Shown piece after piece: positions 1-38,617 of a stretch of DNA of 38,617 nucleotides; the first letter of the stretch is position 1; each line of letters begins with the position of its first letter. The notes beneath the pieces were generated by a model. It ran no database searches and was not told the DNA's origin. It saw nothing but the letters and a program-made list of their open reading frames with translations. The translations under genes were made by a program, and so were the position numbers. This DNA comes from Candidatus Rokuibacteriota bacterium (GTDB taxonomy: Bacteria > Methylomirabilota > Methylomirabilia > Rokubacteriales > CSP1-6). Location: NCBI GenBank assembly GCA_003221635.1, contig QHSR01000071.1, forward strand, positions 1-38,617, read 5' to 3'.

Positions 1-1494
1 CTGGACTTTCCCCTTCCCCGAGGGAACGTGGCCGTACGGGACGAGGCTCTCCTCGTCGGCGTCGTACGGCTCTCGGCACGCTCGACACACCTTCCGGCCG
101 AGCCGCTGGGCCAGGACGAGGAGGAGCGACGACGCCACCAGGAACGGCGGGATCCCCATGTCGAGAAGCCGCGCGATGGTCGAGGGACAGTCATTCGTGT
201 GGAGCGTGGAGAACACCAGGTGGCCGGTCAGCGCGGCGCGAATGCTGATCTGCGCCGTCTCGAGGTCGCGCGTCTCACCCACGAGGATCACGTCCGGGTC
301 CTGGCGGAGGAAGGAGCGGAGCGCGGCGGCGAACGTCCGGCCGACGCCCTCATTGACCTGCACCTGGTTCACGCCCTTCAGGTTGTACTCGACGGGGTCC
401 TCGGCGGTCATGATGTTGACGTCCGGAGAATTGATCGTGTGGATCGCCGAGTAGAGCGTGGTTGTCTTCCCGGACCCGGTCGGCCCCGTGATCAAGACCA
501 TGCCGTAGGGCTGGTGAATCGCGGCGCTGAACTTCTCGAGGCTCCACTCGTCGAAGCCGAGCTGCGTCATGTCGAGCTTCAGCGCTTCCTTGTCGAGGAT
601 GCGGAGGACCGCCTTTTCGCCGAAGATCGTCGGGAGCGTCGAGACGCGGAAGTCGATTTCGCGGGTGTTATACCGGAGCTTGATGCGGCCGTCCTGCGGC
701 AGCCGACGTTCCGCGATGTCGAGGCTGGACATGATCTTCAGCCGCGAGAGGATCGCCGACTCCAACCGCTTCGGCGGCGCCAGCATCTCGTGGAGCACGC
801 CATCAATCCGAAAGCGGATGCGGAAGATCTTCTCGTAGGACTCGAAGTGGATGTCGGAGGCGCCTTTCTGGATCGCATCGACGAGCACCATGTTGACCAA
901 TTTCACGACCGGCGCTTCGTCGGCTGATTCCTTCAGCTCGAAGACGTCGACCTTGGAGCCTTCCTCGCCCTCCGCCAAGACCTCGAGGTTGCTGAGGTCG
1001 GTCTGCATATCCGACAGGACGGTGGAGATGGCCTCGGTCTTCGACTCGTAGTTGCGGTCGATCGCCTTCTTGATCGCCGTCTGCGACGCAACCAGCGGCA
1101 ATACCTGGAGATTCGTCATGAACGAGATGTCGTCCAGCGCGAAGACATTCGTGGGATCCGCCATCGCCAACGCCAACGAGTTTCCCATCTTCCTGACCGG
1201 GATCACTTCGTACTTCCTCGCGATGGGCGCCGGCACCAGCTTCAGCACGTCCGAGTCGATGTCCAGCTGGGCGAGCGTGATCGATGGCACGCCGTACTGC
1301 CGAGAGAGGAATCCAATGAGCTGGTCTTCGTTGACGAAGTTCAGCCGGATGAGGACCGAGCCGATCTTCTCCGGGGAGCCCTTCTGCTCCGCGAGCGCCT
1401 TCTTGAGTTGCTCGGCGGAGAGCAGACCATCGGCGACGAGGAGGTCCCCGAGGCGTCGGTTGACAGGCTGCCCGAGCTTGACCGGCTGGGCCAT
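1..1494 (-). CDS. pilB: Type IV pilus assembly / type II secretion ATPase PilB (GspE family), 3' end cut by the window
   Basis: This is a cytoplasmic hexameric ATPase that drives pilin polymerisation at the inner membrane. I read 498 codons from the ATG at 1492-1494 to base 1 with no stop. The N-terminal type II secretion E domain (about residues 12-150) contains an R-L-G...Q segment at 14-37 of the kind found in MshEN domains, some of which bind c-di-GMP. The Walker A motif GPTGSGKT lies at 337-344, and the Asp and His boxes (AEDPVEY, FSTLHTND) follow. A C-x-x-C pair at 470/473 is the first half of the zinc tetracysteine motif. About 70 residues are missing compared with the usual length near 570. 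It starts 9 bases after the macro-domain gene and has no clear ribosome binding site, so it is probably cotranscribed with mazG and the macro gene. The family is certain; PilB rather than GspE is the better guess. Confidence 0.93.
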   Translation of the reverse strand, partial: MAQPVKLGQPVNRRLGDLLVADGLLSAEQLKKALAEQKGSPEKIGSVLIRLNFVNEDQLIGFLSRQYGVPSITLAQLDIDSDVLKLVPAPIARKYEVIPVRKMGNSLALAMADPTNVFALDDISFMTNLQVLPLVASQTAIKKAIDRNYESKTEAISTVLSDMQTDLSNLEVLAEGEEGSKVDVFELKESADEAPVVKLVNMVLVDAIQKGASDIHFESYEKIFRIRFRIDGVLHEMLAPPKRLESAILSRLKIMSSLDIAERRLPQDGRIKLRYNTREIDFRVSTLPTIFGEKAVLRILDKEALKLDMTQLGFDEWSLEKFSAAIHQPYGMVLITGPTGSGKTTTLYSAIHTINSPDVNIMTAEDPVEYNLKGVNQVQVNEGVGRTFAAALRSFLRQDPDVILVGETRDLETAQISIRAALTGHLVFSTLHTNDCPSTIARLLDMGIPPFLVASSLLLVLAQRLGRKVCRACREPYDADEESLVPYGHVPSGKGKVQ

Positions 1495-1503
1495 TGTAAT
1501 CTT

Positions 1504-2040
1504 TTACTGTACCCCACCCAGGCGCTTCAACGTATCGGTAAAGGCCTTGTAGGCGTCGTCCTGGTAGAGCACGAAAACGACCCGTTTCAGGCCGGCGGGA
1601 CCCCCTTTCAGGTGGGCGAGCACGGCGTTGAGCATGGCGTCGGCCGACACCGCCGGCGGGACGCGCCCGACGCCGGTTCCGAGCGCGGGGAGGGCAAGGG
1701 ACGTGATTCGGTGTTTCGCCGCAAGGGCCAGGACCGCTCGAGTGGTGGTCGTGATCTTCTCGCCGTCGGTCTTGAGGTCTGAGCCCATGACCGCGGCGTG
1801 GATGACATGGGTGGCGGCGAGATTGCCGCCGGTGGTCAGCACGGCCTCGCCGACCTCCACGGGCCCTTGCCGCATCGCCTCTTCCTCGATGATGACCCCG
1901 CCCTTCCGCTTGATGGCCCCGGCGACGCCGGTGCCCATGGCGAGCGTCGAGTTCGCCGCATTGACGATGGCGTCGACCTCCCAGTCAGTGATGTCGCCCC
2001 GCTCGATCGCAATGGACGACTGACCGATCCGGAGCCTCAT
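1504..2040 (-). CDS. Macro-domain protein (ADP-ribose / O-acetyl-ADP-ribose binding or hydrolase)
   Basis: The product has 178 residues, almost all of it one macro domain. The domain binds ADP-ribose, and many bacterial members hydrolyse O-acetyl-ADP-ribose, ADP-ribose-1''-phosphate or mono-ADP-ribosyl groups. The signature I-V-N-A-A-N-S lies near residues 25-31, followed by the glycine-rich G-T-G-V-A-G loop near 36-41 and a C-terminal A-L-G-T-G-V-G loop that would contact the distal ribose and phosphates. The start overlaps the mazG stop by four bases, which implies translational coupling, and pilB follows 9 bases later. Pairing with MazG suggests nucleotide or nucleotide-sugar housekeeping. 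The substrate cannot be read from the sequence. Confidence 0.9.
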   Translation of the reverse strand: MRLRIGQSSIAIERGDITDWEVDAIVNAANSTLAMGTGVAGAIKRKGGVIIEEEAMRQGPVEVGEAVLTTGGNLAATHVIHAAVMGSDLKTDGEKITTTTRAVLALAAKHRITSLALPALGTGVGRVPPAVSADAMLNAVLAHLKGGPAGLKRVVFVLYQDDAYKAFTDTLKRLGGVQ

Positions 2041-2846
2041 GGCCGTGCCTCACCGCGCTCATCAGCTTTCGCTGCTTCCCACGCGCGCTCGAGCTCGTCG
2101 GGCGCCACCGCGGAGACCGACGTACCGCGCGCGACCAGCTCGGCCTCCATGTCGGCGAAGCGTCTGCGAAACTTCTCGATCGCGCCGTGCAGCGCCTCTT
2201 CGGCGTCGAGCGTCGCGAGACGCGCCACGTTCACGAGCGAAAAGAGCGCATCGCCGAGCTCCTCCTGAATGCGGTGGGCGTCGCCGGAGGCGAGCGCCTC
2301 GGCGGCCTCACGGATCTCCTCCTCGACCTTGGTCCACGCCGCGCGCGCGCTGGGCCAGTCGAAGTTCACTCGCGCCGCCTTGCTTTGGACGCGCTGCGCC
2401 CGCAACAGCGCCGGCAGCGCGCGGGGGACGCCGTCGAGGAGCGATCGGCGCAGTCCTCGCTCGTCGGCTTCGCGCTGCTTGATGGCCTCCCACTGAGCGA
2501 GGGCTTCGGTCGCCGTGCCGACCGACGCGTCACCGAATACGTGCGGGTGACGGCGCACCATCTTGTCGATGAGCTGCCGGAGCAGATCGCGCATGGTGAA
2601 CTCGCCTAGTTCCTCGGCAAGCCGGGCGTGGAAGACGACCTGGAAGAGAAGGTCGCCCAGTTCCTCCCGCAGGGGAGCGCTGCGTCCGGACTCGATCGCT
2701 TCCAGGACTTCGTACGCTTCCTCGATCAGGTATGGCTTCAGGGATGTCCGCGTCTGCTCACGATCCCACGGGCAGCCGCGGGGTGCACGCAAGCGCATCA
2801 TGACGTCCAGGAGCCGTTCAAAAAGAACGCCGGGGGACTCGGTCAT
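2037..2846 (-). CDS. mazG: Nucleoside triphosphate pyrophosphohydrolase MazG
   Basis: MazG hydrolyses (d)NTPs to NMP and pyrophosphate, cleaning the nucleotide pool of aberrant bases and lowering ppGpp-related stress in Escherichia coli. The 269-residue protein has the duplicated MazG architecture. The first domain carries C-P-W-D, then E-E-A-Y-E and E-E-L-G-D metal-binding motifs. The second repeats the pattern with E-E-E-I-R-E and E-E-L-G-D-A-L-F. Length matches the family. I chose the ATG at 2846 because an AGGA box lies six bases before it; an upstream ATG at 2879 would add an unconserved tail that runs through the promoter. A perfect TATAAT for this strand is at 2868-2873. It heads a mazG-macro-pilB unit. 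Confidence 0.94.
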   Translation of the reverse strand: MTESPGVLFERLLDVMMRLRAPRGCPWDREQTRTSLKPYLIEEAYEVLEAIESGRSAPLREELGDLLFQVVFHARLAEELGEFTMRDLLRQLIDKMVRRHPHVFGDASVGTATEALAQWEAIKQREADERGLRRSLLDGVPRALPALLRAQRVQSKAARVNFDWPSARAAWTKVEEEIREAAEALASGDAHRIQEELGDALFSLVNVARLATLDAEEALHGAIEKFRRRFADMEAELVARGTSVSAVAPDELERAWEAAKADERGEARP

Positions 2847-2867
2847 GTCCGTTCCTGAGGCTAACCG

Positions 2868-2873
2868 ATTATA
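2868..2873 (-). promoter_or_regulatory. -10 box of the mazG promoter
   Basis: On the minus strand this reads TATAAT, a perfect -10 hexamer 21 bases before the mazG start codon. No good -35 hexamer is seen at 16-18 bases. It shares a 61-bp divergent spacer with the DUF1844 gene promoter. Confidence 0.55.
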
Positions 2874-2892
2874 CAACAAGGGTTTTCGCCTG

Positions 2893-2901
2893 TGCTAGGC
2901 T
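2893..2901 (+). promoter_or_regulatory. Extended -10 of the DUF1844 gene, probably leaderless
   Basis: The sequence reads TGCTAGGCT, an extended -10 element, and ends six bases before the ATG at 2908. Transcription would therefore start at or next to the start codon. There is no Shine-Dalgarno sequence. Confidence 0.45.
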
Positions 2902-2907
2902 CAGACG

Positions 2908-3291
2908 ATGCCGACGGGCGATTCCGAGGATGTTTTCAAGGTCACCGACAGGCGCAGACGTCTGGGCGCCGAGGATCCGCCCCGGCCGCCCCTCTCTAGC
3001 GACGAGTCGCGACCGCCAGTGCCACACGGCTCGGCCCCCCCGGGCGAGCGCAGCCTGGCCGGGCTCTTCATGATGCTCGCGAGCTCGGCGGTGATCGCGC
3101 TGGGGCATGCCCCCGATCCCCTCACGGGCCAGCGTCAGACCGATCTGGTCCAGGCCGCGGATGCGATCGACCTGCTCGTCCTGCTGCGAGAGAAAACGGA
3201 AGGACACCGGTCGGGCGACGAGAGCCGGATCCTCGACGAGCTCATCTACGACCTGCAGGTCCGCTATGTGCAAGTCACGAGGCAGTCCTGA
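2908..3291 (+). CDS. DUF1844 domain protein
   Basis: The product has 127 residues. The N-terminal part starts with an F-K-V-T-D-R-R segment and a charged, proline-rich linker to about residue 47. The rest is the DUF1844 domain, recognisable from L-F-M-M-L-A-S-S-A, then H-A-P-D-P-L-T-G-Q, then L-L-R-E-K-T-E-G and the closing D-L-Q-V-R-Y-V-Q. The family is small, widespread in deltaproteobacteria, Acidobacteria and Rokubacteria, and has no established function; it looks soluble and helical. The gene is divergent from mazG. Its 3' end overlaps the convergent gene by 17 bases. No ribosome binding site precedes the ATG, which fits leaderless expression. Confidence 0.88.
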   Translation: MPTGDSEDVFKVTDRRRRLGAEDPPRPPLSSDESRPPVPHGSAPPGERSLAGLFMMLASSAVIALGHAPDPLTGQRQTDLVQAADAIDLLVLLREKTEGHRSGDESRILDELIYDLQVRYVQVTRQS

Positions 3292-3907
3292 TCACGACCA
3301 TCTGTGTCTCGATCGTGATCGATTCCACCGTCTCGGGTAGCCGCCACCGAAGCTGACTCAGAATCGCCGGGTTCAGCAGAAGTCTCAGAAACATGACGGG
3401 CAGCGGCTGGCGGCCGAGCGCGAGCCGTTCAATGTCGAGGCGTAGATAGCGACGCTGACCACGATCTGCTCCCACCTCCAGACTTGCGCGCGCCCCGAAG
3501 TGAAGCCAGACCGGCCGCTCGAGCCAATGGGCGGGCAGGAGTTCGGCGAACGACAGAAGCTGACCCAGCGGAAGGTCTCCCTTGATCTCGACAATTCCGT
3601 CGCCAACCAGCCTCACGGCCCCGAGCCTCAAGGGGACCTTGGCCGCCTCGGCCAGATGGCGTGCGAGAAACGCGTTCAACTCGGCTTCCGACAGGATGAC
3701 CTGATGGGCACGTCCTCTGGCTCGCCGCGCCCCGCCGCGGAGGACGTCGTAAATCTTCTGCTGAGCTCGGACGCCGTCCTCGGCTTTCCCCGCGGTCGCG
3801 AGGACTTCCGGCTCCTGGAGCATTCGAGATCCCATCCAGGCCGATCCGATGGCCAGCCCGCCTATCACCGCGAAGGCCGCCACGAGGGCCATGCACCCTA
3901 ACCGCAT
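3275..3907 (-). CDS. Membrane-anchored hypothetical protein
   Basis: I do not recognise this 210-residue protein. It has one N-terminal hydrophobic segment (about residues 3-25) with few charges before it, which suggests a signal anchor, and then a soluble domain of mixed alpha/beta character that would be outside the cytoplasm. A Q-V-I-L-S-E-A-E-L-N-A-F segment resembles lipid-binding, LPS-export-like folds, but I cannot assign it. I prefer the ATG at 3907 to the GTG at 3916 because an extended -10 (TGATAGGGT) ends seven bases before it. The stop region overlaps the last 17 bases of the convergent DUF1844 gene. Confidence 0.7.
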   Translation of the reverse strand: MRLGCMALVAAFAVIGGLAIGSAWMGSRMLQEPEVLATAGKAEDGVRAQQKIYDVLRGGARRARGRAHQVILSEAELNAFLARHLAEAAKVPLRLGAVRLVGDGIVEIKGDLPLGQLLSFAELLPAHWLERPVWLHFGARASLEVGADRGQRRYLRLDIERLALGRQPLPVMFLRLLLNPAILSQLRWRLPETVESITIETQMVVIRTAS

Positions 3908-3914
3908 CGCCCCC

Positions 3915-3923
3915 ACCCTATCA
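3915..3923 (-). promoter_or_regulatory. Extended -10 of the anchored hypothetical protein, probably leaderless
   Basis: The minus strand reads TGATAGGGT and ends seven bases before the ATG at 3907. It has the same geometry as the elements at 2893 and 14590. Confidence 0.4.
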
Positions 3924-3972
3924 TTCGGAGCTCAGAGCCTTTCAGGATCCGGGACGGCGGCGGCGTCCAGAC

Positions 3973-4025
3973 CATACTTGACATGATAATACTAAGATGA
4001 TATGTGTCTGGTGTACTCATACTTG
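3973..4025 (+). promoter_or_regulatory. Heat-shock operon promoter region with repeated CATACTTG
   Basis: A perfect -35 (TTGACA) sits at 3978-3983, and the best -10 at 17-base spacing is a poor TATGTG at 4001-4006. The region is AT-rich against a GC-rich background. The octamer CATACTTG occurs at 3973-3980, overlapping the -35, and again at 4018-4025. The first copy continues into CTTGACA...ACTAAG, a degraded resemblance to the HspR box CTTGAGT-N7-ACTCAAG. HspR is encoded in this operon, so it is the obvious candidate regulator, but the match is weak. Confidence 0.45.
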
Positions 4026-4055
4026 TCCGGGCCTTGCGATAAGGAGGGCTTTGCG

Positions 4056-4532
4056 ATGACGATCGCGCGTTGGCGTCCGTTCGGGGAAATCGAGAGGTGG
4101 GATCCATTTCGGAACATTGCCGAGATACAGGGAGAGGTCAACCGCCTCTTCAACAGCTTCGCTGGACGGCCCACGGCCGTCGCGACCGGCTCGGCCGCAC
4201 GGATGTGGGCACCGGTCCTCGACATGCACGAGACCAAGGACGATCTCGTTCTGAATTTTGAGCTTCCAGGGGTCCGCGAGAAGGACGTATCCGTGTCGAT
4301 CACCGGCGATCTGCTGACCGTGAAAGGCGAGCGCGGGTTCGACCGCGACGTCACGGACGAGAGCTATCGCCACGTCGAGCGTGTTTACGGGAAGTTCGAG
4401 CGGAGCGTCCAGCTTCCTATGCCTGTCCAGGCCGACAAGGTGAAGGCCACGTACCGCGACGGGATGCTCGAGGTCACGCTTCCGAAGGCGGACGAGGTCA
4501 AGCCGAAGGAAATCAAGATCGATATCGTCTGA
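4056..4532 (+). CDS. hsp20: Small heat-shock protein, Hsp20 / alpha-crystallin family
   Basis: This is an ATP-independent holdase that captures unfolding proteins for DnaK. The 158-residue product has an N-terminal segment with W-D-P-F (about residues 10-13) typical of bacterial Hsp20, an alpha-crystallin domain from about 45 to 140 with the F-E-L-P-G-V and D-G-M-L-E-V-T-L-P motifs, and a short tail. The ATG at 4056 is chosen because AAGGAGGG lies at 4041-4048; the open frame upstream to 4002 is not conserved-looking. The gene leads the stress cluster, and dnaK follows after 96 bases that hold a strong hairpin. Known biology and order point to induction on heat or protein-folding stress. Confidence 0.95.
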   Translation: MTIARWRPFGEIERWDPFRNIAEIQGEVNRLFNSFAGRPTAVATGSAARMWAPVLDMHETKDDLVLNFELPGVREKDVSVSITGDLLTVKGERGFDRDVTDESYRHVERVYGKFERSVQLPMPVQADKVKATYRDGMLEVTLPKADEVKPKEIKIDIV

Positions 4533-4562
4533 GTCGTTCGCATGAGTCGTTCGCATCGTTCG
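4530..4562 (+). repeat. 13-bp tandem repeat after hsp20
   Basis: The unit TGAGTCGTTCGCA occurs twice in tandem (4530-4542 and 4543-4555), followed by a partial third copy (TCGTTCG). The first copy contains the hsp20 stop codon. It may simply be replication slippage. Confidence 0.8.
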
Positions 4563-4571
4563 AAGGCGTAA

Positions 4572-4601
4572 GGCGACGGAACGGCGACCCGTTCCGTCGC
4601 C
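4572..4601 (+). promoter_or_regulatory. Perfect 13-bp hairpin between hsp20 and dnaK
   Basis: The arms 4572-4584 and 4589-4601 are exact reverse complements around a CGAC loop. No T-run follows, so it is not a classical terminator. It lies 27 bases before the dnaK start and just upstream of its ribosome binding site. It could protect the hsp20 3' end, attenuate dnaK or mark an RNA processing site. Confidence 0.75.
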
Positions 4602-4628
4602 ACGAGACCAAGGAAAGGGAGACTCGAC

Positions 4629-6542
4629 ATGGCGAAGGTGATCGGTATTGACCTCGGGACGACCAACTCGGTGGTGGCGGTCGTCGAGGGTGGCAACCCC
4701 ACGGTGATCGCGAACCAGGAGGGCAGCCGGCTGACGCCCTCGGTCGCGGGGTTCACCAAAGACGGAGAAATCCTCGTCGGTCAGGTGGCCAAGCGGCAGG
4801 CGATCACGAATCCCGAGAACACTGTGTTCTCGATCAAGCGGTTCATGGGACGCCGCTACGACGAGGTGCTCCAGGAGATCAAGCTCGTCCCGTATAAGGT
4901 GGTCAAGGCCAGCAACGGCGACGCCCGTGTCGAGGTGAGGGGCAAGCAGTACTCGCCGCCCGAGATCTCGGCCATGATTCTGAGAAAACTGAAGGAAGCG
5001 GCCGAGGCGTACCTGGGCGAGAAAGTCACGCAGGCCGTCATCACCGTGCCCGCCTACTTCAACGACAGCCAGCGGCAAGCGACCAAGGACGCCGGGCGCG
5101 TGGCCGGTCTCGAGGTGTTGCGGATCATCAACGAGCCCACCGCCGCCGCGCTCGCCTATGGGCTCGACAAGAAGAAGGAGGAGACGATCGCTGTCTACGA
5201 CCTCGGCGGCGGCACCTTCGATATCTCGATTCTCGAAATCGGTGAGGGCGTCTTCGAGGTCAAGGCGACCAACGGCGACACCCACCTGGGTGGCGACGAC
5301 TTCGACCAGCGCGTCATGGACTGGATCTCGGGGGAGTTCAAGAAGGAGCACGGGATCGACCTTCTGAAGGACCGCATGGCGCTCCAGCGGTTGAAGGAGG
5401 CGGCCGAGAAGGCGAAGTGCGAGCTGTCAACGACGCTGCAGACCGAGATCAACCTGCCCTTCATCACGGCGGACGCGAGCGGTCCCAAGCACCTCGTGCT
5501 CACGCTAACGCGGGCCAAGCTCGAGGCGCTCGTGGCGGATCTCGTGGAGCGCACCCTCGGCCCGTGCCGGCAGGCCATGCAGGACGCCGGCGTGAGCCAG
5601 AAGGACATCAACGAGGTCATCCTCGTGGGCGGCCAGACGCGCATGCCGAAGGTGCAGGAGGCCGTGAAGCAGCTCTTCGGGAAGGAGCCGCACAAGGGCG
5701 TCAACCCGGACGAAGTCGTGGCGGTTGGCGCCGCCGTACAGGGGGCGGTGCTCACGGGTGAGGTGAAGGACCTCCTTCTGCTCGACGTCACTCCGCTCTC
5801 GCTCGGGATCGAGACGCTCGGCGGCGTGATGACTCCGCTCATCTCCCGGAACACGACGATTCCGACCAAGAAGAGCGAGGTCTTCACGACCGCGGCGGAC
5901 AACCAGACCTCGGTCGAAGTCCACGTGCTCCAGGGCGAGCGGCCCATGGCGCGCGACAACCGGACTCTGGGGAAGTTCCACCTGGTCGGTATCCCGCCCG
6001 CGCCGCGTCAGGTGCCGCAGGTCGAGGTGACGTTCGACATCGACGCGAACGGCATCTTGAACGTCGCAGCGCAGGACAAGGCCACGGGCAAGCAGCAGAA
6101 CATCACGATCACCGCCTCGTCCGGGCTGACCAAGGACGAGATCGACCGAATGGTGAAGGAAGCGGAGACGAACGCCGCGGAAGACTCGAAGCGGAAGCAG
6201 GAAATCGAAGTCCGCAACCAGACGGACTCGCTCGTGTACTCCACGGAGCGGACGCTCGGGGAGCACGGCGCCAAGCTGGGAGAAGCCGATCGTAAGGCGA
6301 TCGACGACGCCCTGGCGGAGGCGCGCGAAGCGCTGAAGGGCGAGGACCTCGAGCGGATGAAGCGCGCCCAGGAGAACCTGACCCGCGCGTCGCACAAGCT
6401 CGCGGAGATCATGTACCGCGAGGCCCAGACGCAAGGTCAGCCGGCCGGCGCGCCCGGCGGGCCGAGCCAGGGCTCGACTGGCCCGAAGGAAGGCGAGGTC
6501 GTCGACGCCGACTTCGAGGATCTGGGCGACAAGAAGAAGTAA
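4629..6542 (+). CDS. dnaK: Molecular chaperone DnaK (Hsp70)
   Basis: DnaK is the ATP-driven cytosolic Hsp70 that folds nascent and stress-damaged proteins with a J-protein and GrpE. The 637-residue length is normal. The nucleotide-binding domain (1 to about 385) shows [10 protein letters not shown] at the start, the D-L-G-G-G-T-F-D phosphate motif near 191-198 and G-G-Q-T-R-M-P near 337-343. The linker D-L-L-L-L-D-V-T-P precedes the substrate-binding domain and lid, and the tail ends in a typical acidic D-A-D-F-E-D-L-G segment. An AGGAAAGGGAG ribosome binding site precedes the ATG. The J-like gene follows after seven bases. grpE is not in this window. Confidence 0.98.
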
Positions 6543-6549
6543 CCGTCCG

Positions 6550-7437
6550 ATGCGTCGCGATTACTACGCGGTGCTGGGCATCGCGGCGACGGCCGGGCCG
6601 CGCGAGGTTCGCCGCGCGTATCAGCGGCTCGCGCGGCAGTACTCGCCCGACGTCAACTTCTGGGACGAGCGGGCCCGCGAGCTCTTCAACGAAATCGCCG
6701 AGGCCTTCCGAGTGCTCGGCGATCCTGCCGCGCGGCAGATGTACGATCGGATCGGGCCCGCGGCCGGTGTCGACGACGCGCTCGGCGCCGGCCGGCGTGG
6801 CGACGACGTCCATGCGGTCGTCGAGCTGTCCTTCGCCGAAGTGGCACGAGGGGCGAGGGTGCAGATGGAAGTCCCGCGGTTCTCGCCCTGCACTGCTTGT
6901 GCGGCGAGTGGCGCCGCCCAGGGGGGGCGCTGTGCGATGTGCCTCGGTCGTGGCGTACGCCGGGTCGTCGAGCCGGTGGACGTCGCGGTTCCCGCCGGAG
7001 TGGATTCCGGAGCACAGATCCGCGTGACCGACGAGGGAAATGCAGGGCCGTTCGGCGGGCCGCGCGGCGATTTGATCGTGAGCACGCGGGTCGGGGAGCA
7101 CCCCTTTTTCCGTCGGAAGGGGGACAGCGTGCACTGCGAGGTGCCGATCAGCGTGTGGGAGGCGCTCCTCGGTGCCCGCATCCGCGTCCCGACGCCATCG
7201 GGGGAAGCGGCGCTCGTCGTTCCGCCGGGTACGACGGGCGGCCAGGTGTTCCGGCTGCGCGGGCAGGGGCTGCCCAAGCTGACCGGTGAGTCGACCGGGG
7301 ACCTCTACGTGACGGTTCGGGTCGAGGTCCCGACCGGGCTCGACGCGCGGACGCACGAGCTCGTGCGCCAGCTCGAGCGGTTGATGCCGATCGAAACCCG
7401 GACCGCGTTCGAGCGTTATCGGGGAGGCGCGCAGTGA
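6550..7437 (+). CDS. DnaJ-like co-chaperone with an SPD motif and half a zinc finger
   Basis: The 295-residue product has a J domain (about 3-70), a short cysteine region (114-131) and the two C-terminal beta-barrel substrate domains of DnaJ (about 135-280). In the J domain the invariant His-Pro-Asp is Ser-Pro-Asp at residues 32-34. In studied J proteins that histidine is needed to stimulate DnaK ATPase. DnaJ normally has four C-x-x-C-x-G-x-G repeats; here only two Cys pairs remain (C114/C117 and C128/C131), and the first lacks the full glycine pattern, so at most one zinc can bind. The gene sits 7 bases after dnaK and overlaps hspR by 4 bases. It is a real, intact frame, probably a specialised or regulatory partner of DnaK. 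Confidence 0.9.
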   Translation: MRRDYYAVLGIAATAGPREVRRAYQRLARQYSPDVNFWDERARELFNEIAEAFRVLGDPAARQMYDRIGPAAGVDDALGAGRRGDDVHAVVELSFAEVARGARVQMEVPRFSPCTACAASGAAQGGRCAMCLGRGVRRVVEPVDVAVPAGVDSGAQIRVTDEGNAGPFGGPRGDLIVSTRVGEHPFFRRKGDSVHCEVPISVWEALLGARIRVPTPSGEAALVVPPGTTGGQVFRLRGQGLPKLTGESTGDLYVTVRVEVPTGLDARTHELVRQLERLMPIETRTAFERYRGGAQ

Positions 7438-7823
7438 CCGACCGCGGCAAGCCGCTCTACATGATCGGGGTGGTCGCCGACATGCTGAACGTCCACCCGC
7501 AGACGCTTCGCTTCTACGAGAAGAAGGGGCTCGTGCGTCCGAGCCGGACCGTCGGCCGGACGCGCATGTATTCCACGGGAGACGTCGATGAGCTGGCCCG
7601 TCTGCTGCGGCTCACGCGGGATCTCGGGGTGAATCTCGCCGGCATCGAGGTCATCCTAAAGATGAGACGTCGAATGATCGAGATGCAGAAACAGATTGAG
7701 GATCTGGTCGCCTACCTCCGCGAGGAGGGCGGCGAGGCCGCGAGTCACTCCCGGCCGCAGGAACCGCGGGAGGCCCTGGTCCGGGCCGCCTCCGGCCACC
7801 TCAAGCCGGTCGATCTGTTTTAG
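7434..7823 (+). CDS. hspR: MerR-family heat-shock repressor HspR
   Basis: HspR represses dnaK operons, with DnaK acting as co-repressor in Streptomyces and Mycobacterium. The 129-residue product carries a MerR-type winged helix at about residues 7-75, with Y-M-I-G-V-V-A-D-M-L-N-V-H-P and T-L-R-F-Y-E-K-K-G-L typical of HspR, followed by a coiled-coil helix (about 80-100) for dimerisation. The GTG start overlaps the J-protein stop, so translation is coupled. lon starts 20 bases later. Its position inside the operon supports autoregulation. A good HAIR operator is not seen; the region at 3973-4025 holds only partial matches. Confidence 0.9.
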   Translation: MTDRGKPLYMIGVVADMLNVHPQTLRFYEKKGLVRPSRTVGRTRMYSTGDVDELARLLRLTRDLGVNLAGIEVILKMRRRMIEMQKQIEDLVAYLREEGGEAASHSRPQEPREALVRAASGHLKPVDLF

Positions 7824-7843
7824 TACGACGAGAAAGGGGAATC

Positions 7844-10237
<2,394 letters not shown>

Positions 10238-10280
10238 TTTCCGGGGTCTTTCGGACTTTTCCGGAACCCGTCTTCTGTCC

Positions 10281-10310
10281 TTGAAGGGGAAACACCCGGT
10301 CCGTTAACAT
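10281..10310 (+). promoter_or_regulatory. Promoter of the lytic transglycosylase gene
   Basis: TTGAAG at 10281-10286 and TAACAT at 10305-10310 are 18 bases apart. The -10 ends six bases before the ATG at 10317, so the transcript would be leaderless. The short spacer from lon also has TTCCGG/CCGGAA arms but no T-run. Confidence 0.5.
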
Positions 10311-10316
10311 AGCGGC

Positions 10317-10991
10317 ATGCTCCGTTCCGGGTTTGTCCTGTATATGGTGGCGGCCACCATGGTGGCCGCCGCGCCGGCTGGCGCCGAGGTCTATCGGCTC
10401 GCGACGAGCGACGGGACCGTCCACTTCACCAACGCGCCGACCGACCCCCGCTATCGTGGCCTCGGATACTCGTCTGGCACCGCCGCGGGCTGGCTGCGAC
10501 TGGCGCGCGCAGACACCGAGCGCTATGCGGCCGAGATCAGGGACGCATCCGAGCGCTACGGCGTGCCGGAGCGTCTGGTCCAGGCCGTCATCCGCGTCGA
10601 ATCTGCGTTCAACCCGCACGCGGTTTCCGTGAAAGGCGCCCAAGGGCTGATGCAGCTCATGCCGCAGACGGCCTCGATGCTTGGCGTCCGCAACAGTTTC
10701 GATCCCCAGCAGAACATCGATGGCGGCGTGCGGCACCTCCGGGGTCTGATCGATCGGTTCGGGAACGACCTGCCGATGGCGCTGGCTGCCTACAACGCCG
10801 GCGAGAAAGCGGTGGTCGCCTACAGGGGGATCCCGCCATTTACCGAGACGCGCGACTACGTGACGCGCGTGCTCTATCACTACGACGGCAGCACCAACGG
10901 CCTGGCCGGCGCGCCCACCGCGGTCTATCGAGCGGTCGGGGACGACGGCACCATCATCTACACGAACATCCCGCCGCGCGGCCGCCGCTAG
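10317..10991 (+). CDS. SLT-domain lytic transglycosylase flanked by two DUF4124 segments
   Basis: This is a periplasmic enzyme that cleaves peptidoglycan to 1,6-anhydro-muramyl products. The 224-residue precursor has a signal peptide (about 1-23, A-P-A-G-A-E). It is followed by a DUF4124-like strand pair (V-Y-R-L-A-T-S-D-G-T-V-H-F-T-N) and the SLT catalytic domain (about 70-185). The catalytic Glu is in R-V-E-S-A-F, and the family motifs G-L-M-Q-L-M-P and A-Y-N-A-G are present. A second DUF4124-like segment (V-Y-R-A-V-G-D-D-G-T-I-I-Y-T-N) closes the protein. It is monocistronic, between lon and a convergent hydrolase. A remodelling role for envelope or pilus passage is plausible but not shown. 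Confidence 0.93.
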   Translation: MLRSGFVLYMVAATMVAAAPAGAEVYRLATSDGTVHFTNAPTDPRYRGLGYSSGTAAGWLRLARADTERYAAEIRDASERYGVPERLVQAVIRVESAFNPHAVSVKGAQGLMQLMPQTASMLGVRNSFDPQQNIDGGVRHLRGLIDRFGNDLPMALAAYNAGEKAVVAYRGIPPFTETRDYVTRVLYHYDGSTNGLAGAPTAVYRAVGDDGTIIYTNIPPRGRR

Positions 10992-10998
10992 GTTCTGG

Positions 10999-11027
10999 CG
11001 TCGTCCGTCGGGCGTGCTCCGACGACG
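10999..11027. terminator. Possible bidirectional terminator hairpin
   Basis: Arms 10999-11005 and 11021-11027 (CGTCGTC / GACGACG) lie just after the transglycosylase stop, between two convergent genes. An alternative inner stem pairs CGTCGG with CCGACG. No T-run is present on either side, so function is uncertain. Confidence 0.35.
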
Positions 11028-11084
11028 GCGAATCAGAAATCGACCGCTTCTTCAGCAGCTTTGTCAGGTCGCGAAGCAGTCTTT

Positions 11085-11876
11085 TCAGGGCCTCCCGCGC
11101 GAGGCGTTTTTCTCGAGCCAGCCGATCAACGCGGACACGATCCCTGGCACCACCCGCCGGTTCAGGACGAGCCCCCAGTGCGAAGCGCCCTCGACGCTGA
11201 CATGATCGGCCGGGAAGGGGAAGTCGTCATACCGTCGCCGGGGCCACTGGGTGTCCGCCGTCCCGGTGACGATGAGAAGAGGACACGCGAGATCGTCGAT
11301 GACGATCCCCGCCTGGCGTTCGTCTCGCGCGAGGCGGGACTCCGGACCGAGCGAGTCCAGGGCGATCACGCGCTCGGCTCGATCGAGATCCGCCATCGCG
11401 GGCTGACGGTCTGGGTCGCGGCCGACGATCCCATATGCCTCGGCGCCGAATGCGCCCGAGCGGAGCGCGACCGAGGCGTCACGTACCCGAGCCGGCGTGC
11501 TCGGCGCGAGGCCCACGAAGGCTCGCGCGTCGCAGGCCGCGGCCGCCATCATCGCCACCAGTCCGCCCATGCTCCAGCCCAGGAGGATGGGGGGATGCCG
11601 CAGCGTACGCGCAACGGCCACCACGTCGTCGGCATAGTCGCCCATTCGCAGGGTACCGACGTCGACCGACGCACCGTGCCCATGACCACGGAGGTCGAGG
11701 GCGTGCGAGGACCATCCGTGGTGAGCGAGCTCGTCCTGCCAGAACGTCCAGACCCGCGCCGAGTTCGCTGCGCCGTGCACGAGGATCAGTGGGGACCGCG
11801 CCTCACCGCCAACCACGTGGCTGTGCACTTCCAGGATGGGCGTTCGCGGGCGTCGGGTCGAGACCGGGTCTGGCAT
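11085..11876 (-). CDS. Alpha/beta hydrolase-fold enzyme
   Basis: The 263-residue protein is a single alpha/beta hydrolase domain. It shows the oxyanion-hole motif H-G-A-A-N-S, the nucleophile elbow G-W-S-M-G-G with the catalytic Ser, a later Asp in G-T-A-D-T-Q-W-P and the catalytic His in G-A-S-H-W-G, so the triad is complete. The substrate (ester, amide, epoxide or haloalkane) cannot be told from the sequence. There is no signal peptide. I take the ATG at 11876; the frame is open 24 codons further, but those residues look non-coding. A TAGAAT box at 11885-11890 lies eight bases before the ATG, again suggesting little or no leader. It is convergent with the transglycosylase. Confidence 0.88.
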   Translation of the reverse strand: MPDPVSTRRPRTPILEVHSHVVGGEARSPLILVHGAANSARVWTFWQDELAHHGWSSHALDLRGHGHGASVDVGTLRMGDYADDVVAVARTLRHPPILLGWSMGGLVAMMAAAACDARAFVGLAPSTPARVRDASVALRSGAFGAEAYGIVGRDPDRQPAMADLDRAERVIALDSLGPESRLARDERQAGIVIDDLACPLLIVTGTADTQWPRRRYDDFPFPADHVSVEGASHWGLVLNRRVVPGIVSALIGWLEKNASRGRP

Positions 11877-11975
11877 CGAACGATATTCTAGAGCCAGACT
11901 CGGGGCCAAAGCCCGGCGTGAATGACAACAGGCGCGCGGGTGGTCCAACAGGACAGCCCCGCCCGAGCGCCAGGC

Positions 11976-12575
11976 ATGGTCGAAAATGGAGACTGGAGAG
12001 CGGTGACGGTCCGAGGTGCCGCAGGGATATTGGTCGTGAGTTGCCTGGTCTTGCTCATCCAGGCAAGCGACTGCGCTCCGCTGATGTGTCCCCCACCGGA
12101 CGGGGTGGTGAAATCAGGACCGGTCCGTCGGTCGCCGCCATCCACAAGTGATACGGCAGGTCGCCCGGCCCCGGCGACCGAGCCACCACGGGCCGAGAGT
12201 CTGCCGAATGCCGTGGCTCCTTCGCCGACAGCGCCGTCTGGGCCCACGGTTCCACCGCCTGGGACACCGAAGGGATCTCCAGCCCTCGATCTGACGTCTT
12301 TCGAGAAGCGACTTCGCGAGACCACAGCGATCGGTGTGTTCACCAAGCTCTCGCTCAAGAATCAGGTCGATGACCTGCTGGAGCAATTCGCGGCGTTTCA
12401 CCAGGGGCGAGGCGACGTTACTCGCGCAAAACTCCGGGAGGCCTACGATCTTCTGCTCCTCAAAGTGTTGTCACTCTTACAGGACAAAGACCCAGCGCTC
12501 GCGCGCGACATCTCCGCATCGCGCGAGGCGCTCTGGGATCTTCTGGCGGATCCCGCCAAGTTTGCGAACCTCTAA
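11976..12575 (+). CDS. Hypothetical membrane-anchored protein with proline-rich linker
   Basis: I do not recognise a family. The 199 residues comprise a hydrophobic N-terminal segment (about 13-31), a low-complexity linker rich in Pro, Ser, Thr and Ala (to about residue 105), and a helical C-terminal domain of about 95 residues with regular leucines and charged residues. This suggests a signal anchor that holds a helical domain in the periplasm. A Cys in the context A-S-D-C follows the hydrophobic stretch, but it is a poor lipobox. The start is uncertain: ATG 11976 is used here, ATG 11922 and GTG 12003 are alternatives, and none has a clear ribosome binding site. The next gene begins 20 bases later, so the two are probably cotranscribed. 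Confidence 0.65.
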   Translation: MVENGDWRAVTVRGAAGILVVSCLVLLIQASDCAPLMCPPPDGVVKSGPVRRSPPSTSDTAGRPAPATEPPRAESLPNAVAPSPTAPSGPTVPPPGTPKGSPALDLTSFEKRLRETTAIGVFTKLSLKNQVDDLLEQFAAFHQGRGDVTRAKLREAYDLLLLKVLSLLQDKDPALARDISASREALWDLLADPAKFANL

Positions 12576-12595
12576 TTCGACCGGAGGAGAGAGCG

Positions 12596-12850
12596 ATGAG
12601 CAGGCGAATGAAAGTCTGGGCGCTAGTCGTCTTGAACACAGTGCTCTTCGCCCGACCGTCATCCGCTGCGGACGCCCCGGATGTCCTCAAGGACTTGACG
12701 GCGGTGATCGCCCTGCAGGGCCAGCCGTGTGGCCAGGTGGTCACCGCCGTCCGGCAGGGCGAGAACGACTACATCGCGTCGTGCCAGGATGGAAGCCGCT
12801 ACCGTGTCTTCGTAAACTCCCAGGGCAGGGTCGTCGTGCAGAAGCTGTGA
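12596..12850 (+). CDS. Small secreted protein with two cysteines
   Basis: The 84-residue product has a clear signal peptide (M-S-R-R-M-K then a hydrophobic core, cleavage likely after S-S-A-A near residue 25). The mature part is about 60 residues with two cysteines (G-Q-P-C-G-Q and A-S-C-Q-D-G) about 18 residues apart, able to form a disulfide, and a beta-rich pattern ending in G-R-V-V-V-Q-K-L. I cannot name a function. The GGAGGAGAGAGCG ribosome binding site is strong and nearly identical to that of the 47-residue protein at 16195. It follows the preceding gene by 20 bases and is convergent with comM. Confidence 0.75.
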   Translation: MSRRMKVWALVVLNTVLFARPSSAADAPDVLKDLTAVIALQGQPCGQVVTAVRQGENDYIASCQDGSRYRVFVNSQGRVVVQKL

Positions 12851-12917
12851 GCCGGTCGATTCCATGAGTGGTAGCTGGCTCCCGCCCCAAGCTCTCCTCC
12901 TCTTCGCCCGGCCTGGC

Positions 12918-14444
12918 TCACGCCCGCCACTGCCGATCGAGACCGCGGTATTGGATGGCTTCCGCGCAGTGCTCGGCCGCCAGTGTTTCGGCGCCGACCA
13001 GATCGGCGATCGTGCGCGCCACCTTGAGCACACGGTCGTGACCGCGGGCGGAGAGCCCGAGGCCCGTCATGGCGGCGGCGAGGAGGCGCTCGGCCTCGGC
13101 GGGAACCGCGCAAAAGCGCCGGACCTGGCGGGGGCTCATCGCGGCGTTGACGCGGATTCCCGTCCCGCGGAAGCGCTCGCGCTGTCGCTGGCGCGCCGCG
13201 CCCACGCGCAGGCGGATCGTCTCGGTCGCGTCGCCTGCCACAGCGGGCCGAAAGTCTGCGGGAGCAAGCGCGGGGAGCTCGACGTGCAGGTCGATGCGGT
13301 CCAGGAGCGGGCGCGAGAGACGGCCGAGGTATCTGGCCCGCTCGGCCGGAGTGCAGATGCAATGGTCGAGGGACGCGCAACCGCGCCGGCACGGATTGGC
13401 GGCCGCGACGAGCTGGAATCGAGCCGGGAAATCGCTGACGCCACTCGCTCGCGCGATCGTGACGCGGCCGTCTTCGAGCGGCTGGCGCAACGACTCGAGC
13501 ACGTGCTGCTGGAACTCGGGTAGCTCGTCCAGGAAGAGGACGCCGAGATGGGCGAGGGTCACCTCGCCGGGGTGCGGAGGTGTGCCGCCGCCAATGAGAC
13601 CCGACACCGAGATGGTGTGGTGGGGAGCACGGAATGGGCGCCGGCTCATCAGCTCTCCGTGACGCGGCAAGAGCCCCGCGACAGACCAGATCGTCGACGC
13701 TTCGATCACCTCATCGCGGGTGAGCGGGGGCAGGATGCCCGCCAGCCGGCGTGCCAGCATCGTCTTCCCGCCGCCGGGCGGGCCGACGAGCAGCAGGTTG
13801 TGGGCTCCACCGGCTGCGATCTCGAGCGCGCGCTTGGCGTACGTCTGGCCCCGCACGTCGGCGAAATCCAGGTCGTCCGTTGATGGTGATGGTGATGCGG
13901 GCGGGTCCGGCGCCGGGGGGGCGGCCTCGGCAGTGTCGCCATTGAGCAGCGATACCGCATCACGTAGCGTCGGAGCGGCGAGTACTCGAAGACCGTCGAC
14001 CGCCCGCGCCTCCGTGCGGTTCGCGACCGGCACGACGAGCGTGCCGATGCCCTGGCGCCGGCACGTGAGCCCGACGGCGAGCGCTCCGCGGACCGCCTGA
14101 ATCTGGCCGTCCAGCGCCAGCTCGCCGACCACGGCGAAGGGGCCGATCTGTCCATTGGTGACCGCGCCCGTGGCGGCAAGGATGGCGAGCGCGATCGGCA
14201 GGTCGAACGAGGCGCCCTCTTTCCGGAGGTCGGCCGGGGCCAGGTTCACCGTGATCCGGTCGGCCGGAAAGGGAAAGCCGGCGTTGCGGATCGCGGTCCG
14301 TACGCGCTCGCGGCTCTCGCGCACCGCCGAGTCAGGAAGCCCGACCGTCGTGAATGCGGGCAGGCCCGGGGTGACGTCCACCTCCACGCGCACGAGGGCG
14401 GCTTCGACGCCGACGAGGGCTGCGGACAGGATCCGGGCGAGCAC
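12918..14444 (-). CDS. comM: YifB/ComM family Mg-chelatase-like AAA+ ATPase
   Basis: ComM is a hexameric helicase that promotes branch migration during natural transformation in some bacteria; elsewhere the family is uncharacterised. The 508-residue product starts with the ChlI-like N-terminal domain (A-R-I-L-S-A-A-L-V-G-V-E-A), then the AAA+ module with Walker A G-P-P-G-G-G-K-T near residue 220 and L-F-L-D-E-L-P-E as Walker B. A cysteine cluster (N-P-C-R-R-G-C...C-I-C) in place of the common N-P-C-P-C-G precedes the C-terminal Mg-chelatase domain. The GTG at 14444 gives the normal family length, and a promoter ends six bases before it. The open frame to 14585 is ignored. A pilus ATPase elsewhere in the window makes a competence role possible. 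Confidence 0.93.
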   Translation of the reverse strand: MLARILSAALVGVEAALVRVEVDVTPGLPAFTTVGLPDSAVRESRERVRTAIRNAGFPFPADRITVNLAPADLRKEGASFDLPIALAILAATGAVTNGQIGPFAVVGELALDGQIQAVRGALAVGLTCRRQGIGTLVVPVANRTEARAVDGLRVLAAPTLRDAVSLLNGDTAEAAPPAPDPPASPSPSTDDLDFADVRGQTYAKRALEIAAGGAHNLLLVGPPGGGKTMLARRLAGILPPLTRDEVIEASTIWSVAGLLPRHGELMSRRPFRAPHHTISVSGLIGGGTPPHPGEVTLAHLGVLFLDELPEFQQHVLESLRQPLEDGRVTIARASGVSDFPARFQLVAAANPCRRGCASLDHCICTPAERARYLGRLSRPLLDRIDLHVELPALAPADFRPAVAGDATETIRLRVGAARQRQRERFRGTGIRVNAAMSPRQVRRFCAVPAEAERLLAAAMTGLGLSARGHDRVLKVARTIADLVGAETLAAEHCAEAIQYRGLDRQWRA

Positions 14445-14450
14445 GAGGTG

Positions 14451-14479
14451 ATTCTTCGATGGCCGGTGGTGCGCGTCAA
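14451..14479 (-). promoter_or_regulatory. Promoter of comM/yifB, leaderless geometry
   Basis: On the minus strand TTGACG (14474-14479) is 17 bases from AAGAAT (14451-14456). The -10 ends six bases before the GTG at 14444, which also supports that start. Confidence 0.6.
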
Positions 14480-14589
14480 TGTCGCGATTCCCAGACGGTG
14501 CCAGAGCTCCCGCCCCCGGTGTCATCGAGCGCCGGAACCTCGTCGACGTTCGAGGCGGATCCCAGCCCCGCCTGCGCAGGCGCAATTGG

Positions 14590-14598
14590 TGCTAGAGT
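14590..14598 (+). promoter_or_regulatory. Extended -10 of the NtrC-type regulator gene
   Basis: TGCTAGAGT ends seven bases before the ATG at 14606, so transcription would begin at the start codon. No -35 hexamer is apparent, as is common for extended -10 promoters. Confidence 0.45.
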
Positions 14599-14605
14599 CC
14601 CGAGA

Positions 14606-15985
<1,380 letters not shown>

Positions 15986-16029
15986 GCGCCCAGTCACTGG
16001 GCGCACCGCACAGTCACTGTGCGGTGCGC
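15986..16029. promoter_or_regulatory. Twin perfect palindromes, probable activator enhancer (UAS)
   Basis: Palindrome 1 spans 15986-16004 with 9-bp arms around C15995. Palindrome 2 spans 16001-16029 with 14-bp arms around C16015. Both contain the same core, CAGTCACTG (15991-15999 and 16011-16019), centred exactly 20 bp apart, two helical turns. They lie about 80-125 bp upstream of the sigma-54 promoter at 16110 and directly after the gene for an NtrC-type regulator. NtrC-family dimers bind tandem palindromes at such distances. No T-run follows, which argues against a simple terminator. Confidence 0.7.
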
Positions 16030-16109
16030 GTTGACGCGGCTCGCACGTGACAGCGAGTTCGCCGTCGAGAAACGGACACTTGAATCGGTCTCCCGCCTCC
16101 GGCTCTACG

Positions 16110-16125
16110 TGGCGGTGGAATTGCT
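16110..16125 (+). promoter_or_regulatory. Sigma-54 (-24/-12) promoter
   Basis: The sequence TGGCGGTGGAATTGCT matches TGGCACG-N4-TTGCW at the whole TGGC and TTGCT blocks with the invariant GG-N10-GC spacing. The start would be near 16136, giving a leader of about 60 bases with a 7-bp hairpin (16152-16170) before the ribosome binding site of the 47-residue protein. Confidence 0.7.
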
Positions 16126-16194
16126 CTACTTCTTACCGGTTGTGCTGCTGGAGCCCTCATGGGGAGGGCTTCTCAACCGAGGAGGAGGAGAGCG

Positions 16195-16338
16195 ATGGCG
16201 AAGGCATGGGCTGGCATCCTGATAGTGGCCGCGGTCGTCGGATCGTTCCTGCTGGTGGCGCCGGTGATTGAATCGGCGACTTCGAGCTCGACGCAGCTTT
16301 TCCAGGCGGTTGGCACGGCGGATGGTGGCTCGGACTAG
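16195..16338 (+). CDS. 47-residue single-pass membrane protein
   Basis: The reading frame begins at ATG 16195 behind a very strong GGAGGAGGAGAG ribosome binding site (16181-16192) and ends at TAG 16336-16338. The product has a short basic N-terminus (M-A-K-A-W), a hydrophobic helix from about residue 7 to 24, and a small Ser/Thr/Gly-rich tail ending in D-G-G-S-D. It could be a one-pass membrane microprotein, or a secreted peptide if cleaved after the helix. It is the first gene behind the sigma-54 promoter at 16110, and its end overlaps the start of the solute-binding protein gene by 17 bases. I know no family for it; a sensor or transport accessory role is a guess. Confidence 0.6.
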   Translation: MAKAWAGILIVAAVVGSFLLVAPVIESATSSSTQLFQAVGTADGGSD

Positions 16339-17936
16339 GAACGTTCTGAGTTCGAAGGGGGGCGGGTTGCCCCCCTTCCTCCTCGTCCTGCTGCTGGGCT
16401 CGCTGCTCTGCGCCAGGTTGTTGCCTGTGTCGGCCCAGGACGGAGACGACGCCGCCGGCAGTATCTACAGGCGGCCGCTGGGGCAGGACCCCGAGACGCT
16501 CGATCCCGCACGGATCAGTGACACCTACGGCCGAACCGTGTCACAGCAGATCTTCGATGGCCTGGTCCAGTTCGACCAGACCCTGGCGGTCAAACCGGCA
16601 CTGGCTGAGTTCTGGCGAGCCTCGCGGGATGGGCTCACGTGGACGTTCGATCTCCGGAAAGGCGTGAAGTTCCACCACGGGCGCGAGGTCACTGCGGACG
16701 ATGTCGTCTACTCGTTCACTCGCATCCTCGACCCGATGACACATTCCGGCGCCGCGGAACTCTTCCTGAACATCAGAGGCGCGCCCGACTTCAGAGAAGG
16801 GCGCGCGAAGACGGTATCGGGCCTCGTCGCGCTCGACCGGCACATCGTTCAGGTGACACTCAGCGAAACCGTCGTGCCGTTTGTCGCTGTCATCGCAATC
16901 GGTCACGCCAAGATCGTGCCGCGAGACCTTGTCGAGGCTCAGGGCGCGACGTTCGGCACGCAGCCCGTCGGCACCGGACCGTTCAGATTTCTCCGCTGGG
17001 AGCGCGGCAAAGAGATCGTTCTGGGCGCAAACTCGGAGTATTTCGACGGAGCCCCCAAGCTTTCGCGCCTCGTCTTTCGCGTTTTCCCGGGAGATCAGCG
17101 AGACACGATGCATGACGAGTTTCTGAAAAGAAATCTCGAGGATGCGCCGGTGCCGCCCCGTGCGGACCGGCGGGCGCTTGCCACCGGTGGAAGGCATGTC
17201 TACGTTAAGCGGCCGATGATCAGCCTGCGCTTCTACGGCTTCAACACGCGCACGAGGCCGCTCGACGACCGACGCGTGCGCCGCGCGATCGTCCATGCCA
17301 TCGACCGCGAGGCGATCGTTCAAGACGTGTTCTTCGGGCAATACACCTTCGCGCGCGGAATTCTCCCACCGGGGATGGTCGGCTTCAATCCGACGCTCGC
17401 CGGATACCCGTACGATCGGCAGAAGGCCCGCGAGCTGCTCGCAGAGGCCGGCTACCCTTTGGTCTGGCACAAAACGGGACGACATCGTCCGCGAACACGG
17501 GGAGATCAAGAAATCGCTCGCGGCGGTGGGCATCGCTGCGGAGGTCCACTACCTCACCAACTGGCCGGCGTTCTCGAAGATGCTCGACGAGGGAAAACTA
17601 CCGGTCTTCCTCTACGCTTGGTACGCGGACGTCCCCGACCCAGACAACTTCCTTACGAAGCTCTTCCGCTCGAGGAGCTCGCGCAACTTCTTCGGTTACT
17701 CAAATCCGGTCGTCGACGATCTCCTCGCGAGCGCGCGGCGCACGCGAGATGCCCAGCGGCTCGTCGAGCTGTACCGGAAGGCCGAGCAGCTGATCCTCGA
17801 CGACGCGCCGCTCATCCCTGTCTTTCACCACACCTACGAGCGGCTCTTCCAGCCTTACGTCAGGAGCATCGAGGTCAATGGGCTCGGCGATCCCTACATT
17901 CCTTTTAGGAAGATCTGGCTGGAGCGGACGCGGTGA
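16322..17936 (+). pseudogene. Family 5 (peptide/nickel-type) ABC solute-binding protein, frameshifted
   Basis: The reading frame from ATG 16322 encodes a signal peptide (about 1-40, V-S-A-Q) and the start of an SBP_bac_5 domain (D-P-E-T-L-D-P-A, then W-T-F-D-L-R-K-G-V-K-F-H). Family similarity is lost after A-G-Y-P near 17455. It resumes in the +1 frame from about 17463 (L-W-S-G-T-K-R-D-D-I-V) and runs to the stop at 17934-17936 (V-N-G-L-G-D-P-Y-I-P). The two parts together give about 535 residues, near family length, with perhaps ten residues lost at the junction. This is either an assembly error or a decayed gene. No permease or ATPase genes are adjacent; the next gene, a sensor kinase, overlaps by four bases. 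An intact protein might therefore sense ligand for the kinase rather than transport it. Confidence 0.85.
16354..16378 (+). promoter_or_regulatory. Strong 10-bp GC hairpin at the start of the solute-binding protein gene
   Basis: Arms 16354-16363 and 16369-16378 (GAAGGGGGGC / GCCCCCCTTC) enclose a GGGTT loop. It begins 16 bases after the stop of the 47-residue protein and lies inside the signal-peptide codons of the next gene. It may limit read-through or translation of the downstream gene. Confidence 0.55.
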
Positions 17937-19828
17937 GGCCCGGGTCGCTCCGGGCGAAGCTGCTCCTGGGCACGTTCCTAGTGATCGTTCTCGTGATGAC
18001 GGCTGTCATCGTGATGGTCGAACACCGCTTGCGCGTGGCGATCATCGACGAGGTCCAGCGACGCGGTGAGGCGTTGGCGCGTAACCTCGCCGCGATCTCC
18101 TACGGTCCGCTCCTGCTCTACAACTTTACCGCGCTCGAGCAGAACGTCGTGCGCGTCGCCGCCGAGCCGGGCGTCGTCTATGCTGTCGTGCTCGACGCCG
18201 ACAGCAAGGTCGCGGCCCACAGCCGGTATCCCGAGCGGGTGGGCCTGCCGCTCCGGGGAAGGGTGCAGGAGCGGGCGGCGGGCGCCACCGAACCTCTGAC
18301 CCAGGGGATGGTCACGAGCGCCGGCGAGGCCGTCTACGACTTCGCCGTCCCCGTTTTCGTCGACGGCCGGAAGTGGGGGACGGTGCGGCTCGGCCTCTCC
18401 AAGCAGCAAATGGAGGCCGAGATCCGGCGGACGCGCCTCGAGCTCGGCGCCCTGACGCTCGTCACGCTCCTGCTGGGGAGCGTGGCGGCGGCGCTGGTGG
18501 CCCGGCGGATCGCGCGGCCGGTCCAGCAGCTCGCCGACGGAGCCGCGGCGATCTCGCGCGGCGAGCTGAACCAGCGCATCGAGCCCTCGACCGCGGACGA
18601 GATCGGTCGGCTCGCCGTGGCCTTCAACCACATGGCCGCGCAGCTCTTCCACCAGCGGACGGCGCTGGAGGAGGCGCACGCGGGGCTACGTCGGCAGTTC
18701 GAGGAGCTGGCCGATCTCAAGGGCTACACCGACAACATCCTCGGGTCCCTCACGAGCGGCATCGTGACGATCGATCTCGACGGCCGCGTCGTCACGCTCA
18801 ATCCCGCCGCGGAACTGCTCACCGGGTTCTTCCGCGGCGAAGCCGCGGGGCGGTACTGCACCGAGCTCTTCGCCCACACGCCCGAGCTCAGCGACCTCCT
18901 GACGGAGACGCTCGCGAGCCGCGCGCCGATCGCGAGCATTCCGCTCACGCTCCGGCGCCGGAACGGCAGCTCGCTTCCGATCGAGTTCAGCACGGCGCCG
19001 CTCAAGGGCGGCGAGGGGAAGGACCTCGGCGTCATCGGTGTCTTCCGCGATCTGACGCTCCTGCGCCAGCTCGAGAGCGACCTGCGCCGATCGGACCGGT
19101 TGGCCGCGCTCGGCACCCTGGCCGCCGGGCTGGCGCACGAGATCAAGAACCCGTTGACCTCGCTCCTCACCTTCAGCCGGCACCTCGACCGGAAGTTCGA
19201 CGACCCCAATTTCCGCGAGCGATTCGGGAGCGTCGTGCCGCGCGAGCTGGAACGGATCAACGGCATCGTCGAGCGCCTGCTCGAGCTGGCGCGTCCCGCG
19301 CGGATGAGCTTCGCGCTCGTGCGGCTGCCGGAGCTCCTCGAGCGCGCCGTCGATCTCTACGCCGACCAGCTCGACGAGAAACGGATCGAGGTCGCGCGCG
19401 AATACGCGCGCGACGTGCCGCCCATCCAGGCGGACAAGGAGGCCCTCTACCGGGTGTTCGTCAATCTCGTCGCCAACGCGTTCGACGCGATGCCTCGCGG
19501 TGGCCGGCTCACGGTGCGCGCCGGCTGGGTGGTGAGCGGGGACCCGCTGCCCCCCGCGCGCCGGCGGACCGGGAATCGGGTGCGGGTGGAGGTCGAGGAC
19601 ACCGGGACCGGCATCGAGCCCTCCGAGACCGACCGGATCTTCAACCCCTTCTACACGACGCGGGACACCGGAACAGGGCTCGGCCTCGCCCTCGCGCACA
19701 AGATCGTCCAGGACCACGGAGGGAGGATCACCTTCACGAGCGCGCCCGGTCGCGGAACGACCTTCACGATCGTGCTGCCACTCATCGCCGAACCGCCCGC
19801 CGCCCTCGACGACGAGGACCCTCGATGA
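17933..19828 (+). CDS. NtrB-like membrane sensor histidine kinase (HAMP-PAS-HisKA-HATPase)
   Basis: The 631-residue kinase has a transmembrane helix at about 9-30, a periplasmic sensor region to about 175, a second helix (about 178-200), a HAMP domain, and a PAS domain (about 275-380). HisKA follows with phospho-acceptor H402 in L-A-H-E-I-K-N-P, then HATPase_c with N, G1 (D-T-G-T-G-I) and G2 (G-T-G-L-G-L-A) boxes. The H-E-I-K-N-P-L type is characteristic of kinases that pair with NtrC-family regulators. The GTG at 17933 overlaps the preceding stop by four bases. Its stop overlaps the next start by four bases, so three genes are coupled. The natural partner is the regulator encoded at 14606. 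Confidence 0.95.
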   Translation: MRPGSLRAKLLLGTFLVIVLVMTAVIVMVEHRLRVAIIDEVQRRGEALARNLAAISYGPLLLYNFTALEQNVVRVAAEPGVVYAVVLDADSKVAAHSRYPERVGLPLRGRVQERAAGATEPLTQGMVTSAGEAVYDFAVPVFVDGRKWGTVRLGLSKQQMEAEIRRTRLELGALTLVTLLLGSVAAALVARRIARPVQQLADGAAAISRGELNQRIEPSTADEIGRLAVAFNHMAAQLFHQRTALEEAHAGLRRQFEELADLKGYTDNILGSLTSGIVTIDLDGRVVTLNPAAELLTGFFRGEAAGRYCTELFAHTPELSDLLTETLASRAPIASIPLTLRRRNGSSLPIEFSTAPLKGGEGKDLGVIGVFRDLTLLRQLESDLRRSDRLAALGTLAAGLAHEIKNPLTSLLTFSRHLDRKFDDPNFRERFGSVVPRELERINGIVERLLELARPARMSFALVRLPELLERAVDLYADQLDEKRIEVAREYARDVPPIQADKEALYRVFVNLVANAFDAMPRGGRLTVRAGWVVSGDPLPPARRRTGNRVRVEVEDTGTGIEPSETDRIFNPFYTTRDTGTGLGLALAHKIVQDHGGRITFTSAPGRGTTFTIVLPLIAEPPAALDDEDPR

Positions 19829-20976
19829 CGCAGGAGGGCGGGGCGGTGTCGGCCCGCGATCCGAGCGCCCGGCTCGAGGAAGCGCTGGCCGACAACGCGA
19901 GCCTCCGCCGGCACGCGAGCAGCGTCGCTCACGACTTCAACAATCTGCTGTCGGTCATCACCGGCTATACGGAAATGATGCTGCGGCGCCTTCGTCCGGA
20001 CGATCCACTGCGGCGGAACGCGGAGGCCATCAAGCGGGCCACGGAATGGGGCGCGGCCCTAGCCCAGCAAATCCTCGCCGGAAGCCGCCGGCCGCCGCCG
20101 GCCCCCACGCCGGTCGATCTGAACCAGCTCGTCGGGAACGTGACGCGCGTGCTCCAGCCCCTGCTCGGCGACAACATCGAGCTCCTGACCCGGCTCGATT
20201 CCGGCCTGGGGCGCGTCAGCGCCAATCCGCACCAGATCGGGCAGGTCATCATGAATCTCGTGGTCAACGCGCGCGACGCGATGCCGCAGGGCGGGCGCCT
20301 CACCATCGAAACCGCCAACGTGGGCCAGGTGGTGATGCTGGCGGTGAGTGATAGCGGATCCGGCATGGACAACGAGACCCGCGCGCGGCTGTTCGAGCCA
20401 TACTTCACGACCAAGGAGCCCGGGCGCGGCAGCGGGCTCGGCCTCGCGACGGTCTACGACGTCGTCACCCAATTCGGCGGGCAGATCAGCGTGATGAGCG
20501 ACGCCGGAGCCGGCTCGACGTTCAAGATCTACCTGCCACGCGCCGCGGAGGCGGCGTCGCTGGGCGAGGCGCCGGCGGTCTCGCCAGTCCCCGCCGCCGC
20601 GGCAGTCGACAGCAAGACCGTGCTCGTGGTCGAGGACGAGCGAGAGGTGCGCGACCTGATCCGGGAGATCCTGCAGCTGCAGAACCACGTGGTCCTCGAG
20701 GCCAGCGACCGGGACGAGGCGCTGGCCCTCAGCGGCCAGCACCCCGGCCAGATCGATCTGATGGTCGTCGACGTCGGGTTCCCGCCGTCGTTTGCCGATG
20801 AGTGGGTCACGCGTGTGAGGGCCGCCCGGCCGGAGATCAAGGTGCTCTACGTCTCGGGACATCTCTCCGAGCCCGGCTCGACCGACGCGCCGAAACTTGG
20901 CCTGCTGCTCCAAAAGCCTTTCACGGTTGGAGCCTTCACGACGGCGATTGGCATGGTGCTGAACCGGCCGAAGTGA
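19825..20976 (+). CDS. Soluble hybrid histidine kinase with C-terminal receiver domain
   Basis: The 383-residue cytoplasmic protein begins with a short coiled-coil, then a HisKA-type dimerisation helix with H36 in V-A-H-D-F-N-N-L-L, typical of hybrid kinases. HATPase_c follows to about residue 240, with D-S-G-S-G-M and G-S-G-L-G-L-A boxes. An Ala/Pro linker leads to a receiver domain from about 268 to 383, with V-V-E-D-E at its start and phospho-acceptor D316. There is no PAS or transmembrane segment, so it probably takes its signal from the membrane kinase next door. The ATG at 19825 overlaps the upstream stop. It may feed or drain phosphoryl groups of the 14606 regulator. Confidence 0.92.
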   Translation: MTQEGGAVSARDPSARLEEALADNASLRRHASSVAHDFNNLLSVITGYTEMMLRRLRPDDPLRRNAEAIKRATEWGAALAQQILAGSRRPPPAPTPVDLNQLVGNVTRVLQPLLGDNIELLTRLDSGLGRVSANPHQIGQVIMNLVVNARDAMPQGGRLTIETANVGQVVMLAVSDSGSGMDNETRARLFEPYFTTKEPGRGSGLGLATVYDVVTQFGGQISVMSDAGAGSTFKIYLPRAAEAASLGEAPAVSPVPAAAAVDSKTVLVVEDEREVRDLIREILQLQNHVVLEASDRDEALALSGQHPGQIDLMVVDVGFPPSFADEWVTRVRAARPEIKVLYVSGHLSEPGSTDAPKLGLLLQKPFTVGAFTTAIGMVLNRPK

Positions 20977-20992
20977 GTCCACCTCCTGGACG

Positions 20993-21023
20993 GGGTCTCG
21001 CCGCCGAGCGGGAGGGGAGACCC
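20993..21023 (+). terminator. Stem-loop at the end of the sensory operon
   Basis: Arms GGGTCTC (20993-20999) and GAGACCC (21017-21023) enclose a smaller CCGC/GCGG stem. It begins 16 bases after the hybrid kinase stop. There is no T-run, so it may terminate weakly or only protect the 3' end. Confidence 0.45.
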
Positions 21024-21079
21024 GGCAATTGCTCGTGACGCCCGCGAGGCGCCGGGTCGGGCGGACGCGGCGCTCCGCG

Positions 21080-21190
21080 TCAGCGGAATCGCGGAATGAC
21101 CTCGCGGGCGAAGAGCTCCATGGAGCGCCGCACGCGGTCCTGCGGCAGACCGCCGAAGTTCATCCAGCAGAGCAGACCAACCCAGACTTT
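21080..21190 (-). pseudogene. C-terminal remnant of a luciferase-like monooxygenase
   Basis: Read on the minus strand, about 36 codons ending at the TGA at 21080-21082 encode a tail with C-W-M-N-F-G-G-L-P, then R-R-S-M-E-L-F-A-R-E-V and a final P-R-F-R. I recognise this as the usual C-terminus of bacterial luciferase-like (LLM) flavin enzymes. Upstream, the frame is closed at once by a stop codon, and the EEP-family gene begins its 3' end at 21198. The rest of the gene is absent, so this is a truncated relic left by a deletion or rearrangement. It is too short to be functional and differs from the LLM at 27974. The remaining spacer back to 20976 holds only the stem-loop. Confidence 0.7.
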
Positions 21191-21197
21191 ACATCAT

Positions 21198-21932
21198 CTA
21201 GCTGTGCAGATCGATCAGCAGGGCGGCGTGGTCGCTCGGTGGCCGGGGCCCGGCGCGGCGTCCCCAGTCGTGGCGGACATCCAGGAGACGGGACCGAAGC
21301 TCGCGATTGACGAAAGCTTGATCGATCCGAAAGCCGTTGTGTCCGTTGGGGGAATACCAGGTGTAGGCGCGCGCCATCCCGTGCCGGAGGCGGAAAGCGT
21401 CGAGCCAGCCCGACCGCTCGAGCCCCGTCAGCCATGCGTCCTCCCTCGGACCGAATACCGGCGTCTCTTCGTCGATTCCCGGTCGGCCGGAGTTGGTGTC
21501 CCCGAGAAGCACGGTTGGGCCGCGCCGCCAGCGGCTGAGCATCGCAAGCACCGCCGCGTAGAACAGGTCCTTCCGGCCGGTCACCCGGTTCGGGACATGC
21601 ATCGTGCCCAGCGTCAGCGGGCGGGGAGCCTCGATCGAGGCGAGCAGCAGCAGCCTGACGGCGTCGTCGCATCGCGCGCGCAGGCGGATCCGCGTGAGCG
21701 GCCAGCGAGCGGCGATGAACAGGCGGTTCGCACTCGGCTGGGCGGGATGGGCGGTCGTGCACTGGTGGCCGAGGCCGAGTGCGGCGAGCGCACGCGCGAG
21801 CTCGAGGCTCGGCGGAGTCGCGCGGAACTCACAGAGGGCGACCGCATCCGGGGCCCAGCGCGCCATCTGGGCGGCGATTCTCCCGACCCGAACGCCGCCG
21901 CCGGCCCGGATGTTCCAGAAGACGATTCGCAT
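21198..21932 (-). CDS. Endonuclease/exonuclease/phosphatase (EEP) family protein
   Basis: The 244-residue protein is a single EEP domain. The conserved pieces are visible in order: F-W-N-I at the N-terminus, C-E-F near residue 35 (metal-binding Glu), a T-M-H-V-P-N segment, G-D-T-N-S-G (catalytic Asp and Asn), an R-I-D-Q-A-F motif and the closing S-D-H-A-A-L with the catalytic Asp-His pair. Members hydrolyse phosphodiesters or phosphomonoesters in DNA, lipids or nucleotides; the substrate here is unknown. There is no signal peptide. I use the ATG at 21932 because M-R-I-V-F-W-N is the normal start; the frame is open further but reads through pncC. pncC lies 14 bases upstream, so they are probably cotranscribed. 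Confidence 0.88.
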   Translation of the reverse strand: MRIVFWNIRAGGGVRVGRIAAQMARWAPDAVALCEFRATPPSLELARALAALGLGHQCTTAHPAQPSANRLFIAARWPLTRIRLRARCDDAVRLLLLASIEAPRPLTLGTMHVPNRVTGRKDLFYAAVLAMLSRWRRGPTVLLGDTNSGRPGIDEETPVFGPREDAWLTGLERSGWLDAFRLRHGMARAYTWYSPNGHNGFRIDQAFVNRELRSRLLDVRHDWGRRAGPRPPSDHAALLIDLHS

Positions 21933-21946
21933 CGAGGCCCGAGACC

Positions 21947-22432
21947 CTACCGCTTGCCCAGCGATGTCTCCAGCAGCTCCAGGGCCCGCTTCGCGAATGC
22001 CCGCATGTTCTTCTCCCGGTCGCCGTGGCCCGTCTCGAGCGTGGTGGCCCGTTCTACCGGCCCCGCCACGGCGAAGCACGCGTGGCCCGCTGCGTCGCCA
22101 TAACGGTTGCCTGTCGGCCCGCTGGCGCCGGTCTCGGCGAGTCCCCACGTGGCGCCCAGAAGCTCGCGGATCGTCCGCGCCTTGAGGAGCGCGTACGCTT
22201 CGGTGCTCGACCGGATGCCCTTGACTCCCTCGTCGGGCACGCGCAACAGTCCGCGCCGCGCGGCCTGCGTGTAGATCACGCCGCCGCCCAGGAAGTACGC
22301 CGAGGCGCCGGGCACGGCGAGCAGCGCGGCCGAGATCAATCCGCCCGCCGACGACTCCGCGACGGCGATCGTCTCCTTCCGGTCCTTCAGGAGCGTTCCG
22401 AGCGCGGCGGCCAGGGGCGTCAGGTCGTCCAT
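21947..22432 (-). CDS. pncC: Nicotinamide-nucleotide amidohydrolase (PncC / CinA C-terminal family)
   Basis: PncC deamidates nicotinamide mononucleotide to nicotinate mononucleotide in the pyridine nucleotide salvage cycle. The 161-residue protein is one CinA-C domain of normal length. The conserved A-E-S-S-A-G-G motif (usually A-E-S-C-T-G-G) is near residues 24-30, followed by A-Y-F-L-G-G-G-V-I-Y and, later, A-E-T-G-A-S-G-P-T-G. No MoCF/CinA N-terminal half is fused. A good promoter lies upstream, and the EEP gene follows. Function is assigned from the family. Confidence 0.9.
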   Translation of the reverse strand: MDDLTPLAAALGTLLKDRKETIAVAESSAGGLISAALLAVPGASAYFLGGGVIYTQAARRGLLRVPDEGVKGIRSSTEAYALLKARTIRELLGATWGLAETGASGPTGNRYGDAAGHACFAVAGPVERATTLETGHGDREKNMRAFAKRALELLETSLGKR

Positions 22433-22441
22433 GACGTTGCG

Positions 22442-22470
22442 ACCTTAGGCACGCGTCGAGAGCTTGTCAA
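22442..22470 (-). promoter_or_regulatory. Promoter of pncC
   Basis: On the minus strand a perfect TTGACA (22465-22470) is separated by 17 bases from TAAGGT (22442-22447). The -10 ends nine bases before the ATG at 22432, leaving a leader of only a few bases. Confidence 0.65.
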
Positions 22471-22491
22471 GTAGGGAGAGTGGATCGAATC

Positions 22492-23493
22492 CTAGACGAG
22501 GCGCCGGGCGGGCGCTGTCAGCTCACACTCGGTGATTTTGTTGAGCAGCGTCTTGTAGCTGACTTTGAGAATCCGCGACGCCTCCGCGCGATTCCACCGC
22601 ACGCGCTCCAGCACCTCCGCCAGGGCCTTGCGCTCGGCATCGCGGGCGCCCCGGCGGGCGATCTCACGCAAGCTCTCGGTGACCGGCCGCGCGGGCCCCG
22701 CGGCCGCGGCGTGTCCGTTGTGCCCGTTGCGTCCGTTGCGCCCATGGGCGACCAGGGCCTCGAACGCCTGCTCGCCGTCCGTGAGCACCACCATGCGGCG
22801 CACCGCGTTCTCCAGCTCGCGCACATTGCCCGACCACGGGTGCTCGGTGAGCCGGGCCAGCGTCTCCGGCGTCAGCTGCTTCTGCCGCCCGTACTGCGCG
22901 TTGAAGCGGGCGAGAAACCAATGCGCCAGCTGCGGGATCTCCTCGCGCCTCTCCCGCAGCGGCGGAATCCGCAGCTCCACCACGTTGAGGCGGTAGTAGA
23001 GGTCCTCGCGGAACTCCCCGCGGGTCAGCGACTGTTCTAGATCCCGGTTCGTGGCGGCGATCACCCGCGCCTCGACTGCGAGCTCCCCCTGGCCACCCAC
23101 GCGGGTGAACCGGAAGTCCTGCAGCACGTGTAGCAGCTTGGCCTGAAGGGTCAGCGGCAGCTCCGCGATCTCGTCCAGATAGAGCGTGCCCCCGTGCGCG
23201 TACTCGAACTGCCCGGGCTTGCGCCGGTGCGCACCGGTGAAGGCCCCCTTCTCGTGGCCGAACAGCTCGGACTCGAGCAGCCCCGACGGGATCGCCGCGC
23301 AGTTGACCTTCACGAACGGCCCGGCCTTGCGGGCCGACTGGGCATGGATGGCCCGGGCGACCAGATCCTTGCCCACGCCGCTCTCACCTCGGATCAACAC
23401 CGTCGCGTCGGTGTCGGCGACGTTCTCGATGATCGCCAGGATGACCCGCATTTTCGGGCTGCCGTCCAGAAGCGGCGCGTGATCAGTATTCAC
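22492..23493 (-). CDS. Sigma-54-dependent activator without receiver domain (PspF-like)
   Basis: The 333-residue protein begins almost directly with the AAA+ domain: Walker A GESGVGKD at 36-43, sigma-54 contact loop GAFTGA at 83-88, Walker B (T-L-Y-L-D-E-I) and an R-finger region (R-E-D-L-Y-Y-R-L). A linker contains an N-G-R-N-G-H-N-G-H repeat encoded by near-identical 9-base units (about 22720-22745), followed by a Fis-type DNA-binding domain (about 285-330). With no sensory domain it must be regulated by a partner protein, by its level, or be constitutive. The GTG start at 23493 has a GGAGG box seven bases upstream. A sigma-54-like promoter at 23532 suggests positive autoregulation. A histidine kinase gene lies upstream but cannot act through a receiver here. 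Confidence 0.92.
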
Positions 23494-23531
23494 GGGTCAA
23501 ACCTCCGTGCGGTCATTGGGCGGAAACTGTA

Positions 23532-23547
23532 TGCAAATCGAGTGCTA
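23532..23547 (-). promoter_or_regulatory. Candidate sigma-54 promoter of the receiver-less activator
   Basis: The minus strand reads TAGCACTCGATTTGCA, matching TGGCACG-N4-TTGCA at 10 of 12 positions, with one of the two key -24 guanines replaced by A. The start would fall near 23521, leaving about 28 bases with GGAGG at 23502-23506 before the GTG start. Confidence 0.45.
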
Positions 23548-23662
23548 GTCAATGAAGTCCGGAAATCTACGTACTTACGGATCAGGCTGGGGATGAGAAA
23601 CGGGCCAGCGGTTAAAAACTGGGCGATCAGCTGGACGTTTCGTTACCACTGGGGCCTTACCG

Positions 23663-23681
23663 ACGATCGTAAACAGATCGT
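23663..23681. promoter_or_regulatory. Inverted repeat upstream of the candidate sigma-54 promoter
   Basis: ACGATC (23663-23668) and GATCGT (23676-23681) are separated by seven bases. It is about 115-135 bp upstream of the -24 element, a usual distance for an activator site. It lies in the 236-bp gap between the kinase stop and the activator start, which otherwise holds no gene. Confidence 0.35.
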
Positions 23682-23729
23682 GTGACGCCCCGACCTCGAA
23701 GCGGTGAAGACTCCACGACGACGGCAATC

Positions 23730-25163
23730 TCAGGTGTGCGGCAGGAGGACCGTGAAGCGGCTCCCTTTTCCCTCCTGCGACTCGGCGGTCACGCGACCTC
23801 CGTGGGCGTCCGCGACGCCGCGGACGATTGCCAGGCCCAGGCCCGTACCACCTCGCTGGCCGTGAGCCTGGCGGTAGGCGTCGAAAATGTGCGGTAGCGC
23901 GTCCGCGGGAATGCCGACGCCCGTGTCTTCGACCTGCAGCTCGAACTCGGGGCCCGCTTCGATCACACGCACGATCACGCGTCCGCCGCCCAGGGTGAAC
24001 CGGATCGCGTTGGCGCCGAGGTTGATGACCAGCTGGTAAAGCCGTTCCTCGTCGCCGCAGTACGTGAAGTTCGCGCCGAGGCGCTCGCACTCGAGGGTCA
24101 CGCCCGCCTCCACGGCCCGGGGGTAGAGCTCCTCGACGGCGCGGCTGACGAGCCGCTCAAGATCGAGCGGCTTGCGATCGAGCTCCACGAGGCCCGCGCG
24201 AAGGCGTGACATCTCGAGGATCTCGTTGACGAGCCCGAGCAAGCGTCCGGAGCTCAGTGTGACGATGTTGACGAGGCGTCCCTGCCTGTCCGTGAGGGGC
24301 CCGAGGACGCCTTCGTGAAGGAGCTCGGCGGCGCCGCGAATCGACGTGAGCGGTGACCGGAGCTCGTGCGAGACGGTCGCGAAGAACTCCTGCCGCGTCT
24401 CCTCCATCCGCCGAAGCTGGCTCCCCATCGAGTTGAAGGACCGCGCCAGTGACCCGATCTCGTCGTGACTCGTGACCGAAATGGGCTCGCGGAACGCACC
24501 CGCCGCGACCTCGGCTGTCGCCGACGACAGTAGCTCGAGGGAGCGCGTCATCCGGTGGGCGATGATGGCGGTACCGAGCAGCGCCAGTCCGGCCGCCGCG
24601 CCCAGCGCGACCAGCATCGCTGTCCACGTGCGCGCTTCGAGGCGCGCGGTCTCGGCCTGCACCGCGAGGACCCGCGTGTGCGTCGACGCCATCAGCGCAT
24701 CCAGGCTCTCCTGGACCTGCTCGACGAGCTCGCGTGCGTCGGTGTCGGTCAGGCGCACGGCGCCCGCGTGGTCACCGCGCAGCAGGAGGGCGTGCTCCTC
24801 GGCGACGAGGCGGCGGTACGCCTCGAACGCCCGGCTCGTCTCGCGGATGTGCAGCGTCTCCTCCGGGCTCTGCGCGTACGTGGCGAGTCGCACGAGATCC
24901 GCGGCAACTTGCGCCGACCGCTCGGTCCACGCCGTCGCGTAGCGTGGATCGCCCAGAACCACGGCGTGCGTCTCGAGTCGCGCGAGCGGCACGAGCGCCT
25001 CCCGGGTGGACGCGGTGAGGCGCAGAGCGGGGACGGTACGGGTCGCGATGTCGCGGTTGACCGACACGAGACGTTCGACCGCCCGGAGACTCAGGATTCC
25101 GACGCCTGCGAGCACGACGATCACGAGGGCTGAAGTCAGAAAGATTTTCGAAGCCAGCCGCAC
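23730..25163 (-). CDS. Membrane sensor histidine kinase (4-helix sensor, HAMP, HisKA, HATPase)
   Basis: The 477-residue protein has a first transmembrane helix (about 7-28), a helical periplasmic domain (about 30-180) like the four-helix-bundle ligand domains of chemoreceptors, and a second helix (about 183-203). A HAMP domain follows, then HisKA with H266 in T-V-S-H-E-L-R-S-P-L and HATPase_c with D-T-G-V-G-I and G-T-G-L-G-L-A boxes. The H-E-L-R-S-P-L type usually pairs with OmpR-like regulators, and none is encoded beside it, so it looks like an orphan. The GTG start has a GGGAGGGAG ribosome binding site. The promoter is about 200 bases upstream, giving a long leader. Confidence 0.93.
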   Translation of the reverse strand: MRLASKIFLTSALVIVVLAGVGILSLRAVERLVSVNRDIATRTVPALRLTASTREALVPLARLETHAVVLGDPRYATAWTERSAQVAADLVRLATYAQSPEETLHIRETSRAFEAYRRLVAEEHALLLRGDHAGAVRLTDTDARELVEQVQESLDALMASTHTRVLAVQAETARLEARTWTAMLVALGAAAGLALLGTAIIAHRMTRSLELLSSATAEVAAGAFREPISVTSHDEIGSLARSFNSMGSQLRRMEETRQEFFATVSHELRSPLTSIRGAAELLHEGVLGPLTDRQGRLVNIVTLSSGRLLGLVNEILEMSRLRAGLVELDRKPLDLERLVSRAVEELYPRAVEAGVTLECERLGANFTYCGDEERLYQLVINLGANAIRFTLGGGRVIVRVIEAGPEFELQVEDTGVGIPADALPHIFDAYRQAHGQRGGTGLGLAIVRGVADAHGGRVTAESQEGKGSRFTVLLPHT

Positions 25164-25197
25164 GCCACTCCCTCCCCAGGTACCGACCGCGACGGCC

Positions 25198-25213
25198 GAC
25201 GAGCGCGCTCGTC
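25198..25213. promoter_or_regulatory. Perfect 16-bp palindrome in the kinase leader
   Basis: GACGAGCGCGCTCGTC is fully self-complementary and sits 35 bases before the GTG at 25163, inside the predicted leader. It could be an operator or an RNA hairpin. The rest of the 242-bp gap holds no gene. Confidence 0.4.
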
Positions 25214-25376
25214 AGCGGCGCGGCGACATGATCGGCAATTTCCGCGAGCTCCTATATGGATCCCGCGTGCTTCGGGGTTGCTACCGGGAACGGGTCAGGG
25301 GGCTGGTGTCAGAAGACGCCGCGACCGGCGAGACGGAATGCTGGGGGATTGCTCGGAAGAGCTTCCACGGGTCGCG

Positions 25377-25405
25377 AGTTTATAAGTTTGCCTGACGCGT
25401 GTCAA
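25377..25405 (-). promoter_or_regulatory. Promoter of the orphan histidine kinase
   Basis: A perfect TTGACA (25400-25405, minus strand) is 17 bases from TAAACT (25377-25382); TATAAA at 15 bases is an alternative. The -35 directly abuts the stop codon of the acyl-CoA dehydrogenase gene. The start near 25370 gives a leader of about 207 bases. Confidence 0.55.
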
Positions 25406-26569
25406 CTAGGGCGTGCCGGGGGGAAAGGTCATCGCCTCGCTCGGCGGGAACGAGGCCTCGCTCACCAGGCCGATCGCGCGGGCGACCGTCTCCAGATGGA
25501 GTTGCCCATCTCCGAATTCGAGGCTCGCTGCCTGAATGCGCTTGTGGATGAGATGGAGCGGGTGCTCCTCGCAGTAGCTGATGGCGCCGAGGATCTGATG
25601 GCCGCGGCGCGCCACCGCCAGGCACGCCTCGCCCGCGTAGGCCTTGGCGAGGGCCGCGTCGGCCTCGGCGGGCAGCCCCTCGGCCAGCTTCCAGGCCGCC
25701 GCGTAGAGGAGCGCGCGCGAGGCGTCCACGTCACGCACGAGATCCGCGCACGAGTGCTGGATGGCTTGGTAGCCGCCGATGGGCCGTCCGCCCTGGACGC
25801 GTGTCTTCGCGTGCTCGACGGCCAGCTCGAGCACGCGCTGCGCCCCGCCGACCATCTCGGCCGTCCGCGCCAGTGCTCCGGCTCGCAGGGCCGACGCGAG
25901 GACTTCCCGTACGCTGCCGCTCGAGCCCAGCCGATCATCCGGGCGCACCTCGACGCCGTCGAAGGTCACCTCGAAGAGCTTCTCGCCACTGATCGCGTCG
26001 AGCGGGAGCCGCGCGACGCCGGGCCGGTCCGTGGGCACGAGGATCAGGCTCGCGGCGGCGCCTACACGCACGGCGACGAGGAGGTCGTCGGCGACGTGCG
26101 CATCCTTGACGAAGAGCTTCCGGCCCCTGAGCCGGCCGGGAATCGCGCACTCGAGCGCGACGGCGTCGAGATCGAACGAGCCGCTCTCTTCCACGATCGC
26201 GAGGCTCGCGACGCGCTCGCCCGCGGCCAGCGAGGGGAGCAGCCGCTTCTGCTGAGCCGCGCTCCCGGCAGCGAGCAAGAGCGACGTCGCCACCACCGCG
26301 CTCGTCACGAACGGCCCGGGAAGCCCGGCGCGACCCATCTCCTCGACGAGCAGGATGACGTCGAGCACCGAGCCGCCGCTGCCGCCGAGCTCGGGTGGGA
26401 TCAGGAGCCCTGGCCACCCTAGCTCGGCCATGCGGCGCCACAGCGTCTCGTCGAAACCGCGCTCGTCGGCGGCCAGGCGCTGCGCCAGCTCGGGCGGGCA
26501 GTGCTGGCGGAGGAACGCGCGGGCCGTCGAGATCAGGATCTGCTGAGCCGGCGAGGGGCGGAAGTCCAC
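25406..26569 (-). CDS. Acyl-CoA dehydrogenase-like protein, probable beta subunit of a heteromeric enzyme
   Basis: The 387-residue protein has the acyl-CoA dehydrogenase order: N-terminal helical domain (W-P-G-L-L-I-P-P-E-L-G-G), a middle beta domain (about 120-225) and a C-terminal helical domain. Two hallmark areas are degenerate. The substrate/FAD loop of the middle domain is shortened, and the usual C-terminal G-G-T-x-E-I segment is replaced by L-E-F-G-D-G-Q-L-H-L-E. In actinobacterial steroid and branched side-chain catabolism, adjacent genes encode alpha2-beta2 dehydrogenases in which one subunit is degenerate like this. The partner starts two bases upstream at 26571. Substrate unknown; the pair may oxidise a bulky CoA thioester. 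Confidence 0.9.
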   Translation of the reverse strand: MDFRPSPAQQILISTARAFLRQHCPPELAQRLAADERGFDETLWRRMAELGWPGLLIPPELGGSGGSVLDVILLVEEMGRAGLPGPFVTSAVVATSLLLAAGSAAQQKRLLPSLAAGERVASLAIVEESGSFDLDAVALECAIPGRLRGRKLFVKDAHVADDLLVAVRVGAAASLILVPTDRPGVARLPLDAISGEKLFEVTFDGVEVRPDDRLGSSGSVREVLASALRAGALARTAEMVGGAQRVLELAVEHAKTRVQGGRPIGGYQAIQHSCADLVRDVDASRALLYAAAWKLAEGLPAEADAALAKAYAGEACLAVARRGHQILGAISYCEEHPLHLIHKRIQAASLEFGDGQLHLETVARAIGLVSEASFPPSEAMTFPPGTP

Positions 26570-26570
26570 G

Positions 26571-27779
26571 TCAGCGCGCCTTCGGCTCGGCGGCCGCCCT
26601 CGGCTCCGCTGGGAGGCCGAGGCCGCGCACGGCGATCGAGGTGCGGAGGATCTCCGCCGTGCCGCCCGCGATGGTGTGGCCGAGGGTCGTCAGATAGAGA
26701 TGCGAGATCTGTCCACCGAGCTTGGCCCACCGCGAGCTCTCGCGCAGCGGTCCCCAGACGCCCAGCAGATCCATGCCGAGGCGCGCCAGCTTCTGCCCGG
26801 TCTCGTCGGCGTAGACCTTCGCCATCGCCGTCTCGTAGGTGAGGGGCGCGCCGTCGCGGATGAGGCATCCCGTGCGGTAGAAGATGAGGCGCAGCGCCGC
26901 GATATCGGCGGCGATCGCGGCGAGCCGCCGCCGCACGACCGGATCGCGGGACAGCGGCGCGCTGCCGCCGGTCGTGTTGGCGTAGTCCACCAGCTGCCGA
27001 AGGACCCGCGCGAGCGCCGGGGCCTTGTAAAAGCGCCCCCAGAACCGATCGGCGTCCAGGCCGTTCAGGAGCGCCTGGAAGCCCTCGCCCTCGGGCCCGA
27101 GCATGAGGTCCACGGGCACGCGCACGTCGTCCAGGAACACCTCGTGGTGGTAGACCTCGCCGGTCAGGCTTCGGATGGGGCGGATGTCCATGCCGGGCGT
27201 CCCGTTCGGCACGACGAACATGCTGAAGCCGCGGCTGCGGCGTGACTCGCGGCTCGTCCGCGCGAACACGAGGCCACAGGTGGCGATGCCGGCATGGCTC
27301 GACCAGATCTTGTGACCGCTGAGCAGATAGTGGTCGCCGTCGCGCCGGGCCTCGGTCTTGAGCGCCAGGAGATCCGAGCCCGCGTCCGGCTCGCTGTAGC
27401 CCTGCCAGAACGTCGCCTCGCCGCGGGCGATCGCCGGCAGCACCTCACGCCGCAAGCGCTCGGTGCCGTACTCGATGATCGCGTCGGCGGTTTGCCAGCA
27501 GCCGGCGAGCGGCCCGAAGGGCGCACCGGCGAGCGCCAGCTCTTCCATCAGGACGAGCTTCATGAACATCGGCTGCTCTCGGCCGCCGTACGTCGTCGGC
27601 CAGCACATGCTGAGCCAGCCTTGCGCGCCGAGCGCCTTCAAAAAAGCTCGCGAGTTCGCCCCCGAGCCGTATCCCGCGTCCATGCCGTCGACCGGGAATG
27701 TCTCGAGTGGGTTCGCGCGGAGGAATCGGCGGACCTCCTCGGCGAACGCCTGTTCTGCCTCGCTGAAGTCGAAGTTCAT
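26571..27779 (-). CDS. Acyl-CoA dehydrogenase, probable alpha subunit
   Basis: The FAD enzyme introduces an alpha-beta double bond into acyl-CoA and passes electrons to ETF. The 402-residue product keeps the family signatures: W-P-T-T-Y-G-G-R-E-Q in the N-terminal domain, Q-G-Y-S-E-P-D-A-G-S-D-L in the FAD/substrate loop (about 125-136), G-H-K-I-W-S-S-H-A, and the C-terminal A-G-G-T-A-E-I-L-R near residue 373. The gene lies directly upstream of the degenerate homologue with a one-base gap, as in FadE26-27 or FadE28-29 type pairs of Mycobacterium. It has no clear ribosome binding site; TATCCT about 14 bases upstream may be a -10. The spacer to 27974 holds a 6-bp GC hairpin and no gene. Confidence 0.94.
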   Translation of the reverse strand: MNFDFSEAEQAFAEEVRRFLRANPLETFPVDGMDAGYGSGANSRAFLKALGAQGWLSMCWPTTYGGREQPMFMKLVLMEELALAGAPFGPLAGCWQTADAIIEYGTERLRREVLPAIARGEATFWQGYSEPDAGSDLLALKTEARRDGDHYLLSGHKIWSSHAGIATCGLVFARTSRESRRSRGFSMFVVPNGTPGMDIRPIRSLTGEVYHHEVFLDDVRVPVDLMLGPEGEGFQALLNGLDADRFWGRFYKAPALARVLRQLVDYANTTGGSAPLSRDPVVRRRLAAIAADIAALRLIFYRTGCLIRDGAPLTYETAMAKVYADETGQKLARLGMDLLGVWGPLRESSRWAKLGGQISHLYLTTLGHTIAGGTAEILRTSIAVRGLGLPAEPRAAAEPKAR

Positions 27780-27973
27780 CGGATGCGGCGGTCAGGATAG
27801 CGCGTCCAACCGGCGACCACCAGGGAGCTCCGCGCCGCAGGCCGTCGCGGGGTCGCAGTGCGAGCCGCAGGGCCGCCCGGGGGCTGGGGCCCCCAGGCCC
27901 GAGGCGAGCGATCCGAACAGGCCCCGCCGGCCGAGGCGCGATTCGAAAATAATAATGATGTATGGTGTGGCCC

Positions 27974-28849
27974 ATGCGCTACGGCTTCTATCTTCCGACC
28001 CGCGGTCAGACGGCGACGCCGGAGGCGCTCGAGACGCTGGTGAAGCGTGGCGAGACCCTGGGCTTCGCCTCCGTCATGATCGCCGACCACCTCGTGTTTC
28101 CGGTCACGATCAAGTCCAAGTACCCGTACACGGTTTCGGGCGTCTTTCCGGGGCACGGCGACGCCCTCGATCAGCTCTCGCTGATGGCGTTCATCGCCGC
28201 GAAGACGTCGACGCTGCGCCTGGTCACGAGCGTGATGATCGTGCCGTATCGCAATCCGGTGGTGACGGCGAAGGCGCTGGCGACGATCGCGCCGGAGTTC
28301 GATCGCCGCGGCGCGGTGACCGACGAGTACCTCCGGATCTTCAAGATGCTGTGGACGGAAAGCCCCGCGTCGTTCTCCGGCCGGTTCTACCGCTTCGAGG
28401 CGTTGCGCTGCCAGCCGCAGCCGGTCCAGAAGCCACATCCGCCGATCTGGGTGGGCGGGCATAGCAAGGCGGCGCTGCGTCGGGCGGCGCGACTCGGTGA
28501 CGGCTGGCACCCGGTGGGCGCCAACGCTGCGGTCCCGCTCCCGCCGTCGGAGCTACGCCTGCTCCTCGACGAGCTCTATCGTCTGACCGAGGCCGAGGGG
28601 CGTGATCCCAGGTCGCTGACCATCTCTTACAAAGCGCCGGTCTACGACGTGAACCAGCAGCAGCTCCGGTCGGGCGGCGAGCGACAGCCGTTCTCGTGGA
28701 GCGGACCGCAGATCGCGGACGACATCGCGACCTACGGTCGCCTCGGGGTGAGTGAGCTCGTCTTCGATTTCCGCAGCGAGAGCCTCGCCGAAAGTCTCGA
28801 GCGGATGGAACGCTTCGGCGAGGTGATCCGACAGACCGGCGGCGTATGA
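27974..28849 (+). CDS. Luciferase-like (F420-dependent type) monooxygenase with an internal deletion
   Basis: The family uses reduced F420 or FMN in a TIM barrel. The 291-residue product opens with the typical M-R-Y-G-F-Y-L-P-T-R-G, and later has K-P-H-P-P-I-W-V-G-G-H and G-D-G-W-H-P. Between A-K-A-L-A-T-I (about residue 96) and E-F-D-R-R-G-A-V-T-D-E-Y the conserved segment with L-S-G-G-R and G-V-G-V-G-W is missing, so about 25 codons have been lost in frame near 28285-28300. That segment forms a barrel strand and lines the cofactor pocket, so the protein is probably inactive unless the assembly is wrong. I use ATG 27974, not 27962, because the family starts there. A TATGGT box ends seven bases before it. 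Confidence 0.88.
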   Translation: MRYGFYLPTRGQTATPEALETLVKRGETLGFASVMIADHLVFPVTIKSKYPYTVSGVFPGHGDALDQLSLMAFIAAKTSTLRLVTSVMIVPYRNPVVTAKALATIAPEFDRRGAVTDEYLRIFKMLWTESPASFSGRFYRFEALRCQPQPVQKPHPPIWVGGHSKAALRRAARLGDGWHPVGANAAVPLPPSELRLLLDELYRLTEAEGRDPRSLTISYKAPVYDVNQQQLRSGGERQPFSWSGPQIADDIATYGRLGVSELVFDFRSESLAESLERMERFGEVIRQTGGV

Positions 28850-28881
28850 CGCATCGGCTTCTCTCTCATCGCCCTCGGCCG

Positions 28882-28890
28882 TGATAGGAT
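28882..28890 (+). promoter_or_regulatory. Extended -10 of the selenoprotein candidate
   Basis: TGATAGGAT ends 13 bases before the ATG at 28904, giving a leader of about seven bases without a Shine-Dalgarno sequence. Read-through from the monooxygenase gene 54 bases upstream is also possible. Confidence 0.4.
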
Positions 28891-28903
28891 TTTGGCCGGC
28901 GCG

Positions 28904-29620
28904 ATGACCAGGGTGAGCCGGCTGATCGGCGTCGTGGGTGACTTCGACCCCGCCAATCGCACCCACCGGTTCACGAACGAGGCGCTCGAGCACGTCGGGC
29001 TTCGCTTCGAGTGGGTGCCGACGGACGCGGGCGGCGACTGGGACGAGCGGCTGTCCGGGTACGACGGAATCTGGATCGCGCCCGCGAGCCCGTACCGCAG
29101 CATGGACGGCGCCCTCACGGCCATCCGCTACGCGCGCGAGCGGGGCGTTCCTCTGGTCGGCACCTGAGGCGGCTTCCAGCACGCGATCGTCGAGTTCGCG
29201 CGCAACGTTCTCGGGTTCCGAGACGCCGACCACGCCGAGACGAACCCCAACGCCGAGCGACTCGTCATCACGCCGCTGGCCTGCTCGCTGGTCGGTCAGC
29301 GGCAGCGGATCGTTCTGGTGCCCCGCACTCGGGCCGCCCGGCTCTACGGGTCGGCCTACGCCACCGAGGGCTACTACTGTAACTACGGGGTAAACCCCGA
29401 CTACCGCCTGCGGTTCGAGGCCTGCGGTCTTCGGGTGAGCGGGGTGGGCGACGAGGGCGAGATCAGGATCGTCGAGATTCCCGAGCACCCGTTCTTCGTG
29501 GCCACCCTGTTCCTCCCGCAGGCCCGTTCGACGCCGGCCAGTCCCCATCCCCTGCTGGTGGGCTATGCGGCCGCCGTGGTCGCCTGCCGCGACGCCCGGG
29601 CTCGTCTTTCGGTCACGTAG
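28904..29620 (+). CDS. CTP-synthase-C-terminal-like GATase-fold selenoprotein (TGA read as Sec at residue 88)
   Basis: One continuous frame of 239 codons runs from ATG 28904 to TAG 29620 with a single in-frame TGA at 29165-29167. Both sides belong to one class I glutamine amidotransferase-like domain: I-G-V-V-G-D-F-D and D-G-I-W-I-A-P-A-S-P before the TGA, then G-G-F-Q-H-A-I-V-E-F-A-R, G-Y-Y-C-N-Y-G-V-N-P and E-H-P-F-F-V-A-T after it. The TGA replaces the nucleophilic Cys of G-T-C-G-G-F-Q-H, so it most likely encodes selenocysteine. A SECIS-like hairpin follows at 29179-29203. The catalytic F-H-P-E pair is F-L-P-Q here, so amidotransfer is unlikely. A known family named CTP synthase C-terminal region-related (seleno)protein fits. 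Function is unknown. Ordinary annotation would split it at 29167. Confidence 0.85.
29179..29203 (+). promoter_or_regulatory. Candidate bacterial SECIS element
   Basis: Within the coding sequence, C29182-C29188 pairs with G29192-A29193 and T29196-G29200 around a GTC loop (29189-29191), with a two-base bulge at 29194-29195. Two outer pairs (29179-29180 with 29202-29203) continue below one mismatch. The loop begins with G, and 21 bases separate the TGA from that G, inside the 16-37 range described for bacterial SECIS elements. Confidence 0.6.
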
Positions 29621-29641
29621 ACGAGGGCCGGGCGGCACCCT

Positions 29642-30838
29642 CTAGACGCGCCGCCGACCCAGGAGCACCACCACGGCCGCGGCGATTTCGACGCTCATGC
29701 ACAGGGTGAACGACGTTCGATAGTCACTCGACCAGTCGTGAAGCGCGCCGAGGATCGCGGGTCCGAGAGCGAACGCGATGTGGTTGACGCTCACGACGAG
29801 CGACACCACTCGGCCGAAGTGCTCGGGCGGAAACTCGCGCTGGACGATCAAGGCCGGCAGCGTATTCATGTTCCCCACGCCCAGGCCGAACAGCACACAG
29901 CCGACATAGATCGCTGAGCGTGACTCGACGGCCAGCAAGACCACGATCGCCGCCGCCTGCATCGCGAAGTTCGCACAGGCTACGAGACGCCGATCGACCG
30001 TGTCGACGAAGCTCCCGGTGACGGTCCGGCCGACGATCGCGGCGAGCGTCGTCATGCTGACCACCAAGGCGGCCCCGTGCGCGCCGACGAGCGGGAGGAG
30101 GTACGAGATCTGGTGCGTGAGGAACCCGACCTGCGCCAGGAATCCGAGCGCGAAGGCGGTCGAGATCGTCAGAAAGGCCGGATCGTGAAAGGCGCCCCGC
30201 CGGCTCCACGACGTCGAGACCACCACCACCGCGGGGGCGGCGCTCCCGGGCTCTGCGCCGTCGGGAGGGCATCCGATGGGGCTGCGCCGCAGCACCAGGA
30301 GCGCCGCCGGGATCAGCACCGCCACCATCGCCGCCAGGGCGAGCGCCATTCCTTTCCCGAAGCCGTACCGGGCGATCAGGAACACCAGCAGCGGCGTCAC
30401 GACGACCCCGCCGCAACTCCCGCCGTTCAGGGCCAGGCTGATCGCGAGCCCGCGCTGCTTGTCGAACCACGGTGCCACGATCGCGCTGATCGCCGCGCCG
30501 TTCATCGCCGCCCAACCGACTGACATCCCGACGAAGGCGACGTAGACCTGCCACGGCGACCGCACCAACGTGAGCGCGGCTCCTCCCAGGACCAACGCGT
30601 GACAACCCGCGACGACGACCCATCGCGGCCCGAATCGCCGGATGGCATCCCCGATGAAGGCCGTCCAGACCGCGGCGGCGAGATAGTAGGCCGTCACCGC
30701 CGAGGAGAGGAGACCGATCGGCCAGCCGTGGATGGCATGGAGCGACGCCACGTAGAGGCCCGGGCCGTAGAACCCGAAGCCGAAGCCGCACATGGCGACG
30801 AGAAAAGCGCACGCGACGACGTACCAACCGTAGAACAT
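29642..30838 (-). CDS. Major facilitator superfamily transporter
   Basis: The 398-residue protein is almost entirely hydrophobic, with about twelve transmembrane helices in two six-helix halves joined by a cytoplasmic loop near residues 185-215 (R-R-S-P-I-G-C-P-P...). The N-terminus (M-F-Y-G-W-Y-V-V-A) and motifs such as F-D-K-Q-R-G-L-A-I-S after helix 4 resemble the oxalate/formate and monocarboxylate-like MFS groups common in aerobic soil bacteria. It would be an inner-membrane secondary carrier, perhaps for an organic acid. It is convergent with the selenoprotein candidate (21-base gap) and divergent from the Ada-AlkA gene. Substrate cannot be inferred. Confidence 0.9.
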   Translation of the reverse strand: MFYGWYVVACAFLVAMCGFGFGFYGPGLYVASLHAIHGWPIGLLSSAVTAYYLAAAVWTAFIGDAIRRFGPRWVVVAGCHALVLGGAALTLVRSPWQVYVAFVGMSVGWAAMNGAAISAIVAPWFDKQRGLAISLALNGGSCGGVVVTPLLVFLIARYGFGKGMALALAAMVAVLIPAALLVLRRSPIGCPPDGAEPGSAAPAVVVVSTSWSRRGAFHDPAFLTISTAFALGFLAQVGFLTHQISYLLPLVGAHGAALVVSMTTLAAIVGRTVTGSFVDTVDRRLVACANFAMQAAAIVVLLAVESRSAIYVGCVLFGLGVGNMNTLPALIVQREFPPEHFGRVVSLVVSVNHIAFALGPAILGALHDWSSDYRTSFTLCMSVEIAAAVVVLLGRRRV

Positions 30839-30934
30839 CGGCTCGACTCGAGAGGGTCGCGCACGCCCGCGCGCTGATCTCGCCGTTTTCGGACCTGGTC
30901 GTCACCGCCGATCCCCCGGCCTTCGGGGGCGCCG

Positions 30935-30940
30935 TACAAT
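30935..30940 (+). promoter_or_regulatory. -10 box of the Ada-AlkA gene, leaderless geometry
   Basis: TACAAT ends six bases before the GTG at 30947. A 6-bp GC hairpin (30913-30929, CCCCCG/CGGGGG) occupies the -35 region. Confidence 0.45.
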
Positions 30941-30946
30941 CGGTCC

Positions 30947-32449
30947 GTGCTTGCTCCCGAAGTCTGCGATCGAGCCCGGCTCGCCCGCGACCGGCGGTTC
31001 GACGGGCGCTTCTTCACCGGCGTTCGAACCACGCGGATCTATTGCCGGCCGATCTGTCCGGTGAGACCGGCGCGCTCGGAAAACGTTCGATTCTTTCCGA
31101 CGGCTGCGGCCGCGGAGCTTGCCGGATTCCGCCCGTGTCTGCGCTGCCGCCCCGAAGCTGCGCCCGGATCGCCGGCATGGCGCGGGTCGGCCGCGACCGT
31201 GTCACGAGGTCTCGCCTTGATCGATCGAGGATTCCTCGACGGGCACGACCTCCACGAGCTCGCCGCCGCCCTGGGCATGGGCTCGCGTCACCTCACGCGT
31301 CTGTTCGTGCGCCACTGCGGAGCGCCGCCGGGGACGATGGCTCGAACGCGTCGCGTCCAGGTCGCCAAGCGGCTCCTCGATGAGACGGCACTGCCGGTGA
31401 CGGAGATCGCGCTCGCCGCCGGGTTCTCCAGCCTCCGTCGCTTCAACAGCGCGTTCCGGACCACCTACGGCCGATCCCCGTCGCACGTCCGTCGGCTCAG
31501 GGTCGGCGCGGCCGAGCGGAGCGGCACGATCGCATTACGCCTCTACTATCGACCTCCCTACGACTGGCCGGCGATGCTGCGCGTTCTCTCCGCCGAAGCG
31601 CTTCCCGGAGTGGAATGCGTTCTGGAGCACGAGTACCGCCGGACGATTGCGCTGGACGGGACCCATGGGTGGCTGGTGGTGCGGCGGGCTGGTCACGAGC
31701 ACGGCCTTCACGTGAGTCTGCATCTCGCCGACTTTTCCAGACTGAGGACGGCGATCGATCGCCTTCACACGATGTTCGACCTGAGGGCCGATCCGGTCAG
31801 TATTCGGCGTGCGCTCACCGCCGTGCTCCCGAACGGGAGTGCGCGGGCGCGGTGGGATGGTCCGCGCATTCCTGGCGCCTGGGATGGCTTCGAGGTCGCG
31901 GTCAGAGCCGTCGTCACCCGATACGTGGGCCGAGCCGACACGCAGCGGGTCATGAGCTCTCTGGTGGAGCACTTCGGGCGACCGATCTCCGGGACGGGCC
32001 CTCCGGGTTTGCGCCGTCTGTTCCCGAGCCCTCGCGCGCTGAGTGGAGCGTCGCCGGGGTGGGGCGGCCTGCCCCCGCGGCTCGCGGCGGCGATCCGGCG
32101 TCTCGCCCGCTCCGTCGCGCGTGGCCGGATCACGTTCGATCCCGGCGTCGCGTTCCCCGACCTCGTCGAACGCCTCGTCGCCGAAACCGGGCTGGACCGC
32201 GGCGCGGCCGAGTGGATCGGCATGCGAACGCTCGGAGAGCCTGATGCCGATGTCGCGGCCTGGTTGGGTCTTCCGGACCGCCTGCGGGCCTGGTGGGAGA
32301 GGCGAAGGACGCAGGAGGCCCTTCGGCCGTGGCGCTCGTACGCTGCGCTCTGTCTGACCCGCGGCGTCGAACCGCCGATGGCTCGTCGCCGGTCTACGCG
32401 TTCAGCCGTCGGCGCAGGAAGCCGAGCAGCCCCTGCGGCAGGAAGATGA
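30947..32449 (+). CDS. Ada-AlkA fusion: alkylation-responsive regulator with degenerate glycosylase domain
   Basis: The 500-residue product joins an Ada N-terminal zinc domain (four Cys: C33, C37, C64, C67; one normally accepts methyl from phosphotriesters), an AraC-type DNA-binding domain (about 85-185), and an AlkA-like N-terminal plus HhH-GPD glycosylase domain (about 195-470). Such proteins sense alkylation damage and excise 3-methyladenine. In the glycosylase part the hairpin motif, usually L-P-G-I-G-P-W-T-A, reads G-L-D-R-G-A-A-E. The stretch expected to hold the catalytic Asp (D-A-F-P-x-x-D-L-G-L) reads D-A-D-V-A-A-W-L-G-L, so base excision is doubtful. The GTG start has no ribosome binding site. 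The last 56 bases overlap livM on the other strand, so the tail may be an extension. Confidence 0.9.
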   Translation: MLAPEVCDRARLARDRRFDGRFFTGVRTTRIYCRPICPVRPARSENVRFFPTAAAAELAGFRPCLRCRPEAAPGSPAWRGSAATVSRGLALIDRGFLDGHDLHELAAALGMGSRHLTRLFVRHCGAPPGTMARTRRVQVAKRLLDETALPVTEIALAAGFSSLRRFNSAFRTTYGRSPSHVRRLRVGAAERSGTIALRLYYRPPYDWPAMLRVLSAEALPGVECVLEHEYRRTIALDGTHGWLVVRRAGHEHGLHVSLHLADFSRLRTAIDRLHTMFDLRADPVSIRRALTAVLPNGSARARWDGPRIPGAWDGFEVAVRAVVTRYVGRADTQRVMSSLVEHFGRPISGTGPPGLRRLFPSPRALSGASPGWGGLPPRLAAAIRRLARSVARGRITFDPGVAFPDLVERLVAETGLDRGAAEWIGMRTLGEPDADVAAWLGLPDRLRAWWERRRTQEALRPWRSYAALCLTRGVEPPMARRRSTRSAVGAGSRAAPAAGR

Positions 32450-33368
32450 TCATGATGATGAAGATGACGCCGAGGGGGATCAGGTAGTACTCGGTGAGGA
32501 AGCGCGAGAGCCCCTCGCGCAGGAGCAGGAAGAACGCTGCGCCCGCGAACGGCCCCACCAGTGTGCCCATCCCGCCCATCACGTTGAAGATCACGACCTC
32601 GCCCGACACGACGAAGAAGACGAAGTCGGGCGCGGCGAACTTGTTCTGGAGGGCGTAGAGAACGCCCGACAGCCCCGCGAAGAGGCCGGACAGCATCACC
32701 GCCACGATCTTGTAGCGCTCGACGTGATAGCCGATCGCGCGCGTGCGCGGCTCGTTCTCGCGGATCGACTGGAGCACCATGCCGAACGGCGACTGGGTGA
32801 TCCGCCGGACCAGCAGGTAGGAGAGCAGCACCACCGCCAGCACGAACCAGTGAAAGGTCACGGGCGTGAAGCGGTCGCTCCACAGGCCGGGGATCGTCAG
32901 TCGCGGCTGGCTGAAGGTGAGGCCGTTCTCGCCGCCCGTGACCTCCGTCCAGGTGAAGATGATGACGTAGAAGATCTGCGAGAACACGAGAGTCGAGATC
33001 GCGAAGTAGATATCGCGCAGCCGGGTCGCGAAGTAGGCGACGAAGACGGCCGCGCCGCCGGCGGTGACCAGGCCGTAGAGCAGGCCGAGCCAGAGGCTCG
33101 GCGGCTTCACCGTGAGGAGCGCGGCGGCGGCGCCGTACATGCCGAGGCCGAAAAACGCCGAGTGCCCGAACGAGACCATGCCGGTGTAGCCGATCAGGAT
33201 GTCGGAGGACATCGCCAGGAGCCCCCAGATCAGGATCTCCGTGGCGAAGCGCTGCCAGAACGGTGGAAGCACGAGCGGGGCGACGATCAGGAGCGCGACC
33301 ACGACCGCGAATCCGATCCAGTAGCCGACGGCGGGCGGCCTCGGCCGCGCGGCGGGCGTCGCGGTCAT
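32394..33368 (-). CDS. livM: Branched-chain amino acid-type ABC transporter permease LivM
   Basis: This inner-membrane permease partners LivH in a HAAT-family importer for branched-chain amino acids, amides or aromatic acids. The 324-residue product has about nine to ten transmembrane helices, with the family's G-L-L-A-M-S-S-D-I-L-I-G-Y-T-G-M segment near 50-65 and the EAA-like loop S-I-R-E-N-E-P-R-T-R-A-I-G-Y near 230. The ATG at 33368 overlaps the livH stop by four bases; the longer open frame upstream is the livH shadow. The stop region overlaps the convergent Ada-AlkA gene by 56 bases. It is the last gene of the transporter operon. Confidence 0.94.
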   Translation of the reverse strand: MTATPAARPRPPAVGYWIGFAVVVALLIVAPLVLPPFWQRFATEILIWGLLAMSSDILIGYTGMVSFGHSAFFGLGMYGAAAALLTVKPPSLWLGLLYGLVTAGGAAVFVAYFATRLRDIYFAISTLVFSQIFYVIIFTWTEVTGGENGLTFSQPRLTIPGLWSDRFTPVTFHWFVLAVVLLSYLLVRRITQSPFGMVLQSIRENEPRTRAIGYHVERYKIVAVMLSGLFAGLSGVLYALQNKFAAPDFVFFVVSGEVVIFNVMGGMGTLVGPFAGAAFFLLLREGLSRFLTEYYLIPLGVIFIIMIIFLPQGLLGFLRRRLNA

Positions 33369-34191
33369 TTCGGCGTCGGAACGAAGAGCCCGGTGGGCCG
33401 GAAGAGCATCGTCATGACCAGCACGACGAACGAGACGATCACCGCCTGGGCCGGGCTCACGACGATCGAGGCGTAGCTCTCGAGGAGGCTGACGAAGATC
33501 GAGGCCAGGATCGAGCCGCCGAGGTTGCCCATGCCGCCGACGACGACCACGATGAACGCGCGGAGCGTGAAGTCGAAGCCCATGGTCTGGGTGACCCCGG
33601 CGAACGGACCGAAGAGAACGCCGCTCGCCGCCGCCATCGCCGAGCCGATGGCGAACACCGCGGTGTAGACCAGCGGCACCGGGATTCCCATGGCCTGCGC
33701 CATCACGCGGTCCTGGGTCGTGGCGCGGATCCAGATGCCGTACTTGCCGTATTTCAGGAACAGCCACAGGCCGCCGATGATCAGGCCGGCCAGCACCGCC
33801 GTGGCGACGCGGTACCAGGGATACTGGAGATGGAAGAGCGCACCGACGGGCCCCACTGCCAGAGCGCGTACTTCTGGATCACGAGAGAGACGCCGAACGT
33901 CGCGAGGATCGTCGTCAGCGGGTCGCGTCCGATGAGGGGCCGCAGCGTCGTGATCTGTAGCAGGGCGCCGAGCATGGCGATGACGATCGCCGCGACGACC
34001 AGGGCCAGCCAGTAATTCCCAGTCACGCCCACCACGGAGGCGCCCACGAACGCGCCGAGCATGAGGAGGTCACCGTGGGCGAAGTTGACGATGTCCATGA
34101 TCCCGAAGATGAGCGTGAGGCCCGAGGCGACCATCGCGAGGACCATCCCATTGACCAGGCCGTGGAGCGTCTGGATGATGATCTGGTCCAT
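33365..34191 (-). pseudogene. livH: Permease LivH, frameshifted in a G-run
   Basis: From ATG 34191 the frame encodes a normal LivH N-terminus (M-D-Q-I-I-I-Q-T-L, then S-G-L-T-L-I-F-G-I-M-D-I-V-N-F-A-H-G) as far as A-L-W-Q-W-G-P near 33855. The rest of the permease (R-A-T-T-Q-D-R-V-M-A and G-G-M-G-N-L-G-G-S-I) continues in another frame to the stop at 33365. One extra G in the GGGG tract at about 33853-33856 would restore a 275-residue protein of normal length. Since every other component of the transporter is intact, a homopolymer sequencing or assembly error is more likely than true inactivation. It starts two bases after livF. Confidence 0.85.
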
Positions 34192-34193
34192 GC

Positions 34194-34901
34194 TCAGACC
34201 CCCAGGTATTCGTGAATGACGCGCTGGTCGGCGCGCAGCTCGGCCGCGGAGGCGTGGTGCCGCACGGCGCCCTTTTCCATGATGTAGACGCGCCCGGCCG
34301 CGTCGAGCGTCAGCGGGACGTTCTGCTCCACGAGGAGAATGGCCACGCCGTCCCGGTGAAGCGCGTGCACGATCTCCTGGATCTGGGCGACCATGCGGGG
34401 CATGAGCCCTTCGGTGGGCTCGTCGAGCAGGATGATCTTCGGCTCGAGCATCATCGCGCGCGCGATGGCGAGCATCTGCTGCTCGCCGCCCGACAGCGTC
34501 CCGCCCCCCTGACTGCGCCGCTCTCTCAGGATCGGGAAGTAGCTGTAGACCTTCTCGAGCAGTTGCTCGCGGCGCGCCGGCGCGATTCCGGGCCGGTCGA
34601 GACCCGTGCGGAGATTCTCGAGCACCGTCAGCAGGCGGAAGATCCGACGCTCCTCCGGCACCCACGCGATGCCCAGGCCGGCCAGCCCGTGGGGCGGCAC
34701 GCCGGCCAGGTCCCGTCCGTCGAACGTGATCCGCCCGCTCGTCCGGCGCACCATTCCCATGATCGCCTTGAGCGTCGTGGTCTTGCCCACGCCGTTGCGG
34801 CCGAGCAGGCCGACCACCTCGCCCGCGCGCACCTCGATTGACACGCCGTGCAGGACGTGTGACTTGCCGTAGAGGGCGTCGACGTTCTCGAGGACGAGCA
34901 T
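34194..34901 (-). CDS. livF: ABC transporter ATP-binding protein LivF
   Basis: This is one of the two cytoplasmic ATPases that power the Liv-type importer. The 235-residue product is of normal length and complete: Walker A G-R-N-G-V-G-K-T-T near 34-42, Q-loop region, signature L-S-G-G-E-Q-Q-M near 138-145, Walker B I-I-L-L-D-E-P-T-E-G near 157-166 and the H-loop region, where V-E-Q-N takes the place of a switch His as is normal for LivF. Its ATG shares the A of the livG stop (TGATG), and livH follows after two bases, so translation is coupled. Confidence 0.95.
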   Translation of the reverse strand: MLVLENVDALYGKSHVLHGVSIEVRAGEVVGLLGRNGVGKTTTLKAIMGMVRRTSGRITFDGRDLAGVPPHGLAGLGIAWVPEERRIFRLLTVLENLRTGLDRPGIAPARREQLLEKVYSYFPILRERRSQGGGTLSGGEQQMLAIARAMMLEPKIILLDEPTEGLMPRMVAQIQEIVHALHRDGVAILLVEQNVPLTLDAAGRVYIMEKGAVRHHASAAELRADQRVIHEYLGV

Positions 34902-35656
34902 CAGGTCTTGAGGTAGACCTCTTGGACTCGCGGGTTGGCCTGGATCTCCGCCGGCCGGCCCTCGGCCAGCACCTCGCCGTAGTTCAGGACCGTGATCGTG
35001 TGGGCGAGGCCCATCACGACCTCCATGTCGTGCTCCACGATGAGAATCGTGAGATTCCGGGCGATCCGGCGGACCAGCTCCACCGTCGCGTGGGTCTCGG
35101 CCACGCTCATCCCGGCCGTCGGCTCGTCGAGGCAGAGCAGCTTCGGGACCGTGGCGAGCGCGATGCCGATCTCGAGATTGCGCTGCTCGCCGTGCGAGAG
35201 ATTCGCCGCGAGCTCGTCCTCCTTGCCGGCGAGGCCGACGTCGGCGAGGGCGGTGCGCGCGCTGGCGATCACGTCGGTGTACGCCCGGTGGTGACGCAGC
35301 ATGCTCCAGTTGTGGCGCCGCGACTGGCTGGCGATCCTGACGTTCTCGAGCACGGTGGCGCCCGGCAGGATGTTGGTGATCTGGTAGGAGCGTGCGATCG
35401 CCTTCCGGGAGATGGTGTGGGACGGCAGCCCCGCGATGTCCTCGCCGTTGAACACGATCCGGCCACTCGTCGGCCGGAGCACGCCCGTGAGGCAGTTGAA
35501 GAAGGTCGACTTTCCCGCGCCGTTGGGACCGATGATCGCGCGGATCTCTCCGGCGGGCACGCCGAGGGACACATTGCTGAGGGCCGCCAGCCCGCCGAAG
35601 CGGACCGTCAGCCCCTCCGTCCTGAGAATCGGCGGTTGGGCTGTCAGGGTGGACAC
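34901..35656 (-). CDS. livG: ABC transporter ATP-binding protein LivG
   Basis: This is the second ATPase of the importer. From the GTG at 35656 the product has 251 residues, the usual LivG size. It has Walker A G-P-N-G-A-G-K-S-T, the LivG-type insert between Walker A and the signature, a modified signature L-S-H-G-E-Q-R-N-L (Gly replaced by His, common in this family), Walker B L-L-C-L-D-E-P-T-A-G and switch His in V-E-H-D-M-E. The frame is open to 35743, but those codons lie in a GC hairpin and repeat region. No good ribosome binding site precedes the GTG, so the exact start is uncertain. Confidence 0.92.
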   Translation of the reverse strand: MSTLTAQPPILRTEGLTVRFGGLAALSNVSLGVPAGEIRAIIGPNGAGKSTFFNCLTGVLRPTSGRIVFNGEDIAGLPSHTISRKAIARSYQITNILPGATVLENVRIASQSRRHNWSMLRHHRAYTDVIASARTALADVGLAGKEDELAANLSHGEQRNLEIGIALATVPKLLCLDEPTAGMSVAETHATVELVRRIARNLTILIVEHDMEVVMGLAHTITVLNYGEVLAEGRPAEIQANPRVQEVYLKT

Positions 35657-35672
35657 GCGCGCGACGGAAGCG

Positions 35673-35703
35673 CGGAGCGCCCCGGGTGTCCCGGGGCGCT
35701 CCG
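35673..35703. promoter_or_regulatory. Perfect 14-bp GC hairpin between the binding-protein gene and livG
   Basis: Arms 35673-35686 and 35690-35703 enclose a three-base loop. It lies between the abundant binding-protein gene and the ATPase/permease genes. Such hairpins often stabilise the upstream mRNA and lower expression of downstream transporter genes. No T-run follows on the operon strand. Confidence 0.65.
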
Positions 35704-35730
35704 AACGCCGCGCGGTATGGGGGGCCAGCT

Positions 35731-35784
35731 CGGGCCCCCCCATGTCGCTAGGAGGGCTATCTCGGGGCCCCCCATGTCCCTAGG
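35731..35784. repeat. 22-bp imperfect direct repeats with C6-C7 runs
   Basis: Two copies (35731-35752 and 35763-35784) match at 20 of 22 positions, both containing CCCCCCATGTC and CTAGG. The second copy includes the stop codon of the binding-protein gene. The first copy can also fold with GGGGGGCC just upstream (about 35718-35726). Confidence 0.65.
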
Positions 35785-37084
35785 CGAACTTGCATGCCGG
35801 CGGGACGATCGTCTTGTCCTTGGGCACGACCTCCAGGATCTTGTGCTTGTTGTTCTGGATCGTGAAGATGAACTCTCGCAGGAATGCCTGATGGTCTTCC
35901 TTCCGCAGCGTCTTGTCGCCCTGCGGGAAGTCGTCGCCCTCCTTGACTTCCATGCCCTCCAGGGCCTCGATCAGCTTCATCGTGTCTTCCCGGCCGCGGA
36001 ATCCGGACTTCTGGATCCCGAGCTTCAGGAAGTTCATGGCCTCGAAGTTCGACTGGACGTAGCGGTCCGGCAGCGGGCCGGACGGATCGATCTTCTTGAG
36101 GGCCACGACGGCCTGGTCGAAGAACTTCTTGTGATGCGGCGTGTTCAGCGGCGGATCCATCACCGGGACGTAGCGATTGATGCCGACGAATCCCTCGACC
36201 TTCTGACCCAGCGCCGGCAGGTGGGTGGACTCCGCGATGGCGCCGTCGCCCGCGTACTTGTACTTCTTGGTGAGCCCGAGGTCGTAGATCGCGCTGGTGA
36301 AGTTGACCGCGTTCGCGCCGAAGAAGATGCCGAAGAGGCCGTCGAAATTTCCGCTGATCTTCGAGACGAACGGCGCCATGTCGGCCGTGCCCAGCGGGAC
36401 ACCCGTGGTGCCGACGACCTCGCCGCCATTCTTCTTGATCTCATCGATGTACGCGTCGCGTGTGGACTGGCCCCACGCGTAATCGAGGAAAGCGATGTGC
36501 CACTTCTTCCCCATCTTCTTCACAAGATACGGAGAGATCGCGACCGCCTGGGCCGGAGCGTAGTCGAAGGGCCGGAAGACGAAGCGGCTGCACTTCGTCG
36601 TGGTGATCGTCGTGTCCAGGCAGACGCCGATCATCCAGACGGTCCGGTGCTCCTCGAAGACCGGCATGCAGGCCAGACAGACGTTCGAGAGGTAGCCGCC
36701 CTCGGCGATGTCGACCTTGTCCTCGAGCACGAGCTTCTCGGCCTTACGGCGACCCACGTCGGGTTTCGACTCGTAGTCGGCAACCACCAGCTCGATGGGC
36801 CGACCGTTGACGCCGCCGGACTTGTTGATCCGCTCGACAGCCATCTCGGTGCCGACCAGCGCGGTCTTCCCGCCGGCCGCGCCCGCGCCGGACAGCGGCT
36901 GGAGGACGCCGACCTTGTACGGCTTGGCCTGCCCGAACGCCTCTCGCCACGGCGCCGGGACGAGCACGGTGGCGCCGAGGGCGCCGGCCGCCGCCGACGA
37001 AAGCGCCAGGAATCGACGCCGCGTCGTCTTGCCGCTCCACCACATGTCCTGCGCCCAGGCTTCGTCGTGCCAGCGTTCCGCCAT
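35780..37084 (-). CDS. Branched-chain amino acid/amide-type ABC transporter substrate-binding protein
   Basis: This periplasmic type I binding protein belongs to the Liv transporter. The 434-residue precursor carries a Tat-type signal: T-T-R-R-R-F-L-A-L near residues 20-28 followed by an Ala-rich core, unusual but known for this family, implying export in folded form. The mature part shows the periplasmic-binding fold (V-G-V-L-Q-P-L-S-G, then R-P-I-E-L-V-V-A-D-Y-E-S). The ATG at 37084 has GGAGG about eight bases upstream; an upstream frame start at 37132 is ignored. Four cysteines, two in C-L-A-C, are present. Neighbouring SDR and DapA-family genes suggest the ligand is a catabolic substrate, possibly not an amino acid. 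Confidence 0.93.
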   Translation of the reverse strand: MAERWHDEAWAQDMWWSGKTTRRRFLALSSAAAGALGATVLVPAPWREAFGQAKPYKVGVLQPLSGAGAAGGKTALVGTEMAVERINKSGGVNGRPIELVVADYESKPDVGRRKAEKLVLEDKVDIAEGGYLSNVCLACMPVFEEHRTVWMIGVCLDTTITTTKCSRFVFRPFDYAPAQAVAISPYLVKKMGKKWHIAFLDYAWGQSTRDAYIDEIKKNGGEVVGTTGVPLGTADMAPFVSKISGNFDGLFGIFFGANAVNFTSAIYDLGLTKKYKYAGDGAIAESTHLPALGQKVEGFVGINRYVPVMDPPLNTPHHKKFFDQAVVALKKIDPSGPLPDRYVQSNFEAMNFLKLGIQKSGFRGREDTMKLIEALEGMEVKEGDDFPQGDKTLRKEDHQAFLREFIFTIQNNKHKILEVVPKDKTIVPPACKFA

Positions 37085-37178
37085 CAGGGAATCCTCCTTG
37101 CAGTGCGCGCCGCGCCTCAGGCGAGAGCCCACGGCGTAGGCACCGGGGTAGCCGGTAAGAGAGTCGCTCCTAGTTACA

Positions 37179-37190
37179 CTAACCGGTCAG
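37179..37190. promoter_or_regulatory. Imperfect palindrome upstream of the transporter operon
   Basis: CTAACCGGTCAG is palindromic except for one base pair, with the core ACCGGT. It lies about 95 bases before the binding-protein start in the 147-bp gap after the SDR gene. TetR-type operators can look like this. No convincing promoter hexamers were found. Confidence 0.25.
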
Positions 37191-37231
37191 GCCGCGCAAG
37201 CGGTTCCCGTTCCAGCGAAGCCGGGTACGCG

Positions 37232-38011
37232 TCAAAGCGTGCCCGGGTACGCGCCACCATCGAGGACGAAGTTCTGCCCGGTGATGTAGCCGGCCTGGGC
37301 GCTGCAGACGAACGCGCACACCTCGCCGAACTCGGCCGCGGTGCCGAAGCGTCCGGCGGGGTTCTGGGCCTGGCGCTCCCGGGCGACCTGCTCCACCGGC
37401 TTACCACTGGCCTTGGCCTGGGCCGCGATGTTGGAGCGCAGCCGGTCGGTGTCGAAGGGGCCGGGCAAGATGTTGTTGATCGTGACGTTGTGCGCGACGG
37501 TCTTCCTGGACAGGCCGGCGATGAAGCCGGTGAGGCCGGCGCGGGCGCCGTTGGACAGGCCGAGGCTCTCGATGGGCGATTTCACCGAGACCGAGGTGAT
37601 GTTGACGATGCGGCCGAAGCGCCGCGCGATCATGCCGTCCACGCTCGCCTTGATCAGAAAAATGGGCGTGAGCATGTTCGCGTCGAGCGCGCGCAGCCAC
37701 ACCTCGCGGTCCCACTCGCGGAAGTCGCCCGGGGGCGGGCCACCCGCGTTGTTCACCAGGATGTCGGGCGCCGGGCATGCCTGGAGCAGCGCCGCCCGCA
37801 CCGCGTCGGTCGTGATGTCGCCGGCGACGGTCGTCACGCGCACGCCGGTAGCGTCACGGATCTCCTTCGCGGCGGCCTCGAGCGTGTCCTTCGTGCGCGC
37901 GTTCATCGTGATGTTCACGCCCTCGCGGGCCAGGGACATGGCGCAGCCCTTGCCGAGCCCCTTGCTGGCGGCGCAGACGATCGCGTTCTTTCCCCTGATT
38001 CCGAGATCCAT
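37232..38011 (-). CDS. Short-chain dehydrogenase/reductase with non-canonical active site
   Basis: The 259-residue Rossmann-fold protein has the cofactor motif A-S-K-G-L-G-K-G near 15-22, N-N-A-G-G near 87-91 and N-I-T-S-V-S-V with the catalytic Ser. The usual Y-x-x-x-K is absent; the aligned position reads L-S-N-G-A-R. This change is typical of a subgroup related to ketoacyl reductases (BKR-like SDRs), so it is not a random mutation. The C-terminal D-G-G-A-Y-P-G is normal. It would use NAD(P)H on an unknown carbonyl or alcohol. It follows the DapA-family gene by 33 bases and precedes the transporter genes. Confidence 0.92.
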   Translation of the reverse strand: MDLGIRGKNAIVCAASKGLGKGCAMSLAREGVNITMNARTKDTLEAAAKEIRDATGVRVTTVAGDITTDAVRAALLQACPAPDILVNNAGGPPPGDFREWDREVWLRALDANMLTPIFLIKASVDGMIARRFGRIVNITSVSVKSPIESLGLSNGARAGLTGFIAGLSRKTVAHNVTINNILPGPFDTDRLRSNIAAQAKASGKPVEQVARERQAQNPAGRFGTAAEFGEVCAFVCSAQAGYITGQNFVLDGGAYPGTL

Positions 38012-38044
38012 GGTCGCCTCGCTCCTCTCAGATGTTGGGAGAGC

Positions 38045-38617
38045 CTAGCGCCGCTCCGCGACGAGGCCCGATGCGGCGAGCGCCCGCCGGATCGCCTCCC
38101 GCTCCGCGCCGCCGACCGGCGTCAGCGGGGGTCGGACGTGGGCGGCCGGGATCCGCCCGAGGAGGACGAGCGCTTCCTTCATCCGGTTGTGCATGTCGAC
38201 GAAGGGGGGCGCGTAGAAGACGGACACCAGCGGCGCCAGACGGTCGTTGATCCGCCGGGCGCCGTCCAGGTCGCCCTTGCCGCACGCCTCGAACAGCTCG
38301 GCCTGCAGGTCGGCGGTGACGCTGCCCATTCCGGAGATCGCGCCGTCGGCGCCGAGCAGGAAGGTCGCCATCAGCGACATCGTGAAGGCCGAGAGCATCG
38401 CCACCGGGCGACCGCTCGCGCGCAGCGCCCGGAGATTCGCCTCGAAGGCGACGATCTCGTTCGACCAGTCCTTCACGGCCGCGACCTGTGGGATCTCGGC
38501 GAGCGTCGCGAGGGTCTCCGGTGAGTAGCCGATCCCCGAGGCGGGCGGATACTCGAACACGACGATCGGCAGATCGGCGCCGGCTGCGATCTCGGAAAAA
38601 TGCCGCCGCACCATGTC
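38045..38617 (-). CDS. Dihydrodipicolinate synthase / N-acetylneuraminate lyase family protein, 5' end outside the window
   Basis: The visible 190 residues are the C-terminal two thirds of a TIM-barrel class I aldolase of the DapA family. The Schiff-base lysine is in V-A-A-V-K-D-W, preceded by F-E-Y-P-P, and followed by G-A-D-G-A-I-S-G-M-G and the C-terminal helices. Members cleave or form C-C bonds with pyruvate, or dehydrate sugar acids. In an operon with an SDR and a Liv-type importer, a catabolic lyase or dehydratase is more likely than lysine biosynthesis. The frame is open to the window edge, so the start lies beyond 38617. Confidence 0.9.
   Translation of the reverse strand, partial: DMVRRHFSEIAAGADLPIVVFEYPPASGIGYSPETLATLAEIPQVAAVKDWSNEIVAFEANLRALRASGRPVAMLSAFTMSLMATFLLGADGAISGMGSVTADLQAELFEACGKGDLDGARRINDRLAPLVSVFYAPPFVDMHNRMKEALVLLGRIPAAHVRPPLTPVGGAEREAIRRALAASGLVAERR

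Follow-up and report, generated by a model that had tools for sequence, protein, structure and literature searches.

A probable selenocysteine at the nucleophile position of a glutaminase-fold protein with a rebuilt active site in a Candidatus Rokuibacteriota bacterium

The 38,617-nt stretch of DNA referred to here as the window (contig QHSR01000071.1 of assembly GCA_003221635.1), contains a reading frame that is interrupted once by a TGA codon, at the position where a glutamine amidotransferase carries its nucleophilic cysteine. This locus raises two questions: whether the TGA is a stop or a selenocysteine (Sec) codon, and, if it is read through, what chemistry the protein is likely to perform.

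The reading frame and its family

The initial annotation described a single frame with one TGA and family-like sequence on both sides, and this description was confirmed. The TGA is the only internal stop of the frame, lies at residue 88, and is part of an otherwise uninterrupted coding region of 238 residues that ends with TAG. The features of the locus are as follows.

27962..28849, forward strand: F420-type LLM oxidoreductase (TIGR03619), upstream gene, ending in a TGA 54 nt before the predicted selenoprotein gene
28904..29620, forward strand: predicted selenoprotein gene of the NF004836 family, 238 residues and a TAG stop, matched by the family profile when read through
29165..29167, forward strand: in-frame TGA, proposed Sec88, in the alignment column of E. 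coli CTP synthase residue Cys379, which we take to be the nucleophile of that enzyme

The 87 residues before the TGA matched profile positions 3-89 of NF004836 (84.4 bits), and the 150 residues after it matched positions 91-227 (191.7 bits). Both halves belong to a single family, "CTP synthase C-terminal region-related (seleno)protein", which the initial annotation had already mentioned, and match adjoining portions of it. The read-through protein scored 298.4 bits, above the curated threshold of 260. The TGA falls on profile position 90, inside one domain, a placement that chance occurrence would not give, and the nucleophile motif of the family, GxUxG, is present as GTUGG. Members above the NF004836 cut-off were found in 14 of the 59 genomes searched, including the genome of the window, and all 14 contain exactly one in-frame TGA, in the same alignment column. 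An assembly error is unlikely, since the same single TGA is present in every one of the genomes that has the gene.

A single scan of genome contigs was used to compare the family with CTP synthases, and the best 80 of its 421 loci divided into 36 members of the family and 44 CTP synthases. The 46 aligned members were the window gene, four loci from the 59-genome search (L034-L037), L081-L115, and six loci from a plasmid collection (L161-L166). L096 and L097 are identical, and the members in genomes G002-G008, G012 and G023 lie on contigs already among L081-L094 and were counted once. L116 is outside the set of 46 and, read separately, is a Sec form with the same motifs. The collecting pattern demanded Thr87, Sec/Cys88, Gly90, Gln92 and His93, so conservation at these positions is partly by construction; the pattern placed no demand on positions 127, 159, 204 and 206. 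A table made without the pattern gave Thr, Sec/Cys and His in 35/35 of the loci L081-L115, which come from the best 80 of 421.

The nucleophile position is occupied by Sec in 28 and by Cys in 18 of the 46 members, a set drawn in part from the best 80 of 421 loci. Alignment of the two forms placed the Cys of the Cys homologues in the TGA column, and homologues run on through this position rather than ending at it. In a tree built by a quick method with 8 of the 44 CTP synthases, the family was split from these eight at an SH-aLRT of 100. At least four changes between Sec and Cys were counted on this tree, two of which are forced if only starred branches count.

Selenocysteine machinery and the SECIS-like hairpin

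The assembly of the window's own genome, which is 88.8% complete, was searched for the genes of selenocysteine insertion (selA, selB, selC and selD), as the initial annotation had proposed. Three of the four were found above cut-off, and selC was recovered only as its 5' half.

C2:576-1931: selA, above cut-off
C2:1973-3853: selB, above cut-off
G000:C122:19660-20514 (L055), reverse strand: selD, above cut-off, likewise interrupted in frame by a TGA, here within a CAGU motif
G000:C210:10572-10686 (L168 1548-1662): 5' half of tRNA-Sec, the first 43 nt, through the anticodon stem, identical to those of a relative

With its TGA in the CAGU motif, the SelD of this genome is itself a selenoprotein. 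A whole tRNA-Sec was not found in the assembly, where a search gave 12 weak matches with none above cut-off; eight of the 12 were run in ARAGORN and proved to be ordinary tRNAs (Trp, Gly, Ser, Leu, Arg and His). No RNA was found in the window by Rfam at the gathering score or by ARAGORN. A whole tRNA-Sec is present in 6/9 genomes of the genus (69.8 bits), and ARAGORN called tRNA-SeC in 6/6 of these. In these genomes the gene lies approximately 1.3-1.4 kb upstream of selA, and the corresponding site would be approximately 740-790 nt beyond the point where contig C2 begins. On contig C210 the 43 nt of tRNA-Sec are followed by 72 nt unlike a tRNA, up to the contig end, and the 3' half was not found in the assembly with up to 3 mismatches allowed. 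We infer that the organism does not lack tRNA-Sec, and that the gene appears split because the assembly breaks within it or because it carries an insertion. The presence of selA, selB and selD, together with the Cys homologues and the homologues that continue through the TGA, supports the earlier proposal that this organism has Sec insertion.

A hairpin that could direct such insertion lies just downstream of the TGA.

29179..29203, forward strand: SECIS-like hairpin, loop at 29189-29193, 21 nt after the TGA, with G as its first nucleotide; -10.2 kcal/mol

This hairpin fits the bacterial SECIS rules given in the accessible text of PMC13188914. Compared with synonymous recodings of the gene, its z was -2.21 and 5.3% of recodings were as low, which is borderline by itself. 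Among the 46 genes, drawn in part from the best 80 of 421 loci, the best rule-satisfying hairpin was at 20-21 nt in 23/28 TGA genes versus 0/18 Cys genes. The remaining five TGA genes (L084, L086, L094, L100 and L112) have their best hairpin at 31-34 nt. Of the Cys genes, two (L165 at 19 nt and L111 at 22 nt) form hairpins of fair strength near the 20-21 nt spacing. Since some rule-satisfying hairpin was found in 28/28 TGA and 12/18 Cys genes, only the 20-21 nt spacing separates Sec from Cys forms. The mean z against synonymous recoding was -2.19 for TGA genes (n=28), -0.21 for TGC genes (n=16) and -0.51 for TGT genes (n=2), and 18/28, 1/16 and 1/2 of these genes, respectively, were at or below 5%; many of the TGA genes are near-copies, and the codon usage of the window gene was applied to all. 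Stems at the same place vary in sequence among lineages. A second hairpin approximately 40 nt past the TGA, spotted by eye, was rejected because it lies outside the 16-37 nt rule.

These results were weighed against the alternative that the TGA is a true stop, in a pseudogene or through error, or that it encodes another amino acid. TGA is formally a stop codon, and the tRNA-Sec is incomplete in the organism's own assembly. Against the alternative, the same TGA is found in all 14 genomes that contain the gene, from separate assemblies, and selA, selB and selD are present in the genome of the window. The TGA at 28847-28849 functions as a stop in the adjacent oxidoreductase gene, and no TGA occurs in the frames of this genome that matched selA and selB. 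This alternative is very improbable. Judged from the gene, the hairpin and the machinery, the UGA at codon 88 is almost certainly decoded as selenocysteine, and SelB and tRNA-Sec would perform this decoding guided by the hairpin just downstream.

An active site without the glutaminase triad

The initial annotation assigned the TGA to the catalytic cysteine of a protein resembling glutamine amidotransferases. The fold was upheld: the protein has the class I glutamine amidotransferase fold, that of the glutaminase domain of CTP synthase. The catalytic part of the assignment was not, as the catalytic His of the glutaminase, and usually its Glu, are gone; the window protein has Leu204 and Gln206 in their place. 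The relevant codons are listed below.

29180..29182, forward strand: His93, present in 35/35 loci L081-L115 (from the best 80 of 421) and in 46/46 members, the latter partly by construction
29282..29284, forward strand: Cys127, 46/46 members versus 0/44 CTP synthases (best 80 of 421)
29378..29380, forward strand: Cys159, 46/46 members versus 0/44 CTP synthases, which have His here (best 80 of 421)
29513..29521, forward strand: Leu204-Pro205-Gln206, replacing the catalytic His-Pro-Glu of CTP synthases

Position 204 is Leu, Val or Gln in 46/46 members, versus His in 44/44 CTP synthases among the best 80 of 421 loci. Position 206 is Gln in 35, Glu in 10 and Gly in 1 of the 46, versus Glu in 44/44 CTP synthases of the same best 80; the triad Glu is thus kept in 10/46 and absent in 36/46 members, a set drawn partly from those 80. 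The two cysteines show the opposite pattern: Cys127 and Cys159 are invariant in the family and absent from all 44 CTP synthases of the best 80 of 421, in which position 159 is His in 44/44. Other residues typical of the family, counted in the same 46 members (in part from the best 80 of 421), are Ser62 (41), Pro63 (45), Tyr64 (46), His93 (46), His110 (44) and Arg188 (45). All six are rare or absent in CTP synthases, with His93 being partly by construction. The family also has other sequence in place of the FG loop and RHRHR stretch that CTP synthases carry.

Because the glutaminase His, and usually the Glu, are gone, Sec88 most likely serves another chemistry. The retained fold and nucleophile, the loss of base and partner, the two fixed cysteines and the interchange of Sec and Cys point to selenol/thiol redox catalysis. 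The protein stands alone with the glutaminase-domain fold of CTP synthase and has a rebuilt active site, with the proposed Sec88 at the nucleophile position, the triad His (usually also Glu) lost, and Cys127, Cys159 and His93 fixed. In the mechanism that we propose, the Sec selenolate would attack a substrate, perhaps a peroxide, a disulfide or another small electrophile, and the selenenyl intermediate so formed could be resolved by Cys159 and/or Cys127 with a thiol reductant. DJ-1/PfpI-type proteins are a precedent, since the Cys that occupies the nucleophile elbow of their related fold is redox-active; they differ in that the sequence kin of the window protein is CTP synthase. No DJ-1 entry was present among the 50 fold matches listed, and a likeness may exist. 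Taken as a whole, the reading that we favor with some confidence is that this glutaminase-fold protein acts as a selenol/thiol redox enzyme and not as an amidotransferase.

Two other chemistries could use the same residues. Sec88 might hydrolyze an amide or thioester in the manner of a glutamine amidotransferase or a gamma-glutamyl hydrolase, with His93, His110 or another residue standing in for the lost His. The triad His is absent in 46/46 members and the Glu in most of this set (in part from the best 80 of 421), the FG loop and RHRHR stretch are replaced, and the mechanism has no place for two fixed cysteines. We know of no amidotransferase with Sec as its nucleophile, and consider hydrolysis unlikely. 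Slightly less likely still is that Sec/Cys88, Cys127 and Cys159 serve, with a His, as ligands of a metal or iron-sulfur centre, in a metal-dependent enzyme, a sensor or a carrier. Three invariant Sec/Cys positions together with His93 would suit such a site; the replacement of one Cys ligand by Sec in only some members would, to our knowledge, be uncommon except in the likes of hydrogenases and formate dehydrogenases.

Relation to described families and gene neighborhood

The family has been described before as containing selenoproteins. The deep-Sep paper (PMC12013277), in its accessible text, reports that a "glutamine amidotransferase (COG0504, PyrG)" of Desulfosediminicola ganghwensis is a new selenoprotein, among whose homologues both TGA- and Cys-containing forms occur, and the 2026 review PMC13188914, likewise in its accessible text, lists the family as NF004836 with the motif GxUxG. 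As these descriptions date from 2025-26, the present case is not new in kind. The accessible text of the two papers contained no statement on the lost triad or the fixed cysteines, and within the literature searched PRK06186 was in no paper and NF004836 solely in PMC13188914. Relative to print, and within the literature searched, what is new is the lost triad together with the two fixed cysteines (Cys127 and Cys159). The window gene shares with NF004836 / PRK06186 a score above the curated cut-off, Sec/Cys at the same motif and a stand-alone protein, and no feature distinguishes it from other members. It adds a member to this recently described selenoprotein family, in a lineage with wide use of selenocysteine (selA above cut-off in 57/59 genomes searched).

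The family differs from the glutaminase domain of PyrG in lacking a synthetase domain and the triad His (usually also the Glu), and in the gain of Cys127 and Cys159. Consistent with this, the window protein scored 124.6 bits on the CTP synthase (PyrG) profile against a cut-off of 308, matched positions 292-530 only, and has no N-terminal synthetase domain. A separate CTP synthase-like match was found in the same genome on contig C234, in a 544-codon open frame. In the plasmid collection, records from Klebsiella, Enterobacter and Methylobacter label Cys forms of the family "CTP synthase". The residue changes suggest that the family genes, these Cys forms included, are probably not glutaminases, which puts the "CTP synthase" or glutamine amidotransferase label of the family in question. 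The chances are about even that the family is a separate enzyme class, in which the hydrolytic triad was dismantled in favor of a Sec/Cys-Cys-Cys(-His) selenol-thiol centre with repeated exchange of Sec and Cys; if so, a widespread family labelled CTP synthase-like or glutamine amidotransferase would be an enzyme class of its own. With its triad cleanly exchanged for two cysteines, the family lends itself to testing as an amidotransferase fold that has been put to a different, probably redox, use.

The F420-type LLM oxidoreductase upstream of the gene is a weak functional hint. It is full-length in 6/7 genus loci (L081-L087; 98-100% matched), and among the loci compared its one match outside the genus was distant (L102, 26% identity). 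At the seventh locus (L086 3435-3572, on the same contig as G004:C16), 16% of the oxidoreductase was matched, perhaps as a broken or replaced copy. No neighbor recurring outside the genus, among the loci compared, points to a redox role.

The Cys forms have other surroundings. In the Klebsiella record (L162 5985-7675) the Cys form adjoins DUF488 and DUF523 genes, and PMC12013277, in its accessible text, counts DUF523 too among the selenoprotein families. This DUF523 gene was absent from all other loci compared, and the DUF488, CynX-type and HTH neighbors recurred only in Enterobacter. Neighboring gpmI and aroA genes were seen in only one Streptomyces among the loci compared, Streptomyces sp. 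NBC_01708 (L164 3800-7696), where the Cys form is the last of several closely spaced genes on one strand, the others being aroA, gpmI and a small hypothetical gene. The window also contains, at 30947-32449 on the forward strand, a gene for a 500-residue Ada-AlkA fusion that combines an Ada metal-binding domain, an AraC-type HTH domain and an AlkA N-terminal domain.
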